DNA of 64,000 bases from NCBI GenBank assembly GCA_902622705.1, contig CACNQT010000004.1, positions 27,359 to 91,358 of the forward strand, given 5' to 3'. Each line of letters begins with the position of its first letter. Position 1 is the stretch's first letter. Shown here piece by piece: positions 1 through 64,000 of this stretch. This DNA comes from an uncultured Prochlorococcus sp. GTDB taxonomy: Bacteria; Cyanobacteriota; Cyanobacteriia; PCC-6307; Cyanobiaceae. A model generated the notes under the pieces. That model saw only the letters and a program-made list of their open reading frames with translations. It was not told the origin of the DNA and did no database searches. The position numbers were made by a program, and so were the translations under genes.

Positions 1-575
1 GAATTGGTGTAGACAACGATGATAGTTTTACGAATTTAAATAATTTCGTAAGATGTATCGCAAAAGCTGGTGCAGACCGATTTACAGTTCACGCCAGGAA
101 AGCCCTCTTGACAGGGCTAAATCCAAAACAGAACAGAACTATTCCTCCGCTTAAATACGATTTAGTAAAAAAATTAAAAAAGTTAAATCCAGAATTATTA
201 ATAGAAATCAATGGAGGGTTTACAAATATCGATGAATCATTAAAAGCTCTAATTGATTTTGATGGTGTAATGATAGGAAGATCAGTGTATAAACATCCCT
301 TAAGATGGTCTGAAATTGATAAAAAGGTTTATGGAATCAATACAAAACCTAAATCCTCTTCTGATATTATCTTCTCTTTAATTCCTTACATAGATCAATA
401 TTTAAGTGAAGGAGGGAATTCTTGGGATATTTGTAAACATCTCATAAATTTGGTCGAGGGTATTCCAAAAGCAAAAGTCTGGAGAAATCAAATTTCAATG
501 AAATCTATAAATAAAGAATTAGATATTGAGTATCTTCTTAAATCAACTTCTATGCTTAAAGATATGGGTTACTAA
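1..575 (+). CDS. dusA: tRNA-dihydrouridine synthase, DusA type, C-terminal part (5' end off the window)
   Basis: The reading frame is open from base 3, well upstream of the TTG given by the ORF track. It encodes DusA-specific sequence, including FTVHARKALLTGLNPKQNR, the conserved catalytic/FMN-site region of DusA enzymes, and later EINGG and GVMIGRS, which match the phosphate-binding end of the TIM barrel. DusA reduces uridine in the D-loop of tRNAs using FMN and NADPH. About 190 residues are visible, so roughly the N-terminal 40% is missing. Its stop codon overlaps by four bases the stop region of the convergent RRM gene. The family call is firm; only the start is unseen. Confidence 0.93.
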   Translation, partial: IGVDNDDSFTNLNNFVRCIAKAGADRFTVHARKALLTGLNPKQNRTIPPLKYDLVKKLKKLNPELLIEINGGFTNIDESLKALIDFDGVMIGRSVYKHPLRWSEIDKKVYGINTKPKSSSDIIFSLIPYIDQYLSEGGNSWDICKHLINLVEGIPKAKVWRNQISMKSINKELDIEYLLKSTSMLKDMGY

Positions 576-1024
576 TTTTCATCATTTGAATCATTACGTC
601 CATTTGAGACTCCCCTTCTTCTTCTAATCCTTCCGCTTTCATATTCAGAATTCTCAGAAGAGTTCCCATAACTTCTATCTTCCCAACCATCTGCACCTGA
701 GGATTTATTGGTATAAGAGCTATTAGATTCATAATTGCCGCCACCGTAGCCACCTCTTCCTCCTCTTCGAGGTCCTCCTGATCCTCTTGGCTCTGCTTTA
801 TTTATTCTTAATGGCCTACCCATAAGTTCTGAACCTTGCAAACCATCAATAGCCGTAGCTTCAACTGCTTCATCTGCCATTTCAACAAATGCAAATCCTC
901 TTTTTCTTCCTGAATCTCTTTCAAGAGGAAGAGAACAATTTAAAACTTCACCAAAAGGGGAAAATAATTGTAAAACATCTTCACGCTCCGCGCGGAAAGG
1001 CAAATTGCCAACAAAAATACTCAC
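572..1024 (-). CDS. RRM-type RNA-binding protein with glycine-rich tail
   Basis: A single RNA-recognition motif fills residues 1-80, with RNP2 (IFVGNL, near residue 3) and RNP1 (KRGFAFVEM, residues 41-49). A Gly/Arg/Tyr-rich linker (RRGGRGGYGGGN) and an Asn/Ser/Arg-rich tail follow. This is the architecture of cyanobacterial Rbp proteins, single-stranded RNA binders linked in other cyanobacteria to cold response and mRNA targeting. The track starts it at 1069, adding a Phe-rich stretch unlike the family. The GTG at 1024, giving (M)SIFVGNLPF, is the expected family start and yields 150 residues. It converges on dusA with a four-base overlap. Confidence 0.9.
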   Translation of the reverse strand: MSIFVGNLPFRAEREDVLQLFSPFGEVLNCSLPLERDSGRKRGFAFVEMADEAVEATAIDGLQGSELMGRPLRINKAEPRGSGGPRRGGRGGYGGGNYESNSSYTNKSSGADGWEDRSYGNSSENSEYESGRIRRRRGVSNGRNDSNDEN

Positions 1025-1142
1025 TTTAAACTCAACAAAGAAAAATTTACCGAATAAAAAAAACCACAAAAAAGCAGTTTAATTACAATACCTTATTATT
1101 CTACTTCAAAGCATACCCTTACTGTAGAAAAATAATTGAGAC

Positions 1143-2522
1143 TCAAAGTAACAATTTTTTCTGCCAGTTATTAACCTCCTTTTCAACTTGGGTAAAACCT
1201 GTACCACCTTCACTAGTTCTTGACTTAACAACATTGAGAGGTTCAAGATCTAGAAAAACATCTTCTTCAAATTTAGGATGAAATTTTTTAAAATCCTCAA
1301 TTTTAAGGTTTTTAAATAAAATTTTTCTCTCTGAGCAATACTTTACAATTTCACCCACAACTTGATATGCGGTCCTAAAAGGAACATTTTTTTCAACTAA
1401 ATAATCAGCCAAATCTGTTGCGTTAGAGAAATCATTTCTCACCGAAGCAGATAAATTTTCAAAATTAAATTCTATACCCTCGTTGATTAAAATAGTCATT
1501 GCTTTAATGCAAGATGATATAGTCTCTGCAGTATCAAATATTGGTTCTTTGTCTTCTTGAAAATCTTTATTATATGCAAGTGGCACCCCTTTTACCATAG
1601 TTAGCAATGCTTGAAGATGTCCGTACACTCTTCCTGTTTTACCTCTAATCAATTCTGGAACATCAGGATTTTTTTTCTGAGGCATTAAGCTACTACCGGT
1701 AGCACATTTGTCTGTTAATTTTGCAAAAGAAAATTCATCAGTTACCCATAAAATTATTTCCTCCGAAATTTTACTCAAATGAGACATTATTAAAGCTGAT
1801 GCAGAAACAAACTCTATACAAAAATCTCTATCACTAACTGCATCAATACTATTATGATATATCTTTTCAAAACCCAATTCTGAAGCTGTGAAGTGCCTAT
1901 CTATTTTTATTTTTGTACCAGCAAGTGCTGCAGCTCCTAATGGGGAAGTATTAACTCTTGATCTTACTTCTTTAAACCTTTCTCGGTCTCTTTGAAACAT
2001 CTCCAAATAAGCCAATAAATGATGAGCTAAAGATAATGGTTGTGCCCTTTGCATATGAGTATATCCAGGAATTAAGGTATGAATATTAGATTTCGCAAGA
2101 TTTAAAAAGGATTTTTGCAAATCAGTTATTAAAATTTCGAGATTATCAATCTCTTTCCTTAGCCACAATCTTATATCTGTACCAACTTGATCATTTCTAC
2201 TTCTTCCTGTATGTAATTTTTTGCCTGTTTCACCAATTAAACTAATCAGTTTTTCTTCAATACAATAATGAATATCTTCAGAGGGAGGACTAGGAAAAAA
2301 TTTGCCTTCTAAATATTGAACTTTTATTGTCTCAAGACCACTTATTATTTGCAAAGTTTCAGAAGAAGATAAAACTTTAGTTTTACCAAGCATTTTTGCA
2401 TGGGCAATCGAACAATCTAAATCCTCTAAAATGAGCTTTCTATCAAAACCAATTGAAGCATTAAACTTTTCAATAAAAGGATTAAGTGTATTATCAAATC
2501 TTTTACTCCAAACTTTTGCCAT
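1143..2522 (-). CDS. argH: Argininosuccinate lyase
   Basis: Catalyses the last step of arginine synthesis, splitting argininosuccinate into arginine and fumarate. The 459-residue length is normal. The fumarase/aspartase superfamily signature [12 protein letters not shown] is at residues 276-287, with the catalytic serine loop. HTGRSRNDQ (near 104) and [10 protein letters not shown] (near 153, including the conserved His) are also present. The ATG start is supported by the family N-terminus. It lies 118 bp upstream of the RRM gene start in the same orientation. The partner enzyme gene argG is about 26 kb away, so the pathway is not clustered. Confidence 0.97.
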
Positions 2523-2583
2523 ATCAATTAATAACTTTATATATCTAATAAAGCATTTTTTTATATAGGTGACAAAAAAATAT

Positions 2584-3927
2584 CTATCTCAATTGAAAAA
2601 TAACCATTGATGCATCATCCTCCAGATGTCTATTTTGCCCTGTAAAATCATCTAATTTTTTAAATATTTTATTTAAAATTTGTTGAGAGGTATAAGATTG
2701 CTTGCATAATCTTGTGAAAATTTTAATTAACCTTTCCTCATCAAATCTTTCACCTAAAGAATTAGAAGTATCTATTACTCCATCTGTGTAATAAAGCACT
2801 AAATCATTTTCACCAAGCTTGATTTCACCACATTGATATTCAGCTTCTTTTTGAAGTCCGAGAACAAATCCTTCAGTATCTAATTTTATAATTTTCTGAT
2901 CTGAGCTTTTCCACAGCAAAGGAGGATTATGTGCAGCATTTGAAAATCTCAATTTTCTAGTCCTAGGATCATAATCTGAATAAAATAATGTCACAAATCT
3001 ATGTGATTGATCTAAATCATTTATTGCTAGTTGATTCAAATCATATAAAATTCTATCAGGAGGTAAACCTGTCAGAACCTCTGCACGCAGCATTCCTCTT
3101 AGCATAGTCATCAAAAGACCGGCAGGAATACCTTTACCCATAACATCACCTATGACTAAGGCCCATCTAGCTTTTTCTTTTCTTTTTTCTGAAATATTCG
3201 TCTTTAGACACATAAAATCATAGTAATCGCCTCCTAACTGGAGAGCAGGTCTGCAATGTGCTGCAAGGTCAACACCATAAATAGATGGACAATAATCTGG
3301 GAGTAATTGAGATTGTATCTCAGCTCCTGTTGAAATCTCTCTATCAACGTTCTCATGCTTTTTTTTAGTTTTTATTAAGCAATAATTTTCTAATCCAACA
3401 GCAAGAGAATTTAGAATAAAATTAAAATTACAATCATCAGTAATAGTATTATCAGATAAATCTTTGCTGAAAATATAAATAAATCCTCTACATTTACCTC
3501 GTGATGATATCTTTTCTGATTCAATTTTATATTCTTTAAAAATTTTTTTTAAAGCATTTTTAAAAGTAAGAATTTCTTTGCTTTTAAAATTTTTAGAAAA
3601 ATTAAATTGATTAAAACAACTTTTAATTTCTTCTTTAATTCTAAAACATTCATCGTTAGCAGAAATTTTTATGTTTTCAAACCATATTTCCCCCTCATAA
3701 TTTAAAGGGATAATAAAAATTATTTTTTCATTGAAGATGTGTTTAAAAATTAAGCATATGTAGTCTAATAATCTATTTATGTTTGAAAAAGATTTCAAAT
3801 AATATGCTAATGAAGAAGCAATTTCAGCAAATTTATATTTATTTTTTATAGATAATGTAGGTTCATTATCTAAAAAGTTTTGGATAAATTTATTTGAAAA
3901 TAATTTTTCTTGCTGATTATTTGTCAC
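2584..3927 (-). CDS. SpoIIE/RsbU-type PP2C serine phosphatase with divergent N-terminal sensor region
   Basis: Residues from about 200 to 447 form a PP2C-like SpoIIE domain with its metal-binding motifs: GGDYYDF, GDVMGKG, NAAHNPP, YYTDGV and a terminal DDASMVIF. Such enzymes dephosphorylate anti-anti-sigma (STAS) proteins in partner-switching pathways. The first 200 residues are rich in Asn, Lys, Phe and Ile and may be a worn GAF-like sensor, but no clear motif is visible. The start is GTG, and no better ATG lies nearby. No anti-sigma kinase or STAS gene lies in the window, so its target cannot be read from context. The catalytic domain call is firm; the sensor is unknown. Confidence 0.88.
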
Positions 3928-3993
3928 AACAAATGTAATAGATAAGTATGTTTTAACATTAAATTTTAATTTTTAAAAAATTTCATTAAATAT

Positions 3994-5223
3994 TTATTTA
4001 TCCGCAAGCAAAGCCTCAACAAATTCGTAACTGTTAAAGGGTCTCAAATCCTTTATGCCTTCTCCAGCACCAATAAATCTTATAGGCAAATTAACTTCTT
4101 CAGAGACAGCTAAAGAAACACCTCCTCTAGAAGTTCCATCTAATTTAGTAATGATTGCTCCACTTAAATTTGCTGATTTAGCAAAACTTTTAGCTTGCTT
4201 TAGCCCATTTTGACCTTGACTTGCATCTAAAACTAATAATGATTCAACAATTGCATCTGGAACCTTTTTATCAATAATTTTTTTTATTTTGGCTAATTCG
4301 TCCATCAAATTATTTTTTGTTTGCAATCTTCCTGCTGTATCAACTAGTAATAAGTCAACATTTCTTTTTTTTGCAGAATTAATTGCATCAAACACAACAG
4401 CTGCTGGGTCAGCATTTTTTGATTGATTTGATATGACATCAACATCACTCCTCTCCCCCCATACTTTTAATTGATCTACAGCAGCAGCTCTAAAAGTATC
4501 AGCTGCTGCTATCAAGGTTTTATAATTGCTCCTTGATGATAAATATGCTAATTTTCCCAATGTAGTAGTCTTGCCAACACCATTAACTCCTACTAATAAC
4601 CAAACATTTAACTTACCCTTTTGAGGCACTAAAAGATCAGTACCTGAATTTTTTATAGGTTTATCGATAATTAATTTTAATTCCTTCTTTAAGAATTTAA
4701 TTCCTGCTTCTCCACCAAGAACTTCTTCGTTTAATTTTTTTCTAAGAGAACTTATTACTTTATCAGTCGAATCAATCCCGACATCAGCTCTTATTAGCAA
4801 AGTTTCTAAATCATCGAGAGATTCTGGTGTAAGGGGATCATCTCCTAACTTATCTAATAATTCAGTAACAAATCCTTTTCTAGTTTCTTCTAAACCTCTT
4901 CTTAATTTAGTTAACCAATCAATTTCATCTATTGATATTTGGTTCATTTCTTTTCCTTGGGCAGCCAATACCATTGCAGACCAAGTAAAGTTATCATCGA
5001 ATTCTCCTAGTACAGTTTTATCAATAGTTTTAGAAGGACTTGGAACTTTTTCTGTATTGAGACTATCAATCAAGGATTGCTTCTGCTCTTCCTTATTAAT
5101 TAATTCTTGCTTCTGCTCTTCCTTATTAATTAATTCTTGCTTCTGCTCTTCCTGCCTTTTTTTTAAAAGTGCGTAAGCTTGTGCAGCCCACTCTCGAGAA
5201 TTATCAGAGTTAGTATTAGTCAT
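3994..5223 (-). CDS. ftsY: Signal recognition particle receptor FtsY
   Basis: GTPase that docks ribosome-SRP complexes at the membrane for co-translational insertion. The NG domain fills residues 100-409. It has the P-loop GVNGVGKTT (212-220), the SRP-GTPase insertion DTFRAAAVDQL (242-252), DTAGR (295-299), TKLDGTSRGG (359-368) and a GAGEGI closing motif. The acidic/charged N-terminal A region is short (about 95 residues). It contains a perfect 10-residue tandem repeat, EEQKQELINK, twice plus a partial third copy, annotated separately. The ATG start fits the family. nusB follows upstream in the same direction after about 60 bp. Confidence 0.97.
   Translation of the reverse strand: MTNTNSDNSREWAAQAYALLKKRQEEQKQELINKEEQKQELINKEEQKQSLIDSLNTEKVPSPSKTIDKTVLGEFDDNFTWSAMVLAAQGKEMNQISIDEIDWLTKLRRGLEETRKGFVTELLDKLGDDPLTPESLDDLETLLIRADVGIDSTDKVISSLRKKLNEEVLGGEAGIKFLKKELKLIIDKPIKNSGTDLLVPQKGKLNVWLLVGVNGVGKTTTLGKLAYLSSRSNYKTLIAAADTFRAAAVDQLKVWGERSDVDVISNQSKNADPAAVVFDAINSAKKRNVDLLLVDTAGRLQTKNNLMDELAKIKKIIDKKVPDAIVESLLVLDASQGQNGLKQAKSFAKSANLSGAIITKLDGTSRGGVSLAVSEEVNLPIRFIGAGEGIKDLRPFNSYEFVEALLADK
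5077..5153 (-). repeat. 30-bp tandem repeat inside ftsY
   Basis: Two identical 30-base units (5077-5106 and 5107-5136) and a 17-base third partial copy (5137-5153) lie head to tail in the ftsY N-terminal coding region. The unit is a multiple of three, so copy number can change without a frameshift. It encodes EEQKQELINK, a charged, probably helical segment of the membrane-associating A domain. The complete identity of the two copies suggests recent slippage duplication. Confidence 0.95.
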
Positions 5224-5282
5224 TAATATTTATAATTCGTAATTAGATAAATTTTAAAATATTATTTATTTATATCAAATAA

Positions 5283-5912
5283 TTATTGCAATTTGACTGT
5301 TTGTAATCTCCTTAAAACTCCATTAATAAATTTTCTTCCTTGCATATCACTATATTTATTAGCTAAATTTACTGCTTCATCACAGGCAACAGCAATAGGC
5401 GTATCCAGAAAATTAATATCTACATATGCTATACGCAAAATATCACGATCGATTCTTGGTAGTCTTTTTAATCTCCAACCATCCATTGATTGATCAATCT
5501 CAGAATCAATAATCGTAAGATTATTAATAATCTTACTGATTCTCTGATTCACATCTTCTCTGATATCAATTTGTCCACTAGAAACTATTAATTTTGGAAA
5601 GTCTAAAGTTACTGAGAGAGTATTCATTACAGTTTCAATTTTTTTTACAGATTTTTTTAACTCCTCTCTAACATTACAAAAAGAAGAATCAATCCCATCT
5701 TGCAATTCACTCTCTAATATTGTTTGTGATGCATTTTCTAAATCTGATTCGCAATTATCTAATTCGTCTCTGCAATGGTTGATTAAAGAATCAAGAGCAG
5801 ATTCAAAAATCTCTTCTATCTGCAATTTATTTAATTTAAAATCACCTTTGTCTTTTATCAAACCTAAAGAAATTAAAGATAATTCTCTAGAAAGGGATCT
5901 ATTATTATGCAT
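5283..5912 (-). CDS. nusB: Transcription antitermination factor NusB
   Basis: NusB binds boxA RNA with NusE (S10) and promotes processive rRNA transcription. The C-terminal half carries the family core: WRLKRLPRIDRDILRIA, the TPIAVACDEAVNLANKY segment and the GRKFINGVLRRL ending. The protein is longer than enterobacterial NusB (about 140 residues) because of an acidic insert of about 70 residues in the N-terminal half (near residues 40-110), as often seen in cyanobacteria. The track begins at a TTG (5915); the adjacent ATG at 5912 is preferred, giving 209 residues. It starts three bases after the DUF502 stop, so the two genes are probably co-transcribed. Confidence 0.94.
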   Translation of the reverse strand: MHNNRSLSRELSLISLGLIKDKGDFKLNKLQIEEIFESALDSLINHCRDELDNCESDLENASQTILESELQDGIDSSFCNVREELKKSVKKIETVMNTLSVTLDFPKLIVSSGQIDIREDVNQRISKIINNLTIIDSEIDQSMDGWRLKRLPRIDRDILRIAYVDINFLDTPIAVACDEAVNLANKYSDMQGRKFINGVLRRLQTVKLQ

Positions 5913-5915
5913 CAA

Positions 5916-6650
5916 CTAAGAAGAAGTATTAGTGGAAGCACGTAATTGAGAAAACAACTTTGAAAATGTTGGATTTGTAGTATTATTTTTCTCGTCTGGA
6001 TTGACTATCCCAGCTGAGATAATTGTTCTAAAAGCATCTTCTACAGAAATATCCAAATCTTTAACAGAAGACTCGGGGACCAATGTATACCAACCAGTAG
6101 TTGGATTTGGCGCGGTTGGTATAAAAACACTTAGTAACTTTCCTTCCAATTCTGGCTGCAGAGAAGGGCCAACATCACCAGTAACAAAACCTACACTATA
6201 TAAACCTTCTCGTGGATATTCAACTAAAACAACCCTTCTAAACCGATTAGATTTATTACTTAAAAAAGTTTCAAGCAATTGTTTAAGAGTTTTATAAACT
6301 GCCCCTGCTACAGGAATTTTTGATAAAGTACCTTCGCCAAATTCTAATAACCATCTCCCTACAAAATTTCTCGCCATTAAACCTATTAACAAAATAGCTA
6401 ACAAAGGAACAGTTAAACCCAAGGTAAGATTAATTAAATCTTGTAATAAAGGATTTAAATTAATAAAAGGATTTAATTGCTTCGGAACAGAAGTAACTAA
6501 TGTTAAAACAAATTTACTAACCAATGATGAAAGCCATATTGTTGTGGCTAGAGGTATTACAACCAACAAACCAGCTATAAGATCATTTTTTAGATCCTGT
6601 TGAAGCCTATTTCCAAGGTTAGAATCTTGGTTTTGATTAGATTCAACCAA
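5916..6650 (-). CDS. DUF502 family membrane protein
   Basis: This matches DUF502, a widespread family of predicted inner-membrane proteins of unknown function. Two hydrophobic segments are visible, near residues 25-48 (LIAGLLVVIPLATTIWL) and 66-92 (TLGLTVPLLAILLIGLM). A soluble domain follows with the family landmarks IPVAGAVYKTLKQ and FIPTAPNPTTGW. The start is a TTG (MVESNQ) with no ATG nearby. It is the first gene of a minus-strand run leading into nusB and ftsY, and faces queG across a 131-bp divergent spacer that probably holds promoters for both. The ORF called on the opposite strand here is a shadow. Confidence 0.88.
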   Translation of the reverse strand: MVESNQNQDSNLGNRLQQDLKNDLIAGLLVVIPLATTIWLSSLVSKFVLTLVTSVPKQLNPFINLNPLLQDLINLTLGLTVPLLAILLIGLMARNFVGRWLLEFGEGTLSKIPVAGAVYKTLKQLLETFLSNKSNRFRRVVLVEYPREGLYSVGFVTGDVGPSLQPELEGKLLSVFIPTAPNPTTGWYTLVPESSVKDLDISVEDAFRTIISAGIVNPDEKNNTTNPTFSKLFSQLRASTNTSS

Positions 6651-6781
6651 AATAACGTTTCTTACTAAATTTACTTTACTAATAATTTAACTGTTTTTAC
6701 AAAGTTAGGATATATTTTTTTTTAATAAATTTAAATTATTTATTAGTTTCTTTGCTAAAAAATAACTTTTAAAAGAATGCT

Positions 6782-7738
6782 ATGCATAATGAAGAAATGA
6801 TCAATACTATTAAAGACAAAACAGAAATAAGTAAAAAATTAAAAGAAAGAGCGATTTATGAAGGTTTTAGCTTGGCTGGAATTGCTTCAATACCAGGCAG
6901 TTCCCGCTTAAAATTAAGAACTAATGCATTAGAAAGATGGTTATCAAATAACCACCATGCTGAAATGAAATGGATGGAAGCAGAAAGAAGAAAAAACGTA
7001 AACTCGCTTCTTGAAGGTGCAAAAAGTATTCTAAGCGTTGGATTTACTTACATAAATTCACAAAAGAACAACAACCGCTTCAAGATAGGAAAATTTAGTC
7101 AAGGAGAAGACTATCATAAAGTGATTTATAAAAAATTAAAGAATGTTGGTAAATGGATCAATCTTGAAATTCCTGATTGCAAATGGAAAATATGTGTAGA
7201 TACCTCTCCGCTTCTTGAAAAAGCATGGGCTGAGGAATCAGGTCTTGGCTGGATAGGGAAAAATAGTAATTTGATAAGCAAAAAAAATGGTTCTTGGTTT
7301 ACGTTAGGTTTTATAATCCTTACAAAAGATTTAATTCCGGATAAACCTCATCAATCCCTTTGCGGAAAATGTGATTTGTGTATTGAAAGTTGTCCCACAA
7401 AGGCAATAATAGAGCCCTTCGTTATACAATCAGATTTATGCATTGCATATCACACAATAGAAAACAGAGAGAAAACTATTCCAAAAAAAATAGAAGAAAA
7501 TTTGAATGGATGGGTTGCAGGATGTGATATTTGTCAAGATGTATGCCCTTGGAATAAGTCCGTGCCATACAATAATACTTTTGAAACTACTCCTAAAAAA
7601 TGGATTAAAAATCTTGGTATTGATTCATTAAATTGGGATGATAAAACTTGGGAAGACAATCTTAAAGGAACTACCTTAAAAAGAATTAAACCATGGATGT
7701 GGAAAAGAAACATACGAGCAAATCTAAGGAATAACTAG
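6782..7738 (+). CDS. queG: Epoxyqueuosine reductase QueG
   Basis: Carries out the final step of queuosine synthesis, reducing epoxyqueuosine in the tRNA wobble position with cobalamin and two [4Fe-4S] clusters. Visible motifs are DTSPLLEKAWAEESGLGWIG (from residue 140; the Asp is the likely catalytic acid) and two ferredoxin-type clusters, CGKCDLCIESCP (from 194) and CDICQDVCPW (from 248). The length (318 residues) fits the shorter forms lacking the C-terminal HEAT extension. It faces DUF502 divergently and is followed after 8 bp by a TPR gene. queC and queE lie about 42 kb to the right. Confidence 0.95.
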   Translation: MHNEEMINTIKDKTEISKKLKERAIYEGFSLAGIASIPGSSRLKLRTNALERWLSNNHHAEMKWMEAERRKNVNSLLEGAKSILSVGFTYINSQKNNNRFKIGKFSQGEDYHKVIYKKLKNVGKWINLEIPDCKWKICVDTSPLLEKAWAEESGLGWIGKNSNLISKKNGSWFTLGFIILTKDLIPDKPHQSLCGKCDLCIESCPTKAIIEPFVIQSDLCIAYHTIENREKTIPKKIEENLNGWVAGCDICQDVCPWNKSVPYNNTFETTPKKWIKNLGIDSLNWDDKTWEDNLKGTTLKRIKPWMWKRNIRANLRNN

Positions 7739-7746
7739 ATTAAAAT

Positions 7747-8610
7747 ATGAGAAGATTTTTAAAAAATATACTATTTGTCTATTTAATAACTTTTTGCTTT
7801 TTTAAAATAGAAAAGGTTCAATCAATTATTCCCTATTATTATTTCCCAACAATAAAAAATTTAGAAAAAGAAAGTTTATCTATTGGCAAAAATGCATATC
7901 AACTTTTATATTTTGGACAATACAAAAAGAGTCTTAACTTAGCAAAATTAGCCGTTAAAATAAATTCAAAAGATGAAAAACTATGGTTAATTTTATCTGA
8001 AGCACAGGTAGCAAACAAGCTATACAAAAACGCTATAAAATCTTTAAACAATGCTCAAAACATTAATCCAAATTCTAGCGAAATATATTTTGCTATAAGT
8101 AATCTTTACTTTCAAATTTCACAACAAAACAAGGCAAAGAATGCTTTAGAAAAAGGATTAAGCATTGAACCAAATAACTATAAAGCTATTTTTCAATTAG
8201 GGAATATTTTATTAATGGAAAAAAATTACTATAAAGCTATTAAATTATTTGATAGGTCTATAAAAATTAAACCTGATTTCTGGCAAGCATTTAATAATCA
8301 GGGTTTAGCTTATTTCGAAAAAAACGACATAACTCTATCAATCAAACTTTTTGAAAAAGCCATCTCAATTGAAGATAATGCTGAACCATTACTTGGACTT
8401 GCCTCATGTTTAAGGTTTAAAGATATAAAATTAGCAATTGATCTTGCAAAAAAAGCTTTAGCAAAAAATCCGAATTATGTTAATTACAATTATAGAAAAG
8501 AACAATTATGGGGAGAAAAACTGCAAGCATCAACTGAAATCCTTTTACAAAATAAACAGCTTCAAAACGACGTAATATTAGCAAAATCCAAAATAGATGC
8601 ATCTTCTTAA
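7747..8610 (+). CDS. TPR repeat protein, probably exported or membrane-anchored
   Basis: An N-terminal hydrophobic stretch (about residues 5-27, after MRRFLKN) looks like a signal peptide or anchor. Four to five tetratricopeptide repeats follow, for example AIKSLNNAQNINPNSSEIYF, AKNALEKGLSIEPNN and AIKLFDRSIKIKPD. TPR arrays mediate protein-protein contacts, and nothing shows the partner. It starts 8 bp after queG, so it is likely co-transcribed with it, and precedes the GyrA-like gene. Composition is strongly Lys/Asn/Ile-biased like its neighbours, with no sign of recent transfer. The specific function is not known. Confidence 0.85.
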   Translation: MRRFLKNILFVYLITFCFFKIEKVQSIIPYYYFPTIKNLEKESLSIGKNAYQLLYFGQYKKSLNLAKLAVKINSKDEKLWLILSEAQVANKLYKNAIKSLNNAQNINPNSSEIYFAISNLYFQISQQNKAKNALEKGLSIEPNNYKAIFQLGNILLMEKNYYKAIKLFDRSIKIKPDFWQAFNNQGLAYFEKNDITLSIKLFEKAISIEDNAEPLLGLASCLRFKDIKLAIDLAKKALAKNPNYVNYNYRKEQLWGEKLQASTEILLQNKQLQNDVILAKSKIDASS

Positions 8611-8621
8611 ATTTCTTTACT

Positions 8622-8639
8622 GGTAAATATTTATTTACC
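8622..8639. promoter_or_regulatory. 18-bp interrupted palindrome in the TPR / gyrA-like spacer
   Basis: GGTAAATA-TT-TATTTACC is a perfect 8-bp inverted repeat with a 2-bp centre. It lies 12 bp after the TPR stop and 48 bp before the topoisomerase ATG. The centre is too small for a stable RNA hairpin and no T-run follows, so a protein-binding operator is more likely than a terminator. No known regulator can be named. Confidence 0.4.
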
Positions 8640-8687
8640 TATTAGTCTTAATTTAGTTATTTAATAAATATTCAATAGTGGGCTCCA

Positions 8688-11129
8688 ATGGATAAGAAAA
8701 ACTTCACTTCTATCTCACTCCAAGAAGAAATGCAACGTTCTTATCTTGAATATGCAATGAGTGTAATTGTTGGGCGTGCTTTACCCGACGCAAGAGACGG
8801 CCTTAAACCTGTACAAAGAAGAATACTTTTTGCAATGTACGAACTAGGCTTAACACCAGATAGGCCATTTAGAAAGTGTGCAAGGGTAGTTGGAGATGTC
8901 CTCGGAAAGTACCATCCACATGGAGATCAAGCTGTATATGATGCACTAGTGAGGCTAGTTCAAAATTTTTCAACAAAATATCCTACCTTAGACGGACATG
9001 GAAATTTTGGATCTGTGGATAATGATCCACCAGCGGCAATGAGATACACGGAAACTAGATTAGCGCCAATAGCATATACAGGATTTCTAGAAGAAATTGG
9101 ATCAGAAACAGTAAACTTCTCAAATAACTTTGATGGTTCCCAAAAAGAACCAGATGTTCTTCCTGCTCAACTACCATTTTTATTGCTGAACGGATCATCA
9201 GGAATTGCTGTTGGAATGGCAACAAACATCCCCCCTCACAACCTTGGAGAAATAGTAGATGGTTTAGTTGCTTTAGTAGAAGATAAAGATATAAGTAATA
9301 AAAAACTTTCTAAAATTATTAAAGGACCTGATTTTCCTACTGGCGGCGAATTAATTTATAATAAAGCAATAGAAGAACTTTACGAATCGGGAAAAGGATC
9401 AATAATCGTAAGAGGCGTATTAAATAAAGAAGAAATAAATTTAGGCAAAGGTAAACACAAAAGAAATGCATTAATAATTACAGAACTTCCCTATCAAATA
9501 AGTAAAGCAGGTTGGATTGAAAAACTAGCTGAACTTGTTAATTCAAGCAAAATTAATGGGATTGCTGATATTAGGGATGAAAGCGATAGAGATGGAATGC
9601 GAATTGTTATAGAACTAAAAAAAGATTCTAATGCTGAACTTGTAATTTCAAATTTATATAAAAAAACAGCTCTTCAAACTAACTTTGGTGCAATATTTTT
9701 AACTTTAATTAATGGTAAACCTGTTCAACTGAACTTAAAACAATATCTTAACTATTTTCTTGAATTCCGAGAAGAAACAATTAGAAAAAGAACTAGTTAT
9801 TTTCTAAAGAATACTCTTGAAAAACTAGAAATATTAGAAGGTTTGTCTAAAGCAACAAAAGACATAAAAAGAGTTATTGAAATTATTGAAAATTCAGAAA
9901 ATTCTGGAGAAGCCAAATCAAAACTAATTGAAAATTTTTCCTTTAGTGAAAAACAAGCAAATTCAGTTTTGGATATGCCACTAAAAAAAATAACAAATCT
10001 GGAAAGAAACCAAATAGATGATGAAATAACAAAATTACAAGAAAAAAGGAATTATTTTCTAAAGTTATTGAATGAAAGAAAATTATTACTTGGATTACTT
10101 ATAGAAGAATTATTAAAATTAAAGGAAAAATATAATGTCAAAAGAAAAACGAAACTTCTTAAAAATGTTGATCAAAATGAAGAATTAGAAACAATTAATA
10201 ATCATATATTAGAAGACTTAATAAATAAAAAAACTAAATTATGTATAGATAATAGATTATATTTAAGAAGGATGATTTTAAGTAATTACAAGAAATCGTT
10301 TGAGAATGTAAATAAAATTATAGATAATAAAAATATTCAAAAATTTATATGTAATATTGAAAAAAATATAAAAATAATTGGAATAACGAATAAAGGAAAA
10401 GTCTTTCCTATCGATTGGGAGTCGCATATTAATAATGACTATAAATTAGATAATAAAATCCTTGGAAATATTAATCCGAGTGAAATAATAAATTTTCATT
10501 CAATTAAAAAAGAACTGAAAAATTACTTGTGCATCTTGAATTCTGATGGAAGATTTAAAAAAGTTTTATTTGATGAGGATATGATAAAGAGTAATAGATC
10601 TTTTGGGATAACAAAATTAAAAAATAACATAAAAACAATCGATTCATTTATATCTAGTGAAGAAAAAAATTTAATAATATTAACATCTATTGGAAGACTT
10701 TTTAAATTTAGTTTATCAAATAAAGTTATAACGCCGACTACAAAACAATCTCAAGGATTAATGATTGCAAAACTTTTCCCCAATGAAAAAATTGTTTCTT
10801 GTTGTTCTTATCAAAATGGAGAAAATATTTATTTAGTTTCTAAGCAAGGAAAAATTTTTTGTTTGAAAAATAATGAAATTTATTACGCAAATGAATACAG
10901 TTTGGGATATTTAAATGAAAGAACGCAAATTAAAAACGATTATTTCCTAAAAATTTTACCAAGTAACTATTATCTTGATATTGAAACTAATAAAAATAAA
11001 TCTGCAAGATTAGAGTTTGATAAATTAAATTTTAAATCTAATAAAACAAATTTTTTAATTGACTTTTTAAAATTAGATAAAGGCGAATATCTTAAAAATT
11101 GTTTTTTACTAGAAAACTTTTTCGCCTAG
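8688..11129 (+). CDS. Type IIA topoisomerase subunit A (GyrA/ParC-like paralogue)
   Basis: The breakage-reunion domain is clear. [16 protein letters not shown] and [12 protein letters not shown] place the catalytic Tyr at residue 120 and the quinolone-pocket positions at 81 (Gln, where E. coli GyrA has Ser83) and 85 (Asp, as Asp87). The 813-residue length fits the family, and a coiled-coil arm lies near 420-480. The C-terminal third is very Lys/Asn/Ile-rich. No GyrA box (QRRGGKG-like) is seen in its beta-pinwheel region, which argues for a ParC-like decatenating role rather than supercoiling. Prochlorococcus is known to carry two A-subunit genes, so calling this gyrA outright would be unsafe. 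It overlaps the purF stop by four bases. Confidence 0.9.
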
Positions 11130-12586
11130 GATTTATATTCATTTTCAACCCAATTTAAATATTCTTGATTCACTGTTCCTGTTACATAAGTACCATTAAA
11201 ACAACTCATCTCTAAATCTTCAACAAGAGAATCACTGATTATAGATTTACGTAAATTCTCAACACTTTGATAAACAAGATTATCGATTTCAAGTTGCTCA
11301 GCAATTTCACTTATTGTCCTATCATGAGCTATTAATTCATCTCTATTGGGCATATTAATTCCATAAACATGAGGAAAACGAACTGGAGGGGCTGCAGATG
11401 TAAAAAAAACTTTATTTGCGCCTGCATCTTTAGCCATCTGAACAATTTCTTTTGAAGTAGTACCTCTTACTATCGAATCATCAACTATTAATACATTTTT
11501 ATTTTTAAACTCTGCACTCATTGCATTTAACTTTTGTCTTACAGATTTCTTACGTTTATGTTGACCAGGCATAATGAATGTTCTACCAACATATCTATTT
11601 TTAAAAAAACCTTCTCTATACTCAATACCTAACTGTCTTGCAACTTGCATAGCAGCAGGTCGAGAAGAATCAGGAATAGGCATTACAACATCAACATCTC
11701 CAGAAGTAATTGTTTCCTTTATTGTTTCAGATAAATAATCTCCCATTTTTAAACGAGCTTTATACACAGAAATTCCATTCATAATTGAATCTGGCCTAGC
11801 TAAATAAACATATTCAAAAGAACAAGGACATAACATGGGATTTTCAGAACATTGCTTAGAAAAAAACTCGCCATTAAGATTTATATAAATAGCTTCTCCA
11901 GGATCTACATCTCTCACTACTTGGTAATCATTATTCTCAAGAACTAAAGATTCGCTAGCAACCATCCACTCTTCTTTTTTTGTAGTTAATGAAAATCTTT
12001 TTCCTATGACTAATGGTCTAATACCAAAAGGATCTCTGAATGCTAATAAACCATGACCTGAAATTAATGCAATTGCAGCATATGATCCCTGAATTCTTTT
12101 ATGTAAAGATTTGACAGCATCAAAAATAATATCAGGTTCTAATTCTTGCTTATGAGTTTGTTCATGCAATTCTGTTGCCAATACATTTAATAGCATTTCA
12201 GTATCGCTTGAAGAATTTGTATGACGCTTATCAATACTAAATAATTGTTTTTCTAAATCTCTGGTATTAGTCAAATTGCCATTATGGATTAAAACAATTC
12301 CATAAGGTGCATTAACGTAAAAAGGCTGAGCTTCCTCTACGCTTTCTGCTGATCCCTTTGTGGCGTATCTAACATGACCCAATCCTATCTTACCGATTAA
12401 ATTCCTCATATCTCTAGTTCTATAAGCAGTATTAACATGCCCTTTGGCCTTATGTATATGGAAAATAGTATTTTCCATAGTAGCTATACCTGTAGAATCT
12501 TGACCTCTATGCTGTAAAAGCAAAAGGCTATCATAAATTTGTTGATTAACATCATCTGAAGAAACGATTCCAACTATTCCACACAT
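11126..12586 (-). CDS. purF: Amidophosphoribosyltransferase
   Basis: Catalyses the first committed step of purine synthesis, joining PRPP and glutamine-derived ammonia to make phosphoribosylamine. The mature N-terminus begins with the nucleophile Cys2 ([10 protein letters not shown]). The Ntn-type glutaminase domain has [11 protein letters not shown] and [10 protein letters not shown], and the PRT domain has the PRPP loop [17 protein letters not shown]. Length (486) is normal. It follows purL in the same orientation after about 47 bp, making a purL-purF pair that points away from the origin. Its 3' end overlaps the GyrA-like gene convergently by four bases. Confidence 0.97.
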
Positions 12587-12633
12587 AACTTAATTCCGTA
12601 AAAATTTTAATAGTTGGAAAATGTTTTTCATAT

Positions 12634-14973
12634 TTACAAGAGACCTGAAATACTATTATTAAATTTTTCGGTTAATTCCTCAACCCTTATATTGCAAATA
12701 TCTTTATCCAAAATTTTAATATTAAGGTTTTTACTGGTAACATTTCCTATTTTTTTTACATATATACTTGACTGAAAATTTATTTGATTTTTATTAAGAT
12801 AATTTAGCCATTCATTTTCTTTCATTATATCTATTGAAAAAATAATTCTAGAACCTCCTTCCGCAAATAATAAATTATCATCTCTATTAGAATCTTTCTC
12901 TAATTCTATGGTTGCGCCTTTTTCAGACAAAATACAACATTCTGCTAAAGCTATGGCTAGACCTCCATCACTAATATCATGTGAAGAAACTACAAAACTT
13001 TTTAAAATCGCATTTCTTAAAAAACTCTGGCAAAACTTTTCTTCTTGCAAATCTAATTTTGGAGGACGACCTGTAATTTCTCCATGAAAATATTCCAAAT
13101 AAGAACTAGCTGCAATTGTTGTTTCTGACTTATGAGAACCAATTAACCATATTTGATCATTAATATTTTTCCATTCACTACTAATAGCTTTTTCAACATT
13201 ATCTATCTTCCCAACCATCCCAATAACTGGAGTAGGATTAATTGGAGTAATATCATTTTCTTTATTTTTTGATTCGTTGTACAGGGAAACGTTTCCTCCT
13301 GTAACAGGAGTTTCGAGAGCTTTACATGCTTCAGAAATTCCATTGCATGAAGATGAAAGCTGCCAATATCCAATTTCAGTTTCGGGAGAAGGAAAATTCA
13401 AGTTATTGGTTATGGCAACTGGTTCTGCTCCAACACAACTAACGTTTCTTGCGGCTTCCGCAACAGCTGCGATAGTACCTCTAAAAGGGTCAAGAAAAAC
13501 CCATCTACTATTACAATCAACAGAAGCAGCTACACCAGAGAAAACTCTATTTTTATTTTTCTCATTATGTTTTCTAAGTCTTATTACCGCTGCATCTGAT
13601 TCTCCAGGTTTAAAAACTGTATTTGCCTGAACTTGAGAGTCATATTGTTTATAAATCCATCGTTTAGAAGCTATTGAAGGATTAGAGAGAAGTTTTAAAA
13701 TGATCTCTGAATAAGAAAAACTGTTATTTTCTTTCAATGAAAATATTTTTTGCTCATTTATTTCTGGTAAATTAGTTTCACTCCATTCCCATTTCTTTAA
13801 CAAATAATCAGGTGGTTTTTTTATCACATTATGAACATTTACAGGAGTATCGTCGGACAAAGCAGATGTAGGTATTTGAGCAACAATTTTACTTTTATGA
13901 GAAATAATTACCTCATTAGTATCTATTACTTCACCAATTACATTGGCATATAATCCCCATTTATTAAATTTTTCAATAAGATTCTTAATTTTTTCTTCCT
14001 TCACGACAAATAACATTCTCTCTTGCGATTCAGATAGTAAATATTGGTATGAAGACATATTATCTTCTCTAGAAGGAACTAAATCTAAATCAATAGATAT
14101 ACCTAAATTTCCGTTAGCAGCCATTTCAGCACTACTACAAGTTAAACCTGCTGCACCCATATCTTGAGCAGCAATTACATCTCCTGTCTTAAAAGCTTCT
14201 AAACATGCTTCTATAAGACTTTTCTCAATAAAAGGATCTCCTACTTGTACTGCAGGTCTATCATCTAATGATGCAGTAGTTAATTCAGAACTGGCAAAGC
14301 TAGCACCTCCAACTCCGTCCTTGCCAGTAGTATTACCAACATATAATACAGGTGATCCTACATTTTTTGCTCCCGAACAAACAATTTCACTGGTCTCCAA
14401 AAGTCCTAGAGCCATAACATTGACTAGAGGATTTCCAGAGTAACTATCATCGAAATCAATTTCACCTCCAACAGTAGGCACACCTACACAATTTCCATAA
14501 TGTGCAATACCTGATACAACTCCTCGAAGCAAATCAACATTTGATTGCTTATGCAGATTTCCGAATCTAAGTGAATTCAATACTGCGATTGGCCTTGCTC
14601 CCATTGTAAAAATATCTCTTAATATTCCTCCTACTCCTGTTGCCGCTCCTTGAAAAGGTTCAATTGCAGAAGGATGATTATGACTTTCTATTTTAAAAAC
14701 AAGCTTTTGGTTATTTCCTACATCAATAACACCAGCATTTTCACCAGGACCTACCAAAACATTTTTTCCTTTAGTAGGAAACTGAGATAATAAAGGTTTT
14801 GAATTTCTATAACAACAATGTTCAGACCACATAACACCAAACATTCCTAATTCAGTCCTATTTGGTTTTCTATTTAATCTTTTGCAAATTTCTTCATAAT
14901 CATTAATTGTTAAATTTTCAATTTTTAATGCTTCATTAAGATCATATAGATCATTATTTTCTGAATTTATCAT
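12634..14973 (-). CDS. purL: Phosphoribosylformylglycinamidine synthase subunit PurL (small type)
   Basis: Converts FGAR to FGAM with ATP, working with PurS and PurQ. At 779 residues it is the small PurL, without a fused glutaminase. Visible landmarks include RTELGMFGVMWSEHCCYRNS near the N-terminus, the FKIESHNHPSAIEPFQGAATGVGG nucleotide region, QDMGAAGLTCSSAEMA and HDISDGGLAIALAE. It is 3 bp downstream of the PRC-barrel-like gene and upstream of purF, so dnaN, PRC-like, purL and purF look like one transcription unit. The ATG start is supported by spacing. Confidence 0.97.
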   Translation of the reverse strand: MINSENNDLYDLNEALKIENLTINDYEEICKRLNRKPNRTELGMFGVMWSEHCCYRNSKPLLSQFPTKGKNVLVGPGENAGVIDVGNNQKLVFKIESHNHPSAIEPFQGAATGVGGILRDIFTMGARPIAVLNSLRFGNLHKQSNVDLLRGVVSGIAHYGNCVGVPTVGGEIDFDDSYSGNPLVNVMALGLLETSEIVCSGAKNVGSPVLYVGNTTGKDGVGGASFASSELTTASLDDRPAVQVGDPFIEKSLIEACLEAFKTGDVIAAQDMGAAGLTCSSAEMAANGNLGISIDLDLVPSREDNMSSYQYLLSESQERMLFVVKEEKIKNLIEKFNKWGLYANVIGEVIDTNEVIISHKSKIVAQIPTSALSDDTPVNVHNVIKKPPDYLLKKWEWSETNLPEINEQKIFSLKENNSFSYSEIILKLLSNPSIASKRWIYKQYDSQVQANTVFKPGESDAAVIRLRKHNEKNKNRVFSGVAASVDCNSRWVFLDPFRGTIAAVAEAARNVSCVGAEPVAITNNLNFPSPETEIGYWQLSSSCNGISEACKALETPVTGGNVSLYNESKNKENDITPINPTPVIGMVGKIDNVEKAISSEWKNINDQIWLIGSHKSETTIAASSYLEYFHGEITGRPPKLDLQEEKFCQSFLRNAILKSFVVSSHDISDGGLAIALAECCILSEKGATIELEKDSNRDDNLLFAEGGSRIIFSIDIMKENEWLNYLNKNQINFQSSIYVKKIGNVTSKNLNIKILDKDICNIRVEELTEKFNNSISGLL

Positions 14974-14976
14974 TAT

Positions 14977-15681
14977 TCAAATCCAAGGGTCATCTTCTTT
15001 TTTATCACTAAAAGATCTTGATGTTCCATCATTATAAAAACTTTTTTCTTCAAAATCTAAGTTTTGGTTTATATCTTCATCTTCCTCAAGCCAATCTTCT
15101 AATCTATTTGCAGCTATATTTTTCATATCATCAAATCTATTAAAAATTTTTTTTCCTTTTTGCAAAAATTCATTTTTAAAACTAGATTTTATTAAAAATA
15201 AATCATCTAAAGAACTACTTTCACAAAAAACTAAACCTGGCTGTTGATCATTAATATTTTCAATATTTAATTTCCATCTACTAGAACCTGGGATTTTAGG
15301 ATTGGATCTAGAAACTAAATAATATTTAATTTTTCCTGTTTTCATTTCGAATAAAAAATCAGCAATAACTCCTATTTTTGAACCATTTATATTTACAAGA
15401 TTAGCTTCTATTAAAGTTGGGAACCTATTTAAAGTTGCTAAATCAGAAATCGCTGGCTCACCTTTAACGTAAATTTCATTATCTATTATTTGACTAATTT
15501 GATTCAATCGCCAAACATTACGTTTCAAATCAAAATTTGAAGGACGTGAATACCATCCTAAAATTCGATGAACTGGAGGATGCATCCAAACATTTTCACC
15601 ATTTCCATAATTAAGAGCCATATTGCCCTTAACACTGTAATTTAGTAATTCACTTAATAAAATTTCTTTAGGTAATTTCAA
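14977..15681 (-). CDS. Conserved cyanobacterial protein with PRC-barrel-like domain
   Basis: Residues about 70-155 (TLIEANLVNINGSKIGVIAD to the IKYYLVSRSN strand) resemble a PRC-barrel, a small beta-barrel found in RNA-processing proteins such as RimM and in photosynthetic reaction-centre H subunits. The C-terminus is acidic and charged. The position directly after dnaN (one-base gap) and before purL (3 bp) is characteristic of picocyanobacterial genomes. The function is not established; a link to RNA or membrane-complex assembly would be a guess. The domain call is by fold-like pattern only. Confidence 0.75.
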   Translation of the reverse strand: MKLPKEILLSELLNYSVKGNMALNYGNGENVWMHPPVHRILGWYSRPSNFDLKRNVWRLNQISQIIDNEIYVKGEPAISDLATLNRFPTLIEANLVNINGSKIGVIADFLFEMKTGKIKYYLVSRSNPKIPGSSRWKLNIENINDQQPGLVFCESSSLDDLFLIKSSFKNEFLQKGKKIFNRFDDMKNIAANRLEDWLEEDEDINQNLDFEEKSFYNDGTSRSFSDKKEDDPWI

Positions 15682-15682
15682 A

Positions 15683-16840
15683 TTAAGAACGAACCTGTAC
15701 AGGCATAACTAAATAAGTAAAAGAATTAAGATTATCTTCTGGTACAAAAACAGCTGGAGTAGTTGAAAGATTACACTTTAACAATACATTTTCTGAAGAA
15801 ATAACTTTTAAACCTTCTAAAAGATATCTAACGTTAAATGCAATATCAAAATTTTCTCCAGAGTATGAAACAGGAATGTATTCATTAGCATTTCCAATAT
15901 CTTGTGCATCTGCACTAATTGAAGCTGAATCTGTATTGTCTAATTTAATCTTCACAACATTACTCTGCTGATCCGCCAAGACAGCAATTCTTTCTAATGA
16001 GTCAATTAATCTTTTAGTATTAAAATTAAAAATCTTAGAAAAAGTATCAGGAATTAATTGTGAATAATTCGGATAGGTACCTTCTAAAGTTCTAGTTGTA
16101 ATTATTTGACTAGAAGATATAAAAACGACCTGACCTTTATCGTAAAAAAGCTTTATTGACTTTTCTGAGCTTCTTAAAGAAATTAGTTTTTCAATTTCTC
16201 TTAATGATTTTGTTGGAATAGTTACAGATAAATTACGTTCATTTAAAAATGAATTATCTTTATTTTCGATATATTCTTCGTCACCTATTAACGCGACAGC
16301 CAATCTATGACCATCTGTGGAAGCAGACTCTAGATAATTTTGTTTGAAGGTAAAATTTACTCCCGTAAGTAATTGCTTTGAATCATCATTACTACTAGCA
16401 AAGATGGTAGATTTTAAAGATTTTAAAAAAGAAATAGGGTCAATATTTAAAGAAGTTCCACTTTCAACAAATGGCAATTTTGGATAATCATCAGAGGGAA
16501 TACCTTTAATATTAAAGGAGCCTCTATCACTTTTAATTAAGATACTATCAGATTCATCAGATACTTCTAAAGAAACAGGAGTTTCAGTGGGTAATTTGTT
16601 TACTATTTCTGATAAAAGTTTTGAAGGTATTGTAATAGCTCCGCTATTCTTAACAGTTCCATCGAAAGATGTTTGAATTCCTAAATTAAGGTCAAATCCC
16701 GTCAAGCTAATTTTATTTGTTCCTTGGTCAGCTGTTAAAAGTATATTTGCGAGAATTGGATGAGTTGGTCTTGATGAAACTGCTTTACTTACTAACTGTA
16801 TAGCATTATTTAACTCACTTTGATTACAAATAATCTCCAT
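15683..16840 (-). CDS. dnaN: DNA polymerase III sliding clamp (beta subunit)
   Basis: Forms the ring that tethers the replicative polymerase. The 385-residue protein has the three-domain clamp pattern: MEIICNQSELNNAIQLVSKA at the start, RPTHPILANILL, FTFKQNYLESASTDGHRLAV in domain 2, and the YLVMPVQVR ending typical of bacterial clamps. It is the first gene to the left of the putative origin and reads away from it, as in other picocyanobacteria where dnaN rather than dnaA marks the origin. No dnaA gene is in the window. Confidence 0.97.
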   Translation of the reverse strand: MEIICNQSELNNAIQLVSKAVSSRPTHPILANILLTADQGTNKISLTGFDLNLGIQTSFDGTVKNSGAITIPSKLLSEIVNKLPTETPVSLEVSDESDSILIKSDRGSFNIKGIPSDDYPKLPFVESGTSLNIDPISFLKSLKSTIFASSNDDSKQLLTGVNFTFKQNYLESASTDGHRLAVALIGDEEYIENKDNSFLNERNLSVTIPTKSLREIEKLISLRSSEKSIKLFYDKGQVVFISSSQIITTRTLEGTYPNYSQLIPDTFSKIFNFNTKRLIDSLERIAVLADQQSNVVKIKLDNTDSASISADAQDIGNANEYIPVSYSGENFDIAFNVRYLLEGLKVISSENVLLKCNLSTTPAVFVPEDNLNSFTYLVMPVQVRS

Positions 16841-17175
16841 CGGGCTTTGGAACTTTTTACAAATACAATATACTTTTTTCGTAAATTAAATTCAATAACT
16901 TATTTATTTACTTTCTAAATATAAAATTAAAAATAAAATAATAAAGATTAGTAGTAGTAGTAACTGTGGAAACTGTGGAATTATAAATTTAATAACTAAA
17001 ATTACTATGTTTTTAAATATTTAAACAGGTGGAAAAAATTCTTTGTTTGTTGAATAAATTAAAATTTTTAAGATAGCTTTTTTTTTTCTTAACAAACCCA
17101 ATTATTTTTTGTTTGTTTTTCAACAATTGAAGGCTGTTTATAACTGATTTCCACAGACACTAATTTTTTTGGATT
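16841..17175. other. Putative chromosomal replication origin (oriC) region between dnaN and thrC
   Basis: This 335-bp gap has no ORF and is extremely AT-rich. It holds four DnaA-box-like 9-mers compared with the cyanobacterial form TTTTCCACA. Three are on the minus strand: GTTTCCACA (16965-16973), AATTCCACA (16974-16982) and TTTTCCACC (17028-17036). One is on the plus strand: ATTTCCACA (17147-17155). A poly-T run and repeated TTTGTTTG/TTCAAC words fill the rest. Position next to dnaN and the trinucleotide run (separate entry) support an origin. GC skew could not be computed here. Confidence 0.75.
16949..16982 (-). promoter_or_regulatory. DnaA-box pair plus DnaA-trio run (probable unwinding module of oriC)
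   Basis: On the minus strand, two abutting DnaA-like 9-mers (AATTCCACA, GTTTCCACA) are followed after one G by TTACTACTACTACTA and then a long A/T-only-like stretch toward dnaN. Read on the opposite strand 3' to 5', this is AAT-GAT-GAT-GAT-GAT, fitting the DnaA-trio consensus 3'-(G/A)A(T/A)-5' described for B. subtilis origin unwinding. Order, strand and polarity all match that module. On the plus strand the box pair also appears as a tandem AACTGTGGA duplication (16962-16979). Confidence 0.68.
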
Positions 17176-18276
17176 TTAATATCCTAAAATTTTGGTTATA
17201 TTTTTTAACGAAGGATCAATGTTTTTCTTGAAAATAGCATCATTGTTTTTAATCGCGCAATCAGGATCTTTCAATCCATTTCCAGTAAGAACACAAACGA
17301 TTCTCGATCCTTTTTGAATTCTATTTTTGTTTTTTATAAGTCCAGCAACTGAAGCAGCACTGGCAGGTTCACAAAATATTCCCTCTTTTGCAAGGATCTT
17401 ATAAGCTTCGATTATTTCTTCATCTGTAACTGACTGAAAATCTCCTTTGCTTTCTTTTTTAACTTTCTTTGCTTTTTCTCTATTAACAGGATTACCGATT
17501 CTTATAGCAGTTGCAATTGTTTCAGGGTCTTTAACAATTATATTTTTTACTAATGGAGCCGACCCTTCAGATTGAAATCCCATCATAGTTGGTAACTTCA
17601 AATTTCTTATTTTTAAATATTCTTTAAAACCTAACCAATAAGCAGTTATATTTCCAGCATTTCCCATTGGAATACAAAGCCAATCAGGTGCATAACCTAA
17701 GTCGTCAACTATTTCAAAGGCGGCTGTTTTTTGGCCTTGTATTCGATATGGATTAACAGAATTAACAAGTTCTATTGGATGTTCTGAAGATAAATCCCTT
17801 ACGATTTCTAGAGCTTTATCAAAGTTTCCATTAATTGATATAATTTCAGCTCCATACATTAAAGCTTGTGCGAGCTTCCCTTGTGCAACAAATCCTTCTG
17901 GGATTAAAACATAAGGTTTTAATCCTCCTCTAGAAGCATATGCAGCAGCAGCAGCGGAGGTATTTCCAGTACTTGCACAAATTACTGCTTCACGGCCTTC
18001 TTCTTTTGCTTTGCTAATAGCCATAGTCATCCCTCGATCTTTAAAAGATCCTGTGGGATTTAGACCATCATATTTTAAAAAAACTTTTGTTTCATTTCCA
18101 ATTAAATTGCTAAGTGAGTCACTAAGAATTAATGGGGTATTTCCTTCATTTAGAGAGATGATAGGAGTTTTCTTTGTAACTGGAAGATATTGTTTATAAG
18201 CTTCGATTAAACCTGGCCATCTTTTTTTTCTATAATTAATACCCAGTTTATTTTTGATTTTATTTAATAGCACCAT
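17176..18276 (-). CDS. thrC: Threonine synthase
   Basis: PLP enzyme converting O-phosphohomoserine to threonine. The PLP lysine is in [11 protein letters not shown] (Lys79), the phosphate-cradle glycine loop is seen at MGNAGN, and [15 protein letters not shown] is the substrate/PLP asparagine loop. Length 366 fits the shorter class without the plant-type regulatory N-terminus. It ends at the origin region, so it is transcribed toward oriC. The DUF1400-like gene lies 6 bp upstream, giving a minus-strand set ubiB-like, DUF1400-like, thrC. Confidence 0.96.
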
Positions 18277-18282
18277 AACTGT

Positions 18283-18855
18283 TTAATTTGTTTTAATTTT
18301 TTTTAAGGGTGAATTTGTAAAAAAATCCAATAATTCAGAAATTGATTCTACTTTATTCATAACTTTGCTCAAAGCTTTGACATCTAAAATAACAGTTTTA
18401 GTTGGATATCCTTCAAAAAAATTTATTAGATTTATTTTCCCATTTCCTATCTTAATACCCTGTACTACGCTTGCTCTAAGAGCTAACATACCTGTTGTTT
18501 TATCATCTGCTATTGGAGGATGGATAATAGATGAAAGTCTTGTTAGAAAAATATTACCTATTTCTGAATATACTAATTTGCTTGCAATTGTAATAGGGAT
18601 TTCAAATTTTTTATTTAATACTGATTTAATTTCTTTATCAGGAGAACCAGTTGCTTTTAAAATTCTTTTTAGCTTTTTTGTTGAACTACCTTCTTCTACA
18701 AATGTTTTTAATGAATTTACTTTAATTGTTCTAGAAAATAGGCCGTATACAATTTTAATTTCTTCAGCAGCTTTAACTTTTGAAACATTAAAAAGAAATT
18801 GAGAACTAATAAATATAAAAATTATTTTTACAATTAAAAACTTATTTAACTTCAT
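18283..18855 (-). CDS. Secreted DUF1400-like protein
   Basis: The ATG at 18855 (MKLNKFLIVK) is preferred to the TTG at 18879. It sits two bases upstream of the UbiB-like stop codon, so translation may be coupled. The start gives an N-terminal signal peptide (hydrophobic residues about 5-22, cleavage plausible after VKAAEE). The rest (IKIVYGLFSRTIKVNSLKTF, then a helix-rich middle) resembles DUF1400, a cyanobacterial family often found at the N-terminus of predicted alpha/beta hydrolases. No hydrolase domain follows in this 190-residue protein. Function unknown. Confidence 0.75.
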   Translation of the reverse strand: MKLNKFLIVKIIFIFISSQFLFNVSKVKAAEEIKIVYGLFSRTIKVNSLKTFVEEGSSTKKLKRILKATGSPDKEIKSVLNKKFEIPITIASKLVYSEIGNIFLTRLSSIIHPPIADDKTTGMLALRASVVQGIKIGNGKINLINFFEGYPTKTVILDVKALSKVMNKVESISELLDFFTNSPLKKIKTN

Positions 18856-18856
18856 T

Positions 18857-20713
18857 TCAAATGTTTGCACCAGCTGCAATTTTTACAAGTCTAACAACTC
18901 CCTTTTCAGTTACCTTTTGTGCAATTTCTATACCCATTTCTTTTGTATAAGGCTCATTTATAAGTCTAGGAACTCTTTTTATAAAAATATTAATTGAATA
19001 CCCAGGTACTTTTTGCAAAATCTCTAAAAAGTTTCTTAATGGCTCAACATACATTATAAGGTCACTCAAGTTATTATTTTCGTTAGTAGTATTTAATTTA
19101 ATTGATTGTGGAAGATAATTATTTAAACTTTTCAATATTTTTAGACTAAGTAAATCTATCTGATTTGTTAAACCTTCGATTATCTCATTTCTAAGAAATC
19201 CTCCATTTGGAGAAAAGAGAAGATTTATAACTTCGTCTAAAAGTTTTTCTAAATCGAGATTTGTTTGTTTTGCGGCGTTAGAAAGTAGATCTTCTAAACG
19301 ATCCCATTTAAATTTTTTATTATCAAAAAGCATTTCTTTAAGGCTTTCCCTCAATTGTGGATCAGGATCTTCCATTAATCTTCTCGCAAAATATGGATAA
19401 GCTGCGCCTAATATTTTGAAGTTTGGATCAACGCTTAAAGCTATTCCTTCTAAAGTAAGTAATGATCTAATTATAAGAGCATAATACGGGGGTAGTCTGA
19501 AAGGAAATTTATACATAACACCAGACATGTCGTCAGTAACGCTCTTAAAATCCATTTTCGAAACTCCTTGTTCAACGGCGTTAATGAAAACATCTTGAAA
19601 TGCTGGAACAATGGGTTCTAGATTAACTTCCTTTGATAAAAACCCTAATTTTACGAAATCTTGAGACAATTTATCGAAGTTTTTATTTACCAAGTGAACT
19701 ACTGCTTGAATTAATCCTGACCTAGATTCTCTGGAAACCTCGCTCATCATTCCAAAATCTAGATAACATAACCTTCCATCTTCTAAGGCTAATAAATTAC
19801 CTGGATGCGGGTCAGCATGAAAAAAACCATGTTCTAAAAGCTGTTCTAAACTGCATTGCACCCCTATGTCAATCATTTTATCTGGGTCAATACCTAATTT
19901 TTTTACATCCTCTAAATTTGTTAACTTTGTACCGTCTATCCATTCCATTGCTAAAACTCTTCTTGAAGTTATTTCTTGATAAATTTTTGGTACGGCAATC
20001 ATCTTGTTATGTTTATGCATATCTCTAAATTTTTCTGCATTTGCAGCTTCGTTTAGATAATCCATCTCTTCAAAAACTCTCTTGCCTAATTCATCAATCA
20101 AAGCAACTAGATCACTTCTTATCAATCCGATATTGTTTTTTAGCCAATAAGCAATATTCCTTACAATGTAAAGGTCTAAGGTTATTTGTTCTCTTAAACC
20201 TGGTCGTTGTACTTTTATTGCAACGATCTCTTCATTTTTTAATTTAGCTTTATGAACTTGACCTAAAGAAGCAGCAGAAATTGGCTCTTTATCAATTTCT
20301 AAAAAAATCTCATCTATTTTTTTTCCTAAATCTTCTTCTATTAATTCCATAGCTTTATCGCCATCAAAACCAGGGAGCTGATCTTGCAATTCAGATAATT
20401 CTTCTAGAAGAATACTTGGGATTATATCTGGTCTTGTTGATAACGCTTGGCCTGCTTTAACAAATGCAGGTCCAAGTTCTACTAACAAATTTGTTAATTC
20501 TTTTGCTCTAAATCTTGCTTGCTGTTCATTTTTCAGTCTTCCTGTTAATTTATCCCATCCAACGGAAAAGATATAAGCAAAAATAGGTAGGAGTGTTTGC
20601 CAAAGTCTTTTTAAAAGTCTTTTAGGATTTTTTTTGTAAATTTTAGAAATTGTATCTGGATCATAATTTAAGAGTCCAGATACCTCAATAAAATCAGTAA
20701 AGTCTTCTTTCAT
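18857..20713 (-). CDS. ABC1/UbiB-family atypical kinase
   Basis: Carries the UbiB-family hallmarks: KAGQALSTRPD (86-96) in the kinase-like N-lobe extension, the alanine-rich loop AASLGQVHKA (147-156) in place of a glycine-rich loop, VAIKVQRPG (Lys167), HADPHPGN (299-306) and DFG at 319-321. Cyanobacterial and plastid members act in prenyl-quinone metabolism and thylakoid lipid/plastoglobule biology; the exact role here is unknown. At 618 residues with a C-terminal helical extension it is normal for cyanobacteria. It is the first gene of a minus-strand set with DUF1400-like and thrC, and faces recN. Confidence 0.92.
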   Translation of the reverse strand: MKEDFTDFIEVSGLLNYDPDTISKIYKKNPKRLLKRLWQTLLPIFAYIFSVGWDKLTGRLKNEQQARFRAKELTNLLVELGPAFVKAGQALSTRPDIIPSILLEELSELQDQLPGFDGDKAMELIEEDLGKKIDEIFLEIDKEPISAASLGQVHKAKLKNEEIVAIKVQRPGLREQITLDLYIVRNIAYWLKNNIGLIRSDLVALIDELGKRVFEEMDYLNEAANAEKFRDMHKHNKMIAVPKIYQEITSRRVLAMEWIDGTKLTNLEDVKKLGIDPDKMIDIGVQCSLEQLLEHGFFHADPHPGNLLALEDGRLCYLDFGMMSEVSRESRSGLIQAVVHLVNKNFDKLSQDFVKLGFLSKEVNLEPIVPAFQDVFINAVEQGVSKMDFKSVTDDMSGVMYKFPFRLPPYYALIIRSLLTLEGIALSVDPNFKILGAAYPYFARRLMEDPDPQLRESLKEMLFDNKKFKWDRLEDLLSNAAKQTNLDLEKLLDEVINLLFSPNGGFLRNEIIEGLTNQIDLLSLKILKSLNNYLPQSIKLNTTNENNNLSDLIMYVEPLRNFLEILQKVPGYSINIFIKRVPRLINEPYTKEMGIEIAQKVTEKGVVRLVKIAAGANI

Positions 20714-20781
20714 AACTTTATATATTTAAAACCTTTATTTTTTTAAAAAAGAAGTTAATTTTTTTATATGGAAGATTTATC

Positions 20782-22461
20782 ATGTTAATACAACTAAAAA
20801 TAGAAAATATTGCCTTAATAGAAATTATAGAAATTAATTTCGAAAAAGGTTTGAATATCATAACTGGGGATTCAGGTTCAGGAAAATCATTAATTTTGGA
20901 TTCCCTAAATGCTCTATTTGGTGGAACTAATATACCTCTAAAGCATTTAATACGTCCAGGAAAAGATTTTTGCGTTATTGAGGCGATATTTTCTTCTTCT
21001 TTTCAAATTAATAATTGGTTAATTAGTAATGGTTTTGAAATAACTTCTTCAGAACTACAAATTAAAAGAAAATCTTATAAAAAAAATAATAAAATTTTAT
21101 CCAAATATAGCCTTAATGATTTACCAATTAATAGACAATCATTAGAAAAACTTGGAGGATTTTTAATAGACTTTGCAGGTCAATCTGACACTTTTATCTT
21201 TGATTCTCTAGATAAGAGAAGAGTAATTATTGATGACTTATGCTCTCAAGGATTTAAAAATACTAGCGAAAGGATTAAAAGTATATGGAGAGAAAGTGAA
21301 AAGTTAACAAGATTATTGAATGAAAAAATAGAATTTTCTAGGAATCAAGAAGAAAAAAACTTGGCAATTAAACATATGTTGAAGAGTTTAGAAGAAGCTG
21401 ATTTAAATTCAAGTGAAGAAATTTTAGAACTAGAGTTATTAGAAAATAAACTTGTAAATAATCTTGAAATTAATAATTCAATTAAGTCATCATTGGAAAA
21501 TTTAAATAATTTCAGTCATGATGAACCGTCAGTAACTTCTTTTATTAATCAATCACTAAAGATTTTAAACAAAACAGCCGACTTCGACTTAAAGATTCAA
21601 AAATTTAGAGAGAAGTTATTAAATATTCATGCTGATGTTGAAGATTTAATTTTTGATCTAAAGTCATATTTGCAAGAAATAGAAAATTTTGAATCTAATC
21701 TTCCAGAAATACAAAAAAGATTATTCTTTTTAAAAAACTTAGAAAGAACTTTTTCATTGGATCTAACTCAATTAATTGAAAAGCGCGATCAATTAAAGAC
21801 GTATTTTCAACAAAATGATCAAGGTAATGAGATTTGCATCATTAAATCTCAAATTGAAAATTTACAAAGTAATTTAAATTCTTTATTTGTTATTCAATCT
21901 ACTGAAAGAAAAAAAATTGCTAAACAGTTACAAAATTCAGTAATGTCAATTTTAGGCAATCTAGGTTTAGAAAATGCTAATTTTTCAATTCAATTTTCTG
22001 CATGCAAGCCTTCTGGTGATGGAATGGATGATATAAATTTTTTGTTTTCAGCTAATCCTGATCAGAAGCTTGCTCCATTATCAAATGTTATTTCTGGCGG
22101 AGAAATGTCAAGATTTTTATTAGCTATTAAATCTAGTATTTCTAAACAACCAAATACTTTCTTTTTAGATGAAATTGATAGTGGTTTAAGTGGTAAATCT
22201 CTATTTTCTTTAGTTGAGCTCATAAAAGAAATTTCTAAAAATCAACAAGTTTTATGTATTACACATCAGCCTTTCTTAGCTGCTAGGGGAGGAGCTCATT
22301 TTAAAGTTAATAAAAACGTAATTAATGGAATAACTTATACTTCAATTGCAAAATTAACTACAAAAAATCAAAGAAAAAATGAATTAATAGAACTTATAGG
22401 TGGAGGTTCTTGCGAAGTAAACGAATATGCTTCTAGACTTCTTGATCGGCCAGCTGCGTAA
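20782..22461 (+). CDS. recN: DNA repair protein RecN
   Basis: SMC-like ATPase acting early in double-strand-break repair. Walker A is GDSGSGKSL (29-37), the ABC signature SGGEMSRFLLAI lies near residue 440, and the Walker B/D-loop is FFLDEIDSGLSG. Between them are coiled-coil arms rich in Lys, Glu, Asn and Leu (about 170-390). Length 559 is normal. The ATG start MLIQLKIENIALIE matches the family. It is followed after 54 bp by uvrA, so two repair genes are adjacent, though uvrA appears to have its own promoter. Confidence 0.96.
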   Translation: MLIQLKIENIALIEIIEINFEKGLNIITGDSGSGKSLILDSLNALFGGTNIPLKHLIRPGKDFCVIEAIFSSSFQINNWLISNGFEITSSELQIKRKSYKKNNKILSKYSLNDLPINRQSLEKLGGFLIDFAGQSDTFIFDSLDKRRVIIDDLCSQGFKNTSERIKSIWRESEKLTRLLNEKIEFSRNQEEKNLAIKHMLKSLEEADLNSSEEILELELLENKLVNNLEINNSIKSSLENLNNFSHDEPSVTSFINQSLKILNKTADFDLKIQKFREKLLNIHADVEDLIFDLKSYLQEIENFESNLPEIQKRLFFLKNLERTFSLDLTQLIEKRDQLKTYFQQNDQGNEICIIKSQIENLQSNLNSLFVIQSTERKKIAKQLQNSVMSILGNLGLENANFSIQFSACKPSGDGMDDINFLFSANPDQKLAPLSNVISGGEMSRFLLAIKSSISKQPNTFFLDEIDSGLSGKSLFSLVELIKEISKNQQVLCITHQPFLAARGGAHFKVNKNVINGITYTSIAKLTTKNQRKNELIELIGGGSCEVNEYASRLLDRPAA

Positions 22462-22478
22462 AATAGAAAAAATTCCAC

Positions 22479-22514
22479 TATAATAACCTTTTTAAATCAT
22501 AAATTAGATTTAAA
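22479..22514 (+). promoter_or_regulatory. uvrA promoter -10 element and AT-rich inverted repeat leader
   Basis: A perfect TATAAT (22479-22484) lies 37 bases before the uvrA ATG. No TTGACA-like -35 is at normal spacing, which is usual in this lineage. The predicted start of transcription falls near an inverted repeat, TTTAAATC (22491-22498) and GATTTAAA (22507-22514), ending one base before the start codon. No Shine-Dalgarno sequence is present. Whether the repeat acts as RNA hairpin, operator, or neither cannot be told from sequence. Confidence 0.45.
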
Positions 22515-22515
22515 C

Positions 22516-25419
22516 ATGGTTAATAAAGTTGTTAGTAGTTTTGGAGAAGATAACTCAATAAAAATTAGAGGAGCTCGTCAACATAATTTAAAAAATATTG
22601 ACCTTTCACTGCCTAGGAATAAATTTATAGTTTTTACAGGTGTGAGTGGAAGTGGTAAAAGTTCTCTAGCCTTCGATACTATTTTTGCTGAAGGTCAAAG
22701 AAGATATGTTGAGAGTCTTTCGGCATACGCAAGGCAATTTTTGGGTCAAGTAGATAAACCAGATGTTGATAATATTGAAGGTTTATCACCTGCTATTTCA
22801 ATTGATCAAAAATCTACAAGTCATAATCCTCGATCAACAGTTGGAACTGTAACAGAGATACAAGATTATTTAAGATTATTGTTTGGCCGTGCTGGTGAGC
22901 CCCATTGTCACCACTGCGGTATTCCAATTGCACCTCAAACAATTGATGAAATGGTTGATCAAATTCTTCTTTTACCAGAAGGAACAAGGTACCAATTGTT
23001 GGCTCCTGTTGTAAGGGGTAAAAAAGGAACACATACAAAATTAATAAGTGGATTAGCTGCTGAAGGATTTGCTAGAGTAAGAATTAATGGAGAGGTAAGA
23101 GAACTTGCTGATAGTATTGAATTAGATAAAAATCAAATTCATAATATTGAGGTAGTAGTTGATAGATTAATTGCAAGAGATGGAATTCAAGAAAGATTAA
23201 ATGATTCTCTACAAACTTGTCTAAAAAGAGGAGATGGCCTAGCAATAGTAGAAGTCGTTCCAAAAAAAGGAGAAAACTTACCTTCTAACCTAGAGAGAGA
23301 GAAACTTTACTCAGAAAATTATGCATGTCCTGTACATGGCTCTATTGTTGAAGAACTGTCTCCTAGATTATTTTCTTTTAATAGCCCATATGGGGCTTGT
23401 CCAGATTGTCATGGGATTGGTTATTTAAAAAAATTTACTGCTGATAGAGTTATACCTGATAAAACGTTGCCTGTTTATGCTGCAATAGCTCCTTGGAGTG
23501 AAAAGGATAATACTTATTATTTCTCTTTACTTTATTCTGTAGGACAGGCTTATGGTTTTGAATTAAAAACTCCTTGGAAAGATTTAAGTGATTTGCAAAA
23601 AAAAGTTCTACTTTTGGGATCAGATAAACCAATATTAATTCAAGCTGATAGTCGTTTTAAAACTTCTAGTGGTTTTGAAAGACCTTTTGAGGGGATTTTG
23701 CCAATCTTAGAAAGGCAATTGAATGAAGCCAATGGAGAATCGGTAAAACAAAAATTAGAAAAGTATCTAGAATTAGTACCCTGTAAGACATGTTCTGGAA
23801 AAAGATTAAGACCTGAGGCTTTGGCCGTTAAACTTGGTCCATACAATATTACTGACTTAACTTCCATAAGCGTTTCTGAAACCCTTAATCACGTAGAGCG
23901 CATCATGGGTTTAGGTAAGACAAAGAAGGAAAATATATCTTTATCAGAAAAGCAAAAGCAGATAGGTGAATTGGTTTTAAAAGAGATTCGTTTACGTTTG
24001 AAGTTTTTAATTAATGTCGGTTTAGATTATTTGACTTTAGATAGACCAGCTATGACTTTGTCTGGTGGGGAAGCTCAGCGTATTAGATTGGCTACACAAA
24101 TAGGTGCAGGTCTTACTGGTGTTTTATATGTTTTAGATGAACCAAGTATCGGTTTGCACCAGAGAGACAATGACAGATTATTAGAAACATTAAAAAGCTT
24201 AAGAGACTTGGGAAATACTTTAGTTGTGGTTGAACATGATGAAGATACTATGAAATCCGCGGATTATTTAGTAGATATTGGTCCAGGGGCAGGTGTTTAT
24301 GGTGGGGAAATAATAGCTAAAGGATCTTATCAAGACGTCTTAAATTCAGAAAGGTCATTAACTGGAGCTTATCTCAGTGGTAGGAAGTCGATTACTACTC
24401 CAAAAGAACGTAGATCATCTGTTAAAAAAAGCTTAATATTAAATAATTGCTCTAAAAATAATTTAAAAAATATTTCTGTGGAATTTCCTTTAGGAAGGTT
24501 AGTTTCTGTAACTGGTGTAAGTGGAAGTGGAAAGAGCACTTTGATAAATGAATTACTTCATCCTGCATTGTGTCATTCTCTAGGGTTAAAGGTTCCTTTT
24601 CCTCAAGGTGTAAAAGAGTTAAAGGGTATAAAGGCAATTGATAAAGTTATCGTTATTGATCAATCTCCAATAGGAAGAACTCCAAGGTCAAATCCTGCTA
24701 CATATACAGGTGCTTTTGATCCTATAAGGCAGATATTTACTGCCACAGTAGAAGCAAAAGCAAGAGGTTATCAGGCTGGTCAATTTAGCTTTAATGTGAA
24801 AGGAGGAAGATGTGAAGCCTGTAAAGGCCAGGGAGTTAATGTTATTGAAATGAATTTTTTACCTGATGTGTATGTTCAATGTGAAGTATGTAAAGGAGCT
24901 CGTTTTAATAGAGAAACTCTTCAAGTTAAATATAAAGGTTTTAATATATCTGATGTTTTAGAGATGACTGTTGAACAAGCTGCAGAAACTTTTTCTGCTA
25001 TACCTCAAGCCGCTGATAGATTATCTACATTGGTTGATGTTGGCTTAGGATATGTCAAATTAGGCCAGCCAGCTCCTACATTATCTGGTGGAGAGGCTCA
25101 AAGAGTTAAGTTAGCTACGGAATTGTCAAAAAGAGCTACTGGAAAAACTTTATATTTGATTGATGAACCAACTACAGGGTTAAGTTTTTATGATGTTCAT
25201 AAATTAATGGATGTGATACAACGTTTGGTAGATAAAGGCAATTCGGTAATTGTTATTGAACATAATTTAGATGTTATTAGATGTTCAGATTGGATTATCG
25301 ATTTAGGACCTGATGGAGGGGACAAAGGAGGAGAAATTATTGCAGAAGGTATTCCGGAGGATGTAGCTAAAAATCCTATAAGTCATACAGCAAAATATCT
25401 TAAAAAGGTTCTAAAATAA
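22516..25419 (+). CDS. uvrA: Excinuclease ABC subunit A
   Basis: Damage-recognition ATPase of nucleotide excision repair. Two ABC modules are visible: Walker A GVSGSGKSS (42-50) with signature LSGGEAQRIRLATQ, and a second Walker A GVSGSGKST (near 670) with LSGGEAQRVKLATE. Zinc-finger cysteines are present (CPDCHGIGYLKK; CEACKGQGVNVIEMNFLPD to CEVCKG). Length 967 is standard. uvrB and uvrC are not in the window. The several minus-strand ORFs inside it are shadows. Confidence 0.98.
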   Translation: MVNKVVSSFGEDNSIKIRGARQHNLKNIDLSLPRNKFIVFTGVSGSGKSSLAFDTIFAEGQRRYVESLSAYARQFLGQVDKPDVDNIEGLSPAISIDQKSTSHNPRSTVGTVTEIQDYLRLLFGRAGEPHCHHCGIPIAPQTIDEMVDQILLLPEGTRYQLLAPVVRGKKGTHTKLISGLAAEGFARVRINGEVRELADSIELDKNQIHNIEVVVDRLIARDGIQERLNDSLQTCLKRGDGLAIVEVVPKKGENLPSNLEREKLYSENYACPVHGSIVEELSPRLFSFNSPYGACPDCHGIGYLKKFTADRVIPDKTLPVYAAIAPWSEKDNTYYFSLLYSVGQAYGFELKTPWKDLSDLQKKVLLLGSDKPILIQADSRFKTSSGFERPFEGILPILERQLNEANGESVKQKLEKYLELVPCKTCSGKRLRPEALAVKLGPYNITDLTSISVSETLNHVERIMGLGKTKKENISLSEKQKQIGELVLKEIRLRLKFLINVGLDYLTLDRPAMTLSGGEAQRIRLATQIGAGLTGVLYVLDEPSIGLHQRDNDRLLETLKSLRDLGNTLVVVEHDEDTMKSADYLVDIGPGAGVYGGEIIAKGSYQDVLNSERSLTGAYLSGRKSITTPKERRSSVKKSLILNNCSKNNLKNISVEFPLGRLVSVTGVSGSGKSTLINELLHPALCHSLGLKVPFPQGVKELKGIKAIDKVIVIDQSPIGRTPRSNPATYTGAFDPIRQIFTATVEAKARGYQAGQFSFNVKGGRCEACKGQGVNVIEMNFLPDVYVQCEVCKGARFNRETLQVKYKGFNISDVLEMTVEQAAETFSAIPQAADRLSTLVDVGLGYVKLGQPAPTLSGGEAQRVKLATELSKRATGKTLYLIDEPTTGLSFYDVHKLMDVIQRLVDKGNSVIVIEHNLDVIRCSDWIIDLGPDGGDKGGEIIAEGIPEDVAKNPISHTAKYLKKVLK

Positions 25420-25618
25420 AAAATACTTGTTGCATTTCTTTTTATTTTAATTATTCCAGCAGAACGAAATTTTTTTTCAAAGGTATATAAAACTTGTCTA
25501 TAACTGCTTTTTTTAAACTTTTATATTAAAAAAATTTCAAATCATAATGCTTTCTTAATATTTCCTTGGAAAATTCAGCTTATTTGTATTAAAGGCCGTT
25601 CATCGGAGGATTTGCTAA

Positions 25619-27025
25619 ATGAGGTTGAATTTTTTACATTTACATTTACATGGTCTTATACGTTCTAAAAATCTTGAGTTAGGCAGGGATGCAGATACAG
25701 GAGGGCAAACACAATACGTTTTAGAGTTAATTAAAAGTTTGGCTAATACTTCTGAAGTTGATCAAGTAGATTTAGTTACGCGTCTAATAAACGATCCTAA
25801 AGTAGACAATGAATATTCTCAAGAAGAAGAATTTGTAGAACTTGGAGTTAGAATTTTAAGATTCAAATTTGGACCTAATAAATATTTAAGAAAGGAATTG
25901 CTTTGGCCTTATTTAGATGATTTAACTGAAAATCTTATCAATTATTATAAAAAAAATAAAAAGCCTAATTTCATTCATGCACATTATGCAGATGCTGGAT
26001 ATGTAGGAGTCAAACTAAGTAAATCCTTAAACGTTCCTCTTATTTTTACTGGTCATTCTTTAGGAAGAGAGAAAAAAAGAAAATTGCTTGATACTGGTTT
26101 AAAAACTAATCAAATAGAAAAGCTTTATTCTATAAGTAAAAGAATTGAGGCAGAAGAAAAAGCATTGAAGTCTGCAGATATTGTTGTTACAAGTACTAAA
26201 CAAGAGTCAGTGTATCAATATTCTCAATATTCTTCCTTTTCACCTCACAAAGCTAAAGTTATTCCCCCCGGTGTTGATCATACAAAATTTCATCATATTC
26301 ACTCCACGAGCGAGACAGCAGAAATTGATAACATGATGAACCCTTTTCTAAAGGATTCTACTAAACCTCCATTTTTGACTATTTCTAGAGCTGTACGAAG
26401 AAAAAATATTCCTTCTTTGATTGAAGCATATGGAAGATCTGAAAAATTAAAAAGAAAAACTAATTTAATTTTGATTTTGGGTTGTAGAGATAGTACTTCA
26501 AAACTTGATCCTCAACAAAAAGATGTTTTCAATAATATTTTTGAAACAATTGATAAATATAATTTGTATGGAAAGGTAGCTTATCCAAAAAAACATCTTC
26601 CAACTCAGATTCCTGCTTTATATAGGTGGGCTGCTAGCAGAGGTGGTGTATTTGTAAATCCGGCTTTAACAGAGCCTTTTGGTTTAACTCTTCTTGAAGC
26701 TTCTTCATGTGGATTACCAATAATATCAACAAATGATGGAGGGCCAAAAGAAATTCGTTCAAAATGTGAAAATGGACTTCTAGTAGATGTTACTGATATT
26801 AATGAGTTAAAAGTTATTCTTGAAAAAGGAATTTCAAATAATAATCAGTGGAAAATATGGAGCAGAAATGGAATTGAGGGTGTTAACAGGCACTTTAGTT
26901 GGAACACTCATGTACATAATTATTTATCAGTACTTACTGAACAATTTTCAAGTTCAAGTTATTCTTCATCCGACATTAAACAAAGTTGTTTAAAAGGGAC
27001 TTCCTCACTTATAAAACCCCATTGA
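25619..27025 (+). CDS. Sucrose-phosphate-synthase-type glycosyltransferase (GT4), single domain
   Basis: GT-B fold enzyme. The N-terminal DADTGGQTQYVLEL (from residue 22), IHAHYADAGYVG, FTGHSLGREKKR and the nucleotide-sugar motif EPFGLTLLEASSCGLPIIST follow the sucrose-phosphate synthase pattern (UDP/ADP-glucose plus fructose-6-phosphate), making sucrose as a compatible solute. At 468 residues it lacks the C-terminal SPP-like phosphatase domain seen in Synechocystis and plant enzymes, so a separate phosphatase is needed. A clear GGAGGA lies 8 bases before the ATG. The last 22 codons overlap an antisense gene and may be dispensable. Confidence 0.88.
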   Translation: MRLNFLHLHLHGLIRSKNLELGRDADTGGQTQYVLELIKSLANTSEVDQVDLVTRLINDPKVDNEYSQEEEFVELGVRILRFKFGPNKYLRKELLWPYLDDLTENLINYYKKNKKPNFIHAHYADAGYVGVKLSKSLNVPLIFTGHSLGREKKRKLLDTGLKTNQIEKLYSISKRIEAEEKALKSADIVVTSTKQESVYQYSQYSSFSPHKAKVIPPGVDHTKFHHIHSTSETAEIDNMMNPFLKDSTKPPFLTISRAVRRKNIPSLIEAYGRSEKLKRKTNLILILGCRDSTSKLDPQQKDVFNNIFETIDKYNLYGKVAYPKKHLPTQIPALYRWAASRGGVFVNPALTEPFGLTLLEASSCGLPIISTNDGGPKEIRSKCENGLLVDVTDINELKVILEKGISNNNQWKIWSRNGIEGVNRHFSWNTHVHNYLSVLTEQFSSSSYSSSDIKQSCLKGTSSLIKPH

Positions 27026-27204
27026 TCAAAAACCTCAGGGTCAGGGTGAAGAATTAGTTGATTATTTTGAGTTTTCTTTAGTTTAAAGCCCTTTTTAGAT
27101 AGTTTTTTCATTAAGTTAGCAGTCTCTTCAAATCTTGATGCCATTGCATCAAGACTTGAGCAGTCACTTGTTAATCCATTATCTTTCCATGTAAAAAAAT
27201 TCAT
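26959..27204 (-). CDS. Small conserved picocyanobacterial protein (81 residues)
   Basis: MNFFTWKDNGL at the start and DPEVFDQWGFISEE near the end look like a compact, evenly coded protein, and I believe relatives occur throughout marine picocyanobacteria; that is recall, not a search. It has no transmembrane segment or known motif. The last 22 codons overlap the 3' end of the sucrose-phosphate-synthase gene in antisense (67 bp). It starts 10 bp after the mraY stop in the same orientation, so it may be the last gene of a DUF3134-mraY transcript. Function unknown. Confidence 0.7.
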   Translation of the reverse strand: MNFFTWKDNGLTSDCSSLDAMASRFEETANLMKKLSKKGFKLKKTQNNQLILHPDPEVFDQWGFISEEVPFKQLCLMSDEE

Positions 27205-27214
27205 AACAAATTTT

Positions 27215-28294
27215 TCAAAGATTAATTTTTAAAACTATACCTAAAATTACAAGTAAAATGTTGATTTTCCAAAAATTTTCAACTATTTTTTGTTCCTTTA
27301 CTCCTTTAAGTTCAAAGTGGTGGTGTAGTGGAGCCATTAAAAATATGCGTTTACCTCTATTAAATAATTTTTTTGTAATTTTAAAAAATCCCACTTGAAT
27401 CATTACTGATAACGATTCAATAATAAATATTCCTGAGAAAATAGATAAGGTAAAAACACTATTGGTTAATAACGCTATAGAACCCAGAATTGCTCCAATA
27501 CTTAGAGATCCTGTGTCACCCATAAATATTTTTGCAGGATTACTATTATATTTGAGAAATCCTAAGCATATGCCGGACATCGAAAAACATAAGATGCTAA
27601 AAACAAAAAGTTCTTGCTGTTCTTTCAATAATATTTCTGTTCCTAGTCCATAAAAAACAATCCCACTGCATCCAGCTGCTAATCCATCTAGTCCATCAGT
27701 CAAATTTACTGAATTACTTATGCCAACTAGTACAAAAAAAGAAATAGGAAATATAAAAATACTTGTATCTATTTTCCAAGATTCAGAAATTGTAATTAAT
27801 GGATTTATTAAATCGTTTTCATAGGCTAAAAATATAAAAATTAATGAGATGATACTCTGTAAAATGAATTTTTCTTTTGACTTTAATCCTGTATTTTTTC
27901 TGTTTTTAATGCTTAAATAATCATCTAAAAAGCCTATACAAAAGAAACCAAAAATAGTACATAATAAAAGCAATAATTTAAGAGAACCTAAATTTATAGT
28001 TATTATTAAAAGTAAAATTAAAAATGGAATTATCATAAAAATTCCACCCATCGTTGGGGTATTACTTTTTTTAAAGTGATTAGCGGGACCTTCAGTTCTA
28101 ATATTTTGAAGTAAATTTAATTTGTTTATTATTTTTAGACCATTCTTTGTTATTAATAAAGAAATAAAAAAAAATAATATGTAAATCCCTATAAAAATAA
28201 AATTATTAAAAGAATAGGAGGTAACTATTAAAGCAAAGGTATTAAATATTAATAAAGATTTAAAGTTAAAATTTTTAATCTTCCCAATCATCAT
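27215..28294 (-). CDS. mraY: Phospho-N-acetylmuramoyl-pentapeptide transferase
   Basis: Makes lipid I from UDP-MurNAc-pentapeptide and undecaprenyl phosphate at the cytoplasmic membrane. About ten hydrophobic segments are visible. Conserved active-site motifs are FLDDYLSIKNRKNTGL, NSVNLTDGLDGLAAG, FMGDTGSL and the C-terminal PLHHHFELKG. Length 359 is normal. Two adjacent ATGs (28294, 28291) are possible starts; both overlap the 3' end of the DUF3134 gene by about 20 bases, suggesting translational coupling. It is not in a dcw cluster here. Confidence 0.96.
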   Translation of the reverse strand: MMIGKIKNFNFKSLLIFNTFALIVTSYSFNNFIFIGIYILFFFISLLITKNGLKIINKLNLLQNIRTEGPANHFKKSNTPTMGGIFMIIPFLILLLIITINLGSLKLLLLLCTIFGFFCIGFLDDYLSIKNRKNTGLKSKEKFILQSIISLIFIFLAYENDLINPLITISESWKIDTSIFIFPISFFVLVGISNSVNLTDGLDGLAAGCSGIVFYGLGTEILLKEQQELFVFSILCFSMSGICLGFLKYNSNPAKIFMGDTGSLSIGAILGSIALLTNSVFTLSIFSGIFIIESLSVMIQVGFFKITKKLFNRGKRIFLMAPLHHHFELKGVKEQKIVENFWKINILLVILGIVLKINL

Positions 28295-28553
28295 CCGAAG
28301 GTTCTTCTTCAGTTTTATAATCTTCCTTTTCTCCCATTAGCGCTGAAAGCTCTTCTTCTTCAATTGTACTAATTTCTTGTGAATCTCCTGCGCTTTCGGT
28401 AACAAGTCTTCCTGTATTTTCAAGCCAAGATAGTAAATCTGGTTCATCTCTTAATGGCAAAACAGGCGCAGGATCATCTCTGTGGTAGCAAGTTAAAGCA
28501 GGGTTAACTTCAGAAATATCGTCTAATCTAAGTTTTAAGTTATTTGAGTTCAT
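28275..28553 (-). CDS. DUF3134-like small acidic protein
   Basis: A 92-residue acidic protein with the ordered segment NPALTCYHRDDPAPVLPLRDEPDLLSW and a Glu/Asp-rich disordered tail (EEEPSDDDWED). This pattern fits DUF3134, a cyanobacteria-specific family of unknown role. Its stop lies inside the mraY start region. Upstream is a short spacer containing AT-rich promoter-like words shared with the divergent 64-residue ORF and argG. Confidence 0.78.
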   Translation of the reverse strand: MNSNNLKLRLDDISEVNPALTCYHRDDPAPVLPLRDEPDLLSWLENTGRLVTESAGDSQEISTIEEEELSALMGEKEDYKTEEEPSDDDWED

Positions 28554-28606
28554 TAAAAATTATGTTCTATATATAAGATAATACATAATAAAGCTCACGA
28601 AAAACA

Positions 28607-28801
28607 TTGTTTGATAAAGGAAATTTAAAATACTTTTTTATCTGGTTAATCTCATTGTTCCTTTCTGCATTATTTAAGCTTATTGGATACTTGAATCCCA
28701 ATGTTTTAATAATTAATAACTTTCTTCTCTTATTACTAGTTTTTGGTCCAGCTCTTTTAGTTACAATAATATTAGTTTTTAATAAGTTATCAAATTCTTA
28801 A
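28607..28801 (+). CDS. Possible small two-helix membrane protein before argG
   Basis: The 64-residue ORF starts with TTG and has no cytosolic domain. Two hydrophobic helices are evident (YFFIWLISLFLSALFKLIGY and FLLLLLVFGPALLVTIILVF) separated by a short Asn/Pro turn. It ends 36 bp before the preferred argG ATG on the same strand. The clean helix-turn-helix layout and the otherwise unexplained 270-bp gap support a real gene, but there is no Shine-Dalgarno and no family is recognised. Chance AT-rich hydrophobic coding cannot be excluded. Confidence 0.5.
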   Translation: MFDKGNLKYFFIWLISLFLSALFKLIGYLNPNVLIINNFLLLLLVFGPALLVTIILVFNKLSNS

Positions 28802-28837
28802 TTACGTCACAAATAAAAATTTATGGAGCAAATTGAA

Positions 28838-30052
28838 ATGCAGCAGGTAAAAAAAGTTGTACTAGCTTATTCTGGTGGCGTTGATACGAGCGTTTGTATT
28901 CCATATTTAAAGAATGAATATGGCATTTCAGAAGTGGTTACTTTTGTGGCAGATCTTGGGCAAGGTGAAGATTTAGAATTTATTAGACAAAAAGCATTAA
29001 ATTCTGGCGCTTCTAAATCAATCGTTGGTAATTTAGTTGATAGTTTTGTTGAGAAGTATGCTTTCCCAGCTATTAGAGCAAATGCATTGTATTTAGATAA
29101 ATATCCATTATCTACAGCTCTTGCTAGGCCTTTAATTGCTGAAAACCTTGTAAATACTGCAAGAGAGATTAATGCAGATGCAGTAGCTCATGGTTGCACT
29201 GGTAAAGGGAATGATCAAGTTCGTTTTGATTTGGCAATTAATGCTTTAGGTCCTGATTTAAAAATTATTACTCCTGCAAGAGAGTGGAATATGAGTAGGG
29301 AAGAGGCAATATTGTATGGAGAAAAATTTGGTATTCCTGCACCGGTATCAAAAAAATCACCATACTCAATAGACGTTAACCTTCTTGGTAGAAGTATTGA
29401 AGCGGGCATATTAGAGGACCCAATGCATGAAGCACCTGAAGATATTTTTGCAATGACATCATCAATTGATAATTCACCTGATTTTCCTCAAGATATAGAA
29501 ATTGTTTTCAAAAATGGGTTTCCAGTCGGAATTAATAATGAAGTTTTAACTCCAGTAGAGATTATTCAAAAAGCTAACGATCTAGCAGGTGAACATGGTT
29601 TTGGAAGAATAGATATGATTGAAGATCGAGTAGTAGGTATCAAAAGCAGAGAGATTTACGAAACACCTGGCCTTTTACTTCTAATCAAAGCTCACAAGGA
29701 ATTAGAAAGTATAACATTAAACCCAGATGTTATTGACTTCAAAGGAATAGTGGAAAAAAAATGGAGTCAATTAGTATATCAGGGGTTTTGGTTCGGACCT
29801 CTTAAAGATAGTTTAGATGCTTTTATTTCATCGACTCAAATTTCAGTTAATGGAAGAGTAAAGATTAGACTTCATAAGGGGAACGCCATTGTAGTTGGAA
29901 GAATGTCGGAAAATAATTCACTTTATAGGGAAGATTTGGCAACTTACAGTCAAAACGATGTCTTTAATCATTCTTTAGCAGAGGGTTTTATTTATATGTG
30001 GGGTATGTCTAATAAAATATGGGCCGAGTTAAATTCAAAAACAAATGATTAA
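28838..30052 (+). CDS. argG: Argininosuccinate synthase
   Basis: Joins citrulline and aspartate with ATP in arginine synthesis. The N-type ATP-pyrophosphatase P-loop is AYSGGVDTS near the N-terminus. [13 protein letters not shown] and the EWNMSREEA to [16 protein letters not shown] citrulline/aspartate-site region are present. The track begins at 28823; the second ATG (28838, [14 protein letters not shown]) is preferred because GGAG (28825-28828) sits nine bases before it, and this start matches the usual family N-terminus (404 residues). Confidence 0.96.
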
Positions 30053-30073
30053 ATATTAGGTTTCTGTATTATC

Positions 30074-30517
30074 TTAGATTTCAGTATCGTCTTTTTCTGA
30101 AGTTGAAGCTTTAGTGCTCGTTAACGTTTGTTCTTCTTTAGATTCAACATTGGCTTCTTGGTTATCTTTATTCTCTGATTGAGGTGCACTCTTACTCGAA
30201 GTTCTTGGGGTTGGTAAAGATCCTTCTTGTTTGACGGTCATGTATCTAATAACATCTTCACTAAGTCTCATTGCTTTTTCAATTTTAAAAATATGTTGCC
30301 CATTACCTTGATGACTCAATTGAACGTAAATTCCTTCTCTATGTTTTGATATTTGATAAGCTAATCTTCTCTTACCCCTCATTTGACTATCAAGGATGGT
30401 ACCGCCAAATTCTTCTAGAAGTTTATTGTACTTATCAATATGATTAGTTACTTCATCTTCCGCAATATCAGGTCGGAGGATGTACATTGTTTCGTAATAA
30501 GATTGTTGGTCGTTCAT
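30074..30517 (-). CDS. rpsF: 30S ribosomal protein S6 with long acidic tail
   Basis: The ferredoxin-like S6 core spans residues 1-100 ([48 protein letters not shown]). About 50 residues of Ser/Thr/Glu/Gln-rich low-complexity sequence follow, which should be disordered. The ATG at 30517 ([14 protein letters not shown]) is preferred to the TTG at 30529. S6 binds 16S rRNA with S18. rpsR is not adjacent. The gene ends 21 bp from argG convergently. Confidence 0.95.
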
Positions 30518-30551
30518 AATTTCAGACAAGGTCTTTGGCTCAAAATTGAAG

Positions 30552-30571
30552 TAATGAGCGTCTGTTCATTA
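30552..30571 (-). promoter_or_regulatory. Inverted repeat upstream of rpsF
   Basis: TAATGA (30552-30557) and TCATTA (30566-30571) are perfect 6-bp arms around an 8-base loop, about 35 bases upstream of the rpsF ATG. Leaders of rpsF in several bacteria bind S6:S18, but the diagnostic CCG-bulge structure could not be recognised here, so this is only a candidate. Confidence 0.25.
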
Positions 30572-30599
30572 TTTACGATACATTATGGAGGGTAGTTTC

Positions 30600-31481
30600 T
30601 TAAAAATTAACATCATTTTTTTTAAGATATTTTTTTATTGCGTCATTCATAATTTCAAAAGGCACTTCTAAACCATCTGTCCAAAATGATAATGATTTTA
30701 TTCCTTGAGCGATAAGCATTTGCAAACCATCGATAGTCATGCACCCTTTTTTAGCGCTAAACTTTAATAAAGAAGTTGGAGCGGGATTGTATATTAGATC
30801 GTAAATAATTGATTTTGAGTTAAGAGATCTCCAAAAATGCTCTCCAAATGGCAAGATAAACTCTTCATGTTTAGTTGTTTTCATTCCTACCGGCGTTGTA
30901 TTTACAATTAAATCTGCTTCTTCAATTAAATTTTGAGCCCGATTATCATTATTTAGCAAACCCTGAATTTCAATTTGTTTTCCAAAATTTATTATTAATT
31001 CATCTAGAGATGATTTATTTCTTGAAATTATCGAAATTTTTGAAGAATTAAGATTTATTAATCCTTGAATAACAGATCTTGCAGCCCCGCCGGAGCCAAG
31101 AACTATAGATTTTTTATTAGTTAAACTTAAAGTCTTTAAAGGATAAACGAAACCTTCTACGTCTGTATTAGTTCCGCTCCATTGTTTTTTAGAATTTAAT
31201 TTAAGAGTATTAATTGCTTTTAATTTGTTAGCAATAGGGGAAATTTCACTGCAAAGTTCAAATACTTTTTCTTTATAAGGAATTGTAATATTTAAACCTT
31301 TGCAATTAACTTCTTTAAAGGAATTGAGAACCAATTCTACATCTTTATCTTTGCAAGGTATTGCAATATAAATCAAATCTAATCCTAAATATTGGAGGGC
31401 GGCATTTTGCATAATTGGTGACAAAGAATGGTTTACTGGATTGCCGATTAATGCAATAAAAGATGTTTTACTTGTAATCAT
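30600..31481 (-). CDS. aroE: Shikimate dehydrogenase
   Basis: NADPH-dependent reduction of 3-dehydroshikimate. Landmarks are GNPVNHSLSPIMQNAA (substrate serines), NITIPYKEKV (catalytic Lys), TNTDVEGF (catalytic Asp), and the nucleotide-binding VLGSGGAARSVI and NTTPVGM. The track starts at 31547, adding a 22-residue Phe/Lys-rich leader foreign to the family; the ATG at 31481 (MITSKTSFIALIGNP) gives a standard 293 residues. It is divergent from dnaK across about 117 bp. Confidence 0.94.
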   Translation of the reverse strand: MITSKTSFIALIGNPVNHSLSPIMQNAALQYLGLDLIYIAIPCKDKDVELVLNSFKEVNCKGLNITIPYKEKVFELCSEISPIANKLKAINTLKLNSKKQWSGTNTDVEGFVYPLKTLSLTNKKSIVLGSGGAARSVIQGLINLNSSKISIISRNKSSLDELIINFGKQIEIQGLLNNDNRAQNLIEEADLIVNTTPVGMKTTKHEEFILPFGEHFWRSLNSKSIIYDLIYNPAPTSLLKFSAKKGCMTIDGLQMLIAQGIKSLSFWTDGLEVPFEIMNDAIKKYLKKNDVNF

Positions 31482-31598
31482 TTTTAGAAATTTTTTTGAA
31501 AAAAATTGCGATCTGTTCGGGAACCACACCCCGTCTTTGAGTAACAATAATGGCGTCGATGACCGAATATGGAGAATATTAAATATGAGAATTTACCC

Positions 31599-33506
31599 AT
31601 GGGTAAGGTTGTAGGAATCGATTTAGGAACAACTAATAGTTGTGTTGCTGTAATGGAAGGTGGCAAACCTACTGTAATAGCAAATGCAGAGGGTTTCAGA
31701 ACTACTCCATCAGTTGTTGCATACACAAAAAATCAAGATCAGCTTGTTGGACAAATTGCTAAAAGGCAAGCTGTTATGAATCCTGAAAATACGTTTTATT
31801 CTGCAAAGCGTTTTGTGGGTAGAAGAGTTGATGAAGTCAATGAAGAATCTAAAGAAGTTAGTTATTCTGTTGAAAAATCTGGTTCTAGTGTCAAATTAAA
31901 GTGCCCAATTTTAGATAAGCAGTTTTCTCCTGAAGAGGTAAGTTCTCAGGTTTTAAGAAAGTTAGCTGATGATGCAGGGAAATATCTTGGTGAAAAAGTT
32001 ACGCAGGCTGTAATAACTGTTCCAGCTTACTTTAATGATTCTCAAAGGCAGGCAACAAAAGATGCTGGTAAGATTGCGGGTTTAGAAGTGCTCAGAATAG
32101 TTAATGAGCCAACTGCAGCAGCATTAGCATATGGCTTGGACAAGGAAAATGAAAAAATACTTGTTTTTGATTTAGGAGGAGGAACATTTGATGTCTCAGT
32201 AATTGAAGCTGGTGATGGAGTCACTGAAGTTTTATCTACCTCTGGAGACACCCATCTTGGAGGTGATGATTTTGATAGATGCATAGTAGATCATTTAGCT
32301 AGTACTTTTAAATCCAATGAGGGAATTGACCTAAGGCAAGATAAGCAAGCTTTGCAAAGACTTACTGAAGCAGCAGAAAAAGCGAAAATTGAGCTTTCAA
32401 ATGCCACGCAAAGTGAAATAAATTTACCTTTTATCACAGCGACTCCTGAAGGACCAAAACATTTGGATCTGAATTTAACTCGAGCAAAGTTTGAAGAATT
32501 AGCATCTTCTTTAATCGACAGATGTAAGACCCCAGTTGAGAGAGCTATAAGTGACGCAAAAATTTCTTCTAGTGAGATTGATGAGGTTGTTATGGTTGGA
32601 GGCTCATCCAGGATTCCAGCTGTTTTAGATTTAGTTAAAAAAATAATAGGTAAAGAACCCAATCAGACTGTTAATCCTGATGAAGTAGTTGCTGTTGGAG
32701 CAGCTATCCAGGGAGGAGTTTTAGCGGGTGAAGTAAAAGATATTTTGTTGCTTGATGTTACTCCACTTTCTTTAGGTGTAGAGACTTTAGGCGGTGTTAT
32801 GACAAAAATGATAAATCGAAATACTACAGTTCCTACGAAAAAATCTGAAACATATTCAACTGCTGTAGATGGACAAACAAATGTAGAAATACATGTCTTA
32901 CAGGGTGAAAGAGAAATGGCTTCTGATAATAAAAGTTTGGGAACTTTTAGATTGGATGGTATACCTTCAGCACCACGAGGTGTTCCTCAGATTGAAGTTA
33001 CATTCGATATAGACGCAAATGGTATTCTTAGTGTTACAGCTAAAGATAAGGGAAGTGGCAAAGAGCAAAGTATTTCTATTACTGGCGCTTCTACTCTATC
33101 TGACAATGAGGTGGAAAAAATGGTAAAAGATGCTGAATCAAATGCATCGGCAGATAAAGAAAAAAGAGAAAAAATTGATTTAAAAAATCAGGCTGAAACA
33201 CTTGTGTATCAGACAGAAAAGCAACTTGGGGAGCTCGGAGATAAAGTCGATGCAGCAGTAAAGTCTAAGGTTGAAGAAAAAAGTAATGCTTTAAAAGAGG
33301 CAACATCAAAAGAAGATTATGAATCAATGAAAAAACTTCTTGAAGAACTTCAGCAAGAACTTTATGCAGTTGGTTCGTCTGTTTATCAACAGCCTGGTAA
33401 TCAACCTCCATCTCCTGGTTCTTCGGCCGGTCCTGATCAGAATGATTCAAACGAAAAAGGGGGAGATGATGTTATTGATGCAGACTTTACTGAAACAAAA
33501 GATTAG
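31599..33506 (+). CDS. dnaK: Molecular chaperone DnaK (Hsp70)
   Basis: ATP-driven chaperone. The nucleotide-binding domain shows [48 protein letters not shown] and [10 protein letters not shown]. The substrate domain has [19 protein letters not shown], and the end is [13 protein letters not shown]. The ATG at 31599 ([13 protein letters not shown]) gives 635 residues and matches cyanobacterial DnaK2. The track's upstream ATG adds ten residues without precedent. No CIRCE inverted repeat is seen upstream. grpE and dnaJ are not adjacent. Its 3' end overlaps a convergent oxidoreductase gene by four bases. Confidence 0.96.
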
Positions 33507-34585
33507 GAAAGGTAATTTTTAATTTCATTAGCAACCCATTTAGAACAGGCCGGAGCAAGTAAAATTCCATTCTTATAAAAACCTGTACATATTATTAAGC
33601 CTTCATCCAGATGTCTCATTATTGGGGAAGGCTCACCATCAGGTCTTGATCTTATCCCGTACCATTTTTTTGAAATTTTTCCTTTTGAAAGCCAACTTGG
33701 TTTTTTATCGAGAAAATTTGTGAGTTTTTCGAATATATGTTCTTCTGGCTTAGTACTATATTCGTCAGTTGAACCAATAATGAGTTTATTCTTTGATTTT
33801 GGAATTATATTTTTACCATCTATATTAAATTGTTTTGGAAGTGATAATAAATTAACTTCTGCATGATTTATATCAATTTCTATTGCTTGTCCTAAAACAG
33901 GTTCCAATTTGATGTTTTGAGATAGGCCATCAAGTAAATCAACCGCTTTTAGAGAATTACACAAAATAATAATGTCAGATTTGATTTGTTCATTGTTTTT
34001 TGTTGTTGAAATCCACTCATTTTTTGATTTTTTGATTTTTATTACTTCTTTCTCTATAAAATTTATTTTTTTATGTTTTAGATACTTATCTAATGTCTTA
34101 AGTAATGAGATAGCATTTATTCTTCCATCGTTGTAAGAAATGATTCCTTTAATATTTTTTGTTTGGAAGGCCTCATTTATATTCTTTAAAATTATTGAGT
34201 CTCTTTCTAAAATTTGTAAGTTTAAATCATTATTTTCATAAATAAATTTCTCTAATTTCTTTAATTTTTCTTCATTAGATGTTAGTTGTATTAGTGGCTT
34301 TTCGATATTTAATTCATAATTAAATTTCTGGAGGAATACAATCCATTTTGGCCATAATTCAATGCTTTGTTTCCTGAGATCCCAACTTCTACCTCGCCTT
34401 TTTTGATACATATTACCCATCAATAAGCCTAAAGCTGCGTTGCTACAATTTTGGAGTTGAGCTGGATCTATTATTGTTATTTGAAAACCTAATTCTGACA
34501 ATTCTAAGGCGTTAAATTTTCCAATAATTCCTGATCCAATAATAACTATGTGTTTTTTTTGAAAATTTTCTTTTAACCTTTTCAT
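33503..34585 (-). CDS. FAD-dependent oxidoreductase, D-amino-acid oxidase (DAO/ThiO-like) family
   Basis: The N-terminal Rossmann dinucleotide fold is clear ([20 protein letters not shown], then ITIID). The C-terminal part has [15 protein letters not shown] and [17 protein letters not shown], a pattern shared by DAO-family enzymes such as glycine oxidase ThiO and D-amino-acid dehydrogenase. The substrate cannot be fixed from sequence. ThiO, which supplies glycine imine for thiamine synthesis, is one possibility, but no thi gene is nearby. Length 360 is normal. It is divergent from purU (about 48 bp apart). Confidence 0.82.
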
Positions 34586-34633
34586 TGATATATTAAATAT
34601 GATCGCTTATTTGACTAAAGAGTTAAAGATTTT

Positions 34634-35488
34634 TTGGAACATCCCTCAATTATATTCAAAATTGTTTGTCCCGATCGTCCTGGCCTTGTAAGTTTACTTA
34701 CTAGTTGGATTTCAAATTACGGCGGCAACATAAAGCATTCTGATCATCATACAGATCAAGATGCGGGCTTGTTTCTTAGTCGAATTGAATGGAATAGTAA
34801 AAATGCATATTTTGATAGGAATGAAATTTATAATGAATTTAAAAAAATTGCAGATATAGTAAATGGAGAATTTAATGTAAATTATTCGGATGAAATTTCA
34901 AATGTTGCTATTTTCGTTAGCAAACAAAATCATTGTTTGATTGATTTACTTTGGCGAGTAAGAAATGGTGAACTGAAAATGAAAGTGCCTTTAATTGTTT
35001 CAAATCACTCTGATCTTGAAAATATTGCAAATGACTTTAATGCAAAATTTGTCTACATTGATACCTTTAATATTGAAAAATCTGATGTTGAGGATCATTT
35101 TTTAAATTTACTAAAAGAATATAAAATTGATCTTGTTGTATTAGCTAAATATATGCAAATTTTGAGTGATTCTTTTTTACAAAAGTTTTCTTCAATAATA
35201 AATATTCATCATTCTTTCTTACCTGCATTTAAAGGGGCGCAACCATACCATAGAGCATGGAAGAGGGGTGTTAAATTAATCGGTGCTACGGCTCATTATG
35301 TTACTGAAGATCTTGATGAAGGCCCAATAATAGAGCAATGTACAGTTAATGTAAGCCATAGGGATGAAGTTGATGATTTAATTAGAAAAGGAAGAGATAT
35401 TGAAAGGATAGCCCTAGCAAGAGCGGTTAGATTACATTTAAATCATCAAGTTTTTGTTTATAACAGGAAAACTGCAGTTTTTGATTGA
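34634..35488 (+). CDS. purU: Formyltetrahydrofolate deformylase
   Basis: Hydrolyses 10-formyl-THF to formate and THF, balancing one-carbon pools. An N-terminal ACT domain (IVCPDRPGLVSLLTSWIS, DHHTDQDAGLFLSR) precedes a formyltransferase-type hydrolase domain. The latter has LVVLAKYMQILS, NIHHSFLPAFKGAQPYHRAW (catalytic His) and IGATAHYVTEDLDEGPII (catalytic Asp). The start is TTG, since no in-frame ATG precedes the conserved ACT region. Length 284 is normal. It converges on the chloride-transporter gene with a 10-bp gap. Confidence 0.95.
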   Translation: MEHPSIIFKIVCPDRPGLVSLLTSWISNYGGNIKHSDHHTDQDAGLFLSRIEWNSKNAYFDRNEIYNEFKKIADIVNGEFNVNYSDEISNVAIFVSKQNHCLIDLLWRVRNGELKMKVPLIVSNHSDLENIANDFNAKFVYIDTFNIEKSDVEDHFLNLLKEYKIDLVVLAKYMQILSDSFLQKFSSIINIHHSFLPAFKGAQPYHRAWKRGVKLIGATAHYVTEDLDEGPIIEQCTVNVSHRDEVDDLIRKGRDIERIALARAVRLHLNHQVFVYNRKTAVFD

Positions 35489-35498
35489 AAGTAGTTCA

Positions 35499-36857
35499 TT
35501 AGTCTTCTAATTCTATTTGTATCTGTCTTTCATAAATTGATTCGTCATTGAAAGCTCTTGCTATCAAGAAACTGCTAATGCAACAAATTAAGACTGGTTT
35601 CATGATTAGTAAATTTTTTGTTAAAGCAAAAGCTAAAAACATAGCTGTTATTGGTGTTCGGGAACATCCTGCTACGAAAGCTCCCATTCCAGCAAAAATG
35701 TATGTACTGGGTGCATGCCCTGTTGCAATTTCTACCCAGCTCCCCATTATTAGTCCGATTGCCCCTCCTAAAGTAAGCATTGGATAAAACAATCCTCCAG
35801 GAGCTCCAGATGATGCAGCTAAACCTGTCGTTATGAATAATACTAAAACTGCTAACAAAGCAATACCAATAGTTGTATTTTGCTCAGCTATTATTTTCTG
35901 TAATTCATCTAAATTATGAAATGTACTGGGCAAAAAAGAATAGATACTTCCTAAAATAAGCCCACAAATACTCATTTTTAAAACAAATTTATTTTTGTAC
36001 CACTTTTTCCCAAGATTTTGCATTAGCAAAACATATCTGCTGTACAATTCTGCAAAGATCCCAATAATTATTCCTAGTAAAACTAAGTAAAAAAAATCAA
36101 TAGGTAAGAAAAAAACCGATGGGTCATATTCTCTTTGAATCAAAAATCCGAGGTTAAAATCAAACCCCCCTGCTTTAGGATCTAAACCCAAGGCTTGAAT
36201 AATATCAGCAGATGAATCTGCAATGAAAGTTGTAATTACTACTAATAGTAAAACTACTGGTCTTGCAGAGTTCAAAAGTTCTTCTATTGCATAAACAAAC
36301 CCTCCTAATGGAGCGCTAAAAACTGCTGCTATGCCTGCTCCACCACCTGCTGCTACTATCACTCTTCTGAAGGCTAAAGGAGCTTTCAGCCATTTGGCCA
36401 TTTGCCATGCAACTGATCCTCCCATTTGAACGGATGGTCCCTCTGGACCCAAAGGGAATCCACTACCAATAGCAATAATACCTGATATTAACTTTACTAA
36501 TCCTACTTTTATATTCATTGGTACTTTTTTATGTCTTAAGAAACCCATGATTTGACTCACTCCTGAACCTTTTGCAGCCGGCGCAATATTTTTGATCAAA
36601 TATCCTGCTATGGCTCCTCCTATAACTCCAAAAATAGGTAAAACTAAAATAGATGGGAATTGGGCTAATAATGCTAATCTCCAATTATTAATAAAGTAAA
36701 TTCCAGTTTTAAAAAATATGCTTGTAATTGAGGCTCCTAAACCTGTTAATAAGAGCGAAAATACAACGACTAGAGATCTTTGTTTTAATAATTTTTTGAT
36801 GGTACGAGAAGAATTATTACTTGTTTTTTGAATATTATCTTTTATAAGGTTTGGCAT
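35499..36857 (-). CDS. CLC-family chloride transporter, probably H+/Cl- exchanger
   Basis: A polytopic protein of 452 residues with the three CLC selectivity motifs: KGSGVSQIM (GSGxP-like, central serine), GFPLGPEGPSVQ (gating glutamate, as Glu148 of E. coli ClcA) and GAPGGLFYPMLTLGG (GxFxP). The pair IEELL after PLGGFVYA keeps a glutamate at the position of the internal proton Glu203, which favours a proton-coupled antiporter over a channel. It has no cytoplasmic CBS domains. Physiological role, perhaps halide or pH balance, is inferred. Confidence 0.92.
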   Translation of the reverse strand: MPNLIKDNIQKTSNNSSRTIKKLLKQRSLVVVFSLLLTGLGASITSIFFKTGIYFINNWRLALLAQFPSILVLPIFGVIGGAIAGYLIKNIAPAAKGSGVSQIMGFLRHKKVPMNIKVGLVKLISGIIAIGSGFPLGPEGPSVQMGGSVAWQMAKWLKAPLAFRRVIVAAGGGAGIAAVFSAPLGGFVYAIEELLNSARPVVLLLVVITTFIADSSADIIQALGLDPKAGGFDFNLGFLIQREYDPSVFFLPIDFFYLVLLGIIIGIFAELYSRYVLLMQNLGKKWYKNKFVLKMSICGLILGSIYSFLPSTFHNLDELQKIIAEQNTTIGIALLAVLVLFITTGLAASSGAPGGLFYPMLTLGGAIGLIMGSWVEIATGHAPSTYIFAGMGAFVAGCSRTPITAMFLAFALTKNLLIMKPVLICCISSFLIARAFNDESIYERQIQIELED

Positions 36858-36866
36858 AGTCCATGA

Positions 36867-39440
36867 TTACTTTGACAAGCTGAAATCGTTTATTTCATCA
36901 AATTGAAGATAACGATAAAGTTCATCTGAATATGGATTAATTTTATTTTTAGTAATATCCTGATATTCTTCTATTTCAGGGATTTTTCCAAGTAGCGCGC
37001 AAACTGCTGCTAATTCTGCACTGCCTAAAAATACTTGCGCATTTTTGCCAAGTCTATTGTCAAAATTTCTTGTACTAGTAGAAAATACTACAGAACCTTC
37101 ATCTACTCTAGCTTGATTGCCCATACATAAAGAACAGCCTGGCAACTCTAATCTTGCACCACAATTTTCGAATATTTTATAGTAGCCCTCAGCTTTTAGA
37201 GTTTCTTCATCCATTTTTGTTGGTGGACAAATCCATAATTTAGCTTTTAAATTTTGTATACCTTCAAGAACTTTCGCAGCTGCCCTGTAATGACCAATAT
37301 TTGTCATGCAAGAACCTATAAAAACCTCGTCAATATTTGTATTTGCAACATCAGTGATTTCTTTTACATTATCTGGATCATTAGGGCAAGCAACTATAGG
37401 TTGTGTTACTTTTGCTAAATTAATTTCAATGATTTCTTCATAACTAGCGTTTGAATCTGGCTGAATTAATGATGGTTTTTTTAACCAATTTTTCATATCA
37501 TTTATTCTTCTTGCAATCGATTTTGAATCTTCATAATTGCTCTCGATCATTTTTTCTAGCAGGCAAATATTGCTTCTTAAGTATTCTTGAACAGTTTCTT
37601 GGGATAAAAGTATTGTGCTACCAGCGCATGAGCGTTCTGCAGTAGCATCAGTGAGTTCAAAAGCTTGTTCAAGTTTTAAGTTTGGTAATCCTTCAATCTC
37701 CATAATTTTCCCGTTGAATATATTTTTCTTATTTTCTTTCTCAACAGTTAAGAGTCCTTTTTTTATTGCGAAGAGAGGTATTGCATTCACTAAATCTCTA
37801 AGAGTAATTCCTGGTAATAAATCTCCCTTAAATTTAACCAGCACAGATTCCGGCATATTTAATGGCATTGATCCTATTGCAGCGGCAAAGGCAACAATGC
37901 CCGAGCCTCCAGGAAATGAAATGCCAAGAGGAAATCTTGTATGACTATCTCCACCAGTGCCAACAGTATCAGGGAGAAGCATTCTGTTAAGCCAGCTATG
38001 AATTATGCCGTCTCCAGGCTTAAGAGCTACTCCACCTCTTTGAGATATAAAATCAGGTAATTCTTTATGGGTAAGTAGATCTACTGGTTTAGGATAAGCA
38101 GCTGTATGACAAAAACTTTGCATCACTAAATCTGCAGTAAATCCTAAACAAGCTAGTTCTTTTAGTTCATCTCTAGTCATTGGCCCGGTAGTATCTTGAC
38201 TACCTACTGTGGTCATAATTGGCTCACAGGTCATTCCTGGCCTAATTCCATCTAAACCGCATGCTTTGCCTACTATTTTTTGAGCTTGAGTAAAGCCAGC
38301 ACTACTTTCGGTTGGATTTTTTGGTCTGGTAAATATTTCACTTGGTTTATAATCTAATTTGTTCCTAATTTTGTCCGTCAGAGATCTTCCAATCATAAGA
38401 TTAATTCTTCCTCCAGCTTGAATTTCATCAATAAGAGTTGATGGATACAAGTCAAATTTGCTTATTAATTCTTCAGTATTTGAATCTTTTTCTACTTTTT
38501 TAATAATACCTTGATAAGGATATATTTTAATAATATCTCCTGTTTTCATATGAGATACGTCAGCTTCTATTGGTAAAGCTCCTGAATCTTGCGCAGTATT
38601 AAAGAAAATTGGGGCTATTTTGCTACCAATTATTATTCCCCCTGTTTTTTTATTCGGAACAAAAGCGATATCTTCTCCAATATGCCAAATGAGTGAATTA
38701 ATTGCAGATTTTCTAGAACTCCCTGTTCCAACAACATCTCCAACATAAGCTATCGGTAAATTATGTTTTTTTAAATTATCAAGAATCTTTAGTCCATCAG
38801 GTTTTTTAAATTCCAACATAGCTAATGCATGCATCGGAATATCCGGGCGTGTTGTTGCATGTACAGCTGGAGATAAGTCGTCTGTGTTTGTCTCACCGTC
38901 AACTTTAAATACTAAACAAGTAATCTCTTTCTCCAGAACTTTTTTATTTTTGAACCATTCTGCATCAGCCCAACTATTTACAACCTGTTTTGCATAAATA
39001 TTATTTCGAGATAATTCATAAATTTCATTAGCTGAGTCGTAAACAAGAATAATATTTTTTAAAACTTCTGCCGCTTTTTTTGCAAGTAAACTATTTTTTC
39101 CTTTAAGTATTTCAACCAAAGAATTTACATTGTATCCCCCTATCATTGTTCCTAATATTTCAATTGCTTTTTCGGGATTAATTGATTTGCAATATTTTTC
39201 TGAATTAACTATGGCCGTAAGCCAGCTTGCTTTTACATAAGCAGCCTCATCAACCCCTGGTGGTACTCTATTTATTAGTAAATCAAGTAAATAAGATGAA
39301 TCGTAAGTACTATCTAGTTCCAATAATTCTGTAATACAATTTGTTTGCTCAGCATTTAAAGGTAAAGGAGGTATACCTTTGGTAGCTCTTTCAGCTACGT
39401 GATCTGCATAATCTTTTAGCAATGTTTCCAAATTCTTCAT
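36867..39440 (-). CDS. acnB: Aconitate hydratase B (bifunctional aconitase / 2-methylisocitrate dehydratase)
   Basis: Interconverts citrate and isocitrate with a [4Fe-4S] cluster. The 857-residue AcnB order is seen: an N-terminal HEAT-like helical domain, the swivel domain early in the chain (DVVGTGSSRKSAINSL), then the cluster-binding catalytic domains. Cluster cysteines fall in FIGSCMTNIGHYRAA and PGCSLCMGNQARV. GTGGDSHTRFPLGISFPGG is another conserved block. It lies 9 bp upstream of the CLC gene on the same strand and diverges from the DAHP synthase gene. Confidence 0.97.
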   Translation of the reverse strand: MKNLETLLKDYADHVAERATKGIPPLPLNAEQTNCITELLELDSTYDSSYLLDLLINRVPPGVDEAAYVKASWLTAIVNSEKYCKSINPEKAIEILGTMIGGYNVNSLVEILKGKNSLLAKKAAEVLKNIILVYDSANEIYELSRNNIYAKQVVNSWADAEWFKNKKVLEKEITCLVFKVDGETNTDDLSPAVHATTRPDIPMHALAMLEFKKPDGLKILDNLKKHNLPIAYVGDVVGTGSSRKSAINSLIWHIGEDIAFVPNKKTGGIIIGSKIAPIFFNTAQDSGALPIEADVSHMKTGDIIKIYPYQGIIKKVEKDSNTEELISKFDLYPSTLIDEIQAGGRINLMIGRSLTDKIRNKLDYKPSEIFTRPKNPTESSAGFTQAQKIVGKACGLDGIRPGMTCEPIMTTVGSQDTTGPMTRDELKELACLGFTADLVMQSFCHTAAYPKPVDLLTHKELPDFISQRGGVALKPGDGIIHSWLNRMLLPDTVGTGGDSHTRFPLGISFPGGSGIVAFAAAIGSMPLNMPESVLVKFKGDLLPGITLRDLVNAIPLFAIKKGLLTVEKENKKNIFNGKIMEIEGLPNLKLEQAFELTDATAERSCAGSTILLSQETVQEYLRSNICLLEKMIESNYEDSKSIARRINDMKNWLKKPSLIQPDSNASYEEIIEINLAKVTQPIVACPNDPDNVKEITDVANTNIDEVFIGSCMTNIGHYRAAAKVLEGIQNLKAKLWICPPTKMDEETLKAEGYYKIFENCGARLELPGCSLCMGNQARVDEGSVVFSTSTRNFDNRLGKNAQVFLGSAELAAVCALLGKIPEIEEYQDITKNKINPYSDELYRYLQFDEINDFSLSK

Positions 39441-39537
39441 TAGTAAGGTTTAATGCCTAATCTATTGTTATTTTTAATATTGAAAAGGAGAGTATTCATA
39501 AATGCTTTTTTAAATATTCAAATTTCTTAATTAATCA

Positions 39538-40605
39538 ATGACGACATCATCAAATAATTCAGCTTTAGAAAAGACATCAGATTTACATGTTGTTGAAACA
39601 CGTCCATTAATACCTCCAAGCAGATTACATCATGATATACCTTTAGATCACGCCTCTGCTAATACAGTATCTAAAACAAGAAGATCGATACAAAATATTT
39701 TGCATCATAATGATCAGAAGCTTTTAGTAATTGTGGGTCCATGTTCAATTCATGATCTAGAGGCGGCAAAGGAATATTCAAAATATATTCAAAATTTCCG
39801 AGAAATTTATAAAGATAAATTAGAAATAATCATGAGAGTATATTTTGAAAAACCAAGAACAACTATTGGTTGGAAGGGATTGATAAATGATCCTCATCTA
39901 GATGATTCTTATGATATTAATACTGGTTTAAGAAGGGCAAGAAGTTTGCTTTCATATTTAGCAACTCATGGCATACCTTCTGCTACAGAATTACTAGATC
40001 CAATTGTTCCTCAATACATAGCCGATTTAATAAGTTGGACAGCCATTGGTGCGCGGACTACAGAAAGTCAAACTCATAGGGAAATGGCATCAGGATTATC
40101 AATGCCTATAGGCTTTAAAAATGGGACGGATGGTTCTTTTACTACTGCAATTAATGCAATGAAATCAGCTTCTAAATCCCATCATTTCTTAGGTGTAAAT
40201 GAAAATGGAATGGCTTCTATAGTTAATACCACAGGAAATCCAGATGGACATATAGTTTTAAGGGGCGGTTCAAAAGGCCCAAATTTCGAAAGTGCTCATG
40301 TTAAAAGAATTTCAGATGAATTAAGGCAATGTAACCTTCCCAATAAAGTGATGATTGATTGTAGTCATGGAAATTCCAATAAAGACTTCCGAAAACAGTC
40401 GGAAGTGCTTAAAAATATAGCTTCTCAAATTAGTAATGGTGAAAAAAATATTTTAGGAGTTATGCTTGAAAGTCATTTAAAGGAAGGAAATCAAAAACTT
40501 TTAAAAAAAGAGGATCTCCAGTTTGGCAGAAGCATTACAGACGCATGTATAGATATAGATACAACAAAAGAACTACTCGCTATTTTATACAATTCACTTA
40601 GCTAG
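39538..40605 (+). CDS. aroG: 3-deoxy-7-phosphoheptulonate (DAHP) synthase, type I
   Basis: First enzyme of the shikimate pathway, condensing PEP and erythrose-4-phosphate. The type I-alpha signature is clear: IVGPCSIHDLEAAKEYS, RVYFEKPRTTIGWKGLINDP, ARTTESQTHREMASG, and a C-terminal metal-site CSHGNSNKD. Length 355 fits the AroG/AroF/AroH class; the feedback effector cannot be assigned. The ATG start (MTTSSNNSALEK) has no clear Shine-Dalgarno. The 3' end overlaps the convergent kinase-like gene by eight bases. Confidence 0.94.
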   Translation: MTTSSNNSALEKTSDLHVVETRPLIPPSRLHHDIPLDHASANTVSKTRRSIQNILHHNDQKLLVIVGPCSIHDLEAAKEYSKYIQNFREIYKDKLEIIMRVYFEKPRTTIGWKGLINDPHLDDSYDINTGLRRARSLLSYLATHGIPSATELLDPIVPQYIADLISWTAIGARTTESQTHREMASGLSMPIGFKNGTDGSFTTAINAMKSASKSHHFLGVNENGMASIVNTTGNPDGHIVLRGGSKGPNFESAHVKRISDELRQCNLPNKVMIDCSHGNSNKDFRKQSEVLKNIASQISNGEKNILGVMLESHLKEGNQKLLKKEDLQFGRSITDACIDIDTTKELLAILYNSLS

Positions 40606-41239
40606 TTATAAAAAAATTAAAAAATAATGCTGAAGAAATTGGAACAATGAAATTATCAATTCCTAAAACACTAAATTGTTCGAGCACAGTCGCAAAAAAA
40701 GCTATTGTAAAATAATTTAAATTTAAACTATTTTGATGGGCGTATCCTATTGAGCAAACTACTATCAAACTTGTTAAAAACATTGTCATAGTGCCAAATA
40801 AAGATTTTTTTTGTTTAAGAAAAATCCAACTCTTTGAGTTAAAGCTTTTTCCTATTAACCCAGCTAATCCATCACCAAAAGTCATTATGAAAAATCCACT
40901 AATTAATGCATCTGGATCTTTATCCCAGAAAAGATAAATCAAAATAAATAAACTTAGACAATAGAATAATGTTCCATAACTCTTTCTTTCAACATCCTCA
41001 ATTGTTGGAAATAATCTATAGTTGTAATTTATGAAAACCATAAATGAAACAATTCCTGTAAAAATTAAAGCAGAGTTTTGATTAATTTTTAAAAATTGAG
41101 CAATTGGTATTAAAGGTCCTATTCCAATATGTATTATTTTTCTGACGATTTCTCTGCTATTTTCATTATATTTTTTAAAAACTATTGATATTAAAAAAAT
41201 TGAAAATAAATATAATAAAATAACAGTAAATTTTGCCAA
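40598..41239 (-). CDS. Phytol/dolichol-kinase-like membrane protein (VTE5/SEC59 type)
   Basis: A 213-residue polytopic protein with about six hydrophobic helices. IVRKIIHIGIGPLIP near residue 33 and FGDGLAGLIGKSF followed by KSLFGTMTMF match the CTP-dependent polyprenol-kinase family (phytol kinase VTE5, dolichol kinase SEC59). In cyanobacteria such enzymes rescue phytol from chlorophyll breakdown for tocopherol or recycling; the substrate here is inferred only. It starts five bases after the sigma-factor stop and is likely co-transcribed. Confidence 0.8.
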   Translation of the reverse strand: MAKFTVILLYLFSIFLISIVFKKYNENSREIVRKIIHIGIGPLIPIAQFLKINQNSALIFTGIVSFMVFINYNYRLFPTIEDVERKSYGTLFYCLSLFILIYLFWDKDPDALISGFFIMTFGDGLAGLIGKSFNSKSWIFLKQKKSLFGTMTMFLTSLIVVCSIGYAHQNSLNLNYFTIAFFATVLEQFSVLGIDNFIVPISSALFFNFFITS

Positions 41240-41244
41240 TTTGG

Positions 41245-42264
41245 TTAAGCTGCTTTTTGATGAGTTGTCATTACTCTAAGTTTTAATATTGCTTTAGCTT
41301 CTAGTTGCCTTACTCTTTCTCGAGAAACATTAATTTGTCTTCCTATTTCTGCTAGTGTTAATGGTTCTGCACCATCTAAGCCAAATCTAAGCTTCATTAT
41401 TTTTTGTTCTCTTTCATTTAATTGAGAAAGCCAAGTTCCTAAATGTTCTTTTTGAATAGTTCTATCCATACCTTCCATAGGCTCTTCACAGTTTGGATCA
41501 GGGATGAGTTCACCAAGCGTACTTCTATCTTCTTCGCCTCTTGCGTGAGCATCTAGGGAAGCGCAAGGAGTACTTTGCGAAATCAAATCTTCTAAATCTT
41601 TCTGATCAATTCCCATTTCAGTTGCCATTTCCAATCTGGTAGGCTGTCTGCCAAATTTATGTGATAATTCTCTAGAGACTCTCCTCATTTTGGATAGTTT
41701 TTCACTTATGTGAATAGGCAAGCGGATTGTTCTTGCACTGTTATCAATAGCTCTTGTCATTCCTTGCCTAATCCACCAATAAGCATAAGTTGAGAATTTA
41801 TATCCCATAGCAGGATCAAATTTATCCACAGCTCTTTCAAGGCCAATAGCTCCTTCCTGGACAAGATCTAACAATTCAAGCCCTTGGTTTTGGTATTTTT
41901 TTGCAACGGATACCACAAGCCTTAGATTAGCAGCCATCATTCTATCTCTGGCTCTTTTGCCAATCTTAATTTGATAAAGATTTCGTTGTGTTCTATCAGT
42001 TTCAGGAATTTGTAGCAACTTTTTCATGTTCTGAACATGATGAGCTAACTCTATTTCCTCTGCTGGAGTCAAAAGAGGTACTCTTCCAATGCTACTTAAG
42101 TAATAGCCAATAGAATCTGAAGCAAGTCTGCTAGATTTTTTTTGGCCTTGTTTTGCCGTAAGACTGGATTTCGATTTGCGAGACTTGCCCGCAGTGTTTG
42201 GTAATCTTGGCTCATCAAAATTATTATCTGAAGAGCTTTTCGCAGATTCCAGAGGGATCCCCAT
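41245..42264 (-). CDS. Group 2 sigma-70 family RNA polymerase sigma factor
   Basis: The protein contains region 1.2 (SIGYYLSSIGRVPLLTPAEE), region 2 (LVQEGAIGLERAVDKFDP, YKFSTYAYWWIRQGMTRAI), region 3 and region 4 with the -35 helix-turn-helix (TLAEIGRQINVSRERVRQLE). Region 1.1 is lacking, which with the 339-residue length identifies a group 2 (RpoD-related, non-essential) factor. The N-terminal 45 residues are Ser/Lys-rich and disordered. The ATG at 42264 is preferred to the GTG at 42267 because a perfect AGGAGG lies eight bases upstream. Target genes are unknown. Confidence 0.94.
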   Translation of the reverse strand: MGIPLESAKSSSDNNFDEPRLPNTAGKSRKSKSSLTAKQGQKKSSRLASDSIGYYLSSIGRVPLLTPAEEIELAHHVQNMKKLLQIPETDRTQRNLYQIKIGKRARDRMMAANLRLVVSVAKKYQNQGLELLDLVQEGAIGLERAVDKFDPAMGYKFSTYAYWWIRQGMTRAIDNSARTIRLPIHISEKLSKMRRVSRELSHKFGRQPTRLEMATEMGIDQKDLEDLISQSTPCASLDAHARGEEDRSTLGELIPDPNCEEPMEGMDRTIQKEHLGTWLSQLNEREQKIMKLRFGLDGAEPLTLAEIGRQINVSRERVRQLEAKAILKLRVMTTHQKAA

Positions 42265-42272
42265 CACCCTGG

Positions 42273-42278
42273 CCTCCT
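42273..42278 (-). promoter_or_regulatory. Consensus Shine-Dalgarno of the sigma-factor gene
   Basis: AGGAGG on the minus strand, eight bases before the ATG. Full-length Shine-Dalgarno sequences are rare among the genes of this window, so this gene may be efficiently translated when its mRNA is made. It also decides the start codon. Confidence 0.8.
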
Positions 42279-42473
42279 AAATAATGGATTTTTTAAAAAG
42301 CTAGCACTGAAATTGAAATAAAAACTACTTTTACTTTGAAACTTTAAAGACAAAAAATTTTTTTTTAATGCTTATTTCTTGAAATCCTTTGATATGAGCG
42401 GATTTTATAAAAATAAAAAAAAATTTAAAATATTAAGTATTTTTTTTAAATGTTATAAAAATCAATATTAATT

Positions 42474-44552
42474 TTATTTTCCTATAAGGTCAATTTGTGA
42501 ACGATTATTCGATGAATCTAATTCATATTTCGAATAAGAACCATCTTCCTTCATTACCCAAGAAAAGTAATCATCTTTAATGTAGGTTTGCAAAAGCGAG
42601 TATATTTCAGATTTCAATTCATAATCCTCTATCGGAGTAACAGCTTCTATTCTTCTATCAAGATTTCTTCTCATCCAATCTGCACTCCCAATAAAAACCT
42701 CATTATCACCGTTATTACAAAACCAAAAAATTCTTGAGTGTTCAAGAAAATGGCCAATAATGCTTATGACTTTAATATTTTCACTTAAATTTTTTCTTTG
42801 GGGATATAAACAACAAATACCTCTTATTATAAGACTAATTTTTACTCCCGATTGTGAAGCTAAATAAAGAAGTTTAATTATTTCTGGGTCTACTAAAGAA
42901 TTCATTTTTGCAATTATTTCGGCTTTTTTGCCTTCCTCTGCATTTTTAATTTCTCTCTTTATCAGAAATATAAATTTCTCTCTCATCGATGAGGGAGAAA
43001 CTAATAACTTTTGATAACTTTTTTGTTTAGAAAAACCTGATAAGTAGTTAAATAACTCAAGTAAATCTGATGCAATATCAGGATCAGTTGAAAGTAATCC
43101 TAAATCTGTATAAAACTTTGAAGTATTAGAGTTATAGTTTCCTGTTCCAATATGGAAATAATTCCTTAATCTTCCTTTTTCTTTTCTCACTATTAAGGCT
43201 ATTTTTGTATGTGTTTTAAATCCTATGATTCCATATACAACATGAATTCCAGCTTGTTCAAGCTGTTTTGCCCATTGAATATTATTGTCTTCATCAAATC
43301 TTGCTTTTAGTTCAACAAGAGTCATTACTTCTTTCCCATTCTCTGCAGCTCTCATTAAAGCTGCAATAATAGGAGAATCCTTGGAAACTCGATATAAAGT
43401 AATTTTTATAGCCATTACAAGTGGATCATCAGCTGCTTTGTTTATAAATTCTTCCACTGAAGTTTTAAATAAGTCGTATGGATGATGAAGCAGAATATTT
43501 TTTTTTCTAAGTGTATTAAAAATAGAATTGAGGTTTTTGTTCGAAGGTAATTCTAAATTTTTTAATTTCGGGTGAGTTTTCCCAATGAGTAGATCTTCTT
43601 TTAAATCATCTCTATTAATTTTTGTAAGCTGATTTAAATCGTCAAGGCCTAAAAAACTTTTGCAAAAGTAAATATACTCTTTTTGTATTGAGATACTTTC
43701 AATAAGTAATTTCAGAATATTTTCTGGCATATCCGATTCAACTTCTAATCTAACCACGTCTCCACCTAATCTTCTCTTTTGCAAACTTTGTTCAACGGCT
43801 AAAAGAAGATCATCAGCTTCAAGTTCTTTTAATTCTAAATCTGCATCCCTTGTCACTCTAAAAAAAGAGTAATTTATACATTCCATCCCATTAAATAAAG
43901 TATTTATATTATTCCCAATTAAATCTTCAACACTTATAAAAAAATATGTACTTTCATTACCATCTTGAATAATTTCATTGGGAATTTGTATAAATCTATT
44001 TATATTTTTTGTTGGTATTTTTACTCTGACAAACTGATTTTTAGAATTTTCCCCATCCCTTATTAGTGCTGCCAAATTTAGACTTAAATTACTTATAAAA
44101 GGAAATGGATGTGCTGGATCAACAACTAATGGAGTTAATAAAGGGAAAATAGATGAAGTAAAGTAGTTATTGCACCAATTTTTTTGATTTTCACTTAAGT
44201 CTTTATATTTTTTTATAAGTACACTTTTTTCTCTTAATTCATTAATTAATTCATTATTTATATAGTTTTCTTGAAGATTTGTTAAGTGTTTAACTTCTTT
44301 ATTGATTTTTGTTAATTGCTCTTTAGGGCTAAGTCCATCAATACTTTTTTTTGTAATACCTGCTTCAACTTGAGCCTTTAACGAAGCTACCCTTACCATA
44401 AAAAATTCATCTAGATTATTACTAAAAATTGAACAAAATTTTACTTTATCTAGGATTTTGTATTCCTTTTCCATACCAGTTAGGAGTACTCTTTTATTGA
44501 ATTCAATCCAACTTAATTCTCTATTAATAAAAACATCAGCCTGGCTTTTCAT
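42474..44552 (-). CDS. ppk: Polyphosphate kinase 1
   Basis: Polymerises the gamma-phosphate of ATP into polyphosphate, a phosphorus store. The 692-residue length and domain order match PPK1: the N domain INRELSWIEFNKRVL, the head domain, then two phospholipase-D-like catalytic domains with FKTHTKIALIVRKEKG (autophosphorylated His) and FHIGTGNYNSNTSKFYTDLG. VFIGSADWMRRNLDRRIE near the end is also conserved. Its start overlaps the MFS stop by one base, so the two are probably coupled. Confidence 0.97.
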   Translation of the reverse strand: MKSQADVFINRELSWIEFNKRVLLTGMEKEYKILDKVKFCSIFSNNLDEFFMVRVASLKAQVEAGITKKSIDGLSPKEQLTKINKEVKHLTNLQENYINNELINELREKSVLIKKYKDLSENQKNWCNNYFTSSIFPLLTPLVVDPAHPFPFISNLSLNLAALIRDGENSKNQFVRVKIPTKNINRFIQIPNEIIQDGNESTYFFISVEDLIGNNINTLFNGMECINYSFFRVTRDADLELKELEADDLLLAVEQSLQKRRLGGDVVRLEVESDMPENILKLLIESISIQKEYIYFCKSFLGLDDLNQLTKINRDDLKEDLLIGKTHPKLKNLELPSNKNLNSIFNTLRKKNILLHHPYDLFKTSVEEFINKAADDPLVMAIKITLYRVSKDSPIIAALMRAAENGKEVMTLVELKARFDEDNNIQWAKQLEQAGIHVVYGIIGFKTHTKIALIVRKEKGRLRNYFHIGTGNYNSNTSKFYTDLGLLSTDPDIASDLLELFNYLSGFSKQKSYQKLLVSPSSMREKFIFLIKREIKNAEEGKKAEIIAKMNSLVDPEIIKLLYLASQSGVKISLIIRGICCLYPQRKNLSENIKVISIIGHFLEHSRIFWFCNNGDNEVFIGSADWMRRNLDRRIEAVTPIEDYELKSEIYSLLQTYIKDDYFSWVMKEDGSYSKYELDSSNNRSQIDLIGK

Positions 44553-45835
44553 TAAGATACTTTTGAATTTTGATTGTTAAAAGAATTATTATTTTTACCC
44601 TCTGCAATAAGGTATATCATGAAAAGCAAGATAACGGAACCAGCTATAAAAGGTGATTTAGGACCAAAACTATCATAAACCCTTCCTGCCATTGCAATAC
44701 CTAAAACCCCTCCAAGACTCTGCAGACCCTGAAGGTTACTTAGAATTGAGCCTTGTTTATCAATGTCTAATTTTTTTGATATTAGTGCTCTTAACGTGGG
44801 CGTAATTAATCCTGCCCCAACGGCTAAAAATGAAACAGCTGAGTAAATATTAATTGTCGCATTTTCTTTTGGAGCAGTTATTAAAAGGGCACACGCCACA
44901 AGAATAAAGCCTGATCCAATAAGTGTTAATCGCATTTCGCCAAATTGCTTTACCAGAGGCCCAATTAATCCTCCCTGAACGATAATTGCAATGATTCCTA
45001 CTACAACAAGAGTTCCGCTTGATGCTTTGGTAGTCCAGTTTAAAGATTCTTGGAGGAAAAATATAAGGATATTAGTCAATCCAGTAAAAGCAATAAAGTA
45101 AATAAAAAAAGCTAATGATAATTTTTTAATCTTTTCTTCTTTGAAAACTTTAAATAGAGCTTTTAAAGGGTTTTTAAAAGCAGTTTTTGAGTTATTTATT
45201 TCACTATTAGGCTTGGTTTCTGGTAAGTAAAAAAATACAAGGAGAAAATTTATTATTGGAATGATTGAGGCTATCAAAACTGGAATAATAAAATTATTAT
45301 TTGTATTTCTTGCAAAAATTACAACAAAAATATTACCTAAGAAAAAACTTAAACCAAAAGCTACACCAATAAGACCAAATGTTTTTGCTCTTTTTTCAGG
45401 GCTTGAAATATCTGCAAGAATTGTTGTTGCAGTAGCTGCAGTCCCCCCACTTAAACCGTCAATAAGTCTCGCTAAAAATAATAAAAATAACGGGATAGTG
45501 GCTATTGAATTTGACCAATTAAAAAGAACTGTAAAAGATAATATTGATATTCCAATTACTGAACCAGTAATACAAAAAAGAGTGACAGGTCTTCTTCCAT
45601 ATCTATCACTCATAAGTCCTATAAAAGGAGATGCTGTAAATTGAGCTAATTGGTAAGTGCATGATAATAAACCATATGTACTTGCTTTAGAGTCAAAAAG
45701 TAAAACAAAAGAGGGTAATATGGGTAACAGTATACTTTCACTTAAACGATCATTTAGAAGAGTGATAAACGCACTAAGGAGAGTAAATTTTTTATTTGGT
45801 TTTAATAAACTTTCTTTCACAATATTTACCTTCAT
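44552..45835 (-). CDS. Major facilitator superfamily transporter (drug-efflux-like)
   Basis: Twelve hydrophobic segments over 427 residues. The MFS loop 2-3 motif is GLMSDRYGRRPVTL, and the antiporter-type motif in TM5 is seen in FGLIGVAFGLSFFLGNIF. GGVLGIAMAGRVYDSFGPKSP near the end is typical of TetA/Bmr-like exporters. Substrate unknown. It lies upstream of and overlapping ppk, which may mean only co-transcription. It diverges from cobA across about 40 bp. Confidence 0.87.
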   Translation of the reverse strand: MKVNIVKESLLKPNKKFTLLSAFITLLNDRLSESILLPILPSFVLLFDSKASTYGLLSCTYQLAQFTASPFIGLMSDRYGRRPVTLFCITGSVIGISILSFTVLFNWSNSIATIPLFLLFLARLIDGLSGGTAATATTILADISSPEKRAKTFGLIGVAFGLSFFLGNIFVVIFARNTNNNFIIPVLIASIIPIINFLLVFFYLPETKPNSEINNSKTAFKNPLKALFKVFKEEKIKKLSLAFFIYFIAFTGLTNILIFFLQESLNWTTKASSGTLVVVGIIAIIVQGGLIGPLVKQFGEMRLTLIGSGFILVACALLITAPKENATINIYSAVSFLAVGAGLITPTLRALISKKLDIDKQGSILSNLQGLQSLGGVLGIAMAGRVYDSFGPKSPFIAGSVILLFMIYLIAEGKNNNSFNNQNSKVS

Positions 45836-45877
45836 TGCGATTAACTTTTACTACCATACTTGTTAATGGAGATTATT

Positions 45878-46681
45878 GTGCCCGGCATTGTTTATTTAGT
45901 TGGAGCAGGTCCTGGTGACCCCGAGCTTTTGACTCTTAAAGCTTTACGCCTAATAAAAAATTGTGATGCATTAGTTCATGATGCTTTAATCCCTGATGAA
46001 ATAACAAAAGAGGCAGGAAAAAATACAGAAATTTTTCATGTAGGCAAAAGAGCTGGGAAGTGTTCTGTACCTCAGGCTGAGACTAATGATCTTATTTTGA
46101 AATTAGCAAAAGAAGGCAAAAATGTTGTAAGGCTTAAAGGGGGAGATCCGTTCGTTTTTTCTAGAGGTGGCGAAGAGGTATCGATTTTAGAGAAAAATGG
46201 AATTTCAGTTGAAATCGTTCCTGGTATTACTTCTGGTATAGCTGCACCCACATATTTTGGTATTCCACTTACCCATAGAGATGCTGCGAGTTCCGTAACT
46301 TTTGTTACTGGACATGAGCGTGTAGATAAGGAAAAAAAGACAGTTAATTGGAGAGATTTAGCTAAATCATCAGATAGCTTAGTAATTTTTATGGGTATAA
46401 AAAATATTGAATTTATTGTGAAAGAGTTAATTCTAGGTGGTTTAGATAGGAGTACTAAATGTGCTGTAATTCAAGAAGCTACTTTAAAAAATCAAAAATG
46501 TTTGATAGAGAAATTAGATAATCTTCCAGATAAAATCAAAGAAAAAGAATTTTTAGCTCCATCAATTATCATTATTGGAAAAATTGTTGAATTTAAGATT
46601 AATAACAATATAACTAAATTATCTGATGTCTATTTACCAGATATTAATAAAGTTCAACTATATAATAAATCCCAAAAGTAA
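45878..46681 (+). CDS. cobA: Uroporphyrinogen-III C-methyltransferase
   Basis: Methylates uroporphyrinogen III twice with SAM to give precorrin-2, the branch point to sirohaem and cobalamin. Motifs are VYLVGAGPGDPELLTLKALR, GGDPFVFSRGGEE, GITSGIAAPTYFGIPLTHR and VIFMGIKN. It is the single-domain SUMT form, without CysG dehydrogenase/ferrochelatase. The track starts at TTG 45860; the GTG at 45878 (MPGIVYLVGAG) is preferred, with GGAG (45868-45871) six bases upstream and a family-like N-terminus (267 residues). The 3' end overlaps pabC convergently by 28 bases. Confidence 0.95.
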   Translation: MPGIVYLVGAGPGDPELLTLKALRLIKNCDALVHDALIPDEITKEAGKNTEIFHVGKRAGKCSVPQAETNDLILKLAKEGKNVVRLKGGDPFVFSRGGEEVSILEKNGISVEIVPGITSGIAAPTYFGIPLTHRDAASSVTFVTGHERVDKEKKTVNWRDLAKSSDSLVIFMGIKNIEFIVKELILGGLDRSTKCAVIQEATLKNQKCLIEKLDNLPDKIKEKEFLAPSIIIIGKIVEFKINNNITKLSDVYLPDINKVQLYNKSQK

Positions 46682-47481
46682 ATTGGATCGAATTTAGGTT
46701 TAATCTTTATATCATTAACTTGATTAATTTGTCTGCAAGATAAGCTATTAATTGCAACTATTATGTCATCATTTTGAAATTCTGGAGGAATTAATTCTTC
46801 TTTTACAATTTTCAATTTTAAAGCTTCAGAAACCATAATTCCTTCTAAACAGCCGCTCTCTTTTCTAGGAGTTATCCATTTATTATTTCTTTTAATTAGA
46901 AGATTAAATGTACTTCCACAACAAAGTTCACCTGACGTATTCAAAAGAATAGAATCATCAAATGATTTTTTATTAGCTTCTGTCAAAACTTGTATTGCCT
47001 GATTATATGAAAATGTTTTGCATTTACTTATAAGACTGAATTCATTTATTTTTTCTGTTTGACTAATGCAAACACTTATCGGATTAAAATTTGGTTTGAT
47101 TCTATAGAACTCAAGCCATAAATTATCCAACTCTTTTGGCTCTGAAGTGCTATCAATTGTTAGTGTTCGACCTTCATTAGTTCCTCGACTATAGTTTATT
47201 CTTACTGAAGCAAATTGATCATTTTTAAGCGATAACTTTTTAATTCCATCATTAATAAGTTGTCTTAAAGTTAATTTATTTATTTTGAGATTAATATTTA
47301 AAATCTTGCTACTTTTTTCTAATCTTTTCAGATGTTCATCAAAAAGAATAGGTTTGTTTTCTTTTATCAAAATTGTTTCAAATATACCATCAGCAAATTT
47401 TAATCCTCTATTATTAGCAGCAATAAATATTCTATCAATATCCAACCATTGATCCTTGTGCCAGCCTAATGTCTCAATCAT
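46654..47481 (-). CDS. pabC: Aminodeoxychorismate lyase-like, class IV PLP aminotransferase
   Basis: A 275-residue fold-type IV PLP protein. FADGIFETILIKENKPILFDEHLKRL at the start, SKCKTFSYNQAIQV (PLP lysine region) and TSGELCCGSTFNLLI (the ExxxxN-type PLP-phosphate loop) fit PabC or a D-amino-acid/branched-chain transaminase. Its start overlaps the pabB stop by four bases, which strongly favours 4-amino-4-deoxychorismate lyase in p-aminobenzoate and folate synthesis. It is the last gene of the long minus-strand run. Confidence 0.85.
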   Translation of the reverse strand: MIETLGWHKDQWLDIDRIFIAANNRGLKFADGIFETILIKENKPILFDEHLKRLEKSSKILNINLKINKLTLRQLINDGIKKLSLKNDQFASVRINYSRGTNEGRTLTIDSTSEPKELDNLWLEFYRIKPNFNPISVCISQTEKINEFSLISKCKTFSYNQAIQVLTEANKKSFDDSILLNTSGELCCGSTFNLLIKRNNKWITPRKESGCLEGIMVSEALKLKIVKEELIPPEFQNDDIIVAINSLSCRQINQVNDIKIKPKFDPIYFWDLLYS

Positions 47482-48794
47482 TTTAGTGAATCAATTAACG
47501 GTAAAAGTTTCCACTTTAGTTCATCAGTTTCCTCTTCAGGGTTTGAGTCAATAACTATTCCGCAACCAGCATATATATTTATTTTTTTGTCTTTAATTAA
47601 AAATGATCTTATTAGTATATTGCTGTCAAACTCTCCATTCCAGTCAAGCTTCAAAAATGAGCCACAGTATGGTCCGCGCTCATATTCTTCTAATTCAAAA
47701 AGTCTCTGGCATGATCTTAATTTAGGTGCTCCAGTTATAGAGCCGCCAGGCCAACAAGCTTTTAGTAAATCAATCCAGTTCTTATCTTTTTTTAATTTGC
47801 CCCTGATTACTGAAGTTAGATGATGAACTTTTAAGAAACTTTCAAGTTTTAATATTTCTGGAACCATAATACTTCCTGTTTCGCAAACTTTACTTAAATC
47901 ATTTCTTATTAGGTCAACAATCATAATATTTTCGGCTCTATCTTTTTCGTTCGTTATTAAATCAATAGCATTAAGTGCGTCTTGATTTAAATCTTTATCT
48001 CTGGATCTAGTTCCTTTGATAGGTCTTGATTCTACAAAATTTTGATTATCTATTTTTATAAATCTTTCTGGCGAAGTAGATAATACAGCCTCTTTAAAAT
48101 TATTATTATTTATTATTATTCCTCCAAAAGGAGCTCTTAATTTCTTTCTTATTTTCAAATAAATATCTAGAGGATTATAGTTTTTGGAAGATTCAATTTC
48201 GCATTTAGTTGTTAGGTTTGCTTGAAATATATCCCCTAGGGAAATTAATTTTTTCAATTTTAAAATATTTTTCTGAAATTTTTCAGTCATTTCGTCCAAA
48301 TTTATTTTTGAAAAATCAAAATTCAAATTTGTTTTAATAATATTTTCTTCTTCAATATTTTTTATATTGTTGATTATGTTTTTATAATTCATCAGTTCAG
48401 ATGAGTTTGTGCCTTCGATAATTATTTCTTTTTTTATTAAATTACATTTAATGATTGGATCATATGATGCAATCCATAAAGTTGCCATATTAGATTTTCT
48501 CCATGGGTTTTTTGGTTCTATGTAAACTCCAGCTTCATAACTTAACCATCCGATCCAAAATCCTTTTTCAATATTTTTTAAATTGTTAAATGGATTATTA
48601 GTTTTGTCTAAGTTATTGATATCTCTTGATTGGATTATTTTTTTAGGTTTAATTCCTATTATTGACCATTCCCCATTTTCTTTGCCATCACTGTCTAGCC
48701 AAGCTAATCCTTTATCTCCGAATTTTTTTGTTAGAACAAGCGTAATCAGTGCTGGATCTATCCATTTTTCTAGAATTATTTTTTTTATTTTCAT
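47478..48794 (-). CDS. pabB: Aminodeoxychorismate synthase component I
   Basis: Chorismate-utilising enzyme of 438 residues, with SLGDIFQANLTTKCE, SRPIKGTRSRD, VHHLTSVIRGKL and CWPGGSITGAPKLRSC. The PIKGT lysine distinguishes aminodeoxychorismate synthases from anthranilate synthases, which have PIAGT, so pabB is preferred to trpE. No glutaminase domain is fused, so a separate PabA/TrpG amidotransferase must exist elsewhere. It overlaps queC upstream and pabC downstream by four bases each. Confidence 0.93.
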   Translation of the reverse strand: MKIKKIILEKWIDPALITLVLTKKFGDKGLAWLDSDGKENGEWSIIGIKPKKIIQSRDINNLDKTNNPFNNLKNIEKGFWIGWLSYEAGVYIEPKNPWRKSNMATLWIASYDPIIKCNLIKKEIIIEGTNSSELMNYKNIINNIKNIEEENIIKTNLNFDFSKINLDEMTEKFQKNILKLKKLISLGDIFQANLTTKCEIESSKNYNPLDIYLKIRKKLRAPFGGIIINNNNFKEAVLSTSPERFIKIDNQNFVESRPIKGTRSRDKDLNQDALNAIDLITNEKDRAENIMIVDLIRNDLSKVCETGSIMVPEILKLESFLKVHHLTSVIRGKLKKDKNWIDLLKACWPGGSITGAPKLRSCQRLFELEEYERGPYCGSFLKLDWNGEFDSNILIRSFLIKDKKINIYAGCGIVIDSNPEEETDELKWKLLPLIDSLK

Positions 48795-49465
48795 TTTTTA
48801 TTATTGTTGTTAAGGAATTTTTCATAAGCGGCATTTCTAATTCTGCAGCTATCACACTTGCCGCATGGTTTTGAATTACCCGAATAACAACTCCATGTTT
48901 TATCTAAAGGGACATGATTAGCAAAAGCTAATTTAATAATTTCCTCTTTATTTAAATCTAATAGTGGCGTCCAAAGTTTTATTGGATTATTTTCTCTTCC
49001 TCTTCTATTGGCTAAATCTGCTAATTCTTGAAATTTTTTAATGTAGTCAGGTCTGCAATCTGGATAACCAGAATAATCTAGTGCATTAACTCCTAATCCT
49101 ATAAAATCAGCATTTATTGCTTCGGCATAACTTAGTGCAACGGAAATAAATATAGTATTTCTCCCAGGAACATAAGTATTAGGAATTTTATTAGTTTGTA
49201 CTCCTTCTTTTGGAATATTTTTTTGAGTGTCAGTTAATGACGAGCCTCCCCATAAAGATAAGTCAAGTTTAATGATTTTAAATTCTTCGATATCAAAGTG
49301 TTTTGCAATTATTGATGCAGAATTTAATTCTTTTTTATGACGTTGACCGTAGTCAAATGAAAGGCCAAAAATTTTAGCTTCGGATTTTTTTGCGATACCA
49401 GTAACTGTAGAAGAATCTAAACCTCCAGATAATAAAACTACTATCGATTTATTTTTAAGAATCAT
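48791..49465 (-). CDS. queC: 7-cyano-7-deazaguanine (preQ0) synthase
   Basis: ATP-dependent conversion of 7-carboxy-7-deazaguanine to preQ0. The PP-loop is VLLSGGLDSSTVTG (near residue 11), NTYVPGRNTIF is a conserved block, and a four-cysteine zinc site closes the protein (CYSGNSKPCGKCDSCRIR). Length 224 is normal. queE lies immediately upstream (about 6 bp), so two consecutive queuosine enzymes are co-transcribed. Its stop overlaps the pabB start by four bases. Confidence 0.97.
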   Translation of the reverse strand: MILKNKSIVVLLSGGLDSSTVTGIAKKSEAKIFGLSFDYGQRHKKELNSASIIAKHFDIEEFKIIKLDLSLWGGSSLTDTQKNIPKEGVQTNKIPNTYVPGRNTIFISVALSYAEAINADFIGLGVNALDYSGYPDCRPDYIKKFQELADLANRRGRENNPIKLWTPLLDLNKEEIIKLAFANHVPLDKTWSCYSGNSKPCGKCDSCRIRNAAYEKFLNNNNKK

Positions 49466-49471
49466 ATGTTT

Positions 49472-50149
49472 TCAATTAATATTTAAGTATTTGTGAGTTT
49501 GAAGGCTCAATTTCCAATCTGGATTATTTTTTACGAAATCAATAGCAAGAGAAAAACCATTCGCATTGTTCCATGCTGGCTGTAAATAAAAAATTTTATC
49601 TTCTTTTTTTAAGCTATCTTCACTTTTAGAGAGTTTATATTGTTTTAAAGTTTCTTTTTTTATTTGAATAGCAAATTCAATATCTTCTATTTCATTTATG
49701 ATTATTTTGATTTCATTACAGTTTTTTAAAAAATAATTTTTTGGAGGAGAGTGTCTTTTAGGAGATAAAGTAATCCAGTCATAGCTTCCTGATATCGAAT
49801 TAACTCCACTTGTCTCAATATGAATCTTCATTGGCTTTTGTTCTTCTCCCATCGTCATTTTTTTTATGGCTTTGCAAAAATTATCCAAGTTATGTTGTAA
49901 AGGTTCTCCACCTGTAATAACGCAAAAAGATGCTCCTTTTTCTCTGGCAATTTTTATATGATCTATTATTTTTTCAATTGATATAGAAGGGTGTTTTTTC
50001 TCGTCCCATGAATTCTTGGTATCGCACCACGAACATCCAACTTTACATCCCGCTAATCTTACAAAAAAAGCACTTTTTCCAGCGTGATAACCTTCACCTT
50101 GTAATGAATGGAATTGTTCGACTAAGGGTAAAAAATTTGTCATTTTCAT
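49472..50149 (-). CDS. queE: 7-carboxy-7-deazaguanine synthase (radical SAM)
   Basis: Radical SAM enzyme that rearranges carboxytetrahydropterin to CDG. The cluster motif is LAGCKVGCSWCDTKNSW (CxxxCxxC), preceded by the family N-terminus EQFHSLQGEGYHAGKSAFF; VITGGEPLQHN binds SAM. Length 225. ATGs at 50149 and 50143 are equally plausible, and no Shine-Dalgarno decides. An ORF on the other strand here is a shadow. It lies between pyrG and queC in the long minus-strand run. Confidence 0.95.
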   Translation of the reverse strand: MKMTNFLPLVEQFHSLQGEGYHAGKSAFFVRLAGCKVGCSWCDTKNSWDEKKHPSISIEKIIDHIKIAREKGASFCVITGGEPLQHNLDNFCKAIKKMTMGEEQKPMKIHIETSGVNSISGSYDWITLSPKRHSPPKNYFLKNCNEIKIIINEIEDIEFAIQIKKETLKQYKLSKSEDSLKKEDKIFYLQPAWNNANGFSLAIDFVKNNPDWKLSLQTHKYLNIN

Positions 50150-50167
50150 TCAAAAAAATAAAGAATA

Positions 50168-51778
50168 TTAATTTGATTGAGCTAACTTATCTTGAGAGGC
50201 TTTTATTAAACCTTTAAATAAAGGATGAGGTTTGCCAGGTCGTGATAAAAACTCAGGATGATATTGACATGCTAAGAAGTATGGATGATTTTCTAACTCA
50301 ATTAACTCAACTAATCTGCCATCTGGTGAAGTACCACTAATTTTGTATCCAGAATCTAAAAAACTTTGTTTGTAGTAATTATTAAATTCGTATCTATGTC
50401 GATGTCTCTCATAAATAACATCCTCATTATATAAGTTTTTTCCAGTTGTATTTTTTGTCAATCTACATGGATAAACTCCAAGTCTCATTGTCCCACCTAA
50501 ATCAACTACATCTTCCTGTTCTGGTAATAAATGTATCACTGGATTGGGAGTGTTTGGGTCTAGTTCTGAACTAGATGCATCTGGAAGATTAGCTACATTC
50601 CTGGCCCATTCTATAACTGCACATTGCATACCAAGGCACAAACCTAAAAAGGGAATTTTATTTTCTCTTGCGAATTTTATAGCCGAAATTTTTCCATTGA
50701 CTCCTCTATTGCCAAATCCCCCGGGTACCACAATTGCATCAACTTTATTTAAGTAAGTTTCTGCTGAATTTTTTTCTATCATTTCCGCACTTACCCAATG
50801 TAAATCTAAAAAAGCCTTTTGTTCAATGCATGCATGTCTTAAGGCTTCGACTACAGATAAATATGCATCTCCGAGTTCAATGTATTTACCTACTAAAGCA
50901 ACTTTGATTGGAGCTCCAGGATTTCTTAGGTTGTGTATGAGTTGCTCCCAATGTTTCAAATCACATTTTTTATCTTCAAGTTCTAAATACTTCAGGGTTT
51001 CTTTGCATAAACCTTCTTTTTTTAAAGAAAGAGGTACAGAATAAATACTATCTGCGTCTAAAGCTTCTATTACTGAATTAATATTTACTCCACAAAATCC
51101 ACTAAGTTTCTTTTTAAGACCTTCATTTATTGATTTATCACTTCGGCATACAAGTAAATCTGGCTGAATTCCAATTGATCTTAATTCTTTCACTGAATGT
51201 TGTGTTGGTTTAGTTTTTATTTCGCCAGAGGTTTTGATGTAAGGAAGTAATGTTACGTGTATGTATGCAACATCATTCTTATTGACATCATTTTTGAATT
51301 CTCTTATTGCCTCTAAAAAAGGCAAAGATTCAATATCACCAACTGTTCCACCAATTTCAGTAATTATAATATCTGCATTACTGTTGGCGGCTACTCTATG
51401 AATTCTTTCTCTTATTTCTCCAGTTATGTGAGGTATTACTTGCACAGTTCCACCGTCATAACTACCTCTTCTTTCTTTATTGATAACTGCTTGATAGATA
51501 GATCCCGTAGTCACACTATTTAACCTAGTCATTGCAGTATCAGTAAATCTTTCATAATGACCTAAATCTAGATCGGTTTCAGCCCCATCTTCGGTTACAA
51601 ATACTTCTCCATGTTGGAAAGGGCTCATTGTTCCTGGATCAACATTTAGATATGGATCTAGTTTTAATATTGAAACACTATATCCTCTAGACTTTAATAA
51701 TCTTCCTAAGCTTGCAGCTACAATTCCTTTACCAATGCTAGAAACTACTCCTCCAGTGACAAATACAAATTTTGACAT
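50168..51778 (-). CDS. pyrG: CTP synthase
   Basis: Aminates UTP to CTP using ATP and glutamine. The synthase domain begins [21 protein letters not shown] and has [27 protein letters not shown] (split as two conserved blocks) and [14 protein letters not shown]. The class I glutaminase domain has [27 protein letters not shown] (nucleophile Cys) and [11 protein letters not shown] (catalytic His/Glu). Length 536 is normal. It lies 18 bp upstream of queE. Confidence 0.97.
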
Positions 51779-51853
51779 TAAATATTTTTAATTAAGCACA
51801 GCCTCCTTATACTTTATTTAAACAAAAAACTTTTAGAACATCCATATATATTC

Positions 51854-53650
51854 TTATTCATCAATTGTTATTTCAATATCTAATTCTTTTAATTGTGATT
51901 CAGAGACATTGGAAGGTGCATTTGTGAGAAGACATTTTGCTTGTTGATTTTTTGGAAAAGCAATGGTTTCTCTGATTGAATCTGCACCAATGATCAGCAT
52001 GGTAATACGATCCAATCCAAACGCTATTCCACCATGAGGAGGAGCACCCATTTCTAAGGCTTCTATTAAAAATCCAAATTTTTCATCAATCTCTTTATCA
52101 GTAAGTCCTACCGTTTTCAGAACCTCCCTTTGTAAGTTAGCCTCATGAATACGTAAAGAGCCACCTCCTAACTCCAATCCATTGAGAACCAAGTCATATG
52201 CATTTGCTGTAGAGCTCTTAATTTCTTTTTTCAAGTTTTCAGAATCTTTAGATTTTATATTTTTTGGAGAACAAAAAGGATGATGTAAAGCTTCATATCT
52301 ATTTTCATCTTCATTCCTCTCAAACATAGGGAAGTCAGTTACCCATAAGAAATTCCATTTACTTTTATCAATAAGATTTAAGTCTTTTGCGATATATTGT
52401 CTAACCCTATCTAATGACTGATTGACAATTTGTTTATCTCCAGCTCCTAAGAGGATTAAGTCTCCATCTTTTGCTTCTGTGATTTTTAAAATATCAGCTA
52501 CATGCTCTTCACTTAAATTATTTTTAATTGCCCCAATAGTCTCAAGTTCATCTCCTTTGACCCTTATAAAGGCTAAACCACCAGCTCCTGCATCTTGAGC
52601 TACTTGGAAGATGTCACCTCCTGGTTTAATTCTTACGTTGCTAATACTTGAATTGCCTCCTTTGACTGTTATGGATTTTATATAACCTCCAGACTTAATT
52701 GCCTTGGTGAAAATATTAAATCCAATATCACCTAATACTCCTCCTAAATCTTTCAATAACATTTGATATCTAGTATCTGGTCTATCAGTGCCGTAATTAT
52801 CCATTGCTGCTTGCCATGTCATTCTTGGAAAAGCATTATTAAAATTAATATTTAACACTTCTTTCCATATTTTTTTTATGAGACTTTCATTAAAAGAAAT
52901 TATTTCTTCTTCGCCAATAAAGCTCATCTCAATATCTAATTGAGTAAACTCTGGTTGTCTATCTGCCCTTAAGTCTTCATCACGGAAACATTTTGCGATT
53001 TGATAATACTTATCTAAGCCCCCAACCATTAAAAGTTGTTTAAATAGTTGTGGGGATTGAGGTAAAGCAAAAAATTCTCCATTTGAAAGACGTGCAGGAA
53101 CAAGAAAATCGCGAGCGCCTTCAGGAGTTGACTTTGTAAGTAATGGGGTCTCTACTTCTGTAAATTCAAAATTATCAAGAAATTCTCTAGCAACTTTAAT
53201 AATCTTATGTCTTGTTTTTAAATTTTCTAGTAATTTTCCCCTTCTTAAATCAAGGTATCTATATTTTAATCTGAGTTCCTCTTTTGTATTTTCATAATCA
53301 TGTATAGATACTGAAAAAGGTAGGTTGTTTTTAATTTGGTTGAGAATTTGCAAATCTTTAACCTTAAGCTCTAACTCTCCAGTACTTAAATTTGTATTTA
53401 TGGATTCTTTGGGCCTTTCATTAATAATTCCGCTAACCATTATTACTGTTTCATTTCTTAGAGTTTCTGCCTGTTTAAATAGATCTTCACCATCATCGGG
53501 GTTAATTGTTATTTGTAGGAATCCACTATGGTCTCTTAAATCAATAAAAATTACACCACCATGATCTCTTCTTCTATCTACCCATCCGCATAAATTAACT
53601 AATTTACCAATATCTGTATTATTGAGTTCTTTGCAAATTTTGTTTCTCAT
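51854..53650 (-). CDS. aspS: Aspartyl-tRNA synthetase
   Basis: Class IIb synthetase of bacterial size (598). The N-terminal OB-fold anticodon domain ([21 protein letters not shown]), class II motif 2 ([21 protein letters not shown]), the bacterial GAD insertion domain, and motif 3 ([14 protein letters not shown]) are all present. Whether it is discriminating or also charges tRNA-Asn cannot be read safely. It sits between gcvT and pyrG with spacers of about 55-75 bp. Confidence 0.97.
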
Positions 53651-53705
53651 CTAAGTATGATTTATTTATCAATAACTTATAATAATTCTTTGAGGGTAAA
53701 TTTAG

Positions 53706-54818
53706 TTAATAATTTTTTTTATAAAACGCTCTTTTTGTTATTACCCCTTTGAATTTTTTGCCTCTTATTAATATTTGAACTTCATTATTTATTAAGGCAT
53801 GCGAAGTATTGATGTAAGCAAAAGCTATAGCTTTTTGTTTAGTTGGAGACCAACTGCCGCTTGTGATAGTACCAATATTTTCCTCACCTTTAAGAACTGC
53901 GCAACCTTTTCTTCCTATTGCTTTACCTTCTATATAGAGACCAACTAACTTTTTTTGAATACCAAATCTTGACTGCTCTTCAAGAAATCTTCTTCCAAAG
54001 AATTCGTGATTATTTTCTAGATGTACTAGCCAGCCTAACCCTGCTTCATATGGAGAAGTTTCTTCATTTATGTCTTGACCATAAAGATGCATGCCTGCTT
54101 CAAGTCTAAGAGTATCTCTAGCTCCTAAACCACAAGGTGCAACATTTTTGGAAATTGAGAAATCCCATAAATTAATTGCTGCTTTTTTAGATAAAAGTAT
54201 TTCTAGACCATTTTCCCCCGTATAGCCTGTCTTTGAAAAGAAAATTTTTTCCTTAGGAGAAATATGTTCAAAAATTTTATATTCGCATCCAAAGTTAGGG
54301 ATATTTGAGATCGAAGATTCAATCCATTCTTCAAATAAATCAAATGAGTTTTTCCCCTGTAGTGCTAAAAGTACTTTGTCTTTTTTAAAGTTTGTTATCG
54401 AAATTTCAGAAATATTTAAATTATTTTTTATCCACTGAAAATCTTTTTTATATCTACTTGCATTAACTATTAACAATAATTCTGAGATGTCATTTTCTTG
54501 TATGCCAAGGTCATAAATTATTAAGTCATCTATTATTCCTCCTTTATCATTGAGCATTACTGTATAAAGCCCCTGACCTTCCGAAAAGGAGTATAAATTA
54601 GTAGGAAAAAGTTTTTGAATATAATCCTTTGGATTGATCCCCTTGATAGAAATCACACCCATGTGAGAAATATCAAATAATCCTGCTGAAGATCTAACTG
54701 ATTCATGCTCTTTAATTAATCCTGAAAATAATATGGGCATTTCCCAACCTGCAAAATCCACTAATTTTGCATTGGATTCAACATATTTTGAATAAAGAGG
54801 ACTTTTTAGCAAATCCAT
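53706..54818 (-). CDS. gcvT: Glycine cleavage system T protein (aminomethyltransferase)
   Basis: Transfers the methylene group from aminomethyl-lipoyl GcvH to tetrahydrofolate, important for photorespiratory glycine. Motifs include [22 protein letters not shown] at the N-terminus (here in two halves), [22 protein letters not shown]-like [14 protein letters not shown], and [20 protein letters not shown]. Length 370 is normal. gcvH and gcvP are not adjacent. The 50-bp leader is too short for a glycine riboswitch. Confidence 0.96.
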
Positions 54819-54868
54819 GAAATATTTAGTTTTTATTTAGTATTTTTACACTGTAGTTTAGAAATTTT

Positions 54869-55759
54869 TTATTGCATATTTTCTAATGACAAAATTAAGC
54901 TTCTAAGTACTTTGGCTGCAACTATGCTACTTACTCCACTTTTATCAATTTCTGGAGATAATTCCACAATATCTGAGCCTACGATTCTAAGGTCTTTTAA
55001 AGTTTTCAGTATTTCTTCAAAATCATTCCAAAAAAATCCTCCCGGTTCTGGAGTGCCCGTCCCTGCTAATAAACTGGGATCAAACCAGTCTAAATCTATT
55101 GTTAAATAGATTGGAGACTTAGCGTATGGTAGAAGAGCTTGTTTTAACTCATGTGCATTTCCGCTTGGACAAAAGTTAACTAATTGGTTGTTGTTATGCA
55201 TAATTTCAAATTCTTCTTTAGTCCCGCTTCTAATTCCTACTTGCAAAATTTTTTTTTCAGGTAGCACTTCTAAGCATCTTTTCATAGTACAAGCATGACT
55301 ATGTTCATTGCCTATATATGATTCTCTTAAATCTGCATGAGCATCAAGTTGAACCAATATCAAATCTGGATATTTTTTTACTAATGCTTCAATAGCACCT
55401 CTTGTAATAGAGTGTTCGCCTCCAAGCATAATAGGACTAAGGCGTTTACTAATTAAATAATTTGTTGCAGATTTAACTGATTCAATAACGGACCTTGAGT
55501 CATTTTTATTAATTAGTATTGATCCAAAATCAACATACATAATATCCTCTAAGTCTTTTTTTATTTTTGGACAATATGTTTCTAAACAAGAACTGACTTG
55601 TCTTATTGCTTCTGGACCAAATCTTGCTCCTGGTTTAAACGAACATGTCCCGTCATAATTAACTCCAAATATACCAATTGAGCAATTTTCAGGACTTCTT
55701 CTTGCTCCCATATAAATTGCATTTTCGTTATCAAATAAATTTTTTGTCATCTTATGCAT
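54869..55759 (-). CDS. speB: Agmatinase / arginase-family ureohydrolase
   Basis: Hydrolyses agmatine to putrescine and urea with two manganese ions. Metal-binding motifs are GGEHSITRGA, QLDAHADLRESY and IDLDWFDPSLLAGTGTPEPGG. Length 296 matches agmatinase, and the neighbouring speE supports a polyamine role over arginase or guanidino-acid activity. The ATG at 55759 overlaps the speE stop by eight bases. An internal ATG at 55750 (MTKNLF) would instead leave a two-base spacing and is an alternative start. Confidence 0.92.
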   Translation of the reverse strand: MHKMTKNLFDNENAIYMGARRSPENCSIGIFGVNYDGTCSFKPGARFGPEAIRQVSSCLETYCPKIKKDLEDIMYVDFGSILINKNDSRSVIESVKSATNYLISKRLSPIMLGGEHSITRGAIEALVKKYPDLILVQLDAHADLRESYIGNEHSHACTMKRCLEVLPEKKILQVGIRSGTKEEFEIMHNNNQLVNFCPSGNAHELKQALLPYAKSPIYLTIDLDWFDPSLLAGTGTPEPGGFFWNDFEEILKTLKDLRIVGSDIVELSPEIDKSGVSSIVAAKVLRSLILSLENMQ

Positions 55760-56603
55760 CTAGTTCTTTTACAATTTTATTTGGCATCATTTTGAATGCT
55801 GCATTTTGAAAATTTAAATTCCAAATTTCACATCCTTTTTCTATTTTTACGACTTCATCATAATTTTGCTTTGATAAATTTAGATCTTCTGAAGAAGCAA
55901 ATGTCCAACTCCAAATCCCGCTTGGATATATAGGCACAAAGGAATACATAGTTTCAGAAACTTTAAATATATTTTTTAGGGTTTTCAAAATATTTATGTG
56001 AATATTTTTGAAGGATTCAGGAGATTCGCTTTGCGTTGCTAATATCCCCCTTGGTGTAAGTATTCTTTTACATTCTTTATAAAAAGAATCTGAAAATAAT
56101 AAATTTGAAAATTCTGAGGGATCTGAACAATCTATAAATATGACGTCGTAAAAATTATCTCTTGTTTTTTTTACCCATCTAAAACCATCATCAATATGTA
56201 TTTCTAATCTTTTATCATTCCATGCTTCGCCTCCAATTTCTTTTAGAAATTTTTTAGATATTTTGATTACCTCCTCATCAATTTCTACTAGATCAATTTT
56301 TGATATTTGAGAATATTTAACGCATTCTCTTACAGTACCACCGTCACCACCGCCAATAATTAGTACATTTGATTTTCCGTCTATGCTACTTAATGCAGGA
56401 TGCACAAGACACTCATGATAATATTGCTCGTCTTTTAATGATGTCATCCAGCAACCATCTAACATTAAAGCTTTACCATAATATTTATTTTCAATAACAA
56501 TAATTTCTTGATATTTTGAGGTTTTTTTAATTAGAATTTTCCCATTTAGGCCGAATCTTGAGCCAATATGATATTCATCTATCCATGTTGTAATATCTGT
56601 CAT
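55752..56603 (-). CDS. speE: Spermidine synthase (polyamine aminopropyltransferase)
   Basis: Transfers aminopropyl from decarboxylated SAM to putrescine. Motifs are YYHECLVHPALSSI, NVLIIGGGDGGTVRECVKY (nucleotide loop), VDLVEIDEEVI and YDVIFIDCSDPSE (catalytic Asp region). Length 283 is normal. It overlaps mazG upstream by four bases and speB downstream, a tight speE-speB pair that makes putrescine and then spermidine. Confidence 0.96.
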   Translation of the reverse strand: MTDITTWIDEYHIGSRFGLNGKILIKKTSKYQEIIVIENKYYGKALMLDGCWMTSLKDEQYYHECLVHPALSSIDGKSNVLIIGGGDGGTVRECVKYSQISKIDLVEIDEEVIKISKKFLKEIGGEAWNDKRLEIHIDDGFRWVKKTRDNFYDVIFIDCSDPSEFSNLLFSDSFYKECKRILTPRGILATQSESPESFKNIHINILKTLKNIFKVSETMYSFVPIYPSGIWSWTFASSEDLNLSKQNYDEVVKIEKGCEIWNLNFQNAAFKMMPNKIVKELDA

Positions 56604-57454
56604 TTGTTTTTAGGAATTTTTCCCGCCAGTTTTTGTTTGGCTATTTGCCAAAGCCGTTGAAAGTCTTTAGGAGTTTGTTTTTTAATATTATCTCCTGCAT
56701 GTTCTTCGACTATTGAAAATCTGTCTAAAAATTTTATATTTGTTTTTTGAAGAGCTGATTCAGGATTGATCTTTAAAAAGTTTGAGAGATTAAGAAGGGT
56801 AAAGTAAATATCCCCAAATTCATTTTTTATCTCTGAATCATTTTTACTTTTTATTGCTTCCCTTAATTCATTAATCTCTTCTTCTAACTTTTTAAAAATC
56901 TCATCAGTACTTTCCCACTTGAAACCATGTTCTTTAACTACATTTGTGATTTTATCTGTTCCAACCGTTGGCGGTAAATTTTTAATTTTCAAATTTAAAT
57001 TTCTACTAATTGAAGATTTCATATAAGGTGCTTCTTTTTCTAAATTTTTTATATTTGCCCAAATCTGTTGTGATTTTTTTAATGATACTTTTTCTTTTTT
57101 GTTAAAAATATATGGATGTCTATTAATAATTTTCTTGTTTAGATTTTTTATGACATCATTTAGTGCAAATTTTTTTTCTTCGTAACCGATTTCAGCATGA
57201 AGCATTACTTGTAATAAAAGATCTCCTAACTCCTCACATATCTTATCTGCACTTTTTTCATATATCGCATCTATAAATTCATTACTTTCTTCATGCAAAA
57301 ATGGGATCAACGATACATGAGACTGTATTTTCTGCCATGGGCAGCCCCAAGTTTTATCTTTTAAAGCTTTGATATTTGATATTAAGATTTTAAAACTATT
57401 TATAGTCTCTAAATCGGAATTGTTTTCCATTTTATCTCTATTGTTTGAGGACAT
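56600..57454 (-). CDS. mazG: MazG-family nucleoside triphosphate pyrophosphohydrolase
   Basis: Hydrolyses non-canonical or alarmone NTPs to monophosphates. Both MazG modules are seen: CPWQKIQSHVSLIPFLHEES with EELGDLLLQVMLHAEIG, and a weaker C-terminal copy with EINELREAIKSK and EFGDIYFTLLNLSNFL. The track's TTG start at 57487 adds 11 residues; the ATG at 57454 (MSSNNRDKMEN) is preferred, and the ATG at 57430 is another choice. It is the first gene of the ten-gene minus-strand run and faces tRNA-Val. Confidence 0.92.
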   Translation of the reverse strand: MSSNNRDKMENNSDLETINSFKILISNIKALKDKTWGCPWQKIQSHVSLIPFLHEESNEFIDAIYEKSADKICEELGDLLLQVMLHAEIGYEEKKFALNDVIKNLNKKIINRHPYIFNKKEKVSLKKSQQIWANIKNLEKEAPYMKSSISRNLNLKIKNLPPTVGTDKITNVVKEHGFKWESTDEIFKKLEEEINELREAIKSKNDSEIKNEFGDIYFTLLNLSNFLKINPESALQKTNIKFLDRFSIVEEHAGDNIKKQTPKDFQRLWQIAKQKLAGKIPKNK

Positions 57455-57552
57455 AGGATATATTTTATTAATTAAATTTTGCCTCAATCATGAAATATTT
57501 AAATACTTAGTATAAATTTTTCAACTTCATCTATTAGAATGATTTATTATAA

Positions 57553-57624
<72 letters not shown>

Positions 57625-57639
57625 TTTATTATTTTTCTA

Positions 57640-57981
57640 ATGACTGAGATCGTCAATCTTTCAATCAGTCAAAGTGCTGCTTCAGAACTTTCTAGGCAAG
57701 CTTCTTTTGGAGGTTCTCCAGGAGAAATGTCGATTGATTTGGTAGAGGATAAAAATTGTTCCGAAGGATGGATGCATATTAAATTAAGACCAGGCACATG
57801 TAATGGATCCCCTATTTCAAGAACTGAAGGAGTAACTTTATATGCGGATATAAAAAAGTTTAATTTACTGAAAGATTTAAAATTAGATTATTACGGTGAT
57901 TTGAGCGGTGGTGGATTTCTTATTTCAACACCAAAAAATGCAAAACGTTGTTCCTGTGGTTCTGGTTTCAAACTTTTGTAG
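57640..57981 (+). CDS. HesB/IscA-family (A-type) iron-sulfur carrier-like protein
   Basis: 113 residues from the ATG at 57640; the track's earlier start lies inside the tRNA and is discarded. The C-terminus CSCGSGF (CxCGxxF) and an upstream Cys in RPGTCNG reproduce the three-cysteine A-type carrier pattern. The middle part LYADIKKFNLLKDLKLDYYG is typical too. Such proteins pass [2Fe-2S] or [4Fe-4S] clusters, or sense iron in cyanobacteria. No suf or isc gene is adjacent. Confidence 0.88.
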   Translation: MTEIVNLSISQSAASELSRQASFGGSPGEMSIDLVEDKNCSEGWMHIKLRPGTCNGSPISRTEGVTLYADIKKFNLLKDLKLDYYGDLSGGGFLISTPKNAKRCSCGSGFKLL

Positions 57982-58078
57982 AATGGATGTGTCTTTTTTT
58001 GCAAACTAATATTATTTTCATTAATTGGCTGCTCTCAAGATAAAATAAACAAAAACTTTATTGAAATAAAATTTGCAC

Positions 58079-60835
58079 ATGACAGAGATGAATGATCAAT
58101 TATCTTTAGAGAATTATTCACCTTTTGAAGTAGAGAAAAAGTGGCAAGAAAAATGGGAAATTCTAAAGGCGTTTAGTCCTAACCCTGAGGATGATGGTGA
58201 GTCTTTTTGTGTTGTTATTCCGCCACCAAATGTAACTGGATCTTTGCATATGGGGCATGCATTTAATACGGCTTTGATAGATGTTATAGTACGTTTTCAA
58301 AGACTTTTAGGTAAGAATGTTTTGTGTTTGCCCGGAACTGATCATGCTTCAATAGCTGTTCAAACTATTCTTGAAAAACAATTAAAAAGTGAAGGCAAAA
58401 CAAGCGAGGATATTGGAAGAGATGAATTTCTTAAAAGAGCATGGAACTGGAAAGAACAAAGTGGTGGAAGAATAGTTTCTCAATTAAAAAGGATAGGATA
58501 TTCAGTTGACTGGACTAGAGAAAGATTTACTCTTGATCAAAAATTAAATGAAGCAGTTATTGAGGCTTTTAATATTCTTTATAATAAGAATTTAATTTAT
58601 AGAGGCGAATATTTGGTTAATTGGTGCCCTGAATCTCAATCTGCCGTAAGTGATCTTGAAGTTGAAATGCAAGAAGTAAATGGTCATTTATGGCATTTTA
58701 AATACCCTTTAATTTCTGAAAGTGGTGAACAGTTAAATAAGTACTTAGAAGTTGCAACAACAAGACCAGAAACTCTTTTGGGTGATACTGCTGTAGCAGT
58801 TAATCCTGATGATGATAGATATAAAGAATTTATTGGTTTCAAAGTAAAAGTTCCTTTTGTTAATAGAGAAATACCTATTATCGCTGATTCACATGTTGAT
58901 AAAGATTTTGGCACGGGTTGTGTGAAGGTTACTCCAGCCCATGATCCAAATGATTTTGCAATAGGAAAAAGGCATAATTTAAAACAGATTAATGTAATGA
59001 ATAAAGATGGAACTTTAAATATTAATGCAGGTATGTTTCAAAATTTAGATAGATATGAGGCTAGAAAGAAAATTATCAAAGAATTGGATAACTTAGGCCT
59101 TTTGACAAGGATAGAGGATTATAAACATACTGTTCCTTTTTCTGATAGAGGTAAGGTGCCAATTGAACCTTTATTGTCAACACAATGGTTTTTGAAAATG
59201 GATGATATATCAGAAGGATGTCTTAATGAAATTGATTCTAAAAAACCATCGTTTATTCCTCCACGCTGGGAGAAAGTTTATAAGGATTGGTTAGAGAATA
59301 TTAATGATTGGTGTATCAGTCGGCAATTGTGGTGGGGGCACCAAATACCAGCCTGGTATGTTTTAGATGAATCTCAAGACTCAATAGAACAAAATACTCC
59401 ATATATCGTTGCAAGAAATGAAGAGGATGCCTTAATCGAAGCTAATAAAAAATTTGGATTAAATATTAAATTGGTTCGTGATAAAGATGTTTTGGATACA
59501 TGGTTTTCAAGTGGTTTATGGCCTTTCTCAACCCTTGGTTGGCCAAATACAAATGATCCGGATTTTAAAAAATGGTATCCAAATAGTGTTCTTGTTACTG
59601 GTTTCGATATTATTTTCTTCTGGGTGGCGAGAATGACAATGATGGGGAATACTTTTACAAATAATATTCCTTTTAAGGATGTTTATATTCATGGTCTAGT
59701 TCGAGATGAAAATAATAAAAAAATGAGTAAAAGTTCAGGTAATGGTATTGATCCAATACTATTAATTGATAAATATGGTTCTGATGCTCTACGATTTGCT
59801 TTAATTCGAGAAGTTGCAGGCGCTGGACAAGATATCCGGCTTGATTTTGATAGGAAAAAAGATACATCTTCAACTGTTGAAGCTTCAAGAAATTTTGCGA
59901 ATAAATTATGGAATGCAACTAAATTTGTGTTAATTAATAAAACTTCTAATAATAATTATTCGTTTAATGAGAGTGATGAAACTTCTTTAGAGTTATGTGA
60001 TAAGTGGATTTTATCGAAATTGAATCAGGTAAATATTAAAGTCGCTGCTTTGTTGCAAGAATATAAATTGGGAGAATCTGCGAAACTTCTATATGAATTT
60101 ACGTGGAATGATTTTTGTGACTGGTATGTAGAATTTGCTAAACAAAGGTTTAATAATAAAGAGCCTAAAAATAGACAAATATCTGAAAAAGTTTTAATAA
60201 AAGTGCTCAATGATATTTTGGTAATGATTCATCCTTTTATGCCGCACATTACTGAGGAACTTTGGCATGTGCTGCAACTAAAACCAGATAATGCATTATT
60301 ATCTCTTCAAAAATGGCCAATTCAAGAAAATAAATTTGTTGATAATAAGCTTGATAATTCCTTTCAGCAACTCTTTGAAATTATTAGGCTGATTAGAAAT
60401 TTGAGAGCTGAATTAGGTCTTAAGCCATCAGAAAAAGGTCCTGTATATTTAATTTCAGACAATGATGAATTGATTGACTTTTTAAAAACTTTAGTTGATG
60501 ATATTCAAACCTTAACTAAATCTTCTGAAGTATTTATTTTTAAAACTAATGCTATTGATAAAAAAGATTTTGCTAAATCTTTTTCCGGGATAATTAGTGA
60601 TTTAGAGGTTTACTTACCTTTTCAGGATTTTGTAAATATAGATGCATTAAGAGAAAGGTTAACCAAGGATTTAAAAAAGGTGACTATTGAATTAGAAAAT
60701 TTAAATAAGAGATTATCTAATAAAAATTTCGTTGATAAGGCTCCAAAAGATATTGTTGATGAATGCAGATTTAAACTAAATGAGGGTTCGGTACAAAAGG
60801 AAAGAATTACTAAAAAACTCGAACTTTTGAATTGA
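58079..60835 (+). CDS. valS: Valyl-tRNA synthetase
   Basis: Class Ia synthetase. The HIGH motif is PPPNVTGSLHMGHAF, and KMSKS is KKMSKSSGNGIDP. The CP1 editing domain has TTRPETLLGDTAVAVNP, and a C-terminal coiled-coil arm (LRERLTKDLKKVTIELENL) contacts tRNA. Length 918 is normal. The ATG at 58079 (MTEMNDQ) is preferred to the TTG at 58073; ATG 58088 is also possible. It follows the tRNA-Val gene on the same strand with one small gene between. Confidence 0.97.
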   Translation: MTEMNDQLSLENYSPFEVEKKWQEKWEILKAFSPNPEDDGESFCVVIPPPNVTGSLHMGHAFNTALIDVIVRFQRLLGKNVLCLPGTDHASIAVQTILEKQLKSEGKTSEDIGRDEFLKRAWNWKEQSGGRIVSQLKRIGYSVDWTRERFTLDQKLNEAVIEAFNILYNKNLIYRGEYLVNWCPESQSAVSDLEVEMQEVNGHLWHFKYPLISESGEQLNKYLEVATTRPETLLGDTAVAVNPDDDRYKEFIGFKVKVPFVNREIPIIADSHVDKDFGTGCVKVTPAHDPNDFAIGKRHNLKQINVMNKDGTLNINAGMFQNLDRYEARKKIIKELDNLGLLTRIEDYKHTVPFSDRGKVPIEPLLSTQWFLKMDDISEGCLNEIDSKKPSFIPPRWEKVYKDWLENINDWCISRQLWWGHQIPAWYVLDESQDSIEQNTPYIVARNEEDALIEANKKFGLNIKLVRDKDVLDTWFSSGLWPFSTLGWPNTNDPDFKKWYPNSVLVTGFDIIFFWVARMTMMGNTFTNNIPFKDVYIHGLVRDENNKKMSKSSGNGIDPILLIDKYGSDALRFALIREVAGAGQDIRLDFDRKKDTSSTVEASRNFANKLWNATKFVLINKTSNNNYSFNESDETSLELCDKWILSKLNQVNIKVAALLQEYKLGESAKLLYEFTWNDFCDWYVEFAKQRFNNKEPKNRQISEKVLIKVLNDILVMIHPFMPHITEELWHVLQLKPDNALLSLQKWPIQENKFVDNKLDNSFQQLFEIIRLIRNLRAELGLKPSEKGPVYLISDNDELIDFLKTLVDDIQTLTKSSEVFIFKTNAIDKKDFAKSFSGIISDLEVYLPFQDFVNIDALRERLTKDLKKVTIELENLNKRLSNKNFVDKAPKDIVDECRFKLNEGSVQKERITKKLELLN

Positions 60836-60837
60836 GA

Positions 60838-61434
60838 ATGAATATATTTCTTGAAAAAATTTATAATTTATCTTTTTTTTTTAATACTAGTTTTGGGATC
60901 TTTTCGTTTGTTTGTATTTATATTTTAATTGTTTTATTAATACTTCCAGCCTCTTGGTTATCTTTATTATCAGGTTTTTTATATGGTTCATATTTAGGAT
61001 CAATTATCGTTTTCATTTCCGCTTCTATAGGAGCATCAGTTGCTTTTTTTGTATCAAAAAGTTTTTTTGCAAAAAAGCTAAAAAATCTTTTTAGCCGTTA
61101 TCCAAAATTAAGTGTCATGGAAAAAGTAGTAGAAAAAGGCGGACTTAAATTAATTTTTTTAGCGAGATTATCGCCGATATTCCCCTTCAGTATTCTTAAT
61201 TATTTTTATGGTTTGAATAATGTTAAATTTAGAGATTTCGCTATTGGTCTCCTTGGAATAATTCCAGGAACTTTTCTTTATTGCTCAATAGGTAGTTTGG
61301 CAAAAAGTATTCAGGACTTAAAAAATGTGCAATCACCAAATAATTTATATATTACTAGCATTGGAACTATTTCAACTTTTTTAGTTGTATATTTCTCAGC
61401 TAAATACTCCAGAGAATATTTTGAAAAATCTTAA
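60838..61434 (+). CDS. VTT-domain (TVP38/DedA-like) membrane protein
   Basis: 198 residues from the ATG two bases after the valS stop, so probably translated from the valS mRNA. It has five or so hydrophobic helices with the VTT-family signature GFLYGSYLGSIIVFISASIGASVAF and FLARLSPIFPFSILNYFYGL, which includes the conserved Arg and Pro residues of the re-entrant loop. GIIPGTFLYCSIGSLA follows. The family includes lipid scramblase-like and SNARE-associated proteins; the substrate here is unknown. Confidence 0.88.
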   Translation: MNIFLEKIYNLSFFFNTSFGIFSFVCIYILIVLLILPASWLSLLSGFLYGSYLGSIIVFISASIGASVAFFVSKSFFAKKLKNLFSRYPKLSVMEKVVEKGGLKLIFLARLSPIFPFSILNYFYGLNNVKFRDFAIGLLGIIPGTFLYCSIGSLAKSIQDLKNVQSPNNLYITSIGTISTFLVVYFSAKYSREYFEKS

Positions 61435-61438
61435 GAAT

Positions 61439-61591
61439 TTATTCTTTAATATTCCAATCTCTAATTGATGCAATTAGGATAAACCACAAAAGCCTTAATT
61501 TACCTAGTAAAGTTTTGTTGGCTTCTAATTCGATATATTTTGCCTGTCCACAAGGTGTTTTTATGAAGTTGAAAACTGTTTTCTTGGTCAT
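61439..61591 (-). CDS. Small ORF of 50 residues, missed by the ORF track
   Basis: Reading minus strand from the ATG at 61591 gives MTKKTVFNFIKTPCGQAKY, then ELEANKTLLGKLRLLWFILI, ending RDWNIKE with a TAA at 61439. GAGAG lies about four bases before the ATG, a better ribosome site than most genes here. The product is basic, with one amphipathic/hydrophobic helix near residues 30-43. It ends five bases from the convergent VTT gene, fitting the compact genome. No family is recognised; coding support rests on the ribosome site, packing and sensible composition. Confidence 0.6.
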   Translation of the reverse strand: MTKKTVFNFIKTPCGQAKYIELEANKTLLGKLRLLWFILIASIRDWNIKE

Positions 61592-61708
61592 AAGTCTCTC
61601 AAAAAGCTCAGCTAATAATTCTTATATTTTATAGCCAAGATTTTTATATTTTTTATTTAAAAACCACATTTTTCTTTGACTACTTTTTTGAATATTATTT
61701 TTTAAAAT

Positions 61709-63037
61709 TTAAACTTTTTCTCCAGCTTTAAATCCTCTAAAGCATTTGAATCTAGGAAATCTAAGACTAAAAGCCACCGCATCCTTGGATTTAGTTTTAG
61801 CATCAGCTCTGATTTCTACAAGTTGACCAATAATTTGATTCCGTTTTGACCAATATTCTTCACGTTGAATATCACTAAATCCGCTTCCACAACTAAGACT
61901 GTATTCATCTCCATCATCTTCCCCTTCTACTAGGACAGCTCCTAGTCTACCTTTGTTTCGACCTGTGCCTTCCTCAACCGATACAACTTTTAAAGTGACT
62001 TCAATGAAAGGTTTTGCTTTTAACCAACTGTGTGTTCTTTTACATTCATACATAGCATCAGGATCTTTAATCATTACTCCTTCATATCCACCTTCCACGG
62101 CAGATTTATTCAGCTCTACAAATCTTTTCTGTCCCTCAATGGTGTCAAGATCTACATTTTCCCATTCAAGTGTTTGTATATGTTTTAGAAGCATAGAATG
62201 TTTTGCTACCCATTCTTTTACTAATAAACTTCTTTTTGTTTGACTAGTGTTCCATCTCCCTTTTTGGAATTTTTCAAAGGGGCATAAGTCAAATAGGTGT
62301 AGAACTGCGTCTTTTGTTTGTTTGCCATCTTTTCTATGAACCTGTTTCATTAAATCCTGAAAGTTAGCGCTCATTACTTCACCATCAAGGACTAAGTCAT
62401 GAGGTGTAGGATCTTCTTTTAACACGTTTTCTATTTCTGAGATAATATGACCAAAATTATGGAATTGTTTCCCGTTTCGAGAAAACATTTCTACTTTATT
62501 TTGTCTTATAATAGTTAAGACACGCACACCATCTAATTTGATTTCAATTTGCTTTTTTCCTATCATTTTTTTTTCATGATTTGCACTGTCATGAGCTAAA
62601 GGACAAGAAAAAATAGGAATCGCATATTTGGGAAATTTCTTGGCTATCTTGTTAATTGTTTTTTCAGATACACCACATCTAAGATCTTTAATTAAAACTC
62701 TTCTATAAAATCCATTCCACTCTTCTTTTGTAGCAGATTCCATAGCGTTAAGAATTGCATCGCGAGCAGCGTGACCAGTAAGTTCTCTTTGAATAAGCTT
62801 ATTTGCTAATTTCCTAAAATCTTTCCATAAAAAATTTTGACTTTTTTCATTCTCTTTTTCAGGAATTATTTTTACACCAAAAGTTACCAATGGATCAAGT
62901 GCCATACGGATTCCCTCAAAAAAATCATCCAGGCCTTGTTCCATTGCTTCAGAGATTATTTTTTCTTTATCTAATCTACTTGGGTGTAATTCTAATTGAT
63001 TTATTATCTCTTCTTTAAACAATTCTTTTTGCCTCAC
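61709..63037 (-). CDS. ATP-dependent DNA ligase, T4 gp30-like
   Basis: Nucleotidyltransferase motifs are in order: motif I IEIKLDGVRV (adenylated Lys), motif III LVLDGEVM, motif IV EGVMIKDP, motif V WLKAKPF, then an OB-fold. Upstream, ELTGHAARDAILNAM and RRVLIKDLRCGVSEKTINK closely follow the pattern of phage T4 ligase (TGNAA, RRVMMRDLECG). Length 442. Bacteria normally rely on NAD-dependent LigA for replication, so this is a second ligase, plausibly phage-derived. Codon and base composition look like the neighbours, so any transfer is old. Confidence 0.9.
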   Translation of the reverse strand: MRQKELFKEEIINQLELHPSRLDKEKIISEAMEQGLDDFFEGIRMALDPLVTFGVKIIPEKENEKSQNFLWKDFRKLANKLIQRELTGHAARDAILNAMESATKEEWNGFYRRVLIKDLRCGVSEKTINKIAKKFPKYAIPIFSCPLAHDSANHEKKMIGKKQIEIKLDGVRVLTIIRQNKVEMFSRNGKQFHNFGHIISEIENVLKEDPTPHDLVLDGEVMSANFQDLMKQVHRKDGKQTKDAVLHLFDLCPFEKFQKGRWNTSQTKRSLLVKEWVAKHSMLLKHIQTLEWENVDLDTIEGQKRFVELNKSAVEGGYEGVMIKDPDAMYECKRTHSWLKAKPFIEVTLKVVSVEEGTGRNKGRLGAVLVEGEDDGDEYSLSCGSGFSDIQREEYWSKRNQIIGQLVEIRADAKTKSKDAVAFSLRFPRFKCFRGFKAGEKV

Positions 63038-63046
63038 AAGAAATTA

Positions 63047-63466
63047 TTAATTCACTTTTGCTATTCTGTCTATTTTCCAATCATTGTCAGTTTTTGCGAA
63101 AGTAAAATCTAATGGAAGCTCATCTTGTTTATCTTCTGATTTTAAATTCAAAGTTATTATGATTTGATCTTCTTGGACTCTAGGTCTTCCTGATTTTAAA
63201 TTTCTGTATTTATTTAGGTTTAAACTAGCTAAAAATTTAAGAAAGTCTTGTCGCTTTACATGAGTTTTATAAGTTTTTGTAGTCAAACCATACGCTGCAT
63301 CAATTCTGCCAGCAGCTATTTGGTCAAAAAACTTTCTTACTAATGGATTAATTCCTCTGGCGCTTATAACTAATTTGACTGCATTAAAAGTCCAAAAAGA
63401 AACAAGTATAGCTCCGCCAACTAATAATGCTTTAATTCCGATATCTTTAACTAGTGTTGCGTCCAT
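63047..63466 (-). CDS. Membrane-anchored hypothetical protein with NTF2-like domain
   Basis: A 139-residue protein with one N-terminal transmembrane helix (about residues 12-32, ALLVGGAILVSFWTFNAVKL). The small alpha/beta domain that follows (FFDQIAAGRIDAAYGLTTKTY, then strands ending FTFAKTDNDWKIDRIAKVN) resembles DUF4878/DUF4864-type NTF2-like folds, often with lipid or peptide ligands. It ends 9 bp from the ligase start in the same orientation, so both may be in one transcript. Specific function unknown. Confidence 0.7.
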   Translation of the reverse strand: MDATLVKDIGIKALLVGGAILVSFWTFNAVKLVISARGINPLVRKFFDQIAAGRIDAAYGLTTKTYKTHVKRQDFLKFLASLNLNKYRNLKSGRPRVQEDQIIITLNLKSEDKQDELPLDFTFAKTDNDWKIDRIAKVN

Positions 63467-63554
63467 GTTGATTTTAGTTTTTTTTTATTACTTTAAGAAA
63501 AGAAATCGTTTTTGATGGCTTTTTTTGTAAAAATAATACTAATTTTAATTCATA

Positions 63555-64000
63555 ATGCCTTTAATTCCTCTTTTACCTTTATTTCATAAATTTAATAGCC
63601 AATATTTTGAAAACTCTCTAGTGGTTAATAATCAACCTTTAGTAAAAGTTAGATGGAGCGATAATAGATTAAAAACTACTGCAGGTTTTTATAAAAGAAA
63701 ACAAATTAATGGTCTTGTAGACTCTGAAATTATCTTATCGAAACCTATTTTGAGTAAATTATCTACTAGTGAAATAAACAGTACTTTATGTCATGAAATG
63801 ATTCATGCATGGGTAGATAGGATATTAAAAAAAAATGAGATTCATGGTCCAAATTTTTTAGAAAAGATGCATGCAATTAATCAGAAAGAGAAGGATTTTC
63901 AAATTTCAGTGAGGCACTCATTTCCCATTGAAAGGAGAGAATTAAAATACATAGGAACTTGCCAAAATTGTGGTGAGAAATTTTTTTATAGGAAAAGGAT
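63555..64000 (+). CDS. SprT-like zinc metalloprotease-domain protein (3' end off the window)
   Basis: The ATG at 63555 opens a frame to the right edge that is absent from the ORF track. It contains the metalloprotease signature LCHEMIHAWVDR (HExxH) with a downstream histidine (EIHGPNFLEKM), as in SprT/Spartan domains. The start of a C-terminal zinc ribbon, CQNCGEKFFY, follows. The first residues MPLIPLLPLFHKFNSQYF precede a beta-rich region. Eukaryotic relatives cleave DNA-protein crosslinks; bacterial roles are unclear. About 148 codons are visible and the end is missing. Confidence 0.85.
   Translation, partial: MPLIPLLPLFHKFNSQYFENSLVVNNQPLVKVRWSDNRLKTTAGFYKRKQINGLVDSEIILSKPILSKLSTSEINSTLCHEMIHAWVDRILKKNEIHGPNFLEKMHAINQKEKDFQISVRHSFPIERRELKYIGTCQNCGEKFFYRKR

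Follow-up and report, generated by a model that had tools for sequence, protein, structure and literature searches.

Among the described systems closest to the element analysed here is the B. subtilis (Bacillus subtilis) basal unwinding system (BUS), which consists of DnaA-boxes 6 and 7 of oriC and the adjacent DnaA-trios (PMC6669920, PMC10721633). Five residues of B. subtilis DnaA, namely N187, I190, I193, R202 and E228, have been named for base capture (PMC10721633), and residues 187 and 202 contact the captured adenine and guanine. Mutagenesis in the same study indicated that 3'-GA-5' is preferred and that the adenine at the centre can be exchanged for cytosine, which likewise bears an amino group, whereas guanine and thymine are poorer substitutes; the authors raised wider base recognition as a possibility (PMC10721633). 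BUS elements have been predicted in 85% of 2070 origins, with a peak of box-trio distances at 10-13 bp, and the BUS predicted in S. elongatus has been unwound in vitro with S. elongatus DnaA (PMC8287927). In cyanobacteria, origins adjacent to dnaN and containing TTTTCCACA boxes are the rule (PMC4674748, PMC6323995), and the locus described below shares this position and this box consensus with the entries of DoriC (PMC6323995) and the oriC of Cyanothece (PMC4674748). For cyanobacteria, the available portions of these two sources give boxes and A/T-rich DNA, but neither the register of the trios nor how it varies.

The window, that is, the whole 64-kb stretch of DNA that was analysed, contains purF, purL, dnaN and thrC, all on the minus strand, in a gene order of the Prochlorococcus type. 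From 16982 down to 16949, in the spacer between dnaN and thrC, the minus strand reads AATTCCACA-GTTTCCACA-GTTA-CTACTACTACTA and continues into A/T-rich DNA toward dnaN (Table 1). The A+T fraction per 20 nucleotides is 0.85-1.0 from 16861 to 16940, and positions 16921-16940 are 100% A+T. An initial annotation had proposed a basal unwinding module at 16949-16982, with two boxes, one G and the run TTA(CTA)x4, and re-reading of the sequence reproduced its coordinates and letters exactly. The order of boxes and run also stands, but the spacing between them is a 4-nt linker rather than one G. The four CTA repeats are conserved, whereas TTA falls in this linker, which is variable in relatives, and is therefore not counted as a trio; a fifth trio was accordingly rejected, its position not being conserved in genus spacers. 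Similarly, the proposed strand and polarity match those of the B. subtilis BUS, except that the run had been given as a minus-strand feature, whereas the trio strand that would be gripped by DnaA is the plus strand, opposite CTACTACTACTA (CTA x4, 16949-16960).

Table 1. Features of the dnaN-thrC region of the window and genomes or loci that deviate from the common pattern.
Feature	Position or identifiers	Strand	Remarks
dnaN, DNA polymerase III beta clamp	15683..16840	-	start at 16840; full-length homologues
dnaN-thrC spacer, predicted oriC	16841..17175	.	about 338 bp; thrC ends at 17176
Putative dnaN promoter, TTGAAT-17 nt-TATATT	16867..16895	-	edge of predicted opening region
A/T-rich stretch, predicted strand-opening region toward dnaN	16873..16948	.	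putative function
Four DnaA-trios, 3'-GAT-5' x4, predicted DnaA single-strand binding site	16949..16960	+	read 16960 -> 16949
Linker GTTA, box 2 to trios	16961..16964	-	length of 4 nt fixed, sequence variable; G at 16964, TTA at 16961-16963
Downstream DnaA box (box 2), GTTTCCACA	16965..16973	-	tandem with box 1, 9-bp register
Upstream DnaA box (box 1), AATTCCACA	16974..16982	-	TCCACA core almost unchanged across the 89 genus spacers
Weaker DnaA-box-like site, TTTTCCACC	17028..17036	-	drifts in relatives
Third DnaA box, ATTTCCACA, inverted	17147..17155	+	near thrC 3' end; TGTGG core in every aligned genus spacer
Loci of other families with no canonical box in the examined stretch upstream of dnaN	L391, L396, L407, L409, L411, L417, L363, L365		
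MED4-type dnaA loci with N187S/R202K	L299, L344-L355, L421-L431		
Prochlorococcus genomes with T- or G-centred trios	G339, G349, G353, G051, G105, G010		

As in B. subtilis, two co-oriented boxes and a short linker are combined with opposite-strand 3'-GAT-5' trios that read away from the box and are followed by A/T-rich DNA. The trio geometry is that of PMC8287927 and PMC10721633: the trios are on the strand opposite to that on which the boxes are read and run from the boxes into the A/T-rich DNA. The BUS search rule of PMC8287927 calls for at least three 3'-NAN-5' trios no more than 16 bp away from a DnaA box; here, four 3'-GAT-5' trios, all A-centred and thus in agreement with the canonical consensus, begin 4 nt from box 2. 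In the tandem co-oriented pair, the upstream box is 13 bp (9 + 4) from the trios, within the 10-13 bp range expected for the better-conserved box. Unlike the B. subtilis BUS, the Prochlorococcus element combines four near-perfect trios with boxes in a strict 9-bp register and a linker of 4 nt, and it adjoins dnaN, with dnaA far off. S. elongatus-like genomes (G264 and G246) have the same boxes, register, linker length and trio phase but differ in their GC-rich linkers (gccc) and in a larger number of upstream boxes, the Prochlorococcus spacer being short and containing fewer boxes.

Within the 1.18-Mb genome from which the window derives, CTACTACTACTA occurs once, at this site. A matcher for the complete layout (two boxes, N4 and CTACTACTACTA) scores 27/28 at the module and 18 at the next independent site in the window; the maxima in Markov-1 simulated windows are 18-20, which places the module beyond chance. 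In the genus alignment, few parts of the spacer are as well conserved as TCCACA-N3-TCCACA-N4-CTACTACTACT-A, and the layout is present in 89/89 genus spacers (minimum score 25/28 vs a shuffle maximum of 21). Beyond the genus, 32 further genera of the family contributed 74 spacers, and a scoring anchor placed the layout where expected in 73 of them, two of which score no higher than their own best shuffle. As a check, all 79 named GTDB loci contain the layout when it is located with an anchor that ignores trios 2-4, in agreement with the scoring anchor. In other cyanobacterial families, the layout was detected in 45 of the 62 genomes, covering 22/29 families. The TAG/CTA run is thus not specific to one strain, and the conservation check attached to the initial annotation came out in its favor; sequence, phase and spacing are retained in the genus, in the family and in most of the class sampled.

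Short trinucleotide repeats are prone to slippage, and the CTA run could in principle be a chance microsatellite beside two boxes. The single copy in the genome argues against this, as does the constancy of run length, phase and linker over the family and 22 other families while the flanking columns vary freely (on a 96-tip tree, 201 changes are inferred for the 9 columns that follow the run vs 81 for the 12 trio columns). We regard the microsatellite reading as refuted, for practical purposes, by the conservation in the genus, the GTDB loci and the other families. On the same tree, C is invariant at positions 6 and 8 of box 2.

The module is not universal in cyanobacteria, given that 8 of the 62 other-family genomes, all among the 17 misses, lack a canonical DnaA box in the examined sequence upstream of dnaN. 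These genomes may have displaced or DnaA-independent origins, both of which are known in cyanobacteria (PMC7198777). In addition, family f15 (L410, L418) may have a variant layout, with boxes and a CTA run in a different box register (GTTATCCAC-ATATCCACA).

The placement of the module in the chromosomal origin relies on a relative, the genome at hand being a 49-contig draft (76% complete). In a complete genome (G015; 1,657,990 bp), which we take to be MED4, the GC skew was computed on 40 stretches of 20 kb, about 41 kb apart, two of which show low apparent GC, probably due to masked bases. The cumulative minimum falls at the dnaN junction and hence at this spacer, at the ~41-kb sampling and with a weak skew, the best two-way split being reached by 8/300 permutations; this split begins at the record's dnaN end, with a change of sign near 0.71-0.76 Mb. 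The skew check attached to the original proposal thus came out in its favor. Inside the 64-kb window, the module does not coincide with a minimum of the cumulative skew, and local skew is uninformative at this scale. The lack of a dnaA gene nearby, which had been presented as notable, is real, with dnaA located on another contig, but such a distance is ordinary for cyanobacteria (PMC7198777). In MED4, dnaA and dnaN are 532 kb apart.

The same arrangement could reflect a DnaA-regulated promoter element of dnaN or a DnaA titration site, in which case the trio run would have no role in opening. A promoter-like TTGAAT-N17-TATATT sequence does lie between the module and dnaN, and the window and the genus consensus are identical there; however, promoter-like sites in the module-dnaN region show no excess over shuffled sequence. 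For regulation of this kind, there would be no need for a run on one strand, 4 nt away from box 2, to be conserved with a three-base period, or for its substitutions to obey the DnaA base-capture rule (see below). Moreover, the distance to dnaN varies from ~130 to >500 bp between families, whereas the box-trio spacing is fixed. We therefore consider a purely regulatory or titrating function highly improbable.

The DnaA protein of the same genome, aligned to the B. subtilis DnaA of the BUS cryo-EM entry 8btg, contains the equivalents of all five base-capture residues (B. subtilis numbering). Taken together with the conservation and the skew minimum in MED4, this supports the initial annotation in its central claim: the 34 bp most likely represent the BUS of the chromosomal origin, opening toward dnaN (with a probability of roughly 0.9). 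The sequence, its uniqueness, the conserved spacing and phase, the skew minimum in a relative and the DnaA capture residues are directly established; by analogy with the known system, we infer that the module is bound by DnaA, unwound and used for helicase loading. Under the proposed mechanism, two DnaA molecules would bind the tandem boxes as duplex DNA, and their AAA+ domains (domain III) would start a DnaA filament extending onto the plus strand. The filament would then grip the four 3'-GAT-5' trios from 16960 to 16949, one protomer per trio, with the G and A of each trio captured by DnaA. The plus strand would thereby be stripped from its partner and the A/T-rich DNA opened toward dnaN, and the helicase would probably be loaded in this opened DNA.

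Few photosynthetic organisms are as abundant as Prochlorococcus and Synechococcus; to our knowledge, the site and manner of opening of their chromosome have so far been judged from GC skew and counts of boxes. The module provides a 34-bp target for direct tests of origin opening, and its variants in the family amount to a natural mutagenesis series on which features of single-stranded DNA are read by DnaA. The BUS as a type is already known; the comparative pattern of the trios, outlined below, seems to be new.

In other genera of the family, the first base on the CTA strand is C in 98.6-100%, and the middle base is G (C on the trio strand) in 38% at trio 2, 28% at trio 3 and 49% at trio 4, so that adenine is not found at every trio centre in these genera. 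Parsimony on a DnaN tree with 96 tips yields 36 middle-base changes, of which 28 are T<->G, that is, A<->C on the trio strand, and 8 are to or from A (trio-strand T); none of the 36 involves C (trio-strand G). The share of T<->G changes is 28/36 at the middle base vs 37/201 in the nine columns after the run (P = 7e-12, an indicative value because it is derived from parsimony counts). Changes at the third base are mostly A<->G (22/33). In 25 genomes with altered trios, DnaA retains N187 and R202. The middle-base changes and the near-fixed preceding G in the family match the published amine rule; the exceptions are four genomes of genera g24 and g3 with A (trio-strand T) at one centre, in which DnaA retains N187. 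We found no report of natural C-centred trios in the literature searched. Because such trios fall outside the published search motif, those of the other genera can be said at most to work like a BUS, and they can be overlooked by scans in which adenine is required at the centre (3'-NAN-5'; PMC8287927).

The C-centred trios of Synechococcus and Cyanobium occur mainly where the GC content is high within the family, and drift of boxes to G/C has been reported for GC-rich cyanobacteria (PMC6323995), which would fit mere GC drift with loss of module function in these genera. This explanation concerns the comparative claim, not the element in the window, and we consider it unlikely. Neutral drift predicts T -> C, which accounts for 0/16 middle-base changes from T vs 27/138 in control columns (P = 0.08 alone), and leaves the T<->G excess unaddressed. 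The trio G stays fixed, and DnaA keeps N187 and R202. Furthermore, in genomes of other families at 50-75% local GC, trios 1-3 are A-centred (T on the CTA strand) in 16/16 cases, so that high GC alone is insufficient for C-centred trios; these control genomes were chosen at a score of at least 22/28, a threshold that would still admit C-centred trios.

A different deviation is seen in MED4-type Prochlorococcus, in which DnaA contains N187S and R202K in 13/13 genomes and in 11 more, two of these at 87-88% identity, whereas all other family genomes checked keep N187 and R202. In the genus census, in which the layout pattern matched 167/266 genomes, T- or G-centred trios are present in 6/17 MED4-type genomes vs 0/133 other Prochlorococcus, the latter having been sorted by DnaA identity to MED4, with DnaA residues checked in part of them. 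The corresponding P = 6e-7 was computed on 6/16 vs 0/134, before one genome (G324) was moved into the MED4 type. The deviant trios read CAA, CCA or TAA on the opposite strand and involve at least four kinds of change. The N187S/R202K replacements and the tolerated T- or G-centred trios are a candidate case of initiator-origin co-evolution; the link is a correlation within one clade, as the residues may have changed only once.

On balance, we favor a combined interpretation in which the natural trios, 3'-G(A/C)(T/C)-5' with a centre that alternates between A and C and is never G, replicate the B. subtilis amine rule, and in which the MED4 type, the sole clade in which T- or G-centred trios were found within the genus, would be a candidate for co-evolution of initiator and origin. 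The variants lead to two predictions, namely that cytosine-centred trios are functional and that bases are read differently by the MED4-type initiator.

Outside the module, the dnaN-thrC spacer, which is 332-360 bp long among the genus spacers, contains two further box-like sites (Table 1). The context of the third box is conserved beyond the 9-mer, with GTGTCTGTGGAAATCA on the minus strand in the window and in relatives.
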